DNA of 61,418 bases, taken from assembly GCA_011087955.1 (NCBI GenBank), contig JAALKR010000010.1, positions 1 through 61,418 on the forward strand, in the 5' to 3' direction. Positions 1 through 61,418 of this stretch are shown piece by piece. Numbering within the stretch: position 1 is the first letter of the stretch; every line of letters starts with the position of its first letter. This DNA is from Oligoflexia bacterium. Lineage in GTDB: Bacteria > Bdellovibrionota > UBA1018 > CAIPTA01 > JAALKR01. The translations under genes and the position numbers were made by a program. The notes below the pieces were generated by a model. It was not told where the DNA came from, made no database searches, and saw only the letters and a list, made by a program, of their open reading frames with translations.

Positions 1-198
1 CAGACCCCAAAGAGCCGCCACTTCCGGCTTCGAGAACAGATCAACCCTCCCATCCAGAAGACGAAGAAGACCCAGAGCTTCGGCGTGTTCGTGAGAGTTG
101 CGAAGCGCAAGGGCTAATACCCACAGAAAAACACGGGCAGCCTTGGATTGGAGAAGTGCCGGGGTGGATGCGTCAGTTGATTCAGGGTGATCGGTCAT
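1..198 (-). CDS. 5' part of an unknown protein, cut by the window edge
   Basis: An open frame of 66 codons starts at ATG 198-196 on the minus strand and runs off the left edge without a stop. A strong ribosome site (GGAGG, complement of 204-208) lies five bases upstream, which supports a real start. The peptide begins MTDHPESTDASTPALLQSKA and continues as an Ala/Leu-rich, probably helical segment; I recognise no family. The stretch is clearly richer in G+C than the gene that follows, which hints at a different origin. It could belong to a mobile element, but only the N-terminus is visible. Confidence 0.5.
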   Translation of the reverse strand, partial: MTDHPESTDASTPALLQSKAARVFLWVLALALRNSHEHAEALGLLRLLDGRVDLFSKPEVAALWGL

Positions 199-240
199 CG
201 TAACCTCCGGCTGGTGAGGGGCGGGCCATTTAGCCGAGCC

Positions 241-251
241 GGGGTCAGACC
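241..251. repeat. GGGGTCAGACC motif at a composition boundary
   Basis: GGGGTCAGACC, with its GGTC-A-GACC inner palindrome, sits where GC-rich sequence on the left gives way to AT-rich sequence on the right. CAGACC recurs at 1-6. Motifs of this kind occur near IS200/REP-associated transposase elements in many environmental genomes. No transposase is visible here, so calling it an element end is inference. Confidence 0.3.
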
Positions 252-292
252 GTCAAGTTAAGTATGTAATCCCCCATTTTTTGGCACTTTAA

Positions 293-329
293 TTGCTCCT
301 CTGCAAAATTATTTTTTGCAAAGGAGCAA
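293..329 (+). promoter_or_regulatory. Hairpin that sequesters the ribosome site of the 333-3248 gene
   Basis: Bases 293-308 and 314-329 are inverted repeats matching at 15 of 16 positions (one C-A mismatch, 301/321) with a five-base loop TTATT. The right arm contains the Shine-Dalgarno AAGGAG (321-326) that serves the ATG at 333. If transcribed, the stem would bury the ribosome site, as in RNA thermometers or protein-controlled leaders. Alternatively it could be a DNA operator. The structure is read directly from sequence; the function is inferred. Confidence 0.6.
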
Positions 330-332
330 CTT

Positions 333-3248
333 ATGGAAAATCTATTCAGGAAAGTCAAACTTAGCCTACCGCTACTGCTACTAATCACAGGCTTAAGCGC
401 CTGCAACAAAGAGAGCGACAGCAGCGCAGCCTCTCAATCAACAATGGCAATGGAGGAGGGAACAGCAACAAATCTCTCTAAATCTCCCTCGATTTCTGGG
501 ACGTTACCCCAGACTTCAAGCGGTTCAGAATTTAAACCAGAAGTTTTTCGACTCAACTCCAATTGGGGACGACGAGGCAGGCAGTTACTGCGACAGCTTT
601 ATGGACTAGAGTTTGACCATAGCTTTAGGTCAACAAATACGTACTTCGTTCTACCTTGTTTCTTAATGGCTACCGAGATGTCTAAGATTCAGAAAGATTT
701 ACTTGTATCGATCGAACAATGTTTCGCTGCCATGACCGAAGTCAAAATTCTCGCGCACTCAGTTCTTATGCGATATCAAGATAGCAATTCTGGAGACCGA
801 CTGCGCAACGAAATTAGTGATGAGAAACTCATCATACGAATCAACGCTACCTCAGCTCTAATAGAGGCAACCAAGCATAGTAGCTCTAGAGAAATCGCAA
901 ATATACTTACCAATTCCGCTAATATAATCAATCTCGCTATGACTGAAGAAGCAAGTCTGGAAACAGTCTATTTTGGAATCCAAGAGCTCATTCTTCAATT
1001 ACAGGAAAAGCGCAGAAAAATAGGGGAAGCAATATTTGATCGATTTTATAGCGCTGATCCTGACCTGCAAAAGGCATTTCGCCAACAGACAATAAAGGGA
1101 CTGCTCTTTCTTGGAAAGAAGCGCTCTCAATTAAGCGAAGGTATCCCTCTTCCAAGTAATGAGTATTCAACGTTCCAAACGTTAGCCGACCTTTCCAGAC
1201 ATCAATTAATTGAACTAGAAAAGATCAGAGTTAATATATTGAGCCAAGATGCATCAGATAAGGCACTGCAAAGTCTTTTAATTCGTATGCCAGTCCAATC
1301 GGCTCAGATCGAGGCATCCATTATTGATACTAATCATAGACTCGAAATCTCTTCTGAAAGAATTCAGCGCACGCTTCAGAAACAGTCTCTCAACAAAGTC
1401 CATCGTTGGTTTGTTCGCCATGAGTCTGACTTTGAAGTCGGCCTTGCAGCTGTCATTTCACTGCTGGAAGCTCGAGAGCCACAAAAAGCAGAGCGCTTAC
1501 GAAAAATTGCTGGAACAGGGATAAAGCTCCACAATACGTTAATAGACATTGTTCGAAATGTAGGGAACTTACCATCCCTTCTTGCGATCACTATTCATTC
1601 CGCAGCAGATTTATTTGGTATAAAAAGCTCCACTGAACTAGAACGCTCATTGATCCTACAGCAGCTGGATATTGTTCATAGCAATCTGAGCAAAATCCAC
1701 ACAGAAATGTATGAGCGTCTTGGTCGCTTAGACTTTAGTTTGGCGCAAGCACTAAAGGGATTAGAAAAAATTCAAAAGATGCAAGTTCAAGAGTTTTCTG
1801 AAATCAAATCTCAATTATATGCATTACGTGAACAGCTTGCTAAACACGATAAAAGAATTCCAGGCACTGTGCGCCATATTCTAGAATCGGACTACTCACA
1901 GACGGAACGAGCGTGCCTTGGACCTAATAGCGCTCTTTTTGCTAGCGCTTCCAAAGTTTCTTCAGTTGAAGTTACAGCAGCAGATTCCTCTCCAGCTTCT
2001 TGCTTGGCTAATTTCGTTTCTCGTTCAAAGCAGAGGCTAGCAATAAGTGAAAATGATATTCCTAAAAGCTCATGGGATTCTTTACCAATTTTTCAATGCA
2101 AATACCTTGGCGTCTGTGATGGTGTATTGAATCCTAAAAATTGGTATTTAGGCGCTAATGCTTATTTGGACTATATATCAAAAGCTGGTTTAGTGAGTCG
2201 TCGCCAAGTAAATACTCTTCAAGAGTTAATAAATACGGGCGAAGAAATAATTCGAAACTGGCAATCGATGGGCTCCTTGGAGGCTCGTAAACAGGTTATC
2301 TTATTTTGGCAGAATCAAGCTCAGGAACTCCAAGAGTCGATTAGAGAAGGGATTCGAAACTATGAACTAGCCAATTTCCTTGGGATCAAAATGAATAAAT
2401 TAGCGATTGGGGTTTATGAAAACCATGACCCAAAGAACACTCCACTTGAAGTTGGCTATAAGCTAAAGCGAATGTCGATGCCGGATTTCATAGAAAGCCA
2501 TGTCGACTTCGGTAGGGGCTATACAGACTATAGGGAAGAATCGTATAAAATTCGCAATATAGGGACAATTGCATTGAGGTCTGGAACTAAAGCTTTTTGG
2601 GTTGAGGGTGATGGTTCTAAGACATTTCTAGGCTACTATAAAACATACAGTTATGCCGCTCGAAAGAGGTTCAATTTTGAATTCTGTGGTGATAGCAGAC
2701 GACGCCCCCGAAGATATCCGAAAAATAGAATTGACTGCAAAATTGCAGTTGTCGATCATACAATTGAACGCTTCATACGTATCATACGTAAAGAGAGAAA
2801 GAATTTCCAACCAGAGCCTACGCATATTCCAGCTCTACACAATGAAATTACTAAGAAACTGAGAGAACAATATGCTCCGGTGATCGCTGAATGGAAGAAG
2901 CATCAAACTGAAGCACTAAAAGAAGAAAAGACTCAAACGCTCTTGCATAACTGGGTACAGACGAGCAATCAGCTAAAGCAATATCGGAGATTTTTCTTTG
3001 AAGCAGCTTTGCAAGCTGAATCTATGCCTGATATCAGTAAAAGCAGTTTTGAACCGCTATGGGCGGAAGCAAGCTCAGTTAAGGATTACTTTGGGCTTGT
3101 CGACCACTTTATCGACAGCGACGTAGATTATCCGGCGCTGCAAATGTTCGAAGAGGAGTTGACGATGGCAAATTCTCTTGATCTCTCGAAAGCTCAGCTA
3201 CTTTTAGAAAAATTGCGTTGGGTATACGCCGAGGCAAATGCTCAATAG
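333..3248 (+). CDS. Large lipoprotein of unknown function
   Basis: A 971-residue protein with a lipoprotein signal peptide: basic start, hydrophobic run, then LSAC with the lipid-accepting Cys at residue 24, and a Ser/Thr/Gly-rich linker after it. It should sit on the periplasmic face of a membrane. Residues roughly 130-500 are charged and heptad-like, so long helices or coiled coil are likely, with a short hydrophobic helix near 410-430. The C-terminal third is rich in basic and aromatic residues and has a few Cys. I recognise no catalytic motif or family. It stands alone on the plus strand, converging with the respiratory operon, and its ribosome site lies inside a strong hairpin. ATG 333 is supported by AAGGAG six bases upstream. 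Confidence 0.8.
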   Translation: MENLFRKVKLSLPLLLLITGLSACNKESDSSAASQSTMAMEEGTATNLSKSPSISGTLPQTSSGSEFKPEVFRLNSNWGRRGRQLLRQLYGLEFDHSFRSTNTYFVLPCFLMATEMSKIQKDLLVSIEQCFAAMTEVKILAHSVLMRYQDSNSGDRLRNEISDEKLIIRINATSALIEATKHSSSREIANILTNSANIINLAMTEEASLETVYFGIQELILQLQEKRRKIGEAIFDRFYSADPDLQKAFRQQTIKGLLFLGKKRSQLSEGIPLPSNEYSTFQTLADLSRHQLIELEKIRVNILSQDASDKALQSLLIRMPVQSAQIEASIIDTNHRLEISSERIQRTLQKQSLNKVHRWFVRHESDFEVGLAAVISLLEAREPQKAERLRKIAGTGIKLHNTLIDIVRNVGNLPSLLAITIHSAADLFGIKSSTELERSLILQQLDIVHSNLSKIHTEMYERLGRLDFSLAQALKGLEKIQKMQVQEFSEIKSQLYALREQLAKHDKRIPGTVRHILESDYSQTERACLGPNSALFASASKVSSVEVTAADSSPASCLANFVSRSKQRLAISENDIPKSSWDSLPIFQCKYLGVCDGVLNPKNWYLGANAYLDYISKAGLVSRRQVNTLQELINTGEEIIRNWQSMGSLEARKQVILFWQNQAQELQESIREGIRNYELANFLGIKMNKLAIGVYENHDPKNTPLEVGYKLKRMSMPDFIESHVDFGRGYTDYREESYKIRNIGTIALRSGTKAFWVEGDGSKTFLGYYKTYSYAARKRFNFEFCGDSRRRPRRYPKNRIDCKIAVVDHTIERFIRIIRKERKNFQPEPTHIPALHNEITKKLREQYAPVIAEWKKHQTEALKEEKTQTLLHNWVQTSNQLKQYRRFFFEAALQAESMPDISKSSFEPLWAEASSVKDYFGLVDHFIDSDVDYPALQMFEEELTMANSLDLSKAQLLLEKLRWVYAEANAQ

Positions 3249-3280
3249 GCAACATTCAATAACCAATATGCTGACCCATT

Positions 3281-3312
3281 AAGAGAAAAGTTTATGGACA
3301 GACTCTTCTCTT
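3281..3312. terminator. Possible shared terminator between convergent genes
   Basis: AAGAGAA (3281-3287) and TTCTCTT (3306-3312) are perfect inverted repeats in the short gap between the lipoprotein gene and the converging cytochrome oxidase operon. A T-rich tail follows on the plus strand. The stem is short and has few G-C pairs, so this is tentative. Confidence 0.3.
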
Positions 3313-3329
3313 TCTTTGCTCATCGATCT

Positions 3330-3851
3330 TTATTCACTGACCGGTAACCCATGAATTATCATATCGATTGTTCCGTCAATGGTCTGTATTTTTTCTCGTA
3401 ATAGTGAATAGTATACACTAATTGTCGAACCACCCTTTGGCAGAAACTCCTGCTGCAGCCCCTGGAATTTAAAGCGAACCGCCTCTTTTGCTTTTTCTGG
3501 CTGAACTTCTAAGGCAATTTTTACTTTCTGCCGCTCTTTCAAAAGGTTAGTAATGTGAATATCGATTTGCCCTTGGCCGTCAAAAGCCACACGATGAGCC
3601 ATAGCACTTGGGGCAATATCCATCTTTATTCTTGGGTCTACTTTAACGAGATACTGCACTAAAATTTCTCGCTCCACCGACTGACTCAAGCCCATTCCAG
3701 GCTCTTTATGCTTTGCCCTTCCAATAAAATAAATAACCACAACTAGGACCAAAAATACGGCCACTACACTGATAGCGGTTAAGGCCGTATTCTTATCTGT
3801 GCCTTTTGGGATGTCTTTATTGTCTTTTTTGTTGTATTGATTTTCACTCAC
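3330..3851 (-). CDS. Membrane-anchored protein at the end of the oxidase operon
   Basis: 173 residues: a polar N-terminus, one membrane helix at about 25-45, then a periplasmic beta-rich domain of about 110 residues. The region around residues 95-165 (hydrophobic and charged strands ending in a stretch that resembles an Ig-like fold) faintly recalls the C-terminal domain of FixG/CcoG, but without ferredoxin motifs, so I leave it unnamed. It lies 27 bases after ctaB in the same direction, which suggests a role in oxidase assembly or stability. The start appears to be GTG at 3851; no strong ribosome site is visible. Confidence 0.65.
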   Translation of the reverse strand: MSENQYNKKDNKDIPKGTDKNTALTAISVVAVFLVLVVVIYFIGRAKHKEPGMGLSQSVEREILVQYLVKVDPRIKMDIAPSAMAHRVAFDGQGQIDIHITNLLKERQKVKIALEVQPEKAKEAVRFKFQGLQQEFLPKGGSTISVYYSLLREKIQTIDGTIDMIIHGLPVSE

Positions 3852-3878
3852 GGAGTAGGGGTCCCCCAGTTGCCAAAT

Positions 3879-4775
3879 TTAGCTTTGCACGAAGAGGTGC
3901 GAAAAGAGCACGGAGTCCATCAACAGGAACATAAATAGCGCGGTAATATAAATCAGCGATACCCAGAACAAATGCTTACAGTAGAGATGCTCTTTACGGA
4001 TAACCATTTCGATCGTCTTACCGAGGTATACTAGATCTGCAACCAAGGTCGTCGCTAAGAAAAAGGCTGAAGTTTCGCCCAGAAAATATGGCAGAGTCGA
4101 CACTGGGACTAACAACACTGTGTAGAGGAGGATGGAAATACGGGTATAGGCTTCCCCTTTTTTTACAGGAAGCATTGGAATGCCTGCTTTCGCATAGTCC
4201 TCTTTTAAAGTAATTGCGAGTGCCCAGAAGTGTGGGCAAGACCAAACCATAATAATAGCAAACAAAGACCACGCTAAAGGAGAAATAGTGCCTGTAGTAG
4301 CGGCCGAGGCCATAAGTGGTGCGGTCGCTCCCGCAATTCCGCCCCAAAATGTATTATGATGAGTCGTACGTTTCAGCCATTTTGTGTAGATTAAGGTATA
4401 GAAAAAAATCGTGAATAGACTCAAACCAGCGGCTAATAGATTCGCATGCAAAAGCATCATCATCACTGCGAGCACGCCAGAGGCTCCACCGACCCATAAC
4501 GCGACTTCAGGCTTAACTTTGCCCAGTGGAATAACACGCTTCAAGCGCGTTCGATCCATGATAGAATCAATATCTTGGTCAATAAACATATTAAAGGCAT
4601 TTGCAGAAGCTGCAGTCAAAGCCATTGCTGCTGAAACAATGAACCAAACCAAAGTGGTCGGCGCAGAGTACCCTTCCGCTACAAGCGTAATCAAACCAGT
4701 CACAGTGAACAGCACAACGATTCGCGGCTTCGTTAGGTTAAGGTAGTTTTTTACTGTCTGGCCGAAACTCAACAT
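3879..4775 (-). CDS. ctaB: Protohaem IX farnesyltransferase (haem O synthase)
   Basis: Transfers a farnesyl group to haem B to make haem O, the precursor of haem A used by the neighbouring oxidase. This is a UbiA-family integral membrane enzyme of about 298 residues, the usual size. The first Asp-rich motif is visible as NMFIDQDIDSIMDR (near residues 60-75), and the N-terminal LTKPRIV segment is typical of CtaB/CyoE. ATG 4775 is taken; a GTG two codons earlier is possible. The start overlaps the end of ctaA by about 38 bases, so the two are translated from one message. Confidence 0.93.
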   Translation of the reverse strand: MLSFGQTVKNYLNLTKPRIVVLFTVTGLITLVAEGYSAPTTLVWFIVSAAMALTAASANAFNMFIDQDIDSIMDRTRLKRVIPLGKVKPEVALWVGGASGVLAVMMMLLHANLLAAGLSLFTIFFYTLIYTKWLKRTTHHNTFWGGIAGATAPLMASAATTGTISPLAWSLFAIIMVWSCPHFWALAITLKEDYAKAGIPMLPVKKGEAYTRISILLYTVLLVPVSTLPYFLGETSAFFLATTLVADLVYLGKTIEMVIRKEHLYCKHLFWVSLIYITALFMFLLMDSVLFSHLFVQS

Positions 4776-5679
4776 ATGCACATATCACTAACGATATTAA
4801 CGTCAATCCCACTCCTAAGTGCGTCACACTCAGTGGCGGCGGTATCCTCATGGATGTGAGCGTTCCTCCGAGCAGGATCATACCAACCCCAAGTAACCAT
4901 TGAATAACCAACAATACCCCGATAAAGCAAGGGAATCTTGACCAGTATACTGGAAAGCTTTGCCCGCCCTTTGTCGAAGGTTTCGATGGAAGAACATCTT
5001 TCCAACGAAACATGAAAAAAAGCAATGCCAGTGTGGCAACGATGGCTCCTAGACGATGAATAAACTGAATTCCTACACGACCGTCGAAGCCTGGAAACCA
5101 GAGGCTATTACAAGTTGGAAAATCAGGGCAGGCCAGCCCGGCGTAATTCGCACTCACGCTTCCACCCAACATTATCTGCACAAACAAGACAACAATCGCA
5201 AGCCAGGTGACCCGTAAAAACCCTTTGGAAGCTTGTATCCTAGAACCGACACGATTACCAGACTCAAGATGATAAGCATGACGTGTTGCAATTAAGAGCA
5301 AGGCGAAAATTATGACAGCTGTTCCCAAGTGCATCGCGACGATTTCTGCTTTTAACAGCTCTGTTACCGTCAACCTACCGAGGTTAATCTGCACACCAAG
5401 CAATAAAAATGCAGCTGTAATCCAAGGAGCTAAGGGCTTGCGAAACGCTTTCTTTGTCCAAGACCATACAAGAGCTATTACTAAAATGAGCCCAACAACT
5501 GAGGCAGCCAGGCGATGGAAGTACTCGAGCATAATTCGATACTCCATTGGAGGAATCCATTGGCCGTGGCAAAAGGGCCAATCGGGACAAGACAGTCCCG
5601 CCGATTCAGTACGAACCCACGACCCGAGCAGGATCGTAAAGAAAGTAAATACGATTAACGACGTCATCAGGCGTGGCAT
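4738..5679 (-). CDS. ctaA: Haem A synthase (COX15/CtaA family)
   Basis: Oxidises the C8 methyl of haem O to the formyl group of haem A, in the cytoplasmic membrane. The protein has about eight membrane helices and two related halves. Each half carries the family signature: GLSCPDWPFCHG and EYFHRLA in the first, GLACPDFPTCNS and QFIHRLGA in the second, giving the paired Cys and the haem-binding His residues. The chosen start is ATG 5679; a TTG six codons earlier also fits. It is co-oriented and overlapping with ctaB and follows the structural oxidase genes. Confidence 0.93.
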   Translation of the reverse strand: MPRLMTSLIVFTFFTILLGSWVRTESAGLSCPDWPFCHGQWIPPMEYRIMLEYFHRLAASVVGLILVIALVWSWTKKAFRKPLAPWITAAFLLLGVQINLGRLTVTELLKAEIVAMHLGTAVIIFALLLIATRHAYHLESGNRVGSRIQASKGFLRVTWLAIVVLFVQIMLGGSVSANYAGLACPDFPTCNSLWFPGFDGRVGIQFIHRLGAIVATLALLFFMFRWKDVLPSKPSTKGGQSFPVYWSRFPCFIGVLLVIQWLLGVGMILLGGTLTSMRIPPPLSVTHLGVGLTLISLVICAYVEFRPDSKKLP

Positions 5680-5733
5680 AGATCGAGGCGCCCCCAAAAA
5701 AAATTAATAGATCGATAAATGTGGTTTATTCGC

Positions 5734-6558
5734 TTATTTTTTTTTCTCTTTCAGCATTTGGTCGATGGCAAGATCGATTGGAATTCCCTTGGATTGAGAG
5801 CTTGCTCCTCCCTCCTCACCGATGCTATCCTTATCCTTAAGAATGCTTGCGTATTGAGCATCAACTTTTCCATTGCCCTGTGGATCTGGAATTATTGTTC
5901 GAATGAAGTGGGTCAATGCTAAACGATCTTTTGGCGAAAGCATTGCTTGGTAACCGGCCATGCCTGTTCCTTTAATCCCACTCGTTAGCGTTACATAGAT
6001 CGACTGAACGGAAGTACCGTTTGTCCACGCGGAAGAGTTGTCTTCAAAGTTTCTAGGCTTTGGGTTGAGCGCTCCACCAGCGATGCCGTCGCCCTTCCCT
6101 GCATTACCATGACAAGTGGCGCAGCCGCCTGCTCCGAGATAAAGCTCTTTACCTTTAGCCACGAGATCTGGAGAGGGGCGTTCCCACTCTTTAATTTCGG
6201 CCATAGAAGCTGCTGCTGCCGCAGACTTAACCTCTGCATATTTTGTGCCTGACTCCCATTCTTCTCGGTAGCCTAGGTCTGCGCCAACAAAGAAAAAGAA
6301 GACCGCTAAGAAAGCAATTGTTGCGACCATCGTGCCTCGGTTAAGCGCTGAGTCCCAACGCAGGCCCATAAAGAAAAATAGAACCAAGCTAGCTTTTGCT
6401 GAAGCAATTGCCATTGCTACTGCAAGGTTAGCTGCCATCGACCCAAAATTGAAGTAGGAGACCCCGACCGTTATAGCCGTCAATACAAGCAATCCACCTA
6501 GGGTGAAATAGTAATAGCTTAGTGGAACTATATGATGGTTATCGTGTTTATCTGACAT
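5734..6558 (-). CDS. Oxidase subunit IV fused to a cytochrome c domain
   Basis: 274 residues in two parts. Residues about 10-95 form three membrane helices with the look of the small bacterial cytochrome oxidase subunit IV (CtaF/CoxD type, including SAKASLVLFFFMGL). After an Ala-rich linker comes a monohaem cytochrome c domain with CATCH at 146-150 and a Met-containing loop (GTGMAGYQAML) that may supply the axial ligand. AGGAG precedes ATG 6558. It lies directly after ctaE, the normal place for subunit IV. The fused haem domain is unusual and may be a second electron-entry or docking site on this caa3 oxidase. The fusion is a continuous open frame with no sign of a frameshift. Confidence 0.85.
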   Translation of the reverse strand: MSDKHDNHHIVPLSYYYFTLGGLLVLTAITVGVSYFNFGSMAANLAVAMAIASAKASLVLFFFMGLRWDSALNRGTMVATIAFLAVFFFFVGADLGYREEWESGTKYAEVKSAAAAASMAEIKEWERPSPDLVAKGKELYLGAGGCATCHGNAGKGDGIAGGALNPKPRNFEDNSSAWTNGTSVQSIYVTLTSGIKGTGMAGYQAMLSPKDRLALTHFIRTIIPDPQGNGKVDAQYASILKDKDSIGEEGGASSQSKGIPIDLAIDQMLKEKKK

Positions 6559-6585
6559 CGTTTGCTCCTACTTTCTACAGGCTTT

Positions 6586-7245
6586 CTACACGACTAAATA
6601 AAAAATTGGGAAAAGGAAGATCCAAATTAAATCTACCAAGTGCCAATAAAGTCCAACGAACTCAACTGCGCCGAATCGCTCGGCTGTCGTCTTACCAATT
6701 TTGATTCTGTACATAATCCACAGCAGACAAACCATTCCACCCACTACGTGAATTCCGTGCAACCCAGTCATCATAAAATATAGTGAGAAGAAGAGAGACT
6801 GTGGGTTCTCCGGAGTGCTCGGGTTTGCGGCAAATGAATATAAAGCGCCAGGAAGCAATCCCTCATGAATTTTGTGGCTGTATTCAAAATATTTCACCAC
6901 CATGAACGCGCCAGCCAAGAGGAATGTCAAAAAGAGGTTGAGCATCGCCTTGCCCATCTGGTTTCGCATCGTATAGGCAACACCAAGAACCATCGTCAGA
7001 GAAGAAATCAATAGAAAGACGGTGTTCAATGCACCAAGGTTTTTATCTAAGTGGTGGTGGGCCTCGCGAAATGTCTCCGGATACAGATAGTTATACATTG
7101 CAAATGCAACGAACAGACCGCCAAAGAGCATAAGCTCCTGCACCAAGAACAGCCACATACCGAATTTACAAGAGTCGAATTCATGCTCTTTCGATTTGAA
7201 CCACTGCGGGAACCCATATTTCTTAATATCCGCCTCTACGTCCAT
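6586..7245 (-). CDS. ctaE: Cytochrome c oxidase subunit III
   Basis: 219 residues with about five membrane helices, matching the short bacterial form of subunit III. Recognisable segments include WLFLVQELMLFGGLFVAF near the start, GLHGIHVVGG in the middle and YWHLVDLIWIFLFP at the C-terminus. The subunit stabilises the catalytic core and proton uptake in subunit I. GGAGGT lies upstream of ATG 7245. Two bases separate it from ctaD. Confidence 0.95.
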   Translation of the reverse strand: MDVEADIKKYGFPQWFKSKEHEFDSCKFGMWLFLVQELMLFGGLFVAFAMYNYLYPETFREAHHHLDKNLGALNTVFLLISSLTMVLGVAYTMRNQMGKAMLNLFLTFLLAGAFMVVKYFEYSHKIHEGLLPGALYSFAANPSTPENPQSLFFSLYFMMTGLHGIHVVGGMVCLLWIMYRIKIGKTTAERFGAVEFVGLYWHLVDLIWIFLFPIFYLVV

Positions 7246-7247
7246 TA

Positions 7248-8855
7248 TTAAGACCTCCCATATTCATATGGCCCGGCGTTTACAATTGGATCTTGAACGA
7301 AATTGTGTGTGATTGGGGGAGAGGCCGTATCTGTCCACTCCAATGTTTTCGAGCCCCAAGGATTGGCTGGAGCTTTTGCACCCTTCAGGGCTGAAATAAT
7401 CAAATTAGAGAAAGAGATAAATACACCTACTGCGATTAGCCATGCCCCAATTGTCGAAATTTGGTTTAGGTCTTGGAATTCTGGAATGTAGGAGAAATAG
7501 CGTCGAGGCATTCCGTTTGCGCCCAAAACGAACTGGGTGAAAAATGTTACATTAAAACCAATGAAGAAGAACCAGAAAGATAATTGCCCTAACAGTTCAT
7601 TGTACATACGTCCCGTATATTTCGGGAACCAATGGTAGACGCCAGCAAATAGTGCCGTTGCCGTTCCACCAACCATCACATAATGAAAGTGGGCTACTAC
7701 GAAGTAAGTATCGTGAAAGTGTTTGTCTGAAGAGATTGAGCCAAGAAATAGCCCGGTTAAGCCGCCAATGGCGAAGGTTAATAGGAAGCCAAGTGTGTAG
7801 AGCATGCCCGTTGTAAAGACGATAGATCCCTTATATAGCGTTGCTGTCCAGTTAACGATCTTAATCGCTGTTGGAATTGCTGTGAACATTGTCATTGCAG
7901 AGAACAAGGCGTTCGCCCACCATGATTCGCCAGAGGTGAACATGTGGTGTCCCCATACGAAGAAAGAAACGAGCGCTAACCCTATTGAAGAATAAGCAAT
8001 GGCATTGTAGCCAAAAATCGTTTTGCGCGCATAAGTTGTGATTGTCTCGGAGATGATTCCAAATGCTGGAAGAATCATAATATACACCGCTGGGTGTGAG
8101 TAGAACCAGAAGAAGTGCTGGAATAGAACAGGATCACCACCTAATGCTGGGTCGAAGAAGCCAATTCCAAGCGTGCGTTCCATTACAAGAAGAGCAAGTG
8201 TGATTCCCAACACAGGTGTGGCCACTACTTGCAGGAGGCTTGTTGAGTAGATCGCCCAAACGAATAGCGGCATTCGCATCCAGGTCATCCCCGGTGCCCG
8301 AAGCTGATGTACCGTCACCATAAAATTTAGTCCGGTAAAGATTGAGGCAAATCCCATAATGAATACGCCAGAGACCATGGCGATCACGGAAGTGCTGGTT
8401 TGAGCAGAATAGGGAGTATAAAAAGTCCAACCAGTGTCAATACCTCCACTAAGGACGCCATAAAGGTTGATCAACATTCCAATAACCAACAGGTAGTAAG
8501 AGAACAAGTTTAGCTTCGGGAAGGCAACATCTTTTGCTCCAATCATCAGTGGTAAACAGAAGTTCCCCAGGGCACCAGGAATTGCTGGAATAATAAACCA
8601 GAAAACCATAATCGCACCATGGAGCGTGAAAATTTGGTTATACGTATTGGCGTCAAAGAAATCCTTCATGGGCGTCCAAAGCTCTGTTCGAATCAACAAA
8701 GCAAATACACCACCAATTACAAAAGACATCAGTGTGGTGACAAGATAAAGCATGCCAATTCGCTTATGATCGTAAGTAACGATCCAGCCCATCAGGCGCT
8801 CAAAAAAGCTCTTACCTTTATATTCTTCTAAATAATTTACTTCATGCGCGCTCAT
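7248..8855 (-). CDS. ctaD: Cytochrome c oxidase subunit I, A2 type
   Basis: Catalytic subunit that reduces O2 to water and pumps protons. About 12 membrane helices in 535 residues. Low-spin haem a ligands are His79 and His391, haem a3 ligand His389, and CuB ligands His254, His303 and His304, with the cross-linked Tyr258. Helix VI reads YSHPAVY (252-258) instead of GHPEVY, so the D-channel Glu is replaced by the Tyr-Ser pair that defines the A2 subfamily of haem-copper oxidases (known from Rhodothermus marinus caa3). Lys332 (PTAIKIVNW) fits the K channel. GGGAG precedes ATG 8855. The next gene upstream supplies subunit II. Confidence 0.97.
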   Translation of the reverse strand: MSAHEVNYLEEYKGKSFFERLMGWIVTYDHKRIGMLYLVTTLMSFVIGGVFALLIRTELWTPMKDFFDANTYNQIFTLHGAIMVFWFIIPAIPGALGNFCLPLMIGAKDVAFPKLNLFSYYLLVIGMLINLYGVLSGGIDTGWTFYTPYSAQTSTSVIAMVSGVFIMGFASIFTGLNFMVTVHQLRAPGMTWMRMPLFVWAIYSTSLLQVVATPVLGITLALLVMERTLGIGFFDPALGGDPVLFQHFFWFYSHPAVYIMILPAFGIISETITTYARKTIFGYNAIAYSSIGLALVSFFVWGHHMFTSGESWWANALFSAMTMFTAIPTAIKIVNWTATLYKGSIVFTTGMLYTLGFLLTFAIGGLTGLFLGSISSDKHFHDTYFVVAHFHYVMVGGTATALFAGVYHWFPKYTGRMYNELLGQLSFWFFFIGFNVTFFTQFVLGANGMPRRYFSYIPEFQDLNQISTIGAWLIAVGVFISFSNLIISALKGAKAPANPWGSKTLEWTDTASPPITHNFVQDPIVNAGPYEYGRS

Positions 8856-8866
8856 TATTGCTCTCC

Positions 8867-9922
8867 CTACTTAAGCGTCTTCACATAGGCGATTAGATGA
8901 CGAATTTCATCATCCGAAAGTTGGCCTTTAAATGTGGGCATCGCTGGTGGATAACCCTTAGTGATGCGTTTCATTGGTTCAAATAATGATTCACGGAAAT
9001 AGTTCTCATCGACTTTAACTTTAGACCCGTCCTGAGTCTCTTCCATAGAACCCCATAGCCCCTTGAATGTGGGGCCGACTAAGCGCGATCCGTCGATAGA
9101 GTGGCAAGTGCTACAAGTTTTAGAGATAAAGAGTGCTTTCCCCTTCTCTGCCATGGGAATCATAGATGTCCCGCCGCTAGTGTTGTTGCTATTTGGTGGG
9201 TCAATCGCCCCTCTCGACGTATTATTACCGCCGCGGGTATCACTGCTGTTAGCCGCAATATTGGCACCAGCTTTCTTCACATAGTCTGGAATTTTCATTA
9301 AGCCATTTTTCCAATTTTGGAAATTTTCTTTACTAAGGACAATTACTTCGCCCATCATTCCGGAATGGTCCGTACCACAGTATTCTGCACAGAATAGGTT
9401 ATAAGTGCCCACTTTATTGGGAGTGAATCGAAGTGTAGTAAAGATCCCTGGCACCACGTCTTGCTTCGTACGGAAGGCAGGAATGAAGAATGAGTGCAAT
9501 ACGTCCTCTGATTTCATTACTAACTTAATCGGAATGTCGATCGGCAATACAAGTTGATTGGCAAGGCTAGCACCATGCTGGTACTGCATAGTCCAAGACC
9601 ATTGGCGACCAATCACGTTTACTTCATATTCGTCCATCTTCGGAGCAATTTGATAGCGGTAATCAATCAGGCCCCAAACAAAAATTACAGCCGAGATTAC
9701 AGCAATGATAAAGATGGAGCCCCACTCAATCCAATGGTTCCCATCAATGTAAGGGACTTCATCATTTTCCGTTCGTCGACGGTACTTAATTGTAAAGTAC
9801 AAGCCAAAAGCTGTGGTTACAGCGAATAAAATTATGGATGTAACGGTGAGAAAATTAAATAACGTGTCGAAGTTTTGAGCAGTGTCCGAAGCAATCGGTG
9901 CCACAAATCCTGCAAGCAACAT
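8867..9922 (-). CDS. ctaC: caa3 oxidase subunit II with fused cytochrome c
   Basis: Accepts electrons and passes them to subunit I. Two N-terminal membrane helices are followed by a periplasmic cupredoxin domain with all CuA ligands: His143, Cys178, Glu180, Cys182, His186 and Met189 (CAEYCGTDHSGMM). A Ser/Asn/Gly-rich linker (about 220-250) leads to a cytochrome c domain with CSTCH (270-274) and axial Met328 (PPAMPTF). This makes the enzyme caa3-type. 351 residues is normal for the fused form. GAGGG precedes ATG 9922. It directly follows the Sco chaperone gene that would load the CuA site. Confidence 0.96.
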   Translation of the reverse strand: MLLAGFVAPIASDTAQNFDTLFNFLTVTSIILFAVTTAFGLYFTIKYRRRTENDEVPYIDGNHWIEWGSIFIIAVISAVIFVWGLIDYRYQIAPKMDEYEVNVIGRQWSWTMQYQHGASLANQLVLPIDIPIKLVMKSEDVLHSFFIPAFRTKQDVVPGIFTTLRFTPNKVGTYNLFCAEYCGTDHSGMMGEVIVLSKENFQNWKNGLMKIPDYVKKAGANIAANSSDTRGGNNTSRGAIDPPNSNNTSGGTSMIPMAEKGKALFISKTCSTCHSIDGSRLVGPTFKGLWGSMEETQDGSKVKVDENYFRESLFEPMKRITKGYPPAMPTFKGQLSDDEIRHLIAYVKTLK

Positions 9923-9940
9923 AAGCCCTCTAGTCCTTTC

Positions 9941-10816
9941 TTACGCCCGATCGCTCTTTCGACTACGTACGAACAGGGATGCATAGGCCAATAGGATTAT
10001 TAGCACGGTAAGACCTCCGCCAGCTTTCATCACGCGGGTCGCTAATAAAGCATATTTATTGGCTTTCGGGTCGTAACTATAGCAAAACAATAGAAATTTT
10101 TCAGCAAGGTTTCCGATTTTTCCTTCGCTAGCCTCGAGTAATGCGAGCTTTAAATCACGCGCTTTATAATTGATCCCGAAGAGGACTCGAGAGAGTTTTC
10201 CTTGCGGCGAAAGAATAAAAATTCCAGCCGCATGCGCAAATTCGTTTGTCTTCTCATTCCACCTATAGCCAAAGCCTATTTCATTGGCAGTCTTACGAGA
10301 GTTTTCCTCTTTGCCAGTCAAGAAAGCCCAATCCTGCGGATAGCTCAAAGCTTTCTGACCATTCCAGGCGCTCATTACAGCGTCCTTTTTGCGTTGAGCG
10401 GCCCCCCAAGACTCTTTTGCATCAAAACTAATGGTTACCACTCGGTATTGACGGCCAATTTCCCAGTCTAAATTTTCAAATGCTTCACGAGCCGCATCGA
10501 CCATCACTCCACAAAGCATCGGGCAACCGTAGTAGGCCATAATGAGGACTACCGGCTTTTGGCCATCAAAGTATTTACGGAGTGTGACATCCTCACCATT
10601 TTCATCCACGAATTGCGTGTCTAAGGAAATGGAGGTACTTAAGTTCGGGTTGATGCCGATACCTTCCAAATCTTTTGGTAGAGATTTGTCTTCACGCCTC
10701 TTTGCTGAGTCTGGAACGTATTCTTGCGCTTGCGAAATATTATTCGCAGGCGTAAAGCTAACGAACAACAAAAGGTAAATAGCCCCAAAGGCGGTACGCG
10801 AGCATCGGGTAAACAT
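9941..10816 (-). CDS. Sco1/SenC-type copper chaperone
   Basis: Thioredoxin-fold protein that delivers copper to the CuA centre of the adjacent subunit II. It has an N-terminal signal segment, the copper-binding CPMLC (Cys98, Cys102) and the distal His195 (EFAHAAGIF). A C-terminal membrane helix near 262-282 followed by basic residues anchors it, so it appears attached at the C-terminus. 291 residues. It is the first gene of the ctaC-D-E cluster on the minus strand, with only 38 bases to the divergent gene upstream, so the promoter must lie in that gap or inside the neighbour. Confidence 0.92.
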   Translation of the reverse strand: MFTRCSRTAFGAIYLLLFVSFTPANNISQAQEYVPDSAKRREDKSLPKDLEGIGINPNLSTSISLDTQFVDENGEDVTLRKYFDGQKPVVLIMAYYGCPMLCGVMVDAAREAFENLDWEIGRQYRVVTISFDAKESWGAAQRKKDAVMSAWNGQKALSYPQDWAFLTGKEENSRKTANEIGFGYRWNEKTNEFAHAAGIFILSPQGKLSRVLFGINYKARDLKLALLEASEGKIGNLAEKFLLFCYSYDPKANKYALLATRVMKAGGGLTVLIILLAYASLFVRSRKSDRA

Positions 10817-10854
10817 AGGGTAGATTTAGCAGCATCCTTACGGAAGAGCAATCC

Positions 10855-11622
10855 ATGCAGATAAATATTACAGATTCAACACTAGAGCTGGAGCAAAATG
10901 GCGAGAATATCGCTGTCGATTGGGCGAATATTCGCTCTATCTCTTATCCACTCTTTGGCTCCTACCCTGTGGTTCGAACTCAATCGCAAGGGAAGCTCAT
11001 CTTGCGAGGCACTGAGCAAGAACTTGGTCAGGTTATCCCAGAAATTTTTGCAGCTTGGATGAAGCAGAATCCGCATTTGGCGAAAAAAATGGCTTTTGAC
11101 TATGCCGAGCCTCCAAAACAAGGAGCCTGGCTGCTGATTTGTCTGGCCACGTTATTTTGCTTCGTCTTAAGTGGGATGCTTTGGGTAGAAACTGCAACTC
11201 AGTATTCCTGTACAAGAGCATTGAAGGCGGCGCCGATTTTCGATCAGAACCCTGAGATCATAAAACTAAAGAAGAAACAGCGCGGGAATTTTCAGGTCAC
11301 ACTACGGTTTACTGCGGAGAATGGACAGGTTCTCGAAGGTAAACGTTTGACGCTCGAAACCTACAAAATGGGGAATGACCCATCCAAATTTTCTGTAGTT
11401 TACGGGAAAGGTAAGCCATATTGTTGGGTATTGAGTGAGAATCCGGACGAGATAGACATTAACTGGGCACGCCGGCGCTATCTAACGGCCTTCGATTTTT
11501 TCGTCGGACTTTGTTTCTTCATTACGGGGGTGGTCGCTCTGTATGCAGGTGTACGACGTCTCCGGGAAAAGCGACCTGGAAGAGAAGATATCATTTCCAG
11601 CATGGATGTAAATTTGAGCTAG
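10855..11622 (+). CDS. Two-helix membrane protein, DUF3592-like
   Basis: 255 residues: a cytoplasmic-looking N-terminal domain (about 1-85), a membrane helix near 90-110, a beta-rich domain of about 100 residues, a second helix near 208-230 and a basic tail. The central domain, with a stretch on replacement of Y-x-P-x-NP type residues around 170-200 (GKGKPYCWVLSENPDE), recalls DUF3592, a family without known function. It is the only plus-strand gene of any size inside the respiratory block, wedged between the Sco chaperone and actF. A purine-rich site (GGAAGAG) precedes ATG 10855. Confidence 0.7.
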   Translation: MQINITDSTLELEQNGENIAVDWANIRSISYPLFGSYPVVRTQSQGKLILRGTEQELGQVIPEIFAAWMKQNPHLAKKMAFDYAEPPKQGAWLLICLATLFCFVLSGMLWVETATQYSCTRALKAAPIFDQNPEIIKLKKKQRGNFQVTLRFTAENGQVLEGKRLTLETYKMGNDPSKFSVVYGKGKPYCWVLSENPDEIDINWARRRYLTAFDFFVGLCFFITGVVALYAGVRRLREKRPGREDIISSMDVNLS

Positions 11623-11642
11623 AGGCTAACGACGGTGACTGG

Positions 11643-12845
11643 CTACGCATACTCCACATGATGCTTTTTTGACTCATGGAGGTAAGGATCCATCAACGGA
11701 GTCATCGGATTCTTCGCCCAAAATTTACGGACGATTAGGATAAAAAATCCAAGAAAACCGAGAAAGAAGCCAACATCCTGCCAGCCGAGAATAAAGCCTT
11801 TAGCGGAATAAGATGGCATAATCATCCAGTTTAGGTCAATCCACTGAGAGAAAACGATCAATGTGCCAACGGCAGCACAGTACGGAAGATTCCTCTTCGC
11901 TGCTCGAGGTAAAAGCATTAAGAACGGCATAACAAACTTAGAGAAAATCAGCACTATACCAACGATAGGCCAAGTGCCGACCTCGCGATTTACGTAGTAA
12001 AAATTTTCTTCCGGAAGGTTGGCATACCAAATCAGTAAGTACTGTGAAACACCAATATAGGCATAGAACACGGTGAAACCGAACATATACTTGCCTAAAT
12101 CATGAATATGGTCAGTACGAACATATTCCATATAGCCGCTACGCTTCAGCAAGTAGATAGAAATTAGTATTACAGCGATTGTTGTCTGGATAAAACCAGC
12201 AAACATATACACACCAAAAATTGTAGAGAACCACTTCGGCTCTAAAGACTTAATCACATCTACAGCAAAAATCGTAAATAATGGCGCGAATAATACAAGG
12301 AAACCCGCAGCCAGCGGTTTTTGTTTATGGCGTAGCTCAATGTCTCCTTCACTGTCTTGGCGAAGTGAGTTACTCAATACCTTAGAAGAAAAATAAAGGA
12401 CGACAGCAAAAAAGATAACCATCCGAGCAATGAAGAAACCCGTCGAGAAATAGCCAACTTTGTGATGAAGAAAATGACCTGAATGCATTAAGTCATGGTC
12501 CATCCACGGATAGATATGAGATAAACCAAACAGCAAGAACAAAGTGGTGATGGCGCCCATTTTCAAATAGTCCGCCATTGCTTCCGGAACCCGGCGAATT
12601 AAAACGAACCAGCCAGATCCAGCTAAGTAATGGAAGCAAAGGAAAAGCATTGCTCCAAAACCAAGGCCGAGGAACATAACATTATGGAGTAAATAGGCTC
12701 TCCAAGTGCGTTCCGCATCGGTGAACATTCCAATGCCAAATGTCAGAATGCCTAGTGCAATTAATGCAAATACGACTTGATTCGTAAAGCCGCTGGTTTG
12801 CAATTTTTCGTCAAATTTACCGACGGATATCGCTTCTGCATCCAT
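11643..12845 (-). CDS. actF: Alternative complex III membrane subunit ActF
   Basis: 400-residue integral membrane protein with about ten helices, the usual ActF size. In alternative complex III, which oxidises quinol and reduces cytochrome c or caa3 oxidase, ActF pairs with ActC as a membrane module. Diagnostic segments are the helix around RAYLLHNVMFLGLGFGAML and the following GSGWFVLIRRVPEAMA, typical of the family. It is the last of six act genes in order A-F and begins one base after actE stops. Confidence 0.9.
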   Translation of the reverse strand: MDAEAISVGKFDEKLQTSGFTNQVVFALIALGILTFGIGMFTDAERTWRAYLLHNVMFLGLGFGAMLFLCFHYLAGSGWFVLIRRVPEAMADYLKMGAITTLFLLFGLSHIYPWMDHDLMHSGHFLHHKVGYFSTGFFIARMVIFFAVVLYFSSKVLSNSLRQDSEGDIELRHKQKPLAAGFLVLFAPLFTIFAVDVIKSLEPKWFSTIFGVYMFAGFIQTTIAVILISIYLLKRSGYMEYVRTDHIHDLGKYMFGFTVFYAYIGVSQYLLIWYANLPEENFYYVNREVGTWPIVGIVLIFSKFVMPFLMLLPRAAKRNLPYCAAVGTLIVFSQWIDLNWMIMPSYSAKGFILGWQDVGFFLGFLGFFILIVRKFWAKNPMTPLMDPYLHESKKHHVEYA

Positions 12846-12846
12846 A

Positions 12847-13440
12847 CTAGTTAACCTTTCGCTGTTCTAGTAAGTCCAAGTCTGATTGTTTTGGATTCTC
12901 TGCCCGTTGCAATACGCGCAAAAACTGAATGATAGCCCAACGATCTTCGCGTGTAACTTGCGAAGCATAAGCCGGCATCACGCCTTGGCCCTTAGTTATC
13001 ACGTGGTAAAGGTGGCCATCGACAAATCCTCTAGCTTGGTCCGATACTAAGGATTTCGGAATCGGATACGGTGGAACCACCGGGCCATCGCCAATTCCAC
13101 GTTCACCGTGGCAAGCATAGCAATAAATATTATAAACATCTCGTCCACGATGGATAACCTCGCGCGAGAACGGAAGTGGGTTCTTTAGTTTGAGACCGGC
13201 TTCTTCTGCTGACTTCATGGTGTAGGGAAAAAAGCCTCGTGGAATGGTTCCTTTCGGTGGCATAAGTACCGACGCACCGGCGGTGCCGTCTTCGTAACCA
13301 CGCTGTGGCTTCATAACTGGAGTTGTATGCATGTGTGGCATATATTGCAGAACAGTTCTTTCTGTCTTGCCGCCACAAGCTGTAAAAACCAAAAGCAACG
13401 TTGGAACTAGAGTAATAACTAGAATAATATTTTTCAGCAT
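12847..13440 (-). CDS. actE: Alternative complex III monohaem cytochrome c lipoprotein ActE
   Basis: 197 residues. The lipoprotein signal ends FTACGG with lipid-accepting Cys22. The conserved N-terminal stretch MPHMHTTPVMKPQRGYEDG and the haem motif CYACH (107-111) with GERGIGDGP identify ActE, the outer cytochrome of the complex. MPAYASQV near residue 155 offers the axial Met. It hands electrons to the oxidase encoded next door. It is spaced two bases from actD and one base from actF. Confidence 0.92.
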   Translation of the reverse strand: MLKNIILVITLVPTLLLVFTACGGKTERTVLQYMPHMHTTPVMKPQRGYEDGTAGASVLMPPKGTIPRGFFPYTMKSAEEAGLKLKNPLPFSREVIHRGRDVYNIYCYACHGERGIGDGPVVPPYPIPKSLVSDQARGFVDGHLYHVITKGQGVMPAYASQVTREDRWAIIQFLRVLQRAENPKQSDLDLLEQRKVN

Positions 13441-13442
13441 TA

Positions 13443-13967
13443 TTATAACTCCTCCGTCACCAGAGAGACCTGCTCAGCGCCAAGTCCGTTTAAGAATGAA
13501 TGCACTGAATTTTCCGATCCGTTCGCCGTTGAAAACGGAACATAAAGTGCAAATCGGTCATCCGTTAGCCGCGGGTTAATCGGCTTCTTGAAATTCGGCA
13601 TTCCCATCAAATAGAAAGTGAAAGCTACTGTACCGAGAGCACCTAAAAGAACCGTCAGTTCGAAGATGATTGGAATGAAGGCTGGATAAGAGATAAATGG
13701 CTTGCCACCAACATTGATGGGCCAATTAGTTGCCGAAGTCCAAATCTGTAAGGCGTGAGCTAGAGAAAAACCTCCCAAACCGCAGACGAAAGTTGCCCAA
13801 GGAACGACCGAAAATTTAATGCTCAAAGCATCGTTCATTCCATGGACCGGAAACGGGGTGTATGTCTCTACACCCATCAAGCCTCTTTCCTTCGTCTTAT
13901 AGGCAGCCTCTAGGATAGCCTTGGGCGAATCAAAATACGCTACTACACCATGCGCTCCGTCATTCAT
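13443..13967 (-). CDS. actD: Alternative complex III subunit ActD (DUF3341)
   Basis: 174 residues: a soluble N-terminal part beginning [16 protein letters not shown] and [17 protein letters not shown], both characteristic of DUF3341/ActD, then two membrane helices around 58-78 and 100-125. ActD is a non-cofactor subunit that holds the membrane module together. It overlaps actC by four bases (ATGA), which indicates coupled translation. Confidence 0.92.
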
Positions 13968-15340
13968 TGATGCGCCCCCGTTTTCATTACACTCGTTTTC
14001 ATTACGTTCTTAACTTCTGAAATTGCTACGATTGGAAGTAGGCGACAGAAGAGTAGGAACAGGGTGAAGAAGAGACCAAAGCTACCTAGCGTAATCGCCC
14101 AGTCCGCCCAAGTCGGCGTATAGTACGCCCAAGAAGCGGGAAGGAAATCACGATGGAGTGAAGTCACGACAATCACAAACCGCTCAAACCACATGCCGAT
14201 ATTCACAAAAACCGATACGATGAACATCAGTGCAATATTCCTTCTGTACTTACGAATCCAGAAGACCTGTGGAATCACTGAGTTACAAATAATCATCGTC
14301 CAGTAGGACCAAGCGTATGGTCCAAAGGCGCGGTTAATGAAAGCATATTGCTCAAATGGGTTGCCAGAATACCAAGCGATGAAAAATTCAGTTGCATAGG
14401 CCAACCCTACGAGCATACCTGTACACATAATGATCTTACACATAGCTTCCATATGATTGACTGTAATGTAGTCCTTCATATTGAAGACCTCGCGCGAGAT
14501 CACCATCAGAGTTACCACCATTGCAAATCCAGAGAAGATCGCACCAATAACGAAGTACGGTGGGAAAATTGTTGTGTGCCAACCAGGAATTAATGAGACT
14601 GCGAAATCGAAAGATACGATTGTGTGCACAGAAAGCACGAGTGGTGCAGAAAGACCGGCCAAAATACCATAAGCCTTCTCATAGTCATTCCAGTGCCGCG
14701 CAGCCCCACGCCAGCCCATAGCCATTAATCCGTAGATTCGCTTACGAAGTGGGTTAATGGCTCGGTCTCGAACGGTAGCCAAATCCGGAATCAAACCAAG
14801 GTACCAGAAAACTGCCGAAACAGTGAAGTAAGTGGACACTGCGAATACGTCCCAAAGGAGTGGCGAGCGGAAGTTCACCCAAAGTGGCCCCATATTATTC
14901 GGGTACGGCAGCAGCCAGTAAACGGCCAACCAGGGCCTACCAGTGTGAATAATCGGAAAGACCAATGCACAAATTACCGCGAAGATGGTCATTGCTTCCG
15001 CGGCCCGGTTAATACCAGTCCGCCAATCTTGTCGGAACAGGTAAAGAACAGCGGAAATCAACGTTCCCGCGTGGCCGATACCGATCCAAAATACGAAGTT
15101 AATAATTGCCAGACCCCAACCGTTCGGGTTCTGCAGTCCCCAGATCCCTATACCTTCCCAAAAAAGGTAGCCGATGACAGCAAAGCCGAATGACATACAG
15201 GTCACGGCAATCGTGAAACAGAGTAACCACTTCTGTGTTGGAAAGGATTCCAAAGGCCGGCAAATATCATTAGAAATGTCGGCGTAGGATTTCCTGCCCG
15301 TAACTAGATCTTCTCTTTCTAATTGTACCACTTCACTCAT
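13964..15340 (-). CDS. actC: Alternative complex III NrfD-like membrane subunit ActC
   Basis: 458 residues with about ten membrane helices; NrfD/PsrC family. ActC carries the quinol site next to the iron-sulfur protein ActB. Typical segments are the helix with [20 protein letters not shown], the TGRPW turn and [16 protein letters not shown]. The gene lies 36 bases after actB and overlaps actD by four bases. Confidence 0.94.
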
Positions 15341-15376
15341 ATATCAATCCTTATTAGTGACGGCCGCTCCCTATTG

Positions 15377-18300
15377 TTAGTGATGGCTGCTATCGCCATG
15401 CTCTTCGCTAGGTGTACGATTCCAAATCTTAGTTAAGTAGGACACTGAAGGCTTAATACCTAGTTCCTCGAGGACCACAAAGCTTCTTGGGTTCTTACCT
15501 TGTTGGGCAACCATGCTCGAACCATTGTTCATGTCACCGAACATAATGGCATCTGTCGGACAAGCAGCCTGACAAGCCGTTTGTAGGTCATTGTCACCAA
15601 TGCGACGGCCTTCACGCTTACCGATGTTTTTGGCATACTCGATTCGTTGCGTACAGAAAGAACACTTTTCCATTACACCACGAGAGCGGATCGTAACTTC
15701 TGGGTTCTTCGATAACGGAATCGGATATTCCATTTTTCCGTTCATCGGTTGATTGTATTCATAGAAATTAAAGCGCCGAACTTTATAAGGACAGTTGTTT
15801 GCACAATATCGAGTTCCCACGCATCGGTTATAAACCATTTGGTTGAGGCCTTCGTCATTGTGAACCGTCGCCAATACCGGGCAGACTGTTTCACATGGAG
15901 CATCTTCACAATGCTGACAAACCATTGGGTGGTTTATTACTTCAGGGTTCTCGGCATCCCCTCTGTAATAGCGATCAATTCGAATCCAGTGCATCTCCCG
16001 ACCACGAACCACTTCGTCTCGGCCAACAACGGGGATATTATTTTCCACATTACAAGCCATCACACAGGACGTGCAGCCCGTACACTTATTGAGATCAATT
16101 ACCATGCCCCAGCGGTAGCCCTTATACTCGTGGCCATTCCAAAGATTCGTGATTTCTTTCAAATGGTGAACAATGCCGGATTCCGGTGCGTTCAAATATT
16201 CTTCATAGGAAGTTTCAAAAGAAACGTCTCGGCCCTCGGTTGCATGGTGCTCTTGCGTATTTGCTAAAGCTCGACTTTTCCCAACAACAGGAGTGATCTT
16301 TACGCCAGAGGCTACGTGAGTGACAATTCGATCAATCGTATTCAAAAACGATTGGGCACTTCCACCGATTTCATCCGTAATGCGTCCACCGACTCGGCCG
16401 TACCCCATGTTTGTTACGATAATGTCTGAACGAAGTCCTGGCTGTACATACACTGGAAGCTCAATGGCAGCATTAGAGTTTTTAAGGTTAACGAAGTCAC
16501 CATCCTTAACGTTCAATGCTTCCGCGGTCTTTGGAGATAGGGAAACTGTATTTTCCCAAGTCATCTTTGTAACCGGATCTGGAATTTCCTGTAAGTGTGC
16601 GTTGTTCGATTGAGTGCCGTCGCGCAAGGCAATACTTGGCTTAACTAGCAATGTATACGTTCCCTCAGCACGATACGGCCGTAGGGAGCCTGCGGTCGAA
16701 ACGGCTCGCTTTAGCGCCCCGCTGGAAAAGTTGCGAGCCTTGATCAGACCTGAATTCCGGTCCTTATTCTGATTCTTCGCACCATCGAAAAATCCCTCAT
16801 GCAGCCCCTTCACCCAAAAATCCTCGAAATCTCCAGGTGCGGAGGCTTCGTCCTTCACTCGTCGCCAAGTGTTTCGAACCATTTCGTAAGAATTTTCTTC
16901 TGGTGGAGAATTTCCAGCTATTCCAGTCCAAACAATCAATGAATCAAGGAAGGAACGTGTATTCCAAACTGGAGAAATTGTCGGTTGAACAATCGCATAA
17001 AGATAATTCGAAGGGTTTACATCACCCCAAGATTCAAGGGCGTGACTTTCCGCCGCTACATACTGGGCCTTGCGCGCTGTTTTGTTGAAATAGGTACCAA
17101 CAAATACAAGGTTCTTGACTTTGCGGAGTGCTTCTTCAAAACCTAAAGAGCTTGGTAGGTCATAGAGGGGATCCACTCCATGAACCACTAGGGTATCGAT
17201 TGACCCAGCGTTCATCGCCGTAACTAGTCTTTCCACTTGCTCGACAGAACCTTGGTACAGGTTGGAAGTCATCTCTTTGCCGTCAATTACTGTGCCCTCA
17301 TTACCGAGCGCGGAGTTAACAAAATTAACTACGTTTTGGACCGCAACAGCATATTCAGTCTTTGCGCCGACACCACCGGCCATGAGGAGGCTTTGGCCAG
17401 GATTGCGAACAAGCTGTTGGGCAGCTTCCTTGATTAAGTCTTCTTCCACTTCAGAACGCTTTGCAACGTTTGCTATAGAGAACGATTCACCTAAGCCGTC
17501 AATATTACGATCAATGAGACGGGAGACTTCTTTCGCAATCGCAAGAGCAAGGTGTAGGTGATCTTCCGGATGGATGCTCACGCGCTTGTCCGCATTCATT
17601 CCTGTCAATGTCATTGCGGATTCAAACATGAAGAGCTTTGAGTAACCATCGCCGTCCAATGAACGAGTGCTGATGAACTGCCGTGAGAACTCTTCTGGCG
17701 TAATCATTGTATCGAGGAAATCCGCATCGATTGAAATAATTACTTTCGCGCGGTCAAAGCGATAGCGAGGCAATACAGCCCGTCCGTAGGACTCTTGCTG
17801 ACCACGATGCATATGTTCCATTCCGAGTGGATCAAATTGATAGTGGCTAGCGCGGAAACGCTCCATCACCCGCTTGATACTTGGGCTATGGGTAGTTCGT
17901 GTCAAGAACGCAATCTCCTGACCCTCATCGAGGGCACCCTTGATTTCACGATCAAAAATTTCCCAAGGCACATTTTCACCCTTAAATTTCGGCATACGCA
18001 AACGGTCTGGATCATATAAATCCAAAATAGTTGCTTGTCCTGTTAGGCCAATACCTTTCCCACCCTCTGGAAATTCCGGGTTGCCATCTACTTTAATCGG
18101 ACGGCCTTCACGTGTAGTAACGATTAAACCCTGACCTGTAATTGGGTCGGCAGAGGAATAATAATTCGGAACACCTGGAGTGATTTCTTCCGGCTTATTC
18201 ACGTAAGGAACAATTTTTTGCACCGGTCGGCGAGTACAGCCAGCCAATGATCCCAGAACTGTGGTTGCCCCCATCAGTTTTAAGAAATTTCGACGGTTCA

Positions 18301-18439
18301 CACCGAGCTCGTCTGCCATCTTTTCTGGTAGCTCAAGAAATTCACCTTTTGTATGAGCATTGGACAAAGCCGGGGTTTTATACTCGTTCAGGCTCAACCA
18401 ATATTTTTTTGGCGCCGTATTTTGTTTTTGCTCTTGCAT
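15377..18439 (-). CDS. actB: Alternative complex III molybdopterin-like/iron-sulfur subunit ActB
   Basis: 1020 residues. A twin-arginine signal (NRRNFLKLMG, Arg49-Arg50) shows export as a folded protein. The long N-terminal region resembles molybdopterin oxidoreductases, although ActB proteins bind no molybdenum cofactor. The C-terminal quarter is a ferredoxin-like domain with four Cys clusters: CTGCTSCVMAC, CQHCEDAPCETVCP, CVGTRYCANNCPY and CSFCTQR with CQAACP. These fit the 3Fe-4S plus 4Fe-4S set known for ActB. It takes electrons from quinol at ActC and passes them to ActA/ActE. The gene follows actA by 13 bases. Confidence 0.95.
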   Translation of the reverse strand: MQEQKQNTAPKKYWLSLNEYKTPALSNAHTKGEFLELPEKMADELGVNRRNFLKLMGATTVLGSLAGCTRRPVQKIVPYVNKPEEITPGVPNYYSSADPITGQGLIVTTREGRPIKVDGNPEFPEGGKGIGLTGQATILDLYDPDRLRMPKFKGENVPWEIFDREIKGALDEGQEIAFLTRTTHSPSIKRVMERFRASHYQFDPLGMEHMHRGQQESYGRAVLPRYRFDRAKVIISIDADFLDTMITPEEFSRQFISTRSLDGDGYSKLFMFESAMTLTGMNADKRVSIHPEDHLHLALAIAKEVSRLIDRNIDGLGESFSIANVAKRSEVEEDLIKEAAQQLVRNPGQSLLMAGGVGAKTEYAVAVQNVVNFVNSALGNEGTVIDGKEMTSNLYQGSVEQVERLVTAMNAGSIDTLVVHGVDPLYDLPSSLGFEEALRKVKNLVFVGTYFNKTARKAQYVAAESHALESWGDVNPSNYLYAIVQPTISPVWNTRSFLDSLIVWTGIAGNSPPEENSYEMVRNTWRRVKDEASAPGDFEDFWVKGLHEGFFDGAKNQNKDRNSGLIKARNFSSGALKRAVSTAGSLRPYRAEGTYTLLVKPSIALRDGTQSNNAHLQEIPDPVTKMTWENTVSLSPKTAEALNVKDGDFVNLKNSNAAIELPVYVQPGLRSDIIVTNMGYGRVGGRITDEIGGSAQSFLNTIDRIVTHVASGVKITPVVGKSRALANTQEHHATEGRDVSFETSYEEYLNAPESGIVHHLKEITNLWNGHEYKGYRWGMVIDLNKCTGCTSCVMACNVENNIPVVGRDEVVRGREMHWIRIDRYYRGDAENPEVINHPMVCQHCEDAPCETVCPVLATVHNDEGLNQMVYNRCVGTRYCANNCPYKVRRFNFYEYNQPMNGKMEYPIPLSKNPEVTIRSRGVMEKCSFCTQRIEYAKNIGKREGRRIGDNDLQTACQAACPTDAIMFGDMNNGSSMVAQQGKNPRSFVVLEELGIKPSVSYLTKIWNRTPSEEHGDSSHH

Positions 18440-18452
18440 AAAGCCTTAACTC

Positions 18453-19013
18453 CTAACGGTGACAGGTCGAACACTCGATTGGTGCTGGTGGTTTTTGTTC
18501 ACGGTGACAATTCACACACCAGCCCATGGAAAGTGTGTTGGCTTGATATACTTTTTCCATCTCTTGGACATTGCCGTGGCATTTCGCACAGGAAACCCCG
18601 CGTGCGACGTGTCGCTCGTGGTTAAAGTAAACAAAGTCCGGAAGAACATATACGTTCACCCACTGAATTGGCTCCCCTTTGTTATAGGCATCCGTCAATT
18701 TTTTGATATGTGGTGAATCCTTCTTCACGTGTTGGTGACAGTTCATACACACATTCAAACTTGGAACGTTTGAGTGGGCAGAGCGACCAACAGATGTATG
18801 ACAGTACTTACAATCGATCTTTCGTTCACCAGCATGCAATTTGTGACTGAAGGGAATTGGCTGAGATGGAGCATATCCAACGCCGCGTCCTGGGTAGAGG
18901 TAGACTACAAAAGCAGCTACCGTCAGAACGCTCGCAAGAACCATTACTACGATAAACTTACGGTCAACCTTATGTCCTTTATCTTCCACGCTTACAATGA
19001 CCCACTTCACCAA
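18453..19013 (-). CDS. actA: Alternative complex III pentahaem cytochrome ActA
   Basis: 186 residues with one N-terminal membrane anchor (about 19-40) and five CxxCH haem sites: CKYCH (68-72), CMNCH (89-93), CAKCH (142-146), CVNCH (166-170) and CSTCH (181-185). The number and order are those of ActA, which links the iron-sulfur subunit to the outer cytochrome. It is the first gene of the act operon. The longest frame opens with TTG 19013 followed by GTG; a nearby in-frame GTG ten codons on is also possible, so the exact start is uncertain. Confidence 0.93.
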   Translation of the reverse strand: MVKWVIVSVEDKGHKVDRKFIVVMVLASVLTVAAFVVYLYPGRGVGYAPSQPIPFSHKLHAGERKIDCKYCHTSVGRSAHSNVPSLNVCMNCHQHVKKDSPHIKKLTDAYNKGEPIQWVNVYVLPDFVYFNHERHVARGVSCAKCHGNVQEMEKVYQANTLSMGWCVNCHREQKPPAPIECSTCHR

Positions 19014-19337
19014 TTACCGACGCTGTCGCCAGTCGCCGCATTCTGTTATTTTGCTTTGCCCTTTTCTTAAACAAAATCCAACCTATACGCCATAGTTTTT
19101 TTGATATATGTAAGGATAATGATAATTCCGGGCACAATTCTTCGAAAAAATACGGCAGTAGGTCCTGTTACGCCGTCACTTCAGCCGATTAGCACAGAGC
19201 AAATGAATGGTGCGAAGCAGAAAAAGAACTCTCAATCGATAAATCGGCGAGAATATTTTCGACAAATTTTGCCGCGTTTAGGAAACCGCTTCACCAAGGG
19301 GATACGCGAAATTAATTCTGCGGAGCGCGACATTATG
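19014..19337. other. 324-base gap upstream of the act operon
   Basis: This is the only long gap within the respiratory block and the likely place for the act operon promoter on the minus strand. I see an AT-rich stretch at about 19060-19105 but no box pair good enough to name. A small plus-strand frame fills most of it and is listed separately with low confidence. Confidence 0.5.
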
Positions 19338-19349
19338 TCAACGTATTAG
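19119..19349 (+). CDS. Possible small basic protein antisense to the ccsA-actA gap
   Basis: A 76-codon frame opens at ATG 19119 with AAGGA just upstream and closes at TAG 19349, overlapping the ccsA 3' end on the other strand. The product is basic and contains NRREYFRQILPRLGNRF, which superficially looks like a twin-arginine motif but is not followed by a hydrophobic core. Codon choice is not obviously random. No family is recognised and it may be a chance frame. Confidence 0.25.
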   Translation: MIIPGTILRKNTAVGPVTPSLQPISTEQMNGAKQKKNSQSINRREYFRQILPRLGNRFTKGIREINSAERDIMSTY

Positions 19350-21104
19350 AGCCGATCTAACTTTAAAAGCAGCTAGCGCAACAAAAACGCATTGCAGGAC
19401 GGAATAAACAAAAACCTCTGTGTTTCCACCACTAGAGAAACCATAGCTATGTAAACCGGCACCAAGGATAAAATTCACTCCGTACCAAGCCATCAAAACC
19501 AAAAGAAAGGCAATTATACAGGAAGCGAGAAACCCAAAATCTTTTACCATTCCTCTATACCGAGCATGAATTATCGCTATGTAACCAAGAAACGCAATTA
19601 ATGCCCAAGTTTCCTTTGGATCCCAGCCCCAAAATCTTCCCCAAGAATAGTCGGCCCAAATACCACCGAGAATCGTTCCAGTGCCTAGCAGAACGACACC
19701 GATTTGAACCGATCGATACGCATATTGTGCCATTGGTTTAAGTGGAAATAACTTTGAAGTTCTTCCAAGAAAAACTAGTGGAGCGATTGCTAAATTTCCA
19801 AGCATTAACGACAAAGCAAATGCCGCATAACTAAGCGTGATTGTCAAAACATGAATCAATAACCAAAAATTTGAACGAAGAACCGGCTCTAGTGGATGAA
19901 TGGAGTTATCAAGAACGGCGGAGCTTAGATCAGAAATCATGAGGCAAAGGATTGCAAAAATTAAGGAACAAATTGATACGACACGCCTTTTATTTAGTAA
20001 TTCGATAATAAACCCGAAAAACATAGAGCCGAAAGCTACCCAAATTACAGATTCATACATGTTGGTTACCGGTGGTCTCTCTGCAATCATACAACGGAGA
20101 TAGTAGCCGTAGATTTGTAGGCCAAAGCTGATAAGGAAAAGTCCTAAGCCCAAGAAGTAGGTCGTTGAATTTGGTAGCCCTTCTTTCATAGAAGCTACTG
20201 TCGAGCTGTCACGGACTAAGGAAGCCGACAGTAGAATCAGTGATAGTAGTGCTACCACCCAGGCCCATCGGAATGGTCTAGCCTCATTGTAGTGTACTTC
20301 TCGGGCCATTACCGTTGTGGAAGGATACACTTCCGTATTAACCAATGAGGCCATTTGCATAAATTCAGATACTTTTTCTTTTGTACGTAGCTGCTGCTCG
20401 GGGTCTGTGTTTTGAAAGGCCGCTGCAATCAACCAAAAACGAAGTTTTTGTTCTTCTGAAGTCTGATCTAGCCCCACCCACTTATCCGAGTCAGCTCCGG
20501 ACTCTGGGGGAACTAGGGCTAGTATTTTACCAGATACAAGAAATGAAAATACAGAGACTTGATTCCGGATTTGGGAAACCGCTTGATAGTAGGGATCGAG
20601 TTTTTCATTCCCCGCTTCCTTGTTTTGCAGCTCTTGAGTTAGCGGCAGGATCTTCTGATTCAAGCGCAGCTCTTTTAATGAAAAATACTTACGATCAAGC
20701 TCCAACCCCAGGTCTTTTTTTAGCGGTGTATAGCGGACGGGTACTATAGGATGACTTTCCCAAAATTTCGGATGAAATAGCATGGAGAAGAAGATTTCTA
20801 CCGGGTGACGACCTTTCACCTTTTCCTTGCCATGAAGTAAATGAATTATTTCTCTGGCTAGCGTGTCGACAGGCTTTATTCGTCCACCCGACTGCACCGG
20901 CAAGACTGCTATGCCCGCAACCGCCACTTTTTCTCTCGCCGGACGTTCTAGTGGGTTTTTAATCGGCTCACCAGTGCCCATTTTCCCAGGTGCAATTTCC
21001 GATTGCTTCATTTGATCGGCAAAAGTAGTTGCTGAAAAAATTGTAAAGATCGAAACCAAGATCCATATCCATTGAATTCGAAACAAATTACAGTACGAGC
21101 TCAT
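19338..21104 (-). CDS. ccsA: Cytochrome c biogenesis protein CcsA (ResC), system II
   Basis: 588-residue membrane protein that exports haem and, with its partner, attaches it to CxxCH motifs. The C-terminal half holds the CcsA/CcmC core: MIAERPPVTNMYESVIW and the haem-handling WGRFWGWDPKETWAL, with flanking His residues. The N-terminal half is a signal-like helix and a long periplasmic domain, an extended form of the family. ATG 21104 is preferred over the longer frame because GGAGGTGA sits six bases upstream, and it then overlaps ccsB by exactly four bases. It serves the many haem c proteins encoded downstream. Confidence 0.9.
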   Translation of the reverse strand: MSSYCNLFRIQWIWILVSIFTIFSATTFADQMKQSEIAPGKMGTGEPIKNPLERPAREKVAVAGIAVLPVQSGGRIKPVDTLAREIIHLLHGKEKVKGRHPVEIFFSMLFHPKFWESHPIVPVRYTPLKKDLGLELDRKYFSLKELRLNQKILPLTQELQNKEAGNEKLDPYYQAVSQIRNQVSVFSFLVSGKILALVPPESGADSDKWVGLDQTSEEQKLRFWLIAAAFQNTDPEQQLRTKEKVSEFMQMASLVNTEVYPSTTVMAREVHYNEARPFRWAWVVALLSLILLSASLVRDSSTVASMKEGLPNSTTYFLGLGLFLISFGLQIYGYYLRCMIAERPPVTNMYESVIWVAFGSMFFGFIIELLNKRRVVSICSLIFAILCLMISDLSSAVLDNSIHPLEPVLRSNFWLLIHVLTITLSYAAFALSLMLGNLAIAPLVFLGRTSKLFPLKPMAQYAYRSVQIGVVLLGTGTILGGIWADYSWGRFWGWDPKETWALIAFLGYIAIIHARYRGMVKDFGFLASCIIAFLLVLMAWYGVNFILGAGLHSYGFSSGGNTEVFVYSVLQCVFVALAAFKVRSALIR

Positions 21105-22603
21105 GCGGTCACCTCCGTCGGCCTTTTCTGAAGCCATTTACTTTTTCCGCTATATATTGGCCGAAAATAAAACATTAAAATAATTCCTAGGGTTAGCATC
21201 AAGCAGCCTAGATACTTCGTCCATCTCCCCGGATCACGGTTGACAGACAATACCGAAATCACCGGGTTACCGTTCTGGTCCATCGAGTAAGAAGATTGAT
21301 AGAAGGTGAAGTTTTTATGATGGAGTGGCTCATTCATTTTAATCAAGATTTGCTCAGCTGTATTGTCGACAGAGACCCTACTTTCGTAAGACTTGGGCCT
21401 TGTGCTACCTTCATAAAAGCTTATGTCGAAGCGACGCAAGCGGATGGGAAATCCCAGGGGAACCTGCTTCTTTGTGTATTGAACATAGAACAAATACTGG
21501 TCCCATAATATTTGTGCGGCAGCGCCCATTTCCAGCCAACGTGTCTCACTATTCAAACGAATTTCAATCGCCTCTACTGCACCCTTTGCCCCCTTTGGTG
21601 CTTTTGTATAACGGGTAGATGGAATCGCGGAGGCGTGGAACTCTTCCAAAAGAAACTCAAAATCCATCCAACCGAGGAGCATTCGATTCTCGGGCTTGGC
21701 TTCGCCTATCTTTTGGATTTTTATGGACTTTCGTGGCACTTGTGCCAGATGTGGTCGCAGTTTACCTTTAGAGTTCTTTTCCAAATAGATAAACAGAGTG
21801 CGTTTATCTCGACCTTCTGTCATCTGCGGGAGATCCTGATAGAATTCAATTCGAGCTGGACCTAAGTCAACTTGTGAGCCTTGCACCCCATTTAGGAATA
21901 GCCACTGGTCGATGTTGGCCCGGGAACCCATTAAGCGAAAATAAATTGCCGGCACACCTAAATTAGAACCTTTTGGTGGCTGTCGCACCCCAACATGCCG
22001 GTGAGCATACGGCCACCAGTCTAGCACCTCTAGTTTAGTTCTTCTATTGGCGTCGTTCCCATCATAGTCTTGTAAGTCAATGTTCCATTCTTCGGGGCCA
22101 GTAAAGCCAGAAACTGGGTTGTAATCGAGCCGTTTACTTAGGAGTCGCTGGTATTCCTTGCCTGGAACTGCCTGCCAGACATGGAGGTAATCCTCCTCAA
22201 GCTGAACTACTTGTTGAGTTTCGTCGACGCCCATGGAAATGTTGCCGTCTACTCCCCAAAGGGCCGTCATTAGTGAGCCAATTAAAAGGATGATTAAACC
22301 AAGGTGAGTGACCAAGAATCCGATATGGTAGCGCTTCCACGGCAAGCGACTAAGGGCTGCAAAAAGCAAGTTCAACATAAAGAGCACCAGGATACTAGTG
22401 AACCAAAACCCTCGATAGACGATGGAAAAGGCTACTTCCCGGTCATATTTGGCCTCATAGATAGTGCCCACGGCAGAAAAAACCGCGATGGCCAAAATGA
22501 CAAAAACAGCTAATTCAATGGATGCAAGAAAGTTGAAAGTCTTATGGAATGCCCAACTTAGGCCTCTGTTGGCTAGTTGTTTCGTCGGCTTAGCTTTGGT
22601 CAC
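21101..22603 (-). CDS. ccsB: Cytochrome c biogenesis protein CcsB (ResB/Ccs1), system II
   Basis: 500 residues, partner of CcsA in haem ligation. Three N-terminal membrane helices (including SIELAVFVILAIAVFSAVGT and the segment around HIGFLVTHLGLIILLIGS), a large periplasmic domain, and a last helix near residue 470 are the ResB layout. HHKNFTFYQSSY near 430 is a typical ResB C-terminal signature. The start is GTG 22603 with GAGGAAA upstream. Twenty-seven bases separate it from secG. Confidence 0.9.
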   Translation of the reverse strand: MTKAKPTKQLANRGLSWAFHKTFNFLASIELAVFVILAIAVFSAVGTIYEAKYDREVAFSIVYRGFWFTSILVLFMLNLLFAALSRLPWKRYHIGFLVTHLGLIILLIGSLMTALWGVDGNISMGVDETQQVVQLEEDYLHVWQAVPGKEYQRLLSKRLDYNPVSGFTGPEEWNIDLQDYDGNDANRRTKLEVLDWWPYAHRHVGVRQPPKGSNLGVPAIYFRLMGSRANIDQWLFLNGVQGSQVDLGPARIEFYQDLPQMTEGRDKRTLFIYLEKNSKGKLRPHLAQVPRKSIKIQKIGEAKPENRMLLGWMDFEFLLEEFHASAIPSTRYTKAPKGAKGAVEAIEIRLNSETRWLEMGAAAQILWDQYLFYVQYTKKQVPLGFPIRLRRFDISFYEGSTRPKSYESRVSVDNTAEQILIKMNEPLHHKNFTFYQSSYSMDQNGNPVISVLSVNRDPGRWTKYLGCLMLTLGIILMFYFRPIYSGKSKWLQKRPTEVTA

Positions 22604-22630
22604 CGAAATTTCCTCAGTGAGATAATTGAT

Positions 22631-22945
22631 TTATTTAGTTTTTTTAGCTGCCGGAGGAGAGTCTACTACTTCAGTCTGTACAGCAGACTTAGAGTCATCA
22701 AAAATTGATTTGTCCGAATCCGTTGAATTCATACGTGTGATCGTGATTGACGTGATAACGAAAAGCACGCCTAGAATGGCGGTTACTTTTGTGAAGAAAT
22801 TGCCGCCGCCGGAAGCGCCAAACAGGGACTGTGAAGTGCCGCCACCCATTACGAGTCCGCCACCTTTGCCAGGCTGTACCAAGACCACGACGGTAAGAAA
22901 GACCGCAATAACGCAGTGTACAACATTTAAGAAAGTGATGCTCAT
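22631..22945 (-). CDS. secG: Preprotein translocase subunit SecG
   Basis: 104 residues with two membrane helices (about 4-25 and 55-75) linked by the family's Gly-rich loop: VVLVQPGKGGGLVMGGG and LFGASGGGNFFTKVTA. SecG assists SecYE in protein export. The charged, Ala-rich tail is variable in the family. It follows tpiA in the same direction, the common gapA-pgk-tpiA-secG order. GGAG precedes ATG 22945. Confidence 0.95.
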   Translation of the reverse strand: MSITFLNVVHCVIAVFLTVVVLVQPGKGGGLVMGGGTSQSLFGASGGGNFFTKVTAILGVLFVITSITITRMNSTDSDKSIFDDSKSAVQTEVVDSPPAAKKTK

Positions 22946-22975
22946 TCTAAATCTCCACTCTACAGTGTCAGGAAC

Positions 22976-23779
22976 CTAACATTCTTTTGCTTCGGCAGCA
23001 ATCCGGAAGAAAGAACTCGCCTCTAAGCTCGCACCACCCACTAAGACACCGTCTATGTCGGGCTGTTCTAGCAATTCCTTACTATTACTAGACTTTACAC
23101 TACCACCGTAGAGAATACGCATTTTGTTTGAGGCGGAATCACCCCAGGCCTTGCGGAAGAAATCCCTAAGGTGCTGCTGAACGTCTTGAGCCTCCTCCGA
23201 AGTTGCCGTCTTTCCTGTGCCAATCGCCCAGACCGGTTCATAGGCTAGAACGAACCCTTCGGGCATCACTGAGGAAATTGCCGTGAAGGCCGCGCATTGG
23301 GCGTCCATGATCTCGAATATTTTCCCAGACTCGCGCTCTTCTAAGCTTTCCCCCACGCAAAGAATAGCCCGCATGCCATTCTCATGAGCAGCCAGTGCTC
23401 GGTTGGCCGCAGATTCGTTGGATTCCGCGAAATATTGCCGGCGCTCAGAATGGCCTGCCAGAACATAACGACAACCAAGCTCACGAACGAGACTAGGAGC
23501 TAATTCACCAGTAAAGGCTCCATTAGACTCCCAATGCATGTTTTGCACACCCCAAGAAAAAGCGGTGATTCCAAGCATATCGCAGCGCTTTTCCCCTTCC
23601 ACACGCCAAAACTCCCGCACAGAGGAAAGAGTCGCAGATTGCGGAAATACGACATACTCAGCGTCAAAGTCGGCCGAATCCCGATCTTCAAATTTCGACC
23701 AGAAGTCACGGAGAAACTCTTCCGTCTCGTTGACTCCTTTGTTCATTTTCCAATTTCCGGCGTAGAGTTTCTTTCTCAC
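22976..23779 (-). CDS. tpiA: Triosephosphate isomerase
   Basis: Interconverts dihydroxyacetone phosphate and glyceraldehyde 3-phosphate. 267 residues, slightly longer than the usual 250. The active site is complete: AGNWKMNK (Lys11), LAGHSERR (His110), AYEPVWAIGTGK (Glu181, followed by the mobile loop) and the phosphate-binding ILYGGSVK. The start is GTG 23779, which overlaps the pgk stop by four bases, with AGGAAAG upstream. Confidence 0.97.
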   Translation of the reverse strand: MRKKLYAGNWKMNKGVNETEEFLRDFWSKFEDRDSADFDAEYVVFPQSATLSSVREFWRVEGEKRCDMLGITAFSWGVQNMHWESNGAFTGELAPSLVRELGCRYVLAGHSERRQYFAESNESAANRALAAHENGMRAILCVGESLEERESGKIFEIMDAQCAAFTAISSVMPEGFVLAYEPVWAIGTGKTATSEEAQDVQQHLRDFFRKAWGDSASNKMRILYGGSVKSSNSKELLEQPDIDGVLVGGASLEASSFFRIAAEAKEC

Positions 23780-24987
23780 TTCAACTTTCCTGCTTTCTTC
23801 CTATTGAGAATACTGATCCCCGGTAGTCCATGGCCTTCCAAGTATTTGAGACTGGCCCCGCCTCCAGTGCTCAACAAGTCATAATCTTCTGGCCTACCTA
23901 GGGCTTTAATGGCTGAGATTGTATCTCCACCGCCGGCTACCTTGAGTGCTTCCAGCCCACCGATTGCGTCAGCAATGGCTTGCGTGCCTACGGCGTACTT
24001 GTCACTCTCGAATAGACCCATTGGTCCGTTCCAGAAAAGAGTTTTGGTACCAGCAAGAGCTTGTGTAAATTTCTCGATTGACTTTGGGCCAATATCCAGA
24101 GCTGCCGCATCCTTTGGGATATTGATTTGTGTAATTGTCTCTGGATTTTCGAAATGTGGATCTTTCTCCGGGTAAACAACCACATGATCAACAGGGAGGT
24201 GAATCTCCACAGCTAATTGCTCCGACAAAGAAAGAATTTCTTTCGCTGCAGCCATACCCTCATTCTCGCATTTCGACTGACCAATCTCGTGCCCCTTTGC
24301 TGCCAAAAACGCATAGGACATAGCGCCACCGATGATCAAGCGATCCACATGGCGCATGAGATTTTCAATGGCCTTAAGCTTATCCGTTACCTTCGCACCG
24401 CCAGCAACTAAAACAAAAGGATACTCAGGCTTAATTAAGAGGCGGTCCAAGAATTGAAGCTCCTTTTGGACCAAGTACCCAGCCCCTGCCTGAGGAATAT
24501 GCATAGGAACACCGTAGACGCTAGCGTGCTTTCGATGAGCGGTTCCGAATGCATCGTTGATATAGACATCCGCTAGTCGAGCTAGGTCGTGGACAAACTC
24601 CTCATCATTGGTTTCCTCGCCTGGATGAAACCGTAAATTCTCTAATAGAATAATTTCTTTTCCGAGGCCGTGGCGGGCTAATTGATGAACCCCATCGTCA
24701 TAATACTTATCCGTCAAAATAACCTCTTCATCTAAGGCTTCTGCTAAATAACGTCCAACCGGTTCCAATGAAAATTGTGGGTCCACTTTTCCGCCTGGGC
24801 GTCCTAAATGCGACGATATGATGAGGCGTGCACCTTTTTCGACACAGAATTTGATCGTTGGTAGAGCTTCGTCAATCCGAGTTGTGTCCCGAATGTCACC
24901 AGTTACTTTGTTCATCGGAACGTTGAGATCAAGTCGTAGGAAAATCGCTTTACCCTCTATGTCGAAATCATCGATATAGTGGATCAA
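23776..24987 (-). CDS. pgk: Phosphoglycerate kinase
   Basis: Makes ATP from 1,3-bisphosphoglycerate. 403 residues, normal length. Family marks are FLRLDLNVPMN at the start, the substrate-binding SSHLGRPGG, LLENLRFHPGEE, and the C-terminal GGGDTISAI nucleotide loop. The apparent start is TTG 24987, overlapping the gapA stop by four bases with GGAG upstream, so translation is coupled along gapA-pgk-tpiA. Confidence 0.97.
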   Translation of the reverse strand: MIHYIDDFDIEGKAIFLRLDLNVPMNKVTGDIRDTTRIDEALPTIKFCVEKGARLIISSHLGRPGGKVDPQFSLEPVGRYLAEALDEEVILTDKYYDDGVHQLARHGLGKEIILLENLRFHPGEETNDEEFVHDLARLADVYINDAFGTAHRKHASVYGVPMHIPQAGAGYLVQKELQFLDRLLIKPEYPFVLVAGGAKVTDKLKAIENLMRHVDRLIIGGAMSYAFLAAKGHEIGQSKCENEGMAAAKEILSLSEQLAVEIHLPVDHVVVYPEKDPHFENPETITQINIPKDAAALDIGPKSIEKFTQALAGTKTLFWNGPMGLFESDKYAVGTQAIADAIGGLEALKVAGGGDTISAIKALGRPEDYDLLSTGGGASLKYLEGHGLPGISILNRKKAGKLK

Positions 24988-25991
24988 AGTTTTGCTCCAA
25001 GCATTTTAGCTAGGTCGAGCAAACGCATAGAATAACCACTTTCGTTGTCGTACCAGGTTAATACTTTGACCATAGTACTGTCGATAACTTGCGTGCTCAT
25101 GGCATCGAAAGCAGAAGAGTGCGTATCCCCGTTATAGTCGCCGCTTACCAGCGGAAGATCACTATAATGCAGAATTCCTTTAAGCTCTCCATTAGCTGCG
25201 CGCTTCATGGCCGCATTTACAGAGTCAGTGCTCACTGCTTTTTTCAATTCAACCGTCAAATCCACAACAGAAACGTTCGGAGTCGGAACACGCATTGCAA
25301 ACCCATCCAGTTTGCCCTTTAAGTGAGGCATCACCAAGCCGATTGCCTTGGCCGCACCTGTTGAAGTAGGAATCATATTTACAGCTGCTGCTCGGGCACG
25401 TCGTAGATCCTTGTGGGGTAAATCCAAAATTCGTTGGTCATTCGTGTAAGAATGGATCGTAGTCATCAGGCCGCGCTGGATTCCGCCGAAAACCTCATCG
25501 AGAACTTTAGCTACTGGCGCTAATGCGTTCGTTGTACAGGAGGCGTTAGACACCACATCATGTTTTCCAGTGTCATAGGAGTCTTGGTTGATTCCCATAC
25601 AAACCGTGAGGTCCGCATCCTTAGAGGGGGCTGAAATTAGAACTTTCTTAGCCCCGCCGGCTAAATGCAATGCTGCTTTTTCTCTCGCAGTGAAAACACC
25701 GGTACACTCTAGGACAATGTCTACATCGATTTGTTTCCAGGGCAAATTTGCCGGGTCCCGCTCACTCAGCATTTGAATCCGCTTCCCGTCTACCAACATT
25801 ACGGATCCATCTACAGTCACGTCCTGAGGCAGGTTGCCGTGAACCGAGTCATATTTGAACAGGTGAGCCGCAGTGTGTACATCGCCTAAATCATTGATGG
25901 CTACGATTTCGAGATCTGATTCCTCCAGCGCGAGGCGAGCTACTTTCCGACCAATTCGTCCAAATCCGTTGATACCAATTTTTAATGCCAT
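24984..25991 (-). CDS. gapA: Glyceraldehyde-3-phosphate dehydrogenase, NAD type
   Basis: 335 residues. NAD-binding GINGFGRIGR at the N-terminus, Asp34 where NAD-preferring enzymes have an acidic residue, catalytic Cys152 in SNASCTTNALAP and His180 in HSYTNDQ. It is the first gene of the glycolytic operon. AGGAGA lies just ahead of ATG 25991. A tandem 18-base duplication lies directly upstream in the divergent gap. Confidence 0.97.
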   Translation of the reverse strand: MALKIGINGFGRIGRKVARLALEESDLEIVAINDLGDVHTAAHLFKYDSVHGNLPQDVTVDGSVMLVDGKRIQMLSERDPANLPWKQIDVDIVLECTGVFTAREKAALHLAGGAKKVLISAPSKDADLTVCMGINQDSYDTGKHDVVSNASCTTNALAPVAKVLDEVFGGIQRGLMTTIHSYTNDQRILDLPHKDLRRARAAAVNMIPTSTGAAKAIGLVMPHLKGKLDGFAMRVPTPNVSVVDLTVELKKAVSTDSVNAAMKRAANGELKGILHYSDLPLVSGDYNGDTHSSAFDAMSTQVIDSTMVKVLTWYDNESGYSMRLLDLAKMLGAKL

Positions 25992-26006
25992 GATTCTCCT
26001 CTGCAG

Positions 26007-26042
26007 CTGATTAAGCTCTATTAGCTGATTAAGCTCTATTTG
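26007..26042. repeat. Two tandem copies of an 18-base unit upstream of gapA
   Basis: AGCTGATTAAGCTCTATT occurs twice head to tail, followed by shorter TGTCTA(T/C)TT echoes to about 26075. It fills most of the 116-base gap between divergent gapA and the YhaM-like gene. It may affect the gapA promoter or may simply be slippage. Confidence 0.75.
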
Positions 26043-26107
26043 TCTATTTGTCTACTTGGCCCACTTGTCTACTTCTCCTTGAGACATATTTACGATATGA
26101 GTAGCAG

Positions 26108-27112
26108 ATGCAATATTCACAGCTTGTCGCAGAATTAGAGCCTCGGAAAGATATCGAGAGCGCCTTCCTCGTAAAGTACTTGGGACTACAGTTTGACAAA
26201 AAAGGTAAACCCTATCTTAACATTATGTTGATGGACCGAAGTGGTGAAGTAGAAGGCCGCGTTTGGAATGATGCAATAGGCGTTTTTGAGTCCGTGCAGG
26301 CGAAAGATATTGTGCGTGTGGCTGGAAAAGTGAACCTATATCAAGGCAAAAAGCAATTGGTGCTTGAAGTTGTGGAGAAGACTCCAGACGGCATGTATCC
26401 CGTGGATCGCTTTCTCCCTCATACTCCCTACGACGTCGAAAAAATGTACGGTGAGCTGCTGGCCATGGTGGAAGCCATGGAAGGAGAGTTTGAGCGGAGG
26501 CTGGGCCTTGCGGTCTTACAAGACCCTAAAATTGCTGAAGACGTTAAACAAGCGCCAGCGGCGAAGTCTATACATCATGCTTATATCGGTGGATTGCTTG
26601 AGCACGTATTGAGCATTTGTCGAATATTGCACTTTCTTGGTGACCACTACCGAGCCTATTATGGTCCGGCACTGAATAAAGATCTTTTGATCCTCGGTGG
26701 TATTTTCCATGATATTGGCAAAGTGGAAGAGCTTTCCTGGGGGCGCGGAACGGAGTATAGCGATTCCGGTCGCTTTGTTGGGCACCTAGTACAAGGTTGT
26801 GAGCTGATAGATCGGCACATTCAAAAAATTGAAGGTTTTCCGGAGGACCTTCGTTTGCAAGTGAAGCATCAGATTCTGGCCCATCACGGAAAACTTGAAT
26901 TTGGTTCACCCAAGTTACCGTCCACGATAGAAGCCTTGATCGTGCATTATATCGATGACCTGGATTCCAAGGTAAATTCCATCTTCGGTATCATAGCTAA
27001 GGACGCGAACCCAGGCCGTTGGACCTCATATAGTAAGCATTACGATCGCTTGTTCTATAAGCCCGATCCATTGCCGAAGGCGCAAGGGGTGAGCCCTGGA
27101 TTGTCGGACTAG
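26108..27112 (+). CDS. YhaM-like 3'-5' exoribonuclease (OB fold plus HD domain)
   Basis: 334 residues. An N-terminal OB-fold nucleic-acid binding domain (about 15-95, with KGKPYLNIMLMDRSGEVEGR) is followed by an HD metal-dependent phosphohydrolase domain: H156-H157, GGLLEH (His166), HDIGK (His201-Asp202) and later His and Asp residues in KHQILAHHGKLEFG. This order is that of YhaM/CBF1 nucleases, which shorten RNA or single-stranded DNA from the 3' end. It stands alone on the plus strand, divergent from gapA. ATG 26108 lacks a strong ribosome site. Confidence 0.85.
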   Translation: MQYSQLVAELEPRKDIESAFLVKYLGLQFDKKGKPYLNIMLMDRSGEVEGRVWNDAIGVFESVQAKDIVRVAGKVNLYQGKKQLVLEVVEKTPDGMYPVDRFLPHTPYDVEKMYGELLAMVEAMEGEFERRLGLAVLQDPKIAEDVKQAPAAKSIHHAYIGGLLEHVLSICRILHFLGDHYRAYYGPALNKDLLILGGIFHDIGKVEELSWGRGTEYSDSGRFVGHLVQGCELIDRHIQKIEGFPEDLRLQVKHQILAHHGKLEFGSPKLPSTIEALIVHYIDDLDSKVNSIFGIIAKDANPGRWTSYSKHYDRLFYKPDPLPKAQGVSPGLSD

Positions 27113-27234
27113 AAGGCAAGCAGGTATCATCGAAAAACTGCTCCACTTCAGCAGTAGCCACAATGTATTATTAATGTTTGCCAAGCTCGTTGTTACGCTA
27201 GAGGACAGTAGGGGTGCTTGGTCACGTCTCTATG

Positions 27235-27777
27235 TCAGTGTTCGCCTTCGCGCAATATCCGGTCTGCCGCTGTTTCCAACGTGTGGTTGTCCTTATTTAC
27301 TAGGACATAGATTTTTTTCTTTTCCCAATCTACGGCTTCCCAGACGTCTCCTAGCTCATCGACTGCATCATGGACAGCCTCAATTCCATTCTGGCCTGAT
27401 TCGTCGAAGCATTGGTGGTACCAGGAGGCCACTAAGTCTACGATGAATTGAAGATTTTCCGTGAGTAGCTGAGGCTTTTCCGTAATGTTTGGGAGGGAGG
27501 GTAAGTCCATGGAAGCATAAAAGCTTGCAGCTCGTAGGACCCCTGCTTTCATAAGCGTCACACAAAGTAAAACTTCGTCAGGGTAGAATGCGCCATGAAC
27601 AGAAAATGAGGCTTCTCCTCGTTGTTTTTCAAACTGCGTATTAAATAGGCTTGTAACATCTTTGATAAAATCAGCTGGCAGTTTATTGGCCGGCTGAGAT
27701 TGAGGTTTCCTGGGCTCCATCACCATTCTTGCGGAGAACTGATCCTTCGTTATTTTATTCGTTGTTGTCTTATTCAT
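27235..27777 (-). CDS. Hypothetical soluble protein downstream of comM
   Basis: 180 residues, no signal peptide or membrane helix. A disordered Thr/Lys/Pro-rich N-terminus (about 1-35) leads into an acidic alpha/beta region (EVLLCVTLMKAGVLRAASFYAS, then DAVDELGDVWEAVDWEKKK). It recalls small domains that bind a partner rather than enzymes, but I recognise no family. It lies 33 bases after comM on the same strand and is probably co-transcribed with it. Confidence 0.65.
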   Translation of the reverse strand: MNKTTTNKITKDQFSARMVMEPRKPQSQPANKLPADFIKDVTSLFNTQFEKQRGEASFSVHGAFYPDEVLLCVTLMKAGVLRAASFYASMDLPSLPNITEKPQLLTENLQFIVDLVASWYHQCFDESGQNGIEAVHDAVDELGDVWEAVDWEKKKIYVLVNKDNHTLETAADRILREGEH

Positions 27778-27810
27778 TATTGCAGAAACTACGTCATATC
27801 CCGAACGTCG

Positions 27811-29352
27811 TCAATTTTCAGATTGATCTTTCATATCCATTCCGACAAAATCTTGACGAAAAAAGCTGGCTTCCAAAATATCCTGCTCTAGAATTTTGGT
27901 TCTCTGCTCCAGATCTGCAATGGTGCGTGCGACACGGGCTAAACCAATAGTTGCTCTTGCGGACAAGGTTCTTGAATCTACCAGGCGATTTAAAAGCTTT
28001 CTTGTGCCACTGTTCCAATCAAATGTATGGTTAAATACATTTTCTCCTAACCATGCGTTTGGTTTGCCCTGTCTAGACAGCATAGCTTTCCGTGCAAGCT
28101 CTACCTTTTTTCTAATCTCACAAAATTTTTGTGGGGAGGAATCCGCTTTATTTAGAATCGCTTTTATTTCCGGAATTAATTCTACCTGTAAATCAATACG
28201 ATCTCGTAATGCTTGAGATAGTCGTTTCTGATAGCGCTGAATCTCTCCATGGCTTGACTTGGGTTGTAATTTTGGATGCCCCAACAATCCACAGGGACTT
28301 AGATTGGTCGCAGCGATTAGCTGAAACCCTGCGGGTACTATTGCTTTGGCTGTTCCACGGGCTAAGACTATATCGCGGCTCTCCAAAGGCAATCTGAGCT
28401 GCTCCAGCAAGGCCTTTGGAAACTCCAGCAACTCATCCAAAAATAAAATTCCCTGATGAGCCAAACTACACTCTCCTAGGCTTAACTGCACGCCTCCGCC
28501 AAGCAGTGCCATCTGTGTTACTGTGAAATGAGGTGAACGAAAGGGTCTGGAGTTCGGGCTTTTTGCTCCAACGACACTGTGGATAGCAAGAATTTGTTCC
28601 CACTCTTGGTCCGTAGGTAACGGTAAGAGCTCTTGAATGGCTTCTGCAAAGGAAGTTTTACCTGCACCGCGTGGCCCAGCCATTAAGAGATGGTGCGCCC
28701 CTGCGGCAGCAATGGTAGCTGCGCGCTTGGCTGTTTCCTGTCCGTGAAGCGCCAAAAACTTAACACCTTCAGGTTGAGTGGGTTGAAAATTACGTAAGCT
28801 TGGCATTAGCGGAGGCTCCCCACACTCCTCACCGGATAAATAAGACACCAATTGTGGCAACTTGCTAAAGCCACCACCATCCATATTCTTTTTCCAACGA
28901 AAATAAATTTCCGGAGACATCGCAACAAAGTCGAATTTTTCTATTCTTAGGAAGGCCGCAACGGCCTGTTGGCTTTGAATCGAATGAATCGCGCCATTTA
29001 ACCCTAACACTCCGATGAAACACCCAAGTTCTATCCTTTTTGCCAAAATTTTTCCCATTGAAGCTAAAATTGCGACCGCAACAGGCAGGTCAAGGCATTC
29101 GGGCTCCACCAGTTGTGCTTCGAATCGAATGGAAACTGTAATTTTTTTATCTGGAAGAGCAAAACCACTTGCGGATAATGCATTTAAGATGCGCTCACGC
29201 ATTGCAATCGCATGGTTTGTCGGAATTCCAATAATAGTTAACTGCGGAAGCGCCAAGATGGCCTGACATTCAATTTCAACTCGTGATCCATACAAACCAA
29301 AAGGCTGAAATCCGAAGGTTTGAACATAATTTTTTGCATTTGTTTGTGACAT
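27811..29352 (-). CDS. comM: ComM/YifB-type Mg-chelatase-like AAA+ helicase
   Basis: 513 residues from ATG 29352. An N-terminal Lon-like domain (FGLYGSRVEIECQ, ITVSI) is followed by the AAA+ module with Walker A GPRGAGKTS (226-234) and Walker B GILFLDELLEF (Asp306, Glu307), then the Mg_chelatase C-terminal domain (SARATIGLARVARTIADLE). ComM proteins drive branch migration during natural transformation. The frame extends 34 codons further to TTG 29454, but family alignment and the low-complexity extension favour ATG 29352; neither start has a clear ribosome site. Confidence 0.9.
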   Translation of the reverse strand: MSQTNAKNYVQTFGFQPFGLYGSRVEIECQAILALPQLTIIGIPTNHAIAMRERILNALSASGFALPDKKITVSIRFEAQLVEPECLDLPVAVAILASMGKILAKRIELGCFIGVLGLNGAIHSIQSQQAVAAFLRIEKFDFVAMSPEIYFRWKKNMDGGGFSKLPQLVSYLSGEECGEPPLMPSLRNFQPTQPEGVKFLALHGQETAKRAATIAAAGAHHLLMAGPRGAGKTSFAEAIQELLPLPTDQEWEQILAIHSVVGAKSPNSRPFRSPHFTVTQMALLGGGVQLSLGECSLAHQGILFLDELLEFPKALLEQLRLPLESRDIVLARGTAKAIVPAGFQLIAATNLSPCGLLGHPKLQPKSSHGEIQRYQKRLSQALRDRIDLQVELIPEIKAILNKADSSPQKFCEIRKKVELARKAMLSRQGKPNAWLGENVFNHTFDWNSGTRKLLNRLVDSRTLSARATIGLARVARTIADLEQRTKILEQDILEASFFRQDFVGMDMKDQSEN

Positions 29353-29629
29353 GCAAAGAAAAATGCAGAGATTATTCCATTCGAGTGGATACTTGTTTGT
29401 AAAATCGCGCCATTTTTTTTTGTTTAGGTTCGAAACATGGACAGACGGTTTCAAATCAGAACGTTAAAAAATATTATGCAATAAAAAACACCATTTTTTA
29501 TTTGCAGACCGAAGTACTTTGCTTATACTTAAATTTATAAACACATTGGTAATTTGATTCGGTTTTTGTGAGTGTGGGTTTGTGGAGTGAATTTTTAGAA
29601 CGAATTGAATTAACATGAGGAGATATACA

Positions 29630-29863
29630 ATGGCTGCAAAAAGAAAAAAAGCTGCTAAGAAGACAGCAAAGACGACAAAGCGTAAGGCAACTCGTAAGAA
29701 GGCTGCTAAAAAGACAGCAAAGACGACAAAGCGTAAGACGACTCGTAAGAAGGCTGCTAAAAAGACAGCAAAGACGACAAAGCGTAAGACGACTCGTAAG
29801 AAGGTTGCTAAAAAGACAGCAAAGAAGAAAACTACTCGTAAGAGAAGAGCCAAGAAAGCATAA
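29630..29863 (+). CDS. Lys/Ala-rich histone H1-like protein
   Basis: 77 residues made almost only of Lys, Ala, Thr and Arg. It is three near-identical 17-residue units of the form AAKKTAKTTKRKxTRKK plus a partial fourth, matching the C-terminal-domain-like histone H1 homologues of bacteria that bind and condense DNA. ATG 29630 is preferred to the in-frame ATG at 29615 because GAGGAG (29617-29622) lies seven bases before it. It is divergent from comM and ends within a strong terminator. The gene is monocistronic, which fits an abundant DNA-binding protein. Confidence 0.88.
   Translation: MAAKRKKAAKKTAKTTKRKATRKKAAKKTAKTTKRKTTRKKAAKKTAKTTKRKTTRKKVAKKTAKKKTTRKRRAKKA
29651..29803 (+). repeat. 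Three tandem 51-base coding repeats
   Basis: Units at 29651-29701, 29702-29752 and 29753-29803 differ at only a few bases, and a partial fourth unit follows. Because 51 is a multiple of three, gain or loss of units would change protein length without a frameshift. Near identity at the DNA level implies recent duplication or homogenisation. Confidence 0.92.
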
Positions 29864-29885
29864 GTTTCTTGGCCTTTTTCTTTCT
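29849..29885 (+). terminator. Rho-independent terminator overlapping the histone-like stop codon
   Basis: GCCAAGAAA (29849-29857) and TTTCTTGGC (29865-29873) form a perfect nine-base-pair stem with a seven-base loop that contains the TAA stop, followed by a T-rich tail CTTTTTCTTTCT. The stem's left arm is coding sequence. Confidence 0.9.
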
Positions 29886-29934
29886 GTTTTCTTAAAAAGT
29901 CCTAAATTCGCCGCCAGTACCAATTCCAATAGCT

Positions 29935-30444
29935 CTAGCGCGGGGATTTAGGGCTTTTGTTATTTTTGAGTGGTTTCACGCAGGGTTCTGGGAGTGGTTC
30001 TTTACGACAGGCCCAGTTTCGCATTGCTCTCCATTCTTTAAGGCTTGCAATATCTGCGCAGCCAATTTTTGTATTCTTATCTCTATGGCATTGGGAAAAA
30101 TACCTCAGCGCCTGTTTTTTCGAACCGACTAAGCGCTCTAATGTGACCAGAGCAAATAACGCGCGATACCAAGATTTAGCTGCTTTGGCTTTCGCAGGAA
30201 TTGGTTTTCGAATAGCAGCTGTCAACATTCGCTTAGTCCGTATATAGTTATTCGCATTCAGAGCAGAGCTCAGCTGGTCTCTTTTAGTAGCTGCTGTAGC
30301 TGGAGCTACAGTTTTATTTGTATGGGCTAGGGCTAGGGGGCTTGTGAGACTCAAGGGCAAGGGCAAGGGCAAGGGCAAGGGCAATAGAATTAGAACCAGA
30401 ATGGTTGTCTGTTTTAACCACTCCATCTGCTTTAGTCGCTCCAC
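29935..30444 (-). CDS. Small secreted protein with an (LP)n signal core
   Basis: 169 residues. Its signal peptide core is a run of Leu-Pro pairs (about residues 20-31) encoded by a hexanucleotide repeat, then LALAH as a likely cleavage site. The mature part is basic, helical and has four Cys (CHRDKNTKIGCAD, NWACRKE, EPCVKP) that could form disulfides. No family recognised. The first frame codon is GTG 30444; an ATG six codons on is possible. It follows sppA by 16 bases on the same strand, so the two are likely co-transcribed. Confidence 0.7.
   Translation of the reverse strand: MERLKQMEWLKQTTILVLILLPLPLPLPLPLSLTSPLALAHTNKTVAPATAATKRDQLSSALNANNYIRTKRMLTAAIRKPIPAKAKAAKSWYRALFALVTLERLVGSKKQALRYFSQCHRDKNTKIGCADIASLKEWRAMRNWACRKEPLPEPCVKPLKNNKSPKSPR
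30355..30384. repeat. Hexanucleotide repeat GGGCAA x5 in a signal peptide
   Basis: Five perfect copies of GGGCAA lie within the secreted-protein gene and encode its Leu-Pro run on the minus strand. GGGCTA doublets at about 30324-30336 extend the low-complexity tract. Slippage would add or remove Leu-Pro pairs from the signal core in frame. Confidence 0.9.
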
Positions 30445-30460
30445 CTGTAACTACTAAGCT

Positions 30461-31426
30461 CTAAAACCCTGGAACGTGGAATAGCAAGTGCCGGTTGCTT
30501 CCGCGTTGGCTTCGCTTGGTTTGTTCGGCTAGGTCGTTTAGCCCCAGACCAGAAAGGATGCTGCTGCCCAGAGCGCGGCCAAACGGCTCGACTGCATCAA
30601 AAATAGATTTACGCTTCTTACGTGGATACACAAGCTCCACTTCATCCTCTTCATCAATCTTTGCTAGCGCTTTTATTTCTTTTACAGCAACAGAAAGTCC
30701 GCCTAGACGATCTGCGAGTTTATGTTTCAGTGCTTGTTCGCCAGTGTAAATTTGACCAGTCGCCAATTGTTTTGCACGCTCTAGGCCCAGCTTTCGCCCT
30801 TTTGCCACCGCACGAACAAACTGCATATGTACTCCATCAATCATTTCCTGCAAGAGGGCCTGTTCCTCCGGGTTCATCCCGCGGAAGTCGGACCCCACAT
30901 CCTTAAATTTTCCACTCTTGATGTTATAAGGCTTCACTTTTGCCCAATTATAGAGATTAGAAAGATCTGCAAATTGCATGATGACACCAATGGAGCCAGT
31001 GAGTGTGCCAGGGTTGGCGACTAAGCGGTCAGCGGCTACAGCCATATAATAGCCGCCGGAGGCTGCAACAGTCGCAAGGCTCGCCACTATGGGCTTCTTC
31101 TCTTTGTATTCGAGGATTAAGTCATGCATCTCTTGGCTGGGTGCTACGGCACCACCGGGAGAGTTAATTCGAACGATAATTCCCTCAATTCGCGTATCTT
31201 CGATAAATTTTTTCATCTGTTTACGGAATTTTTTTGAATTTTCTTCCAGAATCACGCCCGCCACTGGTACGACGCCGATGCGTCTACCCTTATGGAGCGA
31301 AGCCAATGGAGATCCGCCGTCTTTTACAATTGTCTGCAACACAATAAAAACGAACATCATGAAGATGATGAAGAAAAAACCAGAGATACCTAGAATGACT
31401 AAAAGTGGATTTCTTTTTATATTCAT
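30461..31426 (-). CDS. sppA: Signal peptide peptidase SppA (S49 family)
   Basis: 321 residues with one N-terminal membrane helix (about 8-32), then an S49 peptidase domain of the short SppA type. The nucleophile is Ser123 in AASGGYYMAVAADR, and the KSGKFKDVGS segment (170-179) carries the conserved basic residue; INSPGGAV and GTLTGSIGV are further family marks. It degrades cleaved signal peptides in the membrane. The gene is divergent from the pilus cluster, and ATG 31426 has AGAGG upstream. Confidence 0.92.
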   Translation of the reverse strand: MNIKRNPLLVILGISGFFFIIFMMFVFIVLQTIVKDGGSPLASLHKGRRIGVVPVAGVILEENSKKFRKQMKKFIEDTRIEGIIVRINSPGGAVAPSQEMHDLILEYKEKKPIVASLATVAASGGYYMAVAADRLVANPGTLTGSIGVIMQFADLSNLYNWAKVKPYNIKSGKFKDVGSDFRGMNPEEQALLQEMIDGVHMQFVRAVAKGRKLGLERAKQLATGQIYTGEQALKHKLADRLGGLSVAVKEIKALAKIDEEDEVELVYPRKKRKSIFDAVEPFGRALGSSILSGLGLNDLAEQTKRSQRGSNRHLLFHVPGF

Positions 31427-31563
31427 GGGGTTGAGTTGCCTCTTTATCCTTTTCTATCTTTGTATGTGAAACCCACAGTCCATTAGAATACAAATATATG
31501 TGTCATTTCAAGCACTTAGTTTTATGCGGCGCAATGTTAGTAAAGGCTAGGAGCGCGACGAAT

Positions 31564-31581
31564 TATTTATAATTATAAATA
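31564..31581. repeat. Perfect 18-base AT palindrome
   Basis: TATTTATAATTATAAATA reads the same on both strands and contains no G or C. It could be an operator or a cruciform site upstream of the pilus promoter, but AT-rich palindromes also arise by chance. Confidence 0.5.
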
Positions 31582-31625
31582 GTGTTAATAACTTCATAGG
31601 TAACTTAGTGAATAGAGGGCTGGGG

Positions 31626-31654
31626 TGGAAAAAATAACCGCGTAAAGTTATAAT
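31626..31654 (+). promoter_or_regulatory. Candidate sigma-70-type promoter of the Tad cluster
   Basis: A perfect -10 TATAAT (31649-31654) is spaced 17 bases from TGGAAA (31626-31631, four of six matches to TTGACA). Transcription would start near 31661 and give a leader of about 95 bases before the first pilin gene. Confidence 0.5.
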
Positions 31655-31664
31655 ATACTAGGAT

Positions 31665-31714
31665 GGAATTCAGTGGAAGGTCTTTATAGTTATAAAGGTT
31701 TTGGAAAGAATTCC
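31665..31714 (+). promoter_or_regulatory. Nested inverted repeats in the pilin leader
   Basis: GGAATTC (31665-31671) pairs with GAATTCC (31708-31714), and inside them CTTTATA (31682-31688) pairs with TATAAAG (31691-31697) across a two-base loop. In the mRNA this would form a two-tier stem just upstream of the first pilin gene; as DNA it could be an operator. Confidence 0.5.
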
Positions 31715-31756
31715 GACGAGTAAACAGATGACTAGATCGGGGCCTGGGGACAGGAA

Positions 31757-31945
31757 ATGAAACCGCAACTGCATAATAGCCTCAAAAATTTTATACGAGA
31801 AGAGTCTGGACAGACTACGACGGAGTACATCCTCATTCTCGCTGTTGTCGTGACGATGATCATGCAGTTTAAAGCCAAGTTCAAAAAGATCCTCGAAGGT
31901 CTACTTGGTAAAGTCGACGAACAAACCGATGACATCTTTGAATAG
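31757..31945 (+). CDS. flp: Flp-type pilin
   Basis: 62 residues, the typical Flp/Fap pilin. A short basic leader ends at Gly18, then QTTTEYILILAVVV: Glu23 is at +5 of the mature protein and begins the hydrophobic core. This is the class III signal cut by the TadV/CpaA peptidase. Pilins of this kind polymerise into adhesive Tad pili. The gene leads the cluster, with AGGAA before ATG 31757, and is followed by a gap with a second TATAAT (31993-31998), so the pilin may also be expressed as a short message. Confidence 0.9.
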   Translation: MKPQLHNSLKNFIREESGQTTTEYILILAVVVTMIMQFKAKFKKILEGLLGKVDEQTDDIFE

Positions 31946-32029
31946 AGCCCACGTAGGCGCTATCTGCTCTGGTAGTCACGGCGCTTTGCGTCTATAATAT
32001 AGCTACAGTACACAAACTTTTTTACCCTT

Positions 32030-32329
32030 ATGGAAGAGGCGATGCTTGAGGAAGGTACACGAAAACCAGTAGCAAAAATTTGTCCAAAGCGAAGGCGTAA
32101 ACAGTCTGGACAAGCAATGATCGAGTACATACTAATCTTTGTCGTTAGCCTTGTATTTGCGCGCTATGTATTCTTTCATGAAGAATTTGGCATCAATGCC
32201 ATGTTAGATCGCATGATGATGCGTGTGGGGACCAATCTAGAGCAAAATTTAAAAACAGGAACGGCTCCAGGAGGAGTTGGCAAAGGTTCTTTAGCACCGT
32301 TTGCGGGAACGAATACTTGGAACAACTAA
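32030..32329 (+). CDS. Second Flp-like pilin or pseudopilin
   Basis: 99 residues. A longer basic leader ends SGQAMIEYILIFVVS, with the cut after Gly27 and Glu32 at +5, followed by a hydrophobic helix and a Gly/Thr-rich tail. It has the same class III processing signal as the first pilin but a longer mature part, so it may be a minor pilin. A second ATG at 32042 is possible. Its 3' end overlaps the peptidase gene by 13 bases. Confidence 0.8.
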   Translation: MEEAMLEEGTRKPVAKICPKRRRKQSGQAMIEYILIFVVSLVFARYVFFHEEFGINAMLDRMMMRVGTNLEQNLKTGTAPGGVGKGSLAPFAGTNTWNN

Positions 32330-32859
32330 AGGCCATAGCTATAGCTGTCGCAATCTTTGGAGGCGTCTATGATCTCTTCACGCAGCGTATTCCCAATTGG
32401 TGGACTTTTCCTGCTATGGGAGTTGGTTTGATTGCTAGCGCTTGGATGGGCTTTAGCGAAGGCAATGTCTTAGTTGCACTCGGGCTATCCACCCTGGGAA
32501 TTATCGTCGGATTTGTGCTCTACTTCCCCATGTATGCGCTGGGGATCATGGGCGCAGGGGATGTTAAGTTGCTGATGGCTATCGGCTCCTTTGGTGGACC
32601 TAAATTTGCCTTTTATGTCGCCCTATTCTCGATTATTGTTGGCGGAATCTATGCACTGATTGACGTAATTATGGTCGGACGATTTGTTCCTTTCATGAGA
32701 GAGTTATTTCGTTGGTTGCGTCCAGTCTTTTTCCGAGGCTATTTACGGGAAAATCCAGATATCGATAAAACGCGAAAATTTTCCTTTGGAGCATCCGTTG
32801 CTATCGCGACTGGGATTGTTATTTGGCTAGAGCATTCAGGAGGGTTGCAATGGCTTTGA
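32317..32859 (+). CDS. cpaA: Prepilin peptidase TadV/CpaA
   Basis: 180 residues, about six membrane helices, no N-terminal methylase domain. The two catalytic aspartates of the type IV prepilin peptidase family are visible: Asp19 (GVYDLFTQRIPNWWT) and Asp82 (GAGDVKLL). It should process the five class III signals encoded around it. The start is TTG 32317 inside the previous gene, so its yield may depend on coupled translation. Confidence 0.9.
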   Translation: MEQLKAIAIAVAIFGGVYDLFTQRIPNWWTFPAMGVGLIASAWMGFSEGNVLVALGLSTLGIIVGFVLYFPMYALGIMGAGDVKLLMAIGSFGGPKFAFYVALFSIIVGGIYALIDVIMVGRFVPFMRELFRWLRPVFFRGYLRENPDIDKTRKFSFGASVAIATGIVIWLEHSGGLQWL

Positions 32860-33197
32860 TGAGATCTATGGTGATTCGAAATCGTCGACGTGAAGTTCAA
32901 TGTGGGACTCAACGCAGAGGAAGGTTGAGCTCGGAGTCTGGCCAGTCTATGGTCGAGTATATTCTGATGACCGGTGTGATCATTTTGATCGTGCTAGCGG
33001 TGTTCACATTGATGGAGAATACACAATATATCTACAAAAATCTCACGTCGCCGTTAGTGGCATTCCTCAAGTACAATTATAAATACGGTGATCAGAATGC
33101 ACTGGGTTGGGATGAAACGGGCGGCCCACGACGACATATTCAAATTTCACGACCAGCGGCAGGGGAAACCTTTCGTATCTTTATTCCACAGAATTAG
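32850..33197 (+). CDS. Third class III pilin-like protein
   Basis: 115 residues. A basic leader ends SGQSMVEYILMTGVI with the cut after Gly31 and Glu36 at +5, then one hydrophobic helix and a polar domain ending in FRIFIPQN. It looks like a minor pilin. ATG 32850 is chosen because AGGAGG lies six bases upstream; an earlier in-frame TTG lies inside cpaA. Confidence 0.8.
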   Translation: MALMRSMVIRNRRREVQCGTQRRGRLSSESGQSMVEYILMTGVIILIVLAVFTLMENTQYIYKNLTSPLVAFLKYNYKYGDQNALGWDETGGPRRHIQISRPAAGETFRIFIPQN

Positions 33198-33232
33198 GTT
33201 GGGCAAACGACCGATGTGCAGCGAGCAAAAAA

Positions 33233-33910
33233 ATGACTAACGCGAGACAGACAAAAACTAGAAGGAAGTTTCTGGAGGAATCTGGACAGACCTTCATGGA
33301 GTTCCTAATTGTTGTGATGGTGATTATTGCTCTGATTTTCGCATTTATTCAGATTTGCTGGGCAATGGCTTGGGGCCACTATATTCATTACTCGACTTAT
33401 ATGGCTGCGCGGGCTTACCTTTCTGGCCAACAGAATCAAGGCCAACAGATCGAGGCCGCTTCAAGCGTCCTAAGATCGATGGTGAAGCGTCCTGGTACTG
33501 ACGAGGATCTCCTGGGTAATATAGCGCCGTCTAGAGTCGGAGACGCGCGAGACATCCCTGGAGATGAGCCTGTGGCGGGCAGCTTTATCGGCACACACCC
33601 CGTAGCGGAGGGTTTTGGTCTAGACCAACGATTTTTCTCTTGGGCTGAAGGAGTTCAGTATAATTTTAAATTCAAGCTATTTATTCTTCCTCTAGCCTGG
33701 TGGTTGAAGCGGGACGAGGGGAAGATAATTGAGATTGGCCCTCAAGGCAGTAGTCAGAGTGTAGTCTGGACTGGCTTTATCGACTTAGCTTCTGATGCCT
33801 TCCTTGGTCGGGATAGTACGAACGAAGAATGCCGCACTTTTTTGTTGAGACTTTCTGGCCTAAACCCCAGGAGCGATCGCACCGATTACATATATGATAA
33901 CGGGTGTTAG
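33233..33910 (+). CDS. tadE: TadE-like minor pilin
   Basis: 225 residues. The leader ends ESGQTFMEFLIVVMV with cut after Gly18 and Glu23 at +5. After the helix comes the AARAYLSGQQN segment typical of TadE-family proteins, then a periplasmic domain. TadE/TadF proteins are minor subunits or assembly factors of Tad pili. It has no strong ribosome site. A 22-base duplication straddles its stop. Confidence 0.82.
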   Translation: MTNARQTKTRRKFLEESGQTFMEFLIVVMVIIALIFAFIQICWAMAWGHYIHYSTYMAARAYLSGQQNQGQQIEAASSVLRSMVKRPGTDEDLLGNIAPSRVGDARDIPGDEPVAGSFIGTHPVAEGFGLDQRFFSWAEGVQYNFKFKLFILPLAWWLKRDEGKIIEIGPQGSSQSVVWTGFIDLASDAFLGRDSTNEECRTFLLRLSGLNPRSDRTDYIYDNGC

Positions 33911-33936
33911 ATGCGAGGATAACAGGTGCTAGATGC
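33903..33936. repeat. Degenerate duplication straddling the tadE stop codon
   Basis: GGTGTTAGATGC (33903-33914) recurs as GGTGCTAGATGC (33925-33936), 22 bases apart. The first copy holds the TAG stop of tadE and the second holds the ATG of the next gene. Confidence 0.7.
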
Positions 33937-34424
33937 ATATATTTCGTAAACGAATAAAATTTATAAAGAATGAGCGAGGGCAAGCTCTCCTGGAGTTTAT
34001 TTTAATGCTGCCCATGGTTTTAGCCTTCTTCTGGTACACGCTGAAGATTAATGTGGCAATCAATAAATCGATCGTTGCGCAAAAGCACCTGCGTTCGCAG
34101 CTTTTTATGAAATTACTCAATCATCGAGATTATCCGGTTATCGATGAGTACCAACGGAACCCCTCGGACCGTTCCGCCTATTTTATGGGTGTTTCCAACG
34201 AAATTACGACGACAATAGGGTCATTTTCTCCTGCACCGACCGTTCAGTTGGGTATCGGAACGAGGCCAAAAACATTTCCAGGATCACGTGATGAGCCCGG
34301 TGAAGCCGAAGCTGGTTGGCTTCGCCAGAATGTACGTATTCGCAGTGCCTACGGTATTTGCACTTCGCGCAAGCCATTTGCCGATAACACATTGGGCTCC
34401 TTCTGTGGGGAGGTTAATCCATGA
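33933..34424 (+). CDS. Second TadE-like protein
   Basis: 163 residues. A basic leader ends ERGQALLEFILMLPMVL with cut after Gly16 and Glu21 at +5, a TadE-type signature, followed by a helix and a periplasmic domain rich in basic and aromatic residues. It probably works with the preceding TadE-like protein as a TadE/TadF pair. It overlaps cpaB by four bases (ATGA), which indicates coupled translation. Confidence 0.78.
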   Translation: MHIFRKRIKFIKNERGQALLEFILMLPMVLAFFWYTLKINVAINKSIVAQKHLRSQLFMKLLNHRDYPVIDEYQRNPSDRSAYFMGVSNEITTTIGSFSPAPTVQLGIGTRPKTFPGSRDEPGEAEAGWLRQNVRIRSAYGICTSRKPFADNTLGSFCGEVNP

Positions 34425-35311
34425 ATAATCGCGCGTTTACAATGTCATTTATTTTAGCAGCCTTCGCTGTCATGATGGTGCACTCCTATGTGGAGTCCAA
34501 TCTGGAGCGACAAAAGGAAAAATTTGGGCAGATGGTTACTGTCGTCGTTGCTAAAGAAAATATTAAAGAGCTAGAGACACTTGACCAAATTAATCTTCAC
34601 ATCATTGAGATGCCGAAAAAATTTGTGCAACCAGGTGCGGGCAGGAAATTAAAAGATTTCGAAGGTGGTCTTGCAATTGCGCCCATTCAAAAAGGTGAAC
34701 AAATAACTAGAACAAAAGTGACAGTGATTGGCTCGCGAACAGGATTATCACGACAAGTGACTGTTGGTCGTCGAGCGATAACGGTTCGGGTTGATGATGT
34801 GAAAGGTGTGAATCGACTGATTAAGCCTGGCGATCGAGTCGATGTAATTTCCATTATTGACTTAGGTAAAGGTGATCCATTTTTGGTTGAAGCAAAAACA
34901 GTGTTGCAAGATGTATTGGTTTTATCGACGGGTAAATTAATTACAAATACAGTGCCTGGAATTCTAGAAGCGGATCCGTATCGGAGAGGAAAACGGGCTA
35001 AGAAGGTTTCCAATTTGACGGAATATACAAGTTATAACTCCGTGACTCTCGAAGTAGACCCGATCGAAATGCAGCAATTGTTTTTGATTGAGCAACGTCT
35101 TGGTGGTGTGTATCTTGCGCTACGAAATAACGACGATAACGCGAAAGAGAATCTGGATACAGCCACAGTTCGTGAAATCCTCGGAAAGAATTCAAAGTTA
35201 GCGCGCGGCTCAGCCCGTGGCCAACAGGACGCTGCTCGAAAGCGCGCTTTAGCGAGCCCTGGTGGAGCTCGTGGTAGAGGCTTCCAGCCAACGAATCCGC
35301 GTACTCGTTAA
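34421..35311 (+). CDS. cpaB: Tad pilus assembly protein CpaB (RcpC)
   Basis: 296 residues. An N-terminal membrane helix (about 8-24) is followed by a SAF-type domain (VTVVVAKENIKELETLDQ) and the conserved GDRVDVISI segment, typical of CpaB/RcpC, a periplasmic partner of the secretin. The C-terminal 40 residues are Arg/Ala/Gly-rich. GGGGAGG lies ten bases before ATG 34421. Confidence 0.9.
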   Translation: MNNRAFTMSFILAAFAVMMVHSYVESNLERQKEKFGQMVTVVVAKENIKELETLDQINLHIIEMPKKFVQPGAGRKLKDFEGGLAIAPIQKGEQITRTKVTVIGSRTGLSRQVTVGRRAITVRVDDVKGVNRLIKPGDRVDVISIIDLGKGDPFLVEAKTVLQDVLVLSTGKLITNTVPGILEADPYRRGKRAKKVSNLTEYTSYNSVTLEVDPIEMQQLFLIEQRLGGVYLALRNNDDNAKENLDTATVREILGKNSKLARGSARGQQDAARKRALASPGGARGRGFQPTNPRTR

Positions 35312-35426
35312 TATTTGTACCTGTTGCCGTGAAAAGGCTCACGTAGCGATGAGAAAACTAACAGCGCAAGTGGTCGAAATCACCAAAAAAATCAAAAGAG
35401 CTTAGCCGTTTTTGATAACGTTATAT

Positions 35427-37001
35427 ATGGGGTATTTCTCGCAAAGCCGCAATATTCAAAGCTGCACTATTTGGATCACGTTCGTGGCAGTCTTTGCCGC
35501 GTTCTTCTATGGCATGCTTGCTTCGGCACAAATTGCTCCGAAGGAAGATGATAACGACGAGGTGCGAGAAATTTCCGTTGGCTCTTTAGACACGATCGAA
35601 TTTGACTTTCAGCCGAGTAAAGTCGACCCAGTCAAAAAGGGAATTTTGCGCATTGAACGAATTGCCACGGAACTTGCAGTGCAAATCATTCCGGTTAAGA
35701 AGGGTGTGACGGACGTTGTAATCTACGACTTGCAAGGTAAGGTTCGCCGTAAGGTTAAGTATATTGTCACGGCTACGGATTTATCGCTCCAAGTTACACA
35801 AATGCGTCGCTTGCTCGATACTGTTGAAGGACTAACGATTGCTTCCGTAGGCGACAAGATTGTAATTGATGGTGAACTTGTCGTTCCCAAAGATCTTGAT
35901 CGAGTCCTACGTGTAGTAGAAGCTTTCGGTGGCTGTAAAGGGAATAATATTTGTCTCGTGCAACTTTCTAAAGTTTCCCAAAGGGCGATCGGAAAAAGAA
36001 TCCAAGACGAAATTAATCGGCAGCCTGGTTCGGTGAACGTAACGGTGCGTGTGGCAAACGATACTTTCTTTCTGGAAGGAGTGGTGGACTCAGAAGCTGA
36101 TAAAACTAGAGCCGAAGACATCGCAAAGACGTACGTGCCGGAAGTATTGGTTTCTCAATCTGTAGCTCAAGGCGTTCTGAAAGAAATCAAGAAGCAAGCG
36201 ATTCGCAATTTGATCGATGTAAATGAAACACCTCCACCGCCTCCACCGAAGACCGTTCGAGTAACCTTCCATTTTGTGGAGATCGCCAAGGAATATTTCA
36301 ACATCGCCTTCCTGAAGTGGGCACCTACGATTAGTGAGGATGCGGGTTTTAGGTTTGGTGTGACGAACACAGGCCAAGGAGGCGCTAATTCCGACGGATC
36401 CCTAGTTGCAACTATTTCAAGTTTAATTCCACGTTTACAAAAAGGCACGAATGGTGGCTATGCACGAGTGCTCTTTTCAGCTGTAGGGATTGGCCTAGAT
36501 AAGGAGCAGATTTCCATTAGTCGGCAGGATCAAGTTCCGTTTATTGCCCAAGTTGTAAATGGAGTTCCAGTTACTCAGAGCCAGCCAGTTGGTATTTCCC
36601 TAGCCGTTAAGCCTGAAATCCAAGATAACGACATAGTTTTCTTGCGCGATGTGGAGTTTAATTTTTCTGCAATTTCTGGCGCCGGTGCCGGTTCCCAGCC
36701 GGCGGTTCGTAATACGGCGATTAAGAACCAAGTCTCAGTGCGCTCCGGTGATTCCGCAGTATTAGGTGGTCTTATTTCCAATAATATGGCGCTTGATGTG
36801 GATAAGGATCCAGAGCAAGCAGGTGAAGGTGCTGGCAGTGCGATCTTTACTCTTCTACGGTCAAAAGCGTTCCGCCGGAATAAATCACAGTTTGTTGTTT
36901 TCATCACTCCGCAGATTATTTCTGATGCTTCGAAAGGCACGGAAGATATTAAGAAGAAAATTATCGGAAATAAGAAACGTAAACGGAGAATATATCGCTA
37001 G
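35427..37001 (+). CDS. cpaC: Tad pilus secretin CpaC (RcpA)
   Basis: Outer-membrane secretin channel through which the pilus exits. Signal peptide (core VAVFAAFFYGMLASAQ), then pilus-assembly N-domains and a BON-like segment (about 170-250), a short poly-Pro linker TPPPPPPKTVRV and the secretin domain with ending QFVVFITPQII. About 524 residues from ATG 35427; a TTG five codons earlier is possible and neither has a strong ribosome site. Confidence 0.9.
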   Translation: MGYFSQSRNIQSCTIWITFVAVFAAFFYGMLASAQIAPKEDDNDEVREISVGSLDTIEFDFQPSKVDPVKKGILRIERIATELAVQIIPVKKGVTDVVIYDLQGKVRRKVKYIVTATDLSLQVTQMRRLLDTVEGLTIASVGDKIVIDGELVVPKDLDRVLRVVEAFGGCKGNNICLVQLSKVSQRAIGKRIQDEINRQPGSVNVTVRVANDTFFLEGVVDSEADKTRAEDIAKTYVPEVLVSQSVAQGVLKEIKKQAIRNLIDVNETPPPPPPKTVRVTFHFVEIAKEYFNIAFLKWAPTISEDAGFRFGVTNTGQGGANSDGSLVATISSLIPRLQKGTNGGYARVLFSAVGIGLDKEQISISRQDQVPFIAQVVNGVPVTQSQPVGISLAVKPEIQDNDIVFLRDVEFNFSAISGAGAGSQPAVRNTAIKNQVSVRSGDSAVLGGLISNNMALDVDKDPEQAGEGAGSAIFTLLRSKAFRRNKSQFVVFITPQIISDASKGTEDIKKKIIGNKKRKRRIYR

Positions 37002-37021
37002 GAAGCGTAGAAGGAGCTAGG

Positions 37022-39319
37022 ATGGCTGGACATATTATCGCAATAGTAGGTGGAAAGGGCGGCGTTGGAAAATCCGTTTTTTCTGCTAACCTTGCGCTTG
37101 CCTTTCTTAAAGAATTTGGCATGCGTTCCCTTCTGATTGACCAAGACATGTCCGCTTGCGGTGACCAGAATCTTATCTTTGGTATTAAGCAGGGAAGATT
37201 GTTAGTTGATGCTGTAAACCACGTAGGCCACTACGACACAAATGCAATGCAGAAGCTCGTTACTCAGCACGCAAACGGCTTGCATGTGATCTCTGCTCCG
37301 AAAACCTCTAGTGAGGCCTCTAAAATTTCTCCGGACGCCTTGGGAAAGTTCTATAAAGGTGTACGCAATCTCTATCCGATTGTTGTTGTAGATTGTGGTT
37401 CGCGCTTAGACACCTGTACTATAAAGGCAATGGAATTTGCCACGAGTATCTTTGTTGTGACTATTCCAGATATTCTCGTTATGCACCAGACGATGCGTAT
37501 GGTTCAAGATATTAACGAGAATATGTTCCCAAAAGAGATTATTCAAGTGGTGGTGAATCGTTTTTCTGGCAATGCAGCTGTAAATTCATCGACGATTCAA
37601 AGAAATTTAGGGTGCCCAATTTTGGGAGTAATCCCGGATGACCCGCAGGCAAATAATACGGCTCTTTCTCAAGGTAACCCAGTGTTAGTTTCTGTGCCGA
37701 ATGCTTCTTCGACTAGAGGTTATCACGAGTTGGTACGGAAAATTCAGCAGCAGAATCTATTGACAAAGTTAGCTCAGGTGAAAAAGCCAAGGAGGCTTGG
37801 AAAGAAAGCAGCCACTGAAGTTAATGCGGCAATTGCAGAAAAAAGTGTGCCTACAGAAAAATCTAGTCTCCGTGGAGGCTCTACCGATGTGATTGATACA
37901 CGCTCCGCCTTAAAACTTCGTGTACACAAAGAACTCGTTGAACGGGTTGACTTTAAGAAAGAAGGTTCTTCAGAGGCAGAAAAGGCTCGACTACGTGAGA
38001 AATGCAAATCAACCGTTGTTGACGTTTTAAATGGGGAAGATATCTCAGTCGTTGCTAAAGGTAGGGAAGAAATGCAGCGCTTGGTGAAGGAAATTCTTGA
38101 CGAGGCATTGGGGCTTGGTGCGCTCGAAGACCTACTTGCGGACAGAGCAGTGAACGAGATCATGGTGATTGCGCGAGATCGAATTTATTGTGAACGAGCT
38201 GGTAAAAATTTTCTCTCCAAAACCACCTTTTCATCTGATCAACAGCTGATGAACGTGATTGAGCGGATTGTGATGCCTTTAGGTCGAAGAATCGATGAGA
38301 AGTCTCCTCATGTGGATGCTCGTCTTCCCGATGGCTCTCGAGTGCATGCCATCATTCCTCCACTTGCGATCAAGGGGCCGACGCTTACCATTCGGAAATT
38401 TCCATCGGAACGCTTGACGTGGAAGCATTTAGTGGGGTTTGGGTCAATGACCACAGAGATTGCAGATTTTTTGCGAGTCTGTGTAGAGGCGCGACTCAAT
38501 ATTATCGTAGCCGGGGGTACTGGTTCTGGTAAGACAACCTTGTTGAACGTTTTATCTAACTTTATTCCGACAGGCGAACGGATTATCACCGTAGAGGATG
38601 CGGCAGAGCTGGATTTGGGACAGGATCACGTGGTCCGCCTTGAAACTCGTCCAGCCAATATTGAAGGCGAAGGAGAAGTTTCGATTCGTGAGTTAGTGAA
38701 GCAAACATTGCGAATGAAACCGGATCGAGTGATCGTAGGTGAGTGTCGTGCCGGTGAAGCGCTCGATATGTTACAGGCGATGAACACTGGTCACGATGGT
38801 TCCCTAACAACAGTCCATGCCAATACTCCGAGAGATACGATTGCCCGACTAGAAACTCTTGTAATGATGGCAGGGATGGGGTTGCCAGTTAAGGCAATTC
38901 GGGAGCAAATTTCTGGCGCAGTAAACTTGATTGTACAGCAGTCGCGACTTTCCGATGGTTCCCGTAAAATCACTCATATTACCGAAGTTGTTGGGATGCA
39001 GGGAGAGACAGTAGCTTTGCAGGATGTATTTATTCATGAGCAATCCGGATTAGATAAGCGGCGAAAGATTATTGGTAAGTTCGTACCTACTGGCTTTATT
39101 CCAAAATTTGTGGAGCAAATGGAAGCCAAAGGCTTGAAAATTCCACGTTCATTATTTTCTAATACTCCAGAGCAGAACAAGGAGGGGAAACCAAAACCAG
39201 GTGCTAAGCCAGTCGTCAAATCGGATGCAAGACGAGGAATTAAGCCAGGTGCTAAGCCCGACTCCAAGCCTCGTGCCGCTGGTAGCGGTACACCACCAGC
39301 GAAAGCAGGAGGCATGTAG
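37022..39319 (+). CDS. Fused TadZ/CpaE ParA-like domain and TadA/CpaF ATPase
   Basis: 765 residues joining two Tad proteins that are normally separate. Residues about 1-245 are a MinD/ParA-type ATPase with a deviant Walker A GGKGGVGKS (10-18) and DQDMSACGDQN, as in TadZ/CpaE, which places the pilus at a cell site. It has no N-terminal receiver domain. A charged linker (about 250-340) leads to a secretion ATPase of the CpaF/TadA type with P-loop GGTGSGKTT (498-506), DRVIVGECRAGEAL and the His-box TVHANTPRDT, which powers assembly. The C-terminus is a Lys/Pro-rich tail with two KPGAKP repeats. ATG 37022 follows GGAG. Confidence 0.9.
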   Translation: MAGHIIAIVGGKGGVGKSVFSANLALAFLKEFGMRSLLIDQDMSACGDQNLIFGIKQGRLLVDAVNHVGHYDTNAMQKLVTQHANGLHVISAPKTSSEASKISPDALGKFYKGVRNLYPIVVVDCGSRLDTCTIKAMEFATSIFVVTIPDILVMHQTMRMVQDINENMFPKEIIQVVVNRFSGNAAVNSSTIQRNLGCPILGVIPDDPQANNTALSQGNPVLVSVPNASSTRGYHELVRKIQQQNLLTKLAQVKKPRRLGKKAATEVNAAIAEKSVPTEKSSLRGGSTDVIDTRSALKLRVHKELVERVDFKKEGSSEAEKARLREKCKSTVVDVLNGEDISVVAKGREEMQRLVKEILDEALGLGALEDLLADRAVNEIMVIARDRIYCERAGKNFLSKTTFSSDQQLMNVIERIVMPLGRRIDEKSPHVDARLPDGSRVHAIIPPLAIKGPTLTIRKFPSERLTWKHLVGFGSMTTEIADFLRVCVEARLNIIVAGGTGSGKTTLLNVLSNFIPTGERIITVEDAAELDLGQDHVVRLETRPANIEGEGEVSIRELVKQTLRMKPDRVIVGECRAGEALDMLQAMNTGHDGSLTTVHANTPRDTIARLETLVMMAGMGLPVKAIREQISGAVNLIVQQSRLSDGSRKITHITEVVGMQGETVALQDVFIHEQSGLDKRRKIIGKFVPTGFIPKFVEQMEAKGLKIPRSLFSNTPEQNKEGKPKPGAKPVVKSDARRGIKPGAKPDSKPRAAGSGTPPAKAGGM

Positions 39320-39322
39320 GTT

Positions 39323-40201
39323 ATGTTAAGCGATTTAATGGAGCCGATAACACTAGCTATAATCGTCGGGATTATTGTTTTTGTAGTTTCTTATATGCAC
39401 GCTCGTCGTTTTCTAGATTGGCTACGCTGGAAATCGATTGGCGCAAGAGATGACATTGTAGAGACATTGGAAAAAATGTTTATCGAGATCTCTCCCAATA
39501 AAGTTCTTCTCTATATGACTCTCTCAGCGATTGTTCCAGGCATTTTAGTGTTCTTACTAATTTTGCCACAATTCATTCCAGCACTTTGCTTTGGATTGGT
39601 GATTGCTATCTTTGGCTGGCATATTCCAAAGATAGTTGTCCGGAGAATGTTTGCGCAGCGAATGAATAGATTCAATCTACAAATGATTGATGGCTTGAGC
39701 TTGATGGCCAACGGTATGAAGTCCGGCCTATCCATTATTCAGGCTATGGGTCTTGTAAAGGAGGAGATGCCAGACCCATTGTCGAAAGAGTTTGATTATG
39801 TTTTACAACAGAACCGTCTTGGGGTGAGCGTGGAAGAGGCTTTCCAAAATCTTGCTAAGCGCATTCCTTCCGAAGATGTAAATATGTTTGTCACCTCTAT
39901 CATCATCCTCAAAGAAACAGGTGGAAATCTGGCCGAGACATTCGAGACAATTGTGCACGTTATTCGAGAGCGTTTAAAGGTGCAGCAGAAGATTGCTGCC
40001 ATGGTTGCCCAAGGTGTCGCTCAGGGGGTGATTGTATTCTGTATGCCTTTTGGCTTAGGTTTGATGTTCTACCTAAGTGACCCCAAGTTTATTGAGCCTC
40101 TTTTTTCGACTCCCCTGGGATGGCTGATATCAGCCGGTATTCTCACACTCCAATTTGTAGGCGGATTTGTGATTCTAAAAATTGTACAAATTAAAGTGTA
40201 G
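39323..40201 (+). CDS. tadB: Tad pilus inner-membrane platform protein TadB
   Basis: 292 residues with a helix near 10-26, a pair near 62-98, a T2SSF cytoplasmic domain (MIDGLSLMANGMKSGLSIIQA, then ETGGNLAETFETIV) and a last helix pair. This is the layout of TadB, which is stacked on the ATPase ring. TadC, its usual partner, is not seen anywhere in the window, so one protein may serve both roles. It starts four bases after the ATPase gene. Confidence 0.88.
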   Translation: MLSDLMEPITLAIIVGIIVFVVSYMHARRFLDWLRWKSIGARDDIVETLEKMFIEISPNKVLLYMTLSAIVPGILVFLLILPQFIPALCFGLVIAIFGWHIPKIVVRRMFAQRMNRFNLQMIDGLSLMANGMKSGLSIIQAMGLVKEEMPDPLSKEFDYVLQQNRLGVSVEEAFQNLAKRIPSEDVNMFVTSIIILKETGGNLAETFETIVHVIRERLKVQQKIAAMVAQGVAQGVIVFCMPFGLGLMFYLSDPKFIEPLFSTPLGWLISAGILTLQFVGGFVILKIVQIKV

Positions 40202-40282
40202 AAGTGGTAGGAGCGCAGGGATTTTTTTGCTTATCATTAAGCACCCTATTTGGGATGCCGAAAAGCATATGTGAGGTTAGAA

Positions 40283-42091
40283 ATGACTGCTAATCGAGGA
40301 ATGAGCACCAATCAAAGACCAAGATTCATTGGAACACTAATTTTTGGAATAGCTCTGACGACCTTTCTGGTAGCGAATCTGGCGGACGCCCTAGTTGCAA
40401 TCACCAACGGAAATTATTTTACTGGCTTCGTAGATTTGAATCACCCGAATGCAGGACCGGGGTTTCAGTTAAAGCTAGAGCGTACTTATAACAGCCGCTC
40501 TCAATATAACGGCATTTTTGGATACGGTTGGGGTACTGAGTTTGAATCGTTTTTGGTGCCGGCTGCAGATGGTTCGGTGGTCATTCAGGAGTCTGGTGGC
40601 GGTGAGAAGACTCGTTTTACCCCTAAGGGTTTTTCAAATGGGGATATGAACAAGTTTATTACCGAGCTCATCAAAGCTAAGCAGAAAAAACAAGGTGGAG
40701 GATTCAATGCGCAAGCCTATACGGCTAAGTTGAAAAAGGACGCAGATTTCCGTGATGAGGAAGGTAGAACACTTGGCGTTATGCCAATGGTAAAAACTGG
40801 GACGAAGCTGTACTCCACTCAGCGTGGGGATAAGCAGGTAGTAACTGTGATCAAAGGTGGGTTTGTACGTGAATTTGGCACGGGCAAAATGGTTTATTTC
40901 ACGAAAAGAGCAAGCGTAAGAGATTTCGGTGTGGAAGTGTCTCGGCAGCGTGTGGTGAAGGGTGTATACAAGATCACTCGATTTGTGGACAAAGTACAAG
41001 GAGTCGACCTTAGTTTCAAATATGATGAAACAGGGAAGCTTGTGGCGATTACGGACGGAGGTAAGCAGACTTTGCGTTTTGTAACAAATACAGATGGCAA
41101 GGTCAAACAGGCTACGGATCACTTAGGCCGTGCTTCTACGTATAAGTATTGCCGTTCAAGGCGCTATAATAGTGCGCAAAAGTGCTCTGCTGGGGATTTG
41201 GTCTATTCTAAAGACGGTGCGGGTAATGAATTTATCTATGAGTATGACAATATTCATAACTTAACAAAAATCAAGTACTCAGATGGCTCTTTTGAGGAAA
41301 TCTCTTATTATCCAGCTAGCCCTCCAGGTGAGGGTGGTGCCAAAGAAGTGAAGCTTCGTCGTGGCGTGAAGATGAAGTACACCTATTGGTCAGATCCAAA
41401 AGATAAGCGTATGCATTTCAAAACAACGGTGGAGACGACCTATCGAAGTGGCCGGAAAACTATCGCTTCCTACGAATATTGGCGAAAGCGTCGCTCCGAT
41501 GGCACAGTCTATAAGCAAAAAATGGCGACCAATATTAATGGCGATAAAACAGTTACGACCTACAATGAATGCTGTGGGCAACCACTAGAAATCAAACGCT
41601 CCAGTGGTACGACTACTTTTGCGTACTACGATGATACTGGGTTGCCAAAATTAAAGAATTCGCCAACGGAAAAAGTAGGTTGGAAATACTCGAAACAGTT
41701 TCATGGTAAGGTTACTCAAGTGGCAGTGTTAGATAAGACTAAGGGTCAAAAGAAGGCACTGATTACAAAGTATCAATACAATGCAAAAGGCAATTTAGTG
41801 AGAGCCAAGACTTCTGACGGTAGAGGCGTTGGATTGCTTTATGATAGTAAAAACCGAATTAAGGCAATGATCGATCAAGAAAAGCGCAAAATCACCTTTA
41901 CATATAACAGCCTTTCGAAACCAGTAAAAATCACGCAGCAAGGAGTTGGAGGCATCACAGTAGAGTACGATGGCAAGGGTAGTATCAAAGAAGTAAACTC
42001 AAAAGGTGGACGTCAAATCGCTCTCAGCGTGACAGCAGCCTTTCAGAACCTCTTAGAGATTATCAAGCCTGCTGGAGTTCAGCCGTTATAA
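40283..42091 (+). CDS. Secreted YD-repeat (RHS-type) protein
   Basis: 602 residues from ATG 40283; a TTG 11 codons earlier is also in frame. A signal-like helix is followed by an RHS-type N-terminal domain (GFVDLNHPNAGPGFQLKLERTYNS, FGYGWGTEF) and then several YD-like repeats such as FKYDETGKLVAITDGG, YEYDNIHNLTKIKYSDGS and YQYNAKGNLVRAKTSDG. RHS proteins build a hollow shell around a C-terminal effector or act in surface contact. No typical RHS core end (…DPxG…) or toxin domain is seen, so the role is unclear. It lies 82 bases after tadB on the same strand. Confidence 0.75.
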   Translation: MTANRGMSTNQRPRFIGTLIFGIALTTFLVANLADALVAITNGNYFTGFVDLNHPNAGPGFQLKLERTYNSRSQYNGIFGYGWGTEFESFLVPAADGSVVIQESGGGEKTRFTPKGFSNGDMNKFITELIKAKQKKQGGGFNAQAYTAKLKKDADFRDEEGRTLGVMPMVKTGTKLYSTQRGDKQVVTVIKGGFVREFGTGKMVYFTKRASVRDFGVEVSRQRVVKGVYKITRFVDKVQGVDLSFKYDETGKLVAITDGGKQTLRFVTNTDGKVKQATDHLGRASTYKYCRSRRYNSAQKCSAGDLVYSKDGAGNEFIYEYDNIHNLTKIKYSDGSFEEISYYPASPPGEGGAKEVKLRRGVKMKYTYWSDPKDKRMHFKTTVETTYRSGRKTIASYEYWRKRRSDGTVYKQKMATNINGDKTVTTYNECCGQPLEIKRSSGTTTFAYYDDTGLPKLKNSPTEKVGWKYSKQFHGKVTQVAVLDKTKGQKKALITKYQYNAKGNLVRAKTSDGRGVGLLYDSKNRIKAMIDQEKRKITFTYNSLSKPVKITQQGVGGITVEYDGKGSIKEVNSKGGRQIALSVTAAFQNLLEIIKPAGVQPL

Positions 42092-42118
42092 GGGAAATGA
42101 GCGTTATAAGGAAAATAT
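42084..42118. repeat. Duplication at the YD-repeat gene stop codon
   Basis: CGTTATAAGGGAAATGA (42084-42100) recurs with small changes as CGTTATAAGGAAAATAT (42102-42118). The offset is 18, a multiple of three, so the TAA stop at 42089-42091 is followed in frame by a second TAA. Confidence 0.65.
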
Positions 42119-42208
42119 CCTGCTAAATGCACTTTTTAGCTGTACAAGAATTAGGCAGATACACCTAAACTTGTCAGTTCGATTTTTAAATTTCCGTCTA
42201 AGTTGTTG

Positions 42209-42261
42209 GTTCTATTAGTGTGTGAGTGGCATATGCTTTGCAGTATGAAGAGCAATAGAAC
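42209..42261 (+). promoter_or_regulatory. Inverted repeat beside a ribosome site
   Basis: GTTCTATT (42209-42216) pairs with AATAGAAC (42254-42261), and the right arm abuts AGGAG (42263-42267) used by the small secreted protein at 42275. It could modulate translation, though the loop is long (37 bases), so confidence is low. Confidence 0.3.
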
Positions 42262-42274
42262 TAGGAGAAAAGAT

Positions 42275-42523
42275 ATGCGTATTATTAAGATCGTGGCTTT
42301 ATTGATTTTTTTATCAGCAGTTCCTGCATTGGCAGTTGACAGTAGTGGACTAGGGCCTAAGGAAGACTTTGAAGCGTCTTGGGAAACTTGTTGCAATGCT
42401 GAAGTTGCTGCGAGTTCGGCTCAATGTAATTTTTGGGCAGACTCCAAAGCTGCAGAGCTTTTAGGAACACGCGCCCCTACAGAAGACGAGCGCGAGAAAG
42501 TATTGAACACTCGAGGCGAGTAA
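42275..42523 (+). CDS. Small secreted Cys-containing protein
   Basis: 82 residues. A clear signal peptide (MRIIKIVALLIFLSAVPALA) precedes a mature peptide of about 62 residues with adjacent Cys residues (ETCCNAE) and another in AQCNFWAD. No family recognised. AGGAG (42263-42267) supports ATG 42275; upstream in-frame starts are not needed. A strong terminator closes it. Confidence 0.8.
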   Translation: MRIIKIVALLIFLSAVPALAVDSSGLGPKEDFEASWETCCNAEVAASSAQCNFWADSKAAELLGTRAPTEDEREKVLNTRGE

Positions 42524-42575
42524 TTGCCTAATATTGCCGACTAAGTTTTAAACTAAATCCTAGTTCATGAGAATA

Positions 42576-42605
42576 GGGAAGCCGACTATTACGGCTTCCC
42601 TTTTT
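42576..42605 (+). terminator. Rho-independent terminator
   Basis: GGGAAGCCG (42576-42584) and CGGCTTCCC (42592-42600) pair perfectly over a seven-base loop ACTATTA, followed by TTTTT. It ends the 42275 transcript. Confidence 0.95.
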
Positions 42606-42606
42606 G

Positions 42607-42946
42607 CATATATGAGCTGCCTTTATTGAGATGGGATGAGATGAGAGTGCTTATAGTAGGCGCACGAGTGAACTATTGGACGGGACACTGTTGCTTCTTT
42701 GAGGAACTGTCTCTCTCTTAAGTCGCTGTTTAAAAAATAGTCAGTTGGGGTAGGGGGGGAAGTTTAACGTACACCGGAATTTTTATTTAAATCATTGATT
42801 TCATAGGGCTATCTAAGGTTGCTCCCAAAAGGAAACACCTTGGCAAGATAGTTGCAACATAAGGGTAGTGAGCGATCAGTGCCTTGAAAAAGGTACTACA
42901 CGAGAGTGAGTTGTCACAGTTATTGTAGTTGAGAGAGGTAGTAGCG
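42607..42946. other. 340-base gap with no clear gene
   Basis: Between a strong terminator and the next small secreted gene. It has purine-rich tracts (GATGGGATGAGATGAGAG, and a seven-G run at about 42754-42760). I see no convincing promoter pair, structure or coding frame. Confidence 0.5.
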
Positions 42947-43219
42947 ATGAAGCGGTTGTTGTTAATAGTGCTAGCAGTAATGTCGTTGCAGTCGGAGATC
43001 GTGTTGGCCAAGGGTAAGTTACCCCTTGACCAAGCTATGATTGAAGAGGCACAACTGGCGGTTGGCATAGGTCAAAAGCGATTACTGTCAGAGTATACTG
43101 GCAAGAGCTTAGGGCCGAACAAGCGTACGGATGTTAAGTGTATTGATGAGGTTGCAAGCGCTCTAGGCGTTCGTAAGGCTGATATACATAGCGACATTAC
43201 GACTAAAGATGGGATTTAA
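42947..43219 (+). CDS. Small secreted protein
   Basis: 90 residues from ATG 42947, preceded by GAGAGG eight bases upstream; an in-frame TTG lies six codons earlier. A signal peptide (MKRLLLIVLAVMSLQSEIVLA) precedes a short acidic/basic mature peptide with one Cys. No family recognised. Its end overlaps the convergent 43216 gene by four bases. Confidence 0.65.
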   Translation: MKRLLLIVLAVMSLQSEIVLAKGKLPLDQAMIEEAQLAVGIGQKRLLSEYTGKSLGPNKRTDVKCIDEVASALGVRKADIHSDITTKDGI

Positions 43220-43497
43220 TTCTGTTCTTTCGGGGCTTTCGAAGGAGCAGGATTAATCCACATCGCCAATTTTCTGCGAGCCGTATTGAAAGCTTCTGGG
43301 ATTTTATGCCGTAGTTTGTCCGTTTGAGATTCAAACGTATTTTTCAATTGTTGTACAATGGCGCCCGTCCCTGTGCGCTCCACCACATGTTCCATATGAC
43401 CCTGTAGAGACTTACCCTCAAATCGCCAAGGACTCATTACTAGTGTTGCAGCGAAAATCATACCCAAAAAAAATAACATCCTAGCCAGTCTCAACAT
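43216..43497 (-). CDS. Short single-helix membrane protein
   Basis: 93 residues: one N-terminal membrane helix (about 5-22) and an amphipathic helical tail with KxxFESQTDKLRHKIPEAF-type spacing. No family recognised. It starts inside the end of the receiver-like gene (17-base overlap) on the same strand, so the pair is probably translated from one message. Confidence 0.55.
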   Translation of the reverse strand: MLRLARMLFFLGMIFAATLVMSPWRFEGKSLQGHMEHVVERTGTGAIVQQLKNTFESQTDKLRHKIPEAFNTARRKLAMWINPAPSKAPKEQN

Positions 43498-43861
43498 TGA
43501 ATTCCTCCAGGTATTTCTCCACTGTAAAATAAAACTCTGCGTCTGAAAATGGTGCAGTCAAAAGGTCACGGGCTCCAGATCGAATCACCTGCTCGCGAAT
43601 TACGTTTGTCGTGATATCAGTAAAAAGCACCACCTTGCGCTTGCTATCTACCGTCACTATACGCTTACAAGTCTCATAACCCGGTTCATCCATCAATTGG
43701 AGATCGATGATGGTGAGGTGAGGATCAAAGTACGTCAAATTTGGTAGAATTTTTTCACCTTCATGCATGACTTGATACTCAATGTTCATGTCGAGTAAAA
43801 GGTTGCAGAGTCGCTTTTCATAGTGTTTGCGCTTTGTAATGATAAGAGCCTTAAAGAGCAT
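43481..43861 (-). CDS. Stand-alone degenerate response-regulator receiver
   Basis: 126 residues with the alternating beta/alpha pattern of a receiver domain. The acceptor-position Asp53 is kept (LTIIDLQLMDEPGYE) and VLFTDIT supplies the switch Thr. However, the N-terminal acidic pair is replaced by TKRK (9-12) and the conserved Lys of the KPF motif is Ala103 (LLTAPF). Metal binding and phosphorylation are therefore doubtful. No output domain. Not linked to a kinase nearby. Confidence 0.75.
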   Translation of the reverse strand: MLFKALIITKRKHYEKRLCNLLLDMNIEYQVMHEGEKILPNLTYFDPHLTIIDLQLMDEPGYETCKRIVTVDSKRKVVLFTDITTNVIREQVIRSGARDLLTAPFSDAEFYFTVEKYLEEFNVETG

Positions 43862-43921
43862 AATTTGAGTTTAAACTGATCTACGGTCGAATGCTAGTTG
43901 TACACGGTTACGTATTTTTCT

Positions 43922-45193
43922 TCAGTTAGCTAGTTTTGAAATAACAACGGTTTGAATTGCACGATCAGATGATTTAAATACCTTAAATTTTAAATTGCCA
44001 AAGAAAAGCTCGTCTCCGGTACTCGGAATTCGGTTAAATTGCTGGAGGAGGAACCCGGAAAGCGTCTCGTAATCGCCTTTTGGCAGGTTTGCCCCGAGTC
44101 TTTCGTTAAGGTCATCAATCTCAATGGTTACATTCACCAAATGGGCATTCTCAGAAATTCGGTGGAAGAGAAAAGTATTTTCATCAAATTCGTCGGAGAG
44201 ATTTCCTACCACTTCCTCGAGCACGTCTTCTTTCGTAATAACGCCAACTGCACCGCCATATTCATCAACGACTATGAGCATGACTGACTCTTTAGCGTTC
44301 ATCTCTGAGATTAAGGCTTCAAGTTGTTGGTGTTCCGATGCGTAAACTGCTTCGCGCATATGGTTCTCTACTGTATCTTCCAAGTTGTCTGCCGCGAAGA
44401 GGTCCATAAAATGCAAAATACCTACAATGTTATCGACTCGTTCGTCATAAACCGGAATGCGAGAGTGACGGAGAGTCTCAAACATTTCAATTGCATCTTT
44501 GAGTGCTGCATTGACCTCAATCGCATCCACATTCACCAGTGGCACCATAGCTTTACGAACTGACTGAGAATAAAACTCTAAAATATTGCGAATCATGCGT
44601 TTTTGCGTAAAGCGAATTTCTGAGCCAGAGTCTTTATCCCCAAGGAGTGAGAAGAGTTGGTCTCGAGCTAAACGGCGAGCTGTGATTGTATCTGGCGCCC
44701 CCATACCAGCCAACCGGGAGACTTGTGCGGTATAAAAGGAAAGAATTTTTACGATCGGTGAAAAGAGACCGCTAATCAGAATTAGAGAATAGGCACAAGT
44801 CACAGACCAACGAACAGAAGCCGAACGGGCTACCACCTTTGGGATGGAATCACAAAGGAGGAGGATTGTTGGAGTCAATACGGCAACCACTCGCCAGTCG
44901 CCCTCGTTACCTAAATACAGCATGGCATAAATAGTAGTTAGAGTAGTGGTGATGGCGATCGATAAATTCGTACCGAATTGTGTAATAGTCAATAGGTTCT
45001 CGATGGAATCGAGCAAAATCAGGGCAAAAGAAGCCCCGGAGCTTCCCTCTCTACGGAGGCGCTTTAGTTGGTGGCGGTCTGCAGAGATGAGTGCGATTTC
45101 CGTGCCTGTAAAGAAGGCGGCCGAAACCATGCCAAGAGCTGCAAAGACTAGCAGGATAGCTGGGGAGGAGAAAAGTTCAATGAACCCACTCAT
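43922..45193 (-). CDS. CNNM/CorC-family transporter protein (DUF21, CBS pair, CorC domain)
   Basis: 423 residues: about three to four membrane helices of the DUF21/CNNM domain (1-170), a CBS pair (about 210-330, with MVPLVNVDAIEV and YGGAVGVITKEDVLEE), and a C-terminal CorC/HlyC domain ending in RAIQTVVIS. Members are linked to Mg2+ or Co2+ efflux; some are mislabelled haemolysins. It is co-translated with a shorter paralogue (four-base overlap), so the two may form a heteromer. Confidence 0.88.
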   Translation of the reverse strand: MSGFIELFSSPAILLVFAALGMVSAAFFTGTEIALISADRHQLKRLRREGSSGASFALILLDSIENLLTITQFGTNLSIAITTTLTTIYAMLYLGNEGDWRVVAVLTPTILLLCDSIPKVVARSASVRWSVTCAYSLILISGLFSPIVKILSFYTAQVSRLAGMGAPDTITARRLARDQLFSLLGDKDSGSEIRFTQKRMIRNILEFYSQSVRKAMVPLVNVDAIEVNAALKDAIEMFETLRHSRIPVYDERVDNIVGILHFMDLFAADNLEDTVENHMREAVYASEHQQLEALISEMNAKESVMLIVVDEYGGAVGVITKEDVLEEVVGNLSDEFDENTFLFHRISENAHLVNVTIEIDDLNERLGANLPKGDYETLSGFLLQQFNRIPSTGDELFFGNLKFKVFKSSDRAIQTVVISKLAN

Positions 45194-46191
45194 ACGGAGT
45201 CACTTTCCTCAGCAGTTTCTGCTAACTCACCAAAGATTTGTTCAAGGATCGTGCTCATGGTTACAACTCCCTCGACTGTCTTTTCATCTTTGGAGAGGAA
45301 GGCAATATGAATTCGCAATTGGCGCAGTCGCTTAAAGAGGTTTTCCACCGGCATCGATGGGTCAACAAAGACCGGATCCCTCATCAAATGAGAAACGGCT
45401 ATTTCCTCTTCATCCCGATGGGCATAGGTCAACAGATCCTTAGTGTAAAGAACGCCCACAACTTCATTGGGAAAATCACCAATGACTGGAATTCGGCGAT
45501 AGCCATGCCCCAAAATTTTGGGGATCAGATCATGAATAAAATCTTCTTTATGGATTGTAAAATACTCTTTTACCGGGACTGCAATTTCACTTGCGTGGTC
45601 ATCGTCCAACTCGAATACATTCTCAATCAGCTCTTGTTCAGACTCTCCAATCGCACCCTTAGACTTAGAATCTTCCACAACGTTCAGAAAGTCATCTTCC
45701 GAAATTTCACTCATTTCACTATGTTTGACGCCAAGGAGCTTCGATAATGAGTTCACCACAAGCTCAATGAAAATTCGTAGTGGTGCCGAAATCCAGTAGA
45801 GTAACCAAACGAGTGGAGCCAAAAAACGCGAGGCACGTATATTCGCTTTTGCCGCAAAAATTCGCGGAGTTATTTCAGCAATAATAATTAGAGGTAGAGC
45901 CGTACATAGATTGATAATCGTGATAGTTAACCAAGAGTCAAAGTGTTTGTTATAGTAGGTGGCTAAAACATTAGAGAGGAAAACGTTTGCGCACTCATTT
46001 CCGATCATTAAGGTAGCTACTAATGAGGTCGGGCGCTCTAGTAGGTGAGAGATCCACTTATATTGACGTGGAAACTTGTCCGCAATCTCTTTAAGCTGAA
46101 CTTTACTCAGCGAAAAGAAGGCCGTCTCCGAAGACGAAAATATGCCCCAGCTTAGTAGTAGCAATGCGACTGGTAGGTAGGGAAAGTCCAT
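45190..46191 (-). CDS. CNNM-family protein lacking the CorC domain
   Basis: 333 residues: DUF21 membrane domain with helices (SSSETAFFSLSKVQLKEIAD near 20-40 is a family mark) and a CBS pair (VGVLYTKDLL, EGVVTMSTILEQIFGE) but no C-terminal CorC domain. It is the first gene of the pair. The N-terminal helix begins almost at once, as in this family. Its upstream gap holds a degenerate 21-base tandem repeat. Confidence 0.85.
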   Translation of the reverse strand: MDFPYLPVALLLLSWGIFSSSETAFFSLSKVQLKEIADKFPRQYKWISHLLERPTSLVATLMIGNECANVFLSNVLATYYNKHFDSWLTITIINLCTALPLIIIAEITPRIFAAKANIRASRFLAPLVWLLYWISAPLRIFIELVVNSLSKLLGVKHSEMSEISEDDFLNVVEDSKSKGAIGESEQELIENVFELDDDHASEIAVPVKEYFTIHKEDFIHDLIPKILGHGYRRIPVIGDFPNEVVGVLYTKDLLTYAHRDEEEIAVSHLMRDPVFVDPSMPVENLFKRLRQLRIHIAFLSKDEKTVEGVVTMSTILEQIFGELAETAEESDSV

Positions 46192-46198
46192 TACCGGG

Positions 46199-46261
46199 CT
46201 CTCTTGCTCTTTATGAGAGGCATACTCCTCTTACGGAAGAGCACATTCCTCTTATGAAAAG
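46199..46261. repeat. Degenerate 21-base tandem repeat upstream of the CNNM gene
   Basis: GCATACTCCTCTTACGGAAG (46220-46239) and GCACATTCCTCTTATGAAAA (46241-46260) are adjacent copies with a 21-base period. A weaker copy covers 46199-46219. It lies in the lon-CNNM gap. Confidence 0.6.
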
Positions 46262-46305
46262 GCACAAGAACCCTACTAGGGTAAGTTTCTAAAGAGTCTG
46301 GTTCT

Positions 46306-48759
46306 TCAAGCTGCGTGTCCAGCTGCTGTTCTCTTGCCATTGTTGCGTGACCGTTTCTTTAACGCCCTATTTTTAGCCGTTCCACTTGGCTTTGTCGACG
46401 CAATTTTTAACGGTTTAGCGAGTGCATATTGGAAGCCATCATCGATGTGCTTTACGGGTAAGAAGGTTAGTTTCTCCTTGTACTCCTCATCTAATTCTTC
46501 TAGGTCTTTCATATTCTTTTCCGGAATGATGATCTTTGAAATTCCCACACGCATCGCAGCAAGTACTTTCTCCTTCAGTCCACCGATTGGAAGTACTCGA
46601 CCAGTTAAGGAGATTTCTCCAGTCATCGCGATATCCTTACGGACAGGAATTCCCGAAATAGAGGAGATGATTGCACAAGCCATCGCCACACCGGCAGAGG
46701 GGCCATCCTTCGGAATAGCGCCAGCCGGAATATGGATATGGAATTCATATTCAGTAAAAATTTTGTAGTCGAAACCGAAGCGTTCCGCGTTGGAGCGTAA
46801 GAAGCCAAGTGCTGCGTGTGCTGACTCTTTCATCACTTCGCCCATTTGACCAGTTAGAGTTATAGTGCCTTTACCCTTACTCATACAAGTTTCGATATGA
46901 AGAATTTCACCACCACCCTGCGTCCAAGCTAAGCCAGTAGACACCCCTATTGAATCTTCAGCTTGTGCATCTTCACGATCATAGATCGCCGGCCCAAGCA
47001 TCTTTGAGACTTCAGTCGGTGTAACCTCGGTGACATTATCGTCACCCTCTGCAACTTTACGAGCTACTTTTCGACATGCGCTTGCAATGGTACGTTCCAG
47101 GTTACGAAGACCAGCTTCACGTGTATAGTGTTGGATTAGATATGTCAGCCCATCATCTTTGAACTGAATATTTTTGTTCGTAACCCCATTTTCTTTCATT
47201 TGCTTAGGAATGAGGTATTGTTTTGAAATTTTCTCTTTTTCTTCCTCCGTATATCCAGACAGCTGGATAATTTCCATACGATCGTGTAAAGCCGGTGGGA
47301 TCGTATCCATTACATTTGCGGTCGCAAGAAACACAATATTCGAGAGATCAAAAGGCATATTGAGGTAATGGTCGCGGAAAGTATTGTTTTGCTCTGGATC
47401 TAACACTTCAAGTAGTGCTGATGATGGATCGCCTCGGAAATCGGAGCCGAGTTTATCGATTTCATCTAGCATAAAGATAGGATTATTAGCTTTGGCATGT
47501 TTCAATCCTTGGATAATCTTTCCTGGCATCGCACCGACATAAGTTCTACGGTGACCGCGAATTTCAGCCTCGTCTTTTACGCCACCTAGAGAGATGCGCT
47601 GGAACTTTCGGCCAAGAGCACGAGCAATCGAGCGACCAAGGCTTGTTTTTCCCACACCAGGGGGCCCAACGAAGCAAAGAATTGGCCCCTTCATCTCTTT
47701 ATTCAGTTTGCGAACAGCAAGATATTCCAGGCAGCGCTCTTTTACTTTCTTCAGGTCGAAATGGTCTTCGTCTAAAACTTCCTTGGCATGCTTTAGGTCT
47801 AAATTGTCTGTAGTATTCTTGCTCCATGGTAAATCAATCAGCCATTCTATATAGGTGCGCATAATGGAGGCTTCCGAAGAGTCCGGATGCATGCGCTCTA
47901 ATCGATGTAATTGTTTCAACGACTCTTGTTCACATTCTTCAGACATTTTAGCTTCGAGAAGCTTCTGGCGCATTTCAACAAATTCTTCTGCTTTAGATTC
48001 ACCATCACCAAGCTCTGATTTGATTGCACGAATTTGTTCACGTAGGAAATATTCCTTTTGTGACTTGTTCATTTCGTCCTTAGCTTGAGAGCGAATCTTG
48101 GCTTGCATCGCCAAAACTTCAAGTTCACGAACTAAGATTTCATTTACTAGACGAATGCGATCTAAGGCGTTTGTTTTTTCCAGTAATCCCTGAGCCTCTT
48201 CCATCTTTAGGCCAAGGTTGGAGGCTACAAGATCTGCTAGTCGGCCAGGTTCGGTGATATCATCCAATACCATTAGGATATCTGGAGAGAGTACTCGTCC
48301 TAAAGAAATAACTTTTTCCAGATTTTCATGAACATTGCGCATAAGCGCTTCAGCTTCTACGCGTTCTTCCATAGAGATTTCTGCTTCGTCAATTTTATCG
48401 ATATTTACTTGAAAGAACGGATCAGTTTGGTTGTAGTCCTTAATTTTAGCTTTTGTTAAACCTTGTGCAAGAATTTTGATGCGGCCATCAGGTAGTTTGC
48501 GCATTCGCATGATCATTGCGACAGTACCCATCTTGTAGATGCCGTCTGGAGCTGGAAATTCGTCTCGAGTGTCCTTTTGAGAAACTAAAAAAATTAGTCG
48601 GTCTTTAGAGGCGAGTGATTCTTCAACTGCCTTGATAGAGCCTTCTCTCCCTACAAAGAGAGGGAGAATCATAAACGGAAAAACCACTATGTCTCGCACT
48701 GGTAGCATTGGTAAGTTTTCGGCGACCTCTATCTGCTCGCCTTCATAATTCGTCAGCAT
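46306..48759 (-). CDS. lon: ATP-dependent Lon protease
   Basis: 817 residues, normal length. An N-terminal LAN domain, coiled-coil region, AAA+ module with Walker A GPPGVGKT (365-372) and Walker B FMLDEIDK, then a serine protease domain with Ser688 (PKDGPSAG) and Lys731 (GGLKEKVLAA), the Ser-Lys dyad. The C-terminus is a Lys/Arg-rich tail. It degrades misfolded and regulatory proteins in the cytoplasm. GAGAGGG precedes ATG 48759. Confidence 0.97.
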   Translation of the reverse strand: MLTNYEGEQIEVAENLPMLPVRDIVVFPFMILPLFVGREGSIKAVEESLASKDRLIFLVSQKDTRDEFPAPDGIYKMGTVAMIMRMRKLPDGRIKILAQGLTKAKIKDYNQTDPFFQVNIDKIDEAEISMEERVEAEALMRNVHENLEKVISLGRVLSPDILMVLDDITEPGRLADLVASNLGLKMEEAQGLLEKTNALDRIRLVNEILVRELEVLAMQAKIRSQAKDEMNKSQKEYFLREQIRAIKSELGDGESKAEEFVEMRQKLLEAKMSEECEQESLKQLHRLERMHPDSSEASIMRTYIEWLIDLPWSKNTTDNLDLKHAKEVLDEDHFDLKKVKERCLEYLAVRKLNKEMKGPILCFVGPPGVGKTSLGRSIARALGRKFQRISLGGVKDEAEIRGHRRTYVGAMPGKIIQGLKHAKANNPIFMLDEIDKLGSDFRGDPSSALLEVLDPEQNNTFRDHYLNMPFDLSNIVFLATANVMDTIPPALHDRMEIIQLSGYTEEEKEKISKQYLIPKQMKENGVTNKNIQFKDDGLTYLIQHYTREAGLRNLERTIASACRKVARKVAEGDDNVTEVTPTEVSKMLGPAIYDREDAQAEDSIGVSTGLAWTQGGGEILHIETCMSKGKGTITLTGQMGEVMKESAHAALGFLRSNAERFGFDYKIFTEYEFHIHIPAGAIPKDGPSAGVAMACAIISSISGIPVRKDIAMTGEISLTGRVLPIGGLKEKVLAAMRVGISKIIIPEKNMKDLEELDEEYKEKLTFLPVKHIDDGFQYALAKPLKIASTKPSGTAKNRALKKRSRNNGKRTAAGHAA

Positions 48760-48863
48760 CCAAATACCCTCTCATGTCACGAAACTGTTCGGAAAGGGTC
48801 CGTGGAAGCTTAATGAGAAAAATTTAGCGTGTGTTAAAAAACTCTTTTAGAATCAGGGTTTTG

Positions 48864-49841
48864 CTAGGCAGTTCCTGACTGGTTTGTTTTTTCGATAAAA
48901 AAATTTTCAAATTTAATCTGTTCAATATTTATCTGGTAGAGGCGAATTTTTTCAATCAGGGTAACCTTTGAAATTTGTATGGCGCGCGCCGTTTGGTTAA
49001 TTTTGCCATTGAAGCGCTTCAACATTGCCATAAGATAGGCTTTTTCAAACTGTGCTTTAGCGTCCTGAAATAGCAGTGGAAATTCAGAGATTTGATTTCT
49101 GCTACGGTGTAAGACGTCACCACTATATGCAGGAAGGTTTTCTACTTCGATCGTTTGACTCTCACAAAGGGTCACGGCAAATTCTAAACAGTTTTTGAGC
49201 TCCCGTAGATTCCCCGGCCACGTATGCTCCATTAATTTTCGCCGAGCTTGATCACTTAAAATATATTGCTGGCTATTTAATTTTCCGTGTTGCTTGAGAA
49301 AAAAGTCTATCCAATATTTCAGGCGTACGAAGTCATTTGCAATATCCGGGAGCGTGGTAGAAAAAATTTGAATTCGGAAGTAGAGGTCCTCGCGGAACTC
49401 ACCTTTGAGGACCATGTCTTTCAGATTTCGATTGGTGGCTGCGATAATTCGTACATCTAAATCAATCACACGATTGCTGCCAACGGGAGTCATTGTTTTG
49501 CTGTAGAGAATATCTAATAATTTTGTCTGCATTGGTAAACTTAGTTCACCAATCTCATCTAGAAAAATGGTGCCGCCTTGGGCCATTTCAAACTTACCAA
49601 TACGTTTTTGATGGGCACTGGAAAAGGCTCCTTTTTCATGACCGAATAACTCGCTCTCGAAGAGGTTTTCATTGAGCGTGCCTAGGTTGACGCTAATAAA
49701 TGGCTTTTGCTTTCTTTGGCTGGCTTCATGAATCTTTCGAGCCAAATGAGTTTTACCTGTTCCAGTGGACCCTAGAATTAAAATAGTCCCTGTACCTGGC
49801 GCGACTTTTCGAAGTAATAATTCCTTGTTTAGTTCCTGCAT
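48864..49841 (-). CDS. PspF-like AAA+ regulator with an altered GAFTGA loop
   Basis: 325 residues with no N-terminal sensor domain. The AAA+ domain has Walker A GSTGTGKT (24-31) and Walker B TIFLDEIGEL (Asp95-Glu96), with FREDLYFRI later; a Fis-type helix-turn-helix forms the C-terminus (FNGKINQTARAIQISKVTLIEKI). The loop that touches sigma-54 normally reads GAFTGA; here it is GAFSSA (71-76). It may therefore be a weak activator, or work without sigma-54 as TyrR does. GGGGGAGG precedes ATG 49841. It lies beside, and on the same strand as, the chemosensory genes. Confidence 0.85.
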   Translation of the reverse strand: MQELNKELLLRKVAPGTGTILILGSTGTGKTHLARKIHEASQRKQKPFISVNLGTLNENLFESELFGHEKGAFSSAHQKRIGKFEMAQGGTIFLDEIGELSLPMQTKLLDILYSKTMTPVGSNRVIDLDVRIIAATNRNLKDMVLKGEFREDLYFRIQIFSTTLPDIANDFVRLKYWIDFFLKQHGKLNSQQYILSDQARRKLMEHTWPGNLRELKNCLEFAVTLCESQTIEVENLPAYSGDVLHRSRNQISEFPLLFQDAKAQFEKAYLMAMLKRFNGKINQTARAIQISKVTLIEKIRLYQINIEQIKFENFFIEKTNQSGTA

Positions 49842-49884
49842 AATATCCTCCCCCTATACGATCCAGTATATAGCAATATTTTAA

Positions 49885-49901
49885 TGTGCTTATAAAGCAC
49901 A
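49885..49901. promoter_or_regulatory. Hairpin or operator upstream of the AAA+ regulator gene
   Basis: TGTGCTT (49885-49891) and AAGCACA (49895-49901) are perfect inverted repeats around ATA, in the gap between the regulator gene and the CheX-like gene. It could be a binding site for a dimeric regulator. No strong T-tract follows in the direction of transcription, so terminator use is less likely. Confidence 0.4.
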
Positions 49902-49965
49902 AAAAACATTGATTTTTGTATTAAAAACCATACAAGATTTAATCTCCTGCAAATTTCCATGATTA

Positions 49966-50976
49966 TTAGTCATACAGTTTTTTGATCTGCATTTGCAACC
50001 AAGGAGCAAGATCTTCCCTGGAATCAGCAATTGTCACTCCGGCCATTTCGGTCAATCCGATTGCCGTAAGGGCAGTACGAGGATTTAGATCTGCTCCTTG
50101 TATATAAATCCATGTACGTTTTGAGTTTTGTGCACCAGTCTTTATAAAATGCTGAAAAAATATATCAATACGGGGAGGTAACGGCATTGCCACTACACCG
50201 AAATCAATTGCTAGAATAGAGTGTTTCATTTGCTCAGCGGAGCGAATAATGTCTTCTAAGCTGGCAATTATGTCTACCTCACAATAACGGCTTTCAATCT
50301 TGCCTTTGACCATTTTTGCGAAGTTACTACTGGGACTATATAATGCTACATGCTCTGGAATTAGATCAACATAGGTTATGCGTTGGCCGACGACATTCTC
50401 AAAAATTGGCTGTGGAATCAGTATTGTAAGCTTTTCTTTTGTATATGGCTCTAGTGTCAAAGTAGATAGCCACACAATATATTCTTTCTTTGAGATGAAG
50501 AACTCTTCAGAAATTTTATCATCAGGAAATAAATTTTTTTCGAAGTTCATGACCAGATGGAGGTTAGTGCTGGATAGATGGCGAATAGAACGATCGAGTG
50601 CGCCAGTGAATTGATTGCTAATCTCATCGAACGCATCTGCAGTAATATTTAGAAACTCTTGGGATTCAATTTTCGATTTAATTACTGATTCAGACTGTTG
50701 CCGAAGATAACTACCAAGAACAATTGCTGAATTAAATTCAAAAAACATATAGATTTTATCATTGGGCTTGTTCTCAATGTCAATATTGACGATAACGGAC
50801 TTTTTTTTATAAACCCTTAAGTAAGTGGCGATGGGCATTGAGAAGGCTTCAAATGGCGCCAATTTTATGGAATTTCCCATCAATATAAGCTGCAGGATGT
50901 TCTCTAGCTCAGTAGCTAACCTTTGCGAAAGCTCTTGGTTTTGTTTCGTAGGAGTTATTCGAATCGGTGGGAGCAT
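49966..50976 (-). CDS. CheX-like phosphatase domain fused to a degenerate receiver
   Basis: 336 residues. The N-terminal half (about 20-170) resembles CheC/CheX/FliY-family domains and has an ExxN motif, DEISN (Glu118, Asn121), in a helix like the one that dephosphorylates CheY-P. The C-terminal half (about 205-335) has receiver-like strands and helices, including SPSSNFAKM, then ILAIDFGVV with Asp258 at the acceptor position. However, no N-terminal acidic pair is visible. It overlaps the cheY stop by one base, so the pair is translated together; CheY is the likely substrate. The assignment is by pattern only; alignment could overturn it. Confidence 0.6.
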   Translation of the reverse strand: MLPPIRITPTKQNQELSQRLATELENILQLILMGNSIKLAPFEAFSMPIATYLRVYKKKSVIVNIDIENKPNDKIYMFFEFNSAIVLGSYLRQQSESVIKSKIESQEFLNITADAFDEISNQFTGALDRSIRHLSSTNLHLVMNFEKNLFPDDKISEEFFISKKEYIVWLSTLTLEPYTKEKLTILIPQPIFENVVGQRITYVDLIPEHVALYSPSSNFAKMVKGKIESRYCEVDIIASLEDIIRSAEQMKHSILAIDFGVVAMPLPPRIDIFFQHFIKTGAQNSKRTWIYIQGADLNPRTALTAIGLTEMAGVTIADSREDLAPWLQMQIKKLYD

Positions 50977-51341
50977 TACTTACCAAAAAACTGATTTAAA
51001 ACATCTTTTAGTTGCTTTGCAGAGAATGGCTTAGTGAGAACTTTATGTGCTCCGGCGTCAATCATTTTTTGCTGCATCTTAGGGGAGCTTTCCGTCGTAA
51101 TCATAACGACAGGAAGGCTTTTAAACTTTTCTCTAATCACCTTTACTAACTCAATGCCATCAATCTCAGGCATGTTTACGTCCGATAGAACTAAATCAAT
51201 GTCTCCTTTGGCTATTGCTGCCAAGGCCTCTTTGGCGCTAGCAGCCTCTACCAGGTCAAGTTTCGTGTACCCAGCCTGTCGTAACAATTTGGCCATCATC
51301 ATGCGCATGGTTTCCGAGTCGTCTACTACAATGATTTTCAT
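50976..51341 (-). CDS. cheY: CheY-like single-domain response regulator
   Basis: 121 residues, one complete receiver domain: Asp7-Asp8 for metal binding, Asp54 as phospho-acceptor (LVLSDVNMPEIDG), Thr82/Thr83 and Lys104 (LTKPF). CheY-type proteins carry the signal from CheA to a motor or other target. It is divergent from the MCP-CheW-CheA operon across a 90-base gap that should hold both promoters. Confidence 0.9.
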   Translation of the reverse strand: MKIIVVDDSETMRMMMAKLLRQAGYTKLDLVEAASAKEALAAIAKGDIDLVLSDVNMPEIDGIELVKVIREKFKSLPVVMITTESSPKMQQKMIDAGAHKVLTKPFSAKQLKDVLNQFFGK

Positions 51342-51431
51342 ACTTCCACCGAAAATTAAATTACATTGCCTTTACATATTCTACAATAAACTTTTACGCT
51401 CCTCTATCCGATAGATTAGACAGAGCATATT

Positions 51432-53279
51432 ATGTGGACCAAGTTTCTTAAGGACAGCTATGGAGTCTATTTCTGGGAACGTATCGGATTCCGGATAGCG
51501 ATTGGGTTTTTAGTACCTATAGGCTTTAATGTGTACACCTTAATATCCGTTGCCGGGTTTTCTGGCCTGCATACTGGAATCTTTTCTGAGTCCATGGAGA
51601 AGAAAGAATGGGTTACTCAAAAGTGGACAAACGTCCATGCCCACGAACTAGAATATCATGTGAAGATCTTCGAATCGAAATACGAAGTGGCGCGTTATTT
51701 AGGCTCGGATAACGATGCTTCTGTACGCCACAAGGCAATGCGCTTATTGAAAGAGGTCGAGCAAGGTATTCGTAACGCTCAAGCACTCTCGGGAGATAGT
51801 CAAAGACCAGAGTCAATGAAAATTTATATGGCGATTTTTACGCAAATTGAAGATTATAGCGGATATTTGTATCAGCTTGGGGAGCGTAGAAAGAGCGACA
51901 AAAAGATTTCACGAAAAGAGCGAGAAAGTATTCGTCGTAGAATGCTTCTCCTAAGTGATGGGCTAGAACAGGCGGTTCAACGGCTTACAGTACGATTTGA
52001 AGCGCTTGAGCTTCAGGATCAGGACAGTATCAAAGCTAGCTTCTCTCAGATATTAAATGGCTTGCAGCTAATGCTTCTCGTTACAATTTTTCTAGGATTA
52101 ACAGCAGTTCTCCTTGTTACGTGGAATGTTACAAGGCCAATGAAGCTTGTGGTTGATCATTTCCGCGATATTGTTACGGGTGAGGGAGGTCTTACAAAAC
52201 GAGTATCGGTCCGTGCAGTCGGCGAAATGGCGGAAATTTCTCGCTCAATGAACGATTTCCTGGATAAAACTTATGCAATTGTTTCGACCATTCGTGATGC
52301 TTCACAAATTATTGCTAGCAGTGTTAGTGAAGTAAAAGAGAATACAGACTCCACAGCTCTTTCTGCAATAGAGATCAATCGCAATATGATGACACAGTCG
52401 ATGAATCTTGAGGATTGCTCGGTGTCAGTCTCTCGGATTGATGAACTATTGCATTCCTCAGATGAGAGTTCGCGTCAAGCCGCATCTTTGTCTAGATTGG
52501 CAATGGAGCGTGCTTTGAGGGGAGGCGGCTCCGTTCAAGAAACCGTTCAAGCGATGGGAAAAATTGAGGAGTCTGCTACTAAGGTTGACGTTCTTGTGTC
52601 GACGATTAATGGACTTGCGACACAAACAAACTTGCTTGCGATTAATGCGGCTATTGAGGCTTCGAAGGCGGGTGAGCATGGCAAGGGCTTTGCAGTTGTT
52701 GCGGAAGAGGTTAGAAAGCTAGCAGCACGGACTGGAAAACTAACTGGTGAAGTAAATGACTTAATTTCAGAAACTAGCGAGCGAGTAAAAGTCGGATCAG
52801 AGTTAGCTCGAGGCGCGGGCGTGGCTCTGGATGGTGTCATAAAGGATGTTGAAGCGGTGGCTTCCTTAATTCAGCGAATTGCTAATGCCTCTACGAAGCA
52901 GGCAGAATCTTCATCCAGATTTTTAGATGCGATTCAGAAAATAAACTCTGCAGTTCGGGATAATTTAGGTTCTATGCAGTTCGTGACCCGAGGTGCGGAA
53001 GTTGTCGATCAAGAAATTCAGAATCTTGAAGGAATGGTTAGCCGGCTAAACAATTTAGTAAATCAATTTCACCTACAGGACTACAGCTATGCCGAATATG
53101 GTAAAGATAGTAAGCCAGGATTGGCTCGCATCCCTGTAACAGAACCCGATAGCATGTTTATCGATGAAGCTAATGGCAGCAACGACGGCGATGATAACTT
53201 CTTTTCTGTAGAAGAACTCAAAGCACAGAAAAATTCAGTCGACTCAGATGAATTCGATGGAAAAGGAAATGCTGCATGA
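51432..53279 (+). CDS. Methyl-accepting chemotaxis protein
   Basis: 615 residues. Helix near 21-45, a helical periplasmic region of about 165 residues, a second helix near 211-231, a HAMP domain (about 232-285) and a cytoplasmic signalling region with the conserved hairpin tip ATQTNLLAINAAIEASKAGE (396-415). The acidic C-terminus has no NWETF-like CheR-docking end. It receives a signal and controls the CheA kinase encoded two genes on. It overlaps cheW by four bases. Confidence 0.93.
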   Translation: MWTKFLKDSYGVYFWERIGFRIAIGFLVPIGFNVYTLISVAGFSGLHTGIFSESMEKKEWVTQKWTNVHAHELEYHVKIFESKYEVARYLGSDNDASVRHKAMRLLKEVEQGIRNAQALSGDSQRPESMKIYMAIFTQIEDYSGYLYQLGERRKSDKKISRKERESIRRRMLLLSDGLEQAVQRLTVRFEALELQDQDSIKASFSQILNGLQLMLLVTIFLGLTAVLLVTWNVTRPMKLVVDHFRDIVTGEGGLTKRVSVRAVGEMAEISRSMNDFLDKTYAIVSTIRDASQIIASSVSEVKENTDSTALSAIEINRNMMTQSMNLEDCSVSVSRIDELLHSSDESSRQAASLSRLAMERALRGGGSVQETVQAMGKIEESATKVDVLVSTINGLATQTNLLAINAAIEASKAGEHGKGFAVVAEEVRKLAARTGKLTGEVNDLISETSERVKVGSELARGAGVALDGVIKDVEAVASLIQRIANASTKQAESSSRFLDAIQKINSAVRDNLGSMQFVTRGAEVVDQEIQNLEGMVSRLNNLVNQFHLQDYSYAEYGKDSKPGLARIPVTEPDSMFIDEANGSNDGDDNFFSVEELKAQKNSVDSDEFDGKGNAA

Positions 53280-53764
53280 GGATCTACCGTCGAGAGCTAT
53301 TTATTTTTGATATAGGAGGTGTACCGCTGGCGTTGCGAATGGAAGACGTTGAGTATATTTTGCCAGCTAGTGAAATTACATCAGTTCCAAAGACTGCTCA
53401 ATTTGTTCTAGGATTGGCTGCTGTTCGCGGAAAAATTATGAGTGTGATCGATGGAGGACTACGTTTGAGGATTCAGCGTCAAGGTACAAGCTATTTTGTG
53501 GTTTGCCATGTTCGAGGTAATACGACGGCTGTACTAATCAACCGGCCCCTTGAAGCAAAGAATCTTTCGGTAAAAAAAATAGAGTCAAGTGATGTAGAGC
53601 GCATTCTTGCTCGACATAAGCTAAATCCGAAAATGTTTTCTGCTGCTTGGGAAATACTTAAAAAAAAGGACAGCCACTGGAGTGAGACTGGGCGAAAATT
53701 TCTGGAAATCAATACGGATCAGTTTGTAAGCGATCAAATGGCATCGAAGATCATAGTTGGTTAG
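53276..53764 (+). CDS. cheW: CheW-like coupling protein
   Basis: 162 residues. Residues about 5-110 form the CheW beta-barrel, with FDIGGVPLALRMEDVEYILPA and the GLAAVRGKIMSVID signature. The C-terminal extension is basic. It links the MCP to CheA. It is divergent in sequence from standard CheW, but its place between the MCP and CheA supports the call. ATG 53276 overlaps the MCP stop. Confidence 0.85.
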   Translation: MRIYRRELFIFDIGGVPLALRMEDVEYILPASEITSVPKTAQFVLGLAAVRGKIMSVIDGGLRLRIQRQGTSYFVVCHVRGNTTAVLINRPLEAKNLSVKKIESSDVERILARHKLNPKMFSAAWEILKKKDSHWSETGRKFLEINTDQFVSDQMASKIIVG

Positions 53765-53772
53765 GATGAACA

Positions 53773-55419
53773 ATGACTATTGTTGATCCAATAATTTTTA
53801 ATGCCTTTCTAAACGAATCCAAAGAGGCAGTAGAGTCCTTGGAAGCAGATTTAGTTAAACTTGAAAGCGATTTAGAAAATAAAAATTTGATTAACTCTGT
53901 CTTTCGTAGCCTTCATACAATTAAAGGAAACGCTAGCTTTTTAGATTTGGACAATATTACAACCGTTGCTCATGAAGCCGAGACTCTATTGGATGAGGTG
54001 CGCTCAGGAAAACGGAAGATAAATCAAACGAGCATTGATTTAGTTTATTCAGTAGTTGATGTACTTCAGGAAATGCTTGAAGATCCAGAGATGGCGCAAG
54101 CAATTAAATCTGTCAATGTGCTTAAGGTTGAAGAGTCTAAGATTGAGCACATAGTTTCATTAGTACATGAGTTAGAATTACTGCGTTACTCGATGGAGAA
54201 ATTGCCAGCGCAGTTAGAAGGTGAAAGAGGAGATATAAGCGAAGGGCTTTTTAATCTAGAGCTTGCTACGTCGAAAGCTTCTAGGATTACAAGTGAACTA
54301 GGAGCAATCGTCTTTGGCGCACGTCTAGTTCCTGTGAATAACGTCTTTCGCCGCTTTCCAAGAATTGTGCGAGAATTAGCCAAGAAGCTGGACAAAAAAA
54401 TTGAATTAAAAGTGTTGAATGGATCTGCAAAACTCGATAAGTCGATTGTGGAGGCCATTGCTGATCCGATGACTCATTTGATTCGAAACGCTGTAGACCA
54501 TGGCGTGGAATCCCCAGAAAATCGCCAGGCTAAGGGCAAGAAGCAACAAGGCACTATTACACTCAATTCATTTGTAGATGGAAACCTAGTAGTTATTGAA
54601 ATCAAGGACGATGGTAAAGGAATGGATCCGGATCTAATTTTATATCAGGCTGCAGAGAAGGGGATTATTTTTCGAGGCAAAGAGAATACAATGTCAGATA
54701 GCGAGAAATTAGGTCTTATTTTCGCTCCTGGGTTTTCAACAGCAGAACAGGTCACAGATATTTCAGGCCGTGGCGTCGGAATGGATGTAGTAAAATCAAA
54801 TATCAATAAATTAAAGGGCATGGTGCAGATTGAATCAACACTTGGCATTGGCACGACAATTCAATTGCGTTTCCCTTTTTCAGTGGTTGTAGCCAGCTGT
54901 TTATATGTTTATATCGATGAAGTGTGCTATGCGATTCCGTTGTCTCAGATGGAAGAATCGATTCATATCGCTAAGGGGGAACTGTTCACCCAATCGCCAC
55001 AGCGATTGAAGTCAGGTGAGGAGGCAATGGCTGTTTACTCGTTACAAGAACTATTGACTGGAAAATTTCAAATCAAGCAAGGGATTAAGGAACTACCAGC
55101 AGTAAGAGTACGTCGAAAAGATGGTAGGTTGATTGCTCTAATTGTTGATGAGTTCTCAATTATGGAAGAAGCAGTCATTCATTCCGTGGATTCCTATATT
55201 TCTTCCATTCCAGGTATTCAAGGTGGAGTAATTCGAAGAGACGGCTTGGTCTCTATCGCACTATCAATAGATTCTCTATTGGAAACAACATTCAAGAAAA
55301 TTCCGTTGGCCTATGCTGTAAATAAAGAGCGAAAGCACCCCGAAATTACGGACCTGCAAAAACTTATTGAAGATGCAAGAGAGATCACTGATGGAGTTTT
55401 AGATTTTAAACTTTCTTAA
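53773..55419 (+). CDS. cheA: Chemotaxis histidine kinase CheA, short form
   Basis: 548 residues. An Hpt domain with phospho-accepting His48 (RSLHTIKGNASF), a dimerisation helix region, the ATPase with N box HLIRNAVDHGVE, G1 KDDGKGMD and GRGVGMDVV, and a C-terminal CheW-like domain (about 400-520). The CheY-binding P2 domain of longer CheA proteins is not apparent, so this is a compact kinase. It ends the MCP-cheW-cheA operon. No cheR or cheB is encoded in the window. Confidence 0.93.
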   Translation: MTIVDPIIFNAFLNESKEAVESLEADLVKLESDLENKNLINSVFRSLHTIKGNASFLDLDNITTVAHEAETLLDEVRSGKRKINQTSIDLVYSVVDVLQEMLEDPEMAQAIKSVNVLKVEESKIEHIVSLVHELELLRYSMEKLPAQLEGERGDISEGLFNLELATSKASRITSELGAIVFGARLVPVNNVFRRFPRIVRELAKKLDKKIELKVLNGSAKLDKSIVEAIADPMTHLIRNAVDHGVESPENRQAKGKKQQGTITLNSFVDGNLVVIEIKDDGKGMDPDLILYQAAEKGIIFRGKENTMSDSEKLGLIFAPGFSTAEQVTDISGRGVGMDVVKSNINKLKGMVQIESTLGIGTTIQLRFPFSVVVASCLYVYIDEVCYAIPLSQMEESIHIAKGELFTQSPQRLKSGEEAMAVYSLQELLTGKFQIKQGIKELPAVRVRRKDGRLIALIVDEFSIMEEAVIHSVDSYISSIPGIQGGVIRRDGLVSIALSIDSLLETTFKKIPLAYAVNKERKHPEITDLQKLIEDAREITDGVLDFKLS

Positions 55420-55662
55420 CTATGTGAGAACTGCTTTCGTTTCTGTGGCTGTCGATAGTTCTCTTCCTAACTCTCGAATTATATCTGCCGCGGCCGAAAC
55501 CGGCGATTGTTTGCCAATGAGACTCATTCGGCAATTCATTAGTCAATTGGTCTGGTCCCAAATCCGTCCATTGCAAGTGGGGAAAAAATTGGTTGTTGGG
55601 CACTAACCGAACCAGTTTGATTCTTATATTCCAGAGATGCCTCGGGGGCTTTAACAAAGCAC
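55420..55662. other. 243-base gap between convergent genes
   Basis: Between convergent cheA and the reductase gene. Several short overlapping frames occur on both strands but none has a plausible start or a recognisable product. No convincing terminator is seen; a mild GC-rich patch (CTGCCGCGGCCGAAACCGGCG) lies near 55482-55502. Confidence 0.5.
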
Positions 55663-56706
55663 TCACGATTTTGCCATGACGCTTGTGGAGTGACCTGGAA
55701 AAGCTTTTGCTTTTGGGTCGATAAAACACTTCGCATAGTTTGATGCAATAGCTGCTTCCCCTACACCGGTGGCGATGAGTTTGAGTTTTGCTTCGTGGTG
55801 ACAAACATCTCCCGCAGCGAAGACGCCGGGAAGGTTTGTCTCCATTTTTTCGTTTACCACAATAGAGTTCTTCTTCATCTCAATACCGGCGTCTTTGACA
55901 AAATCTAACTTGGCGACATAGCCGAGACAAATAATAACTTCGTCAACGTCTAAATCCTTGAATGTCTTTTCGATATTGTGTTCAAGTTTGCAGCGCAGTC
56001 GTTTCTTGCCGTCCTCGTTGTATTCTTCAATGGAGCGTAGCTCGTGGTTCTTTAAAATATTCGCGCCAGTGGCCGCAATCATATCTACAGTTGCTTCATG
56101 AGCGGTAAATCTAGACCCACGGTGAATCTGTGTTGTCGACCTCGCCAAGGAGTTACCGCCCTCCCCCTTCTCGGCCATTGCTAAAGTCCAATCGGCTGCC
56201 GAGTCGCCGCCACCAATTACCAAAACATCTTTTCTACGATAAAAATCTAGAGGTTTTAAAATGTAATGCACGTTTTGTCCAATTCGCTCATCCAGTCCAT
56301 CGATCTCTAGTTTTCGTGGACGAAAAGCACCCATACCCAGCGCAAGCATGACTGTTTTTGTTCGAATAGGCTCAGAGTCTTCGGTGGCTAGCTCCCAATA
56401 TTCCAAATTTTCTTGATTTGGAACTGCTTTCATCGATGTTACTCTCGTATTTAGCGTTATCTCCGCTTCGGCCGACTTGGCTTGTTCGAGTAGATCGTCG
56501 GCCAACTTCTTTGCTCGAACGACCGGGAATCCAGGCATATCGTAAATATTTTTTTCTGGATATAGGGCATTTAATTGACCGCCAACCTGCGGCAGAGAGT
56601 CGATCAAGTTAATGGACATTTTTCGCATTCCAGCATAGAAAACGCCAAAGAGTCCAACTGGACCCGCACCAATAACTGTAATATCGTAAGGCTTCTTTTC
56701 GGACAT
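55663..56706 (-). CDS. Ferredoxin-NADP reductase, type 2 (TrxB-like)
   Basis: 347 residues with two nucleotide-binding signatures, VIGAGPVGLFG near the N-terminus and VIGGGDSAADWT mid-protein, and the segment PGFPVVRAKKLADDLLEQ. It has no thioredoxin-reductase CxxC pair, which matches the YumC-type ferredoxin-NADP reductase family. It transfers electrons between ferredoxin and NADP(H). It is divergent from tmk with only 19 bases between start codons. AAGGA precedes ATG 56706. Confidence 0.88.
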   Translation of the reverse strand: MSEKKPYDITVIGAGPVGLFGVFYAGMRKMSINLIDSLPQVGGQLNALYPEKNIYDMPGFPVVRAKKLADDLLEQAKSAEAEITLNTRVTSMKAVPNQENLEYWELATEDSEPIRTKTVMLALGMGAFRPRKLEIDGLDERIGQNVHYILKPLDFYRRKDVLVIGGGDSAADWTLAMAEKGEGGNSLARSTTQIHRGSRFTAHEATVDMIAATGANILKNHELRSIEEYNEDGKKRLRCKLEHNIEKTFKDLDVDEVIICLGYVAKLDFVKDAGIEMKKNSIVVNEKMETNLPGVFAAGDVCHHEAKLKLIATGVGEAAIASNYAKCFIDPKAKAFPGHSTSVMAKS

Positions 56707-56725
56707 AAATCCTTTATTTTATATC

Positions 56726-57364
56726 ATGGAGACTCAAGGATTGAAAGGTTGGTTCATTAGTCTAGAAGGGGGCGAAGGCACCGGAAAGTCGACACAGATT
56801 GCAGTGTTGGCCGAGGCGTTATCCGCCCAGGGGCTATCCGTTGTGGTCACTCGTGAACCAGGTGGTTCACCGAAGGCAGACCTAATTCGAAGCTTAATCT
56901 TGGACGACCGCATGGTTGGTTTAAATTCAATGGCTGAGCTCATGTTGTACGAAGCTAGTCGCGCGCAACATATTGCTGAGACAATTCGTCCCGCCTTAGA
57001 ATCAGGAAAGATTGTGCTTTGTGATCGTTTTGCTGATTCCTCGATTGTTTATCAGGGAGGGGCCAGAGGTTTGGGCCTCAAATTAGTCGATGAGGCGAAC
57101 CGAATTGCGACCCAAGGTTTGGAACCGGACTTAACTTTATTTTTTGATTTAGATCCGCTCGTTGGTCTGGAGCGAATCGGTTCCCGAGGCGTTATTGATC
57201 ACATGGAGCGGGAGCGCTTAGAGTTTCATACCATGGTATACGAAGGATATAAGCGTTTAGCTCAAGAGAACCTAGTGCGTATAAAATCTATAGACGCCAG
57301 TAAAACTCGAGAAGAGATCTCAGAAGATATTCTCAAGATTGTTTTAAAGAAAATTAAGGATTGA
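56726..57364 (+). CDS. tmk: Thymidylate kinase
   Basis: 212 residues. P-loop GGEGTGKST (15-23), REPGGSP, the DRF motif (CDRFADSS) and the LID-like QGGARGLG segment. Phosphorylates dTMP to dTDP for DNA synthesis. It forms an apparent operon with holB, nine bases downstream. No ribosome site is visible before ATG 56726, and the short leader may make it nearly leaderless. Confidence 0.95.
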   Translation: METQGLKGWFISLEGGEGTGKSTQIAVLAEALSAQGLSVVVTREPGGSPKADLIRSLILDDRMVGLNSMAELMLYEASRAQHIAETIRPALESGKIVLCDRFADSSIVYQGGARGLGLKLVDEANRIATQGLEPDLTLFFDLDPLVGLERIGSRGVIDHMERERLEFHTMVYEGYKRLAQENLVRIKSIDASKTREEISEDILKIVLKKIKD

Positions 57365-57373
57365 GAATTTAGG

Positions 57374-58396
57374 ATGCAAAGGCGAGAAGAGTTAGTTAAA
57401 CGATTGCTTGCTTCTGAGTGTTCTGGAAGAGGCCATCACGCCTATCTATTGTCGGGACCTGCGGGGGCTGGCCTGCAATCCGTTATAGAACAACTATCGG
57501 CATATTGGATGGCAGGTACCGATGCAAGCTTTCAATTAACGCGGTCAAAGATTCAACAGCGTATTCACCCCGATTTCATTTGGATTCAGCCGGAAGGGCG
57601 CACATTAAAAGTGGACGAGATTCGAGGTTTGCCAAGGCAATTAAGCTATGCTCCTTTGGAGGCTAAAAAGCGCGTTATCGTGCTTTCCGATGCGGAGAAA
57701 ATGTCCGTGTCTGCGGCGAATGCATTGCTGAAGTCTTTGGAAGAGCCACCGGATTCGGCTCGTTTTGTGTTGCTTGTGGAAGATGTCAATCGTGTACTAG
57801 AGACGATTCGATCTCGTTGCCAGTTGGTACGAGTACCGGCAATGCTTCGGGAAGATATTGCTAAGGAGCTTAGAAATCAATTTCCCTCCTTTGAAGAACA
57901 TCAGGTTCTGGAGGCTGCAGCATTGGCTAGCGGCTCTCAGTCGAGGGCCGAGGCTTATCTGGAGAGCGATGAAGATCAAAAGCTTGTCCATCGTTCGTTA
58001 ACGGCCCTGTTAAAGTCTTGGCAAAATCCATACATGGTACCGTCATCGGTTTTTCCATTTTTGGAAGCCACTAAGCGCTTTGACCAAGCCAGCCTTATTT
58101 TACAAGCCTGGACTGGACAGTTATCGGATTTAATGCGCATTCGTGAATCAAAGCGATTAGGGTTACAATATGAAGATAATGAACTCGTCTTTGCTCGCCA
58201 TCGAAATGTGGTCGAAGGAATTGTCGAATCGGAAGGTGTGGGTTCGCCACGATTGCAGGTGATTCTCGATCGCTCCGAGCAGATCGCAACGGCGTTGCGA
58301 GCTTTAGATGGGAATGCTAATGTGCGTTTGTTGTTGACTACCTTATTTATAGAATTGCAAGCTAGACATGTACGAGAAGGATCGATTCAGCTTTAG
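57374..58396 (+). CDS. holB: DNA polymerase III delta-prime subunit
   Basis: 340 residues. The clamp-loader subunit HolB, recognised by YLLSGPAGAGLQSV at the P-loop position, VDEIRGLPRQLSYAP, and SAANALLKSLEEPP with ILIRSRCQ-like TIRSRCQL. The P-loop lacks the catalytic Lys (GAGLQS), and the usual Cys quartet of the zinc site is absent. Both are acceptable in delta-prime, which does not need ATP binding. It overlaps glpD by 29 bases. Confidence 0.88.
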   Translation: MQRREELVKRLLASECSGRGHHAYLLSGPAGAGLQSVIEQLSAYWMAGTDASFQLTRSKIQQRIHPDFIWIQPEGRTLKVDEIRGLPRQLSYAPLEAKKRVIVLSDAEKMSVSAANALLKSLEEPPDSARFVLLVEDVNRVLETIRSRCQLVRVPAMLREDIAKELRNQFPSFEEHQVLEAAALASGSQSRAEAYLESDEDQKLVHRSLTALLKSWQNPYMVPSSVFPFLEATKRFDQASLILQAWTGQLSDLMRIRESKRLGLQYEDNELVFARHRNVVEGIVESEGVGSPRLQVILDRSEQIATALRALDGNANVRLLLTTLFIELQARHVREGSIQL

Positions 58397-60089
58397 CCGC
58401 GATCGAAATATTTTTTCCCTCGAACAAGAAGAATTCGATCTGATTGTTATTGGCGGTGGGATTACGGGCGTAGGTATTGCTAGGGACGCAGCGCTAAGGG
58501 GGTTGCGCTGTGCTATAGTGGAAGCAAGGGACTGGGGTGGTGGCACGTCCTCACGTTCTTCTAAATTACTTCATGGTGGCATTCGCTATCTCGAACAGTT
58601 GCACTTTGGACTGGTTGTAGGAGCTTCTCGTGAATGCCGTCTTCATTCCAAATATTTAAGCCCGCATTTAGCCTATTCTACCCCATTTGTAGTTCCGGCC
58701 TATAGTTTTTCATCTCATTCCTTGCCAGCAATTTGGGCGGGTGTTGGCCTCTATAATGCACTTTCATTGTTTCGCAATCAGGGAACAGAGTATTACGGAA
58801 AAGAATCCTTAATAAAAGCTATTCCTAATCTTTTGAAAGATGGGCTCAAGGGTGGAGCTCAATACCATGATGTGGTCATGGATGATGCTCGGCTGGTATT
58901 AGAAAATATTCGTTCGGCGGTATCGGTTGGCGCAGTTGCTGCAAACTACATGACTGTTCGTGGTTTTGAGAAAGACGCAAACGGCAAGATTACGGGCGTA
59001 TGGGTTAGAGATGTGTCTCCATTAGCAGAACAATTAGCAGACAAGAACATGGGAAGCGGTGCAGATCTGTTGGTGCGCGCTAAAGCTGTAGTGAATGCTA
59101 CAGGGCCATGGAGTGATTATATTCGTCGCTTGGATAATCCAAAGGTAGAAAAGATCTTACGGCCAACGAAAGGCGTGCACCTTGTCCTGCCAAAGGAGGC
59201 ACTGGGCACGGATAAAGGATTTGTTCTCACCGCAAAACAAGACAATCGTGTGTTCTTTACGATTCCCTGGTTTGATCGTGTTTTAATCGGTACGACAGAT
59301 ACGGATTACAATCCAAATTCTGATGGGGATTTGCACGGTCTGCGAGTGAACGGGGACGAAGTGGACTATCTTTTGGAAGGCGTGAAACGGGCCTTTCCAA
59401 ATTCCAATATTGGTGACCAAGACATTCATTCCACTTTCGCCGGGGTTCGGCCTTTGGTTTGTGAAGGCAAGAGTAAATTAGCTTCCGCAGTTTCTCGTGA
59501 GCATAGAATTCTTTTTGAAGATACCGGTCTTTTCACAATCGCGGGTGGAAAATATACGACGTATCGCTCGATGGCCGAAGAAATGGTCGATGCGGTTGTG
59601 GATTATTTAGGTAAGCATTACGCCAAGGACTTTCGGGACCGAAACATACAGCGCTGTCAATCGGACCTAGTGCCATTAGTCCCGAGTAGTCCGGAAGATA
59701 ACGGCCGCTATGCAGTGGGTGTTTTGGAGGAATATGGTGCTCTTCTTGGTGAATCGACGGTAGCACATTTGCAAACTCGCTATGGTGCTCGTTGGCGGGA
59801 AGTGGCTCGCATTGGAGTGTCACAACGGGAACTAGCGGAGAGAATTATTCCGTCAGAGTCCGATATCTTGGCGGAAGCTGCTTATGTACGAAAGCAGGAG
59901 ATGGTGATCGCCGCGGAAGATTTCTTCCGGAGGCGTACGATGTTGGCTTTAAAGGCGCCGTTGACAAAGCATCTGGATCGGATTGAAGTGGTCAATCGAA
60001 TATTATTTGGTCGTGATCAAGGTATCAAGCCTGCGGAAGAAGACGTTCTGAGCTGGCAATCGCTAGATTTTAGGAATCGACGAGGCTAG
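58368..60089 (+). CDS. glpD: Aerobic glycerol-3-phosphate dehydrogenase GlpD
   Basis: 573 residues. An FAD-binding N-terminus (VIGGGITGVGIARDAALRG), the substrate-binding segment SSRSSKLLHGGIRYLEQ, and GVHLVLPK with a DAO-type domain and the C-terminal extension. It oxidises glycerol 3-phosphate to dihydroxyacetone phosphate and passes electrons to quinone, feeding the quinol pool used by the alternative complex III upstream. It ends about 100 bases before tmRNA. Confidence 0.95.
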   Translation: MYEKDRFSFSRDRNIFSLEQEEFDLIVIGGGITGVGIARDAALRGLRCAIVEARDWGGGTSSRSSKLLHGGIRYLEQLHFGLVVGASRECRLHSKYLSPHLAYSTPFVVPAYSFSSHSLPAIWAGVGLYNALSLFRNQGTEYYGKESLIKAIPNLLKDGLKGGAQYHDVVMDDARLVLENIRSAVSVGAVAANYMTVRGFEKDANGKITGVWVRDVSPLAEQLADKNMGSGADLLVRAKAVVNATGPWSDYIRRLDNPKVEKILRPTKGVHLVLPKEALGTDKGFVLTAKQDNRVFFTIPWFDRVLIGTTDTDYNPNSDGDLHGLRVNGDEVDYLLEGVKRAFPNSNIGDQDIHSTFAGVRPLVCEGKSKLASAVSREHRILFEDTGLFTIAGGKYTTYRSMAEEMVDAVVDYLGKHYAKDFRDRNIQRCQSDLVPLVPSSPEDNGRYAVGVLEEYGALLGESTVAHLQTRYGARWREVARIGVSQRELAERIIPSESDILAEAAYVRKQEMVIAAEDFFRRRTMLALKAPLTKHLDRIEVVNRILFGRDQGIKPAEEDVLSWQSLDFRNRRG

Positions 60090-60095
60090 GGCCAG

Positions 60096-60135
60096 TTGAC
60101 GGGTTTGGTATTACCCAGCGTCAAGTTAATTTTTA
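60096..60135 (+). terminator. Possible terminator of glpD
   Basis: TTGACG (60096-60101) and CGTCAA (60119-60124), with GGG/CCC between them, can form an interrupted stem followed by TTAATTTTTA. The bulge and A's in the tail make it weak. Confidence 0.35.
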
Positions 60136-60138
60136 TGG

Positions 60139-60144
60139 TATACT
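60139..60144 (+). promoter_or_regulatory. ssrA: Likely -10 box for tmRNA
   Basis: TATACT lies about 47 bases upstream of the mature 5' end. No good -35 is seen at the usual distance. The precursor would have a 5' leader of roughly 40 bases removed by RNase P. Confidence 0.4.
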
Positions 60145-60190
60145 GATCTTTACGGCAGCAAGGTTTTTGCAATTCGATTTTTGAAAATTT

Positions 60191-60545
60191 GGGGACGTAC
60201 TGGTTTCGACGGTTAACTTGACGCCTGGACGTGCGAGTCGAGGTGCACCAGGCCTCGTAAAAAAGGTGCAATCTATACTTGGCGAACACCAAGCATTAGC
60301 TGCTTAACATAGTTTAAGCAGCCGATTACCGCGGGGGCTTCCCATGTCGTTTCGGATAATCGTCGTTAATATGGGATAGGATTAAATTGTTAGTTTACCA
60401 ATTTAGTCCGAAATTTTAGTAAACTGCGGTCCTGGAAATTCTGTTTGTGGAAGTTCCGAGGCTAAGCTTAAAACACAAACTACACTCGTAGATCGCTAGT
60501 GCTGACGTTATTCGGACGCGGGTTCGATTCCCGCCGTCTCCACCA
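60191..60545 (+). ncRNA. ssrA: Transfer-messenger RNA (tmRNA), standard one-piece form
   Basis: About 355 bases. The 5' end GGGGACG pairs with CGTCTCC near the 3' end to form the acceptor stem, with a G·U pair at the third position that marks alanine charging; the TTCGATTCCCGCC T-loop arm and ACCA tail are present. The tag frame is read as GGC GAA CAC CAA GCA TTA GCT GCT TAA (60281-60307), giving GEHQALAA, with the hydrophobic ALAA end recognised by ClpXP-like proteases. A stem GCTGCTTAA/TTAAGCAGC wraps the stop. It rescues stalled ribosomes with SmpB. The resume codon is inferred from the ending; a longer tag cannot be excluded. Confidence 0.95.
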
Positions 60546-60806
60546 ATTTTTGTCAACAGTGATTTTAGGTTCTTCTCACTTCATGGTGGGTCAGAACATA
60601 AAATATTTTAAGTACAGGCATAGTGGTTTCTCCTAGGTTGTTTTTGTTTCATGACTGAATTCTACCTAAGATGATTCGACTATGCTTTTTTTACGCCTCG
60701 CCTCCCACCCTTAACCGTGAAGAGCCGTTTTTTCTTACTCAAAACACACAAAATTTTAAATCCTCTTAAAAAAATCCAAAAGGTAATCAAAGCTGGGCTT
60801 ATTACG
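60546..60806. other. 261-base gap between tmRNA and the RHS-motif gene
   Basis: Directly follows the tmRNA 3' end, a frequent integration site of islands. I see no integrase, no second copy of the tmRNA 3' end in the remaining window, and no convincing promoter. An in-frame GTG at 60717 could extend the next gene upstream. Confidence 0.4.
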
Positions 60807-61409
60807 ATGAATAAATTTGTAACAATTTTTTTTATCCACGCCGTACTTTGTTTAAGCACTAACTGTTTAAGCCAAGCAAAAACTTCAAATGAGAGCCTCT
60901 CTCCAGAGTTTACCGGGCAAAAATATTTTGAATCAAGTGGGCTCTACTACTTCAACAATCGCTACTACGATCCTGCACTCGGAAGGTTTCTCACTCCTGA
61001 TCCTCTACAACAATACGCTTCACCCTACAGTTATGCAGATGGAGATCCGCTTGGCAGAGTTGATCCCTCGGGGCTTATCTTTGAGAGACTTGCAGAACTC
61101 GCTAGCTCTGCCTTTAGAGCTTTGACGTCTTGTTGTCGAGGGGGAGTCACTGAAGAGCTAGGAGAATCTCTCGAACTAAGAAGCATTCGATCTCACAACG
61201 ATACGAGCGCAGCCGCCCAAGGTGCCGTTGGAGGACGAATCAGTGTTAGTCCAGAAACTATCCAAGATATCTCACGAGCTATCTCCGAGAGTTCTTCCCT
61301 CTACTCAATTCCAATTGGTGTCGAGGAAGAAAGTATACAAGCAGCTTTTGACCTCTACTATAGTGGAATTCCCCAAAAAATGTGGAGAGTTTTTATCGAG
61401 CGACATTAA
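60807..61409 (+). CDS. Secreted protein carrying only the terminal RHS hallmark
   Basis: 200 residues from ATG 60807 (an in-frame GTG at 60717 would add 30). A signal peptide (MNKFVTIFFIHAVLCLSTNC) is followed by the RHS core-end motif: GLYYFNNRYYDPALGRFLTPDP, then YSYADGDPLGRVDPSG. No YD repeats precede it. After DPSG comes a variable region of about 110 residues, the place where RHS proteins carry toxin domains; here it is helical and has CC and no toxin I can name. This could be a silent RHS tip cassette or a small effector. It ends inside the window. Confidence 0.72.
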   Translation: MNKFVTIFFIHAVLCLSTNCLSQAKTSNESLSPEFTGQKYFESSGLYYFNNRYYDPALGRFLTPDPLQQYASPYSYADGDPLGRVDPSGLIFERLAELASSAFRALTSCCRGGVTEELGESLELRSIRSHNDTSAAAQGAVGGRISVSPETIQDISRAISESSSLYSIPIGVEEESIQAAFDLYYSGIPQKMWRVFIERH

Positions 61410-61418
61410 TTGATTTTT

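Follow-up and report, generated by a model that had tools for sequence, protein, structure and literature searches.

A TadZ-type ParA domain fused to the TadA/CpaF pilus motor across Bdellovibrionota

The window, a stretch of 61,418 nucleotides from an Oligoflexia bacterium (assembly GCA_011087955.1, contig JAALKR010000010.1), contains a Tad pilus operon in the order flp-cpaA-tadE-cpaB-cpaC-fusion-tadB-RHS, which is syntenic with the Bdellovibrio hit locus (Table 1). Placement of Tad pili is attributed to the TadZ-type ParA/MinD ATPase, and their extension and retraction to the TadA/CpaF ATPase. In this operon the two ATPases were found in a single open reading frame of 765 codons (778 aa from stop to stop), with an AGGAG-type ribosome site upstream of the ATG. 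Matches to a FliA-type promoter of the operon did not exceed chance expectation.

Table 1. Tad operon genes and parts of the fused protein, in positions of the window.
Feature	Position	Strand	Basis
Flp major pilin, GQTTTEY motif, 62 aa	31757..31945	+	Translation; Pfam Flp1_like 3.1e-10
Prepilin peptidase CpaA/TadV	32317..32859	+	Peptidase_A24 3.4e-18
TadE-like minor pilin 1	33233..33910	+	TadE 3.4e-4, slightly under cut-off
TadE-like minor pilin 2	33933..34424	+	Position and orthologues
CpaB/RcpC	34421..35311	+	RcpC 3.2e-22; TIGR03177 above cut-off
Secretin CpaC/RcpA	35412..37001	+	Secretin 9.4e-15; BON 3e-6
Fused ParA/TadZ-like and TadA/CpaF ATPase gene, 765 aa	37022..39319	+	ORF; Pfam; phylum orthologues in one frame
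ParA/MinD ATPase domain of TadZ type, without REC, residues 1-244	37022..37753	+	Pfam; 3ea0 sequence and fold match; profile boundaries
Deviant Walker A GGKGGVGKS, signature and catalytic lysines present, residues 10-18	37049..37075	+	Sequence
Linker, predicted mostly disordered, basic start, residues 245-287	37754..37882	+	Profile boundaries; pLDDT
CpaF NTD1, three helices, residues 288-363	37883..38110	+	CpaF profile alignment; predicted helices; layout of PMC11300603
CpaF NTD2 and RecA-like CTD, residues 364-715, Walker A 498-506	38111..39166	+	T2SSE; 8rjf fold match; motifs
K/P/A-rich low-complexity tail, predicted disordered, residues 716-765	39167..39316	+	pLDDT about 30
Platform protein TadB	39323..40201	+	T2SSF 3.3e-21; Bd0110 orthologue position
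RHS/YD-repeat protein, Bd0109 orthologue by position	40250..42091	+	RHS_repeat 5.9e-16; DUF6531

Of the phylum loci with sufficient flanking sequence, all except one had the RHS/YD-repeat gene directly behind tadB, as did Bdellovibrio bacteriovorus HD100; the gene is a phylum-level component of the Tad operon. The RHS gene of HD100 is Bd0109 (PMC3818213), which has been reported as likely essential. A small secreted-looking protein without a Pfam match is encoded after the RHS gene at 42203-42523 (+), at the place taken by Bd0108 in HD100. TadC is absent from the operon. The genome encodes only one further single T2SSF-type protein, a TadC candidate on contig C34, and in HD100 the TadC Bd0470 likewise lies away from the locus (PMC6561027). 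Three further CpaF-type ATPases were seen in the 1.8 Mb window genome (G000; C34:14130, C12:15438 and C10:17412). None carries a ParA domain, and the C10 protein carries an FHA domain.

An initial annotation of the window had read a MinD/ParA P-loop and a secretion-ATPase P-loop in one continuous frame. Both were present at exactly the residues given, GGKGGVGKS at 10-18 and GGTGSGKTT at 498-506. The Pfam search placed a ParA/MinD domain at the N-terminus (residues 4-214; CbiA 7e-18, AAA_31 1.8e-12) and T2SSE at the C-terminus (residues 364-640; 1.7e-61), in keeping with the two ATPases proposed. The best PDB sequence match of the N-terminal part was 3ea0, a Chlorobium ParA-family ATPase (5.9e-19), and Foldseek returned the same structure (TM 0.91, 1.9 A). 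The motor half matched TadA/CpaF 8rjf with 48% identity over 415 columns (E 9.3e-49; TM-score 0.83 by target length), and has a T2SSE/VirB11-type RecA domain with invariant Walker A, Asp/Walker B and His boxes. As judged from these motifs, both ATPase sites of the fusion are intact. The fusion scored below the cut-off of NCBIfam TIGR03819 for TadA (313.9 vs 373.15 bits); this is a hypothetical-equivalog model for conjugal-transfer-associated TadA, and the miss bears on that subgroup and not on CpaF. The K/P/A-rich tail is missing in most relatives.

The fused form was not a peculiarity of a single genome. Of 290 Bdellovibrionota genomes drawn from across the phylum, 272 matched the fusion at E 1e-150 or better. 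Among about 160 matches listed, nearly all began at residue 1-4 and continued in one frame to residue 713 at least, and the others were cut at one end. Both halves always lay in a single frame in the Bdellovibrionota loci examined. When 16 weak or missing cases were opened, two proved to be complete fusions; the others included family f11, contig ends and a scaffold gap, and no true split gene was found among the cases inspected. The window belongs to a draft assembly in 45 contigs, in which an assembly or sequencing error might have joined two genes. However, the fusion is present in hundreds of independent assemblies, including a complete genome of one contig (G111; 3,782,950 bp), and we consider the probability of such an artefact negligible. 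Since the one-frame architecture recurs across the phylum, chance, a frameshift and chimeric assembly are excluded. The remark that these activities are usually encoded separately held as well: most other phyla tested carried the two parts as neighbouring but distinct genes.

An AlphaFold2 model of the fusion was built from 20 fused relatives. Both domains were predicted with confidence, and pLDDT fell below 50 at residues 258-291 and in the tail from residue 716. The pTM was 0.49, so that the mutual placement of the domains is not predicted. The 90-residue linker proposed at first shrank on inspection. Profile boundaries and predicted helices left a mostly disordered linker of about 43 residues, and the next approximately 75 residues were assigned to NTD1, because the model shows three helices (293-308, 318-337 and 348-363) between the linker and the CpaF core. 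In the window protein, the helix that follows ParA is only weakly amphipathic, with a moderate hydrophobic moment; it is thus a weak candidate for a membrane-targeting helix like the C-terminal amphipathic one expected of TadZ/CpaE. A disordered linker, variable in length and sequence, could be a site at which the single chain is cut, giving ordinary separate TadZ-like and CpaF proteins. Yet the linker stays short in other phylum members (27-51 aa), its KKP start is conserved in most of them, and the fusion has been kept phylum-wide with no genuine split form among the cases opened. Cleavage is thus quite improbable in our judgement.

The same fusion is present in HD100, where Bd0111 has been recorded in the open literature as "TadA". 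The published bd0111 primer (PMC3818213) matched genome G111 exactly, and all six published bd0109, bd0110 and bd0111 primers checked fell in the expected genes of the G111 locus. The bd0111 frame encodes 753 aa with both domains. In HD100, Bd0111 has been named TadA ATPase, Bd0110 TadB, Bd0112 RcpA and Bd0113 RcpC, and the Bd0111 protein has been detected by mass spectrometry (PMC5430801). In the open-access literature, to which the search was largely confined, we found no description of the fusion. Neighbours of Bd0111 in the hit locus have been linked with predation and with growth mode. Because Bd0111 is the fusion and lies in this locus, the fused motor is a candidate part of prey invasion.

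The proposal that a TadZ/CpaE ATPase was joined to TadA/CpaF stood in part: a TadZ-type ParA domain is joined to the motor, but not a complete TadZ/CpaE, since REC is absent. With a standalone TadZ as query and in the ParA tree, the ParA half was nearest to TadZ among ParA proteins. When a standalone REC-ParA TadZ was searched against 114 phylum genomes, the best matches of its ParA part were mostly fused genes and never REC-attached, and no separate REC+ParA TadZ was seen in these genomes. One candidate for a separate TadZ (G027:C61) proved to be a receiver-bearing histidine kinase. No other TadZ-like protein was found in the window genome, which is 88% complete, and its own MinD/ParA-type proteins showed 23-26% identity over most of the ParA domain. 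In 52 of 53 fused proteins, 0-39 residues precede the ParA domain. The N-terminal extension of standalone TadZ has at least 126 aa, except in one protein truncated by a contig end. By these lengths and matches, the ParA part of the fusion is without the N-terminal (atypical) receiver domain of TadZ/CpaE.

Stand-alone REC genes were observed in the window at 43481-43861 (-) and 50976-51341 (-). Such genes lay 3-16 kb from the fusion on the same contig in approximately 22 genomes of many families, as a raw count. That they represent the split-off receiver of TadZ is unsupported: they are CheY-like and mutually divergent, and some adjoin chemotaxis-looking genes. It is conceivable that a receiver acts in trans from a stand-alone REC gene.

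The ParA half might be a passive scaffold or remnant that anchors or stabilises the motor hexamer only, with no role for its ATP cycle. Family f11 (L147, L149, L150 and L151, from genomes G089, G085, G060 and G068) is still fused, with ParA shortened and a P-loop of plain type that lacks the signature lysine, for example GTPSSGKT or GIQGSGKS. Here the ParA half is eroding naturally while the fusion stays. Since f11 keeps the fusion without this lysine, a complete ParA cycle may be dispensable in some members. The Walker A motif is also degenerate in some fusions outside Bdellovibrionota, and TadZ has been described with low ATPase activity (PMC6668835). On the other side, both Walker A lysines were present in 43 of 43 phylum members vs 17 of 41 standalone TadZ proteins, a far higher share, although the 43 are related and their counts are not independent. 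Three aspartates of the ParA fold, D40, D42 and D124, are also nearly invariant across the fused proteins. A passive ParA half therefore seems unlikely to us.

Outside the phylum, six Omnitrophota records also had one-frame fusions, as did one record each of Acidobacteria, Elusimicrobia, Eremiobacterota and a further bacterium. In the ParA tree, Bdellovibrionota and Omnitrophota formed a group with the Acidobacteria record and with that of the further bacterium (SH-aLRT 95), and the Elusimicrobia and Eremiobacterota fusions lay on long branches. For neither half was a topology that keeps all fused rows together rejected (p-AU 0.66 and 0.72); these values permit a single origin of the fusion without proving it. 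An independent report (PMC10066038) found TadB and TadC of Omnitrophota (Velamenicoccia) to cluster with Bdellovibrionales. In each of the 41 unfused pairs examined, tadZ lay directly before tadA on the same strand, so a fusion requires only the loss of the stop between them, and the tails of the pairs summed to about the length of the linker. We believe that the fusion probably arose when the stop codon separating neighbouring tadZ and tadA genes was lost, together with REC. The pairs were in frame with each other in 31 of 41 cases, but tblastn retrieval favours such pairs, and this count was not used as evidence.

In Caulobacter, CpaF is a hexameric motor that powers both extension and retraction (PMC11300603). 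Six CpaE dimers have been modelled in situ around the CpaF hexamer, a model in which REC is suggested to join one dimer to the next and which has no solved CpaE-CpaF contact (PMC13170226). Against this background, we consider it fairly probable that the fusion is a Tad (type IVc) pilus motor in which a TadZ-type ParA/MinD domain forms the N-terminus of TadA/CpaF and does the job of the CpaE/TadZ ring in cis. The CpaF part would form the usual hexamer and drive the TadB/TadC platform. By analogy with the solved CpaF hexamer, one ParA domain per subunit would be flexibly tethered from NTD1, giving six per hexamer, the possibility raised in the initial annotation. These domains may pair in an ATP-dependent manner, across neighbouring subunits or with membrane partners, and the pairing would dock the motor at the platform or position the machine. 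A fixed 6:6 ratio, without REC-mediated ring contacts, would replace the separate CpaE/TadZ ring; the fused value is our inference, and the Caulobacter model gives 12:6. The tether would take over the ring contact, with which the loss of REC fits. Stoichiometry and mechanism of the fused motor are both inferred here.

More tentatively, Bdellovibrionota and Omnitrophota may share a distinct Tad lineage, in which the motor incorporates the TadZ ring at 6:6, the tether replaces the REC ring, the motor reads the nucleotide state of ParA, and the two are placed together. If true, the motor itself would sense the state of the ATPase with which it is placed. Two ATPases in one protein at a fixed ratio offer a natural test case for the coupling of ParA-like TadZ/CpaE to the Tad motor. 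The one-chain form fixes contacts and ratio, and a single protein lets the interface, the stoichiometry and the need for REC be tested.

Several known systems resemble the fusion in part. FHA-CpaF fusions of Myxococcota, Pseudomonadota and the window genome (C10) likewise join an extra N-terminal module to the CpaF motor, but that module is a phosphopeptide-binding FHA domain and no ATPase. A scan of Myxococcota and Pseudomonadota records (several of L057-L107) confirmed the FHA domain at the CpaF N-terminus. Similar N-terminal CpaF extensions were seen, as extensions alone, in Verrucomicrobia/Lentisphaerae records of the same set (several of L057-L107). Bd0111 is an orthologue with the same CpaB-CpaC-fusion-TadB-RHS neighbours as in the window; it differs in sequence (48% identity to the window protein) and has been annotated as TadA without mention of ParA (PMC5430801, PMC3818213). 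Caulobacter CpaF (8rjf, 8rkd) shares NTD1, NTD2, CTD, the catalytic motifs and the operon context. Its NTD0, which is disordered and dispensable (PMC11300603), has its position taken in the fusion by the ParA domain and the linker. TadZ/CpaE (3ea0; Eubacterium rectale TadZ) has the same ParA fold and the same gene order beside tadA. The fusion differs from it in lacking REC, in not being a separate gene, and in its intact Walker A, the second lysine of which has been lost in many standalone TadZ proteins.
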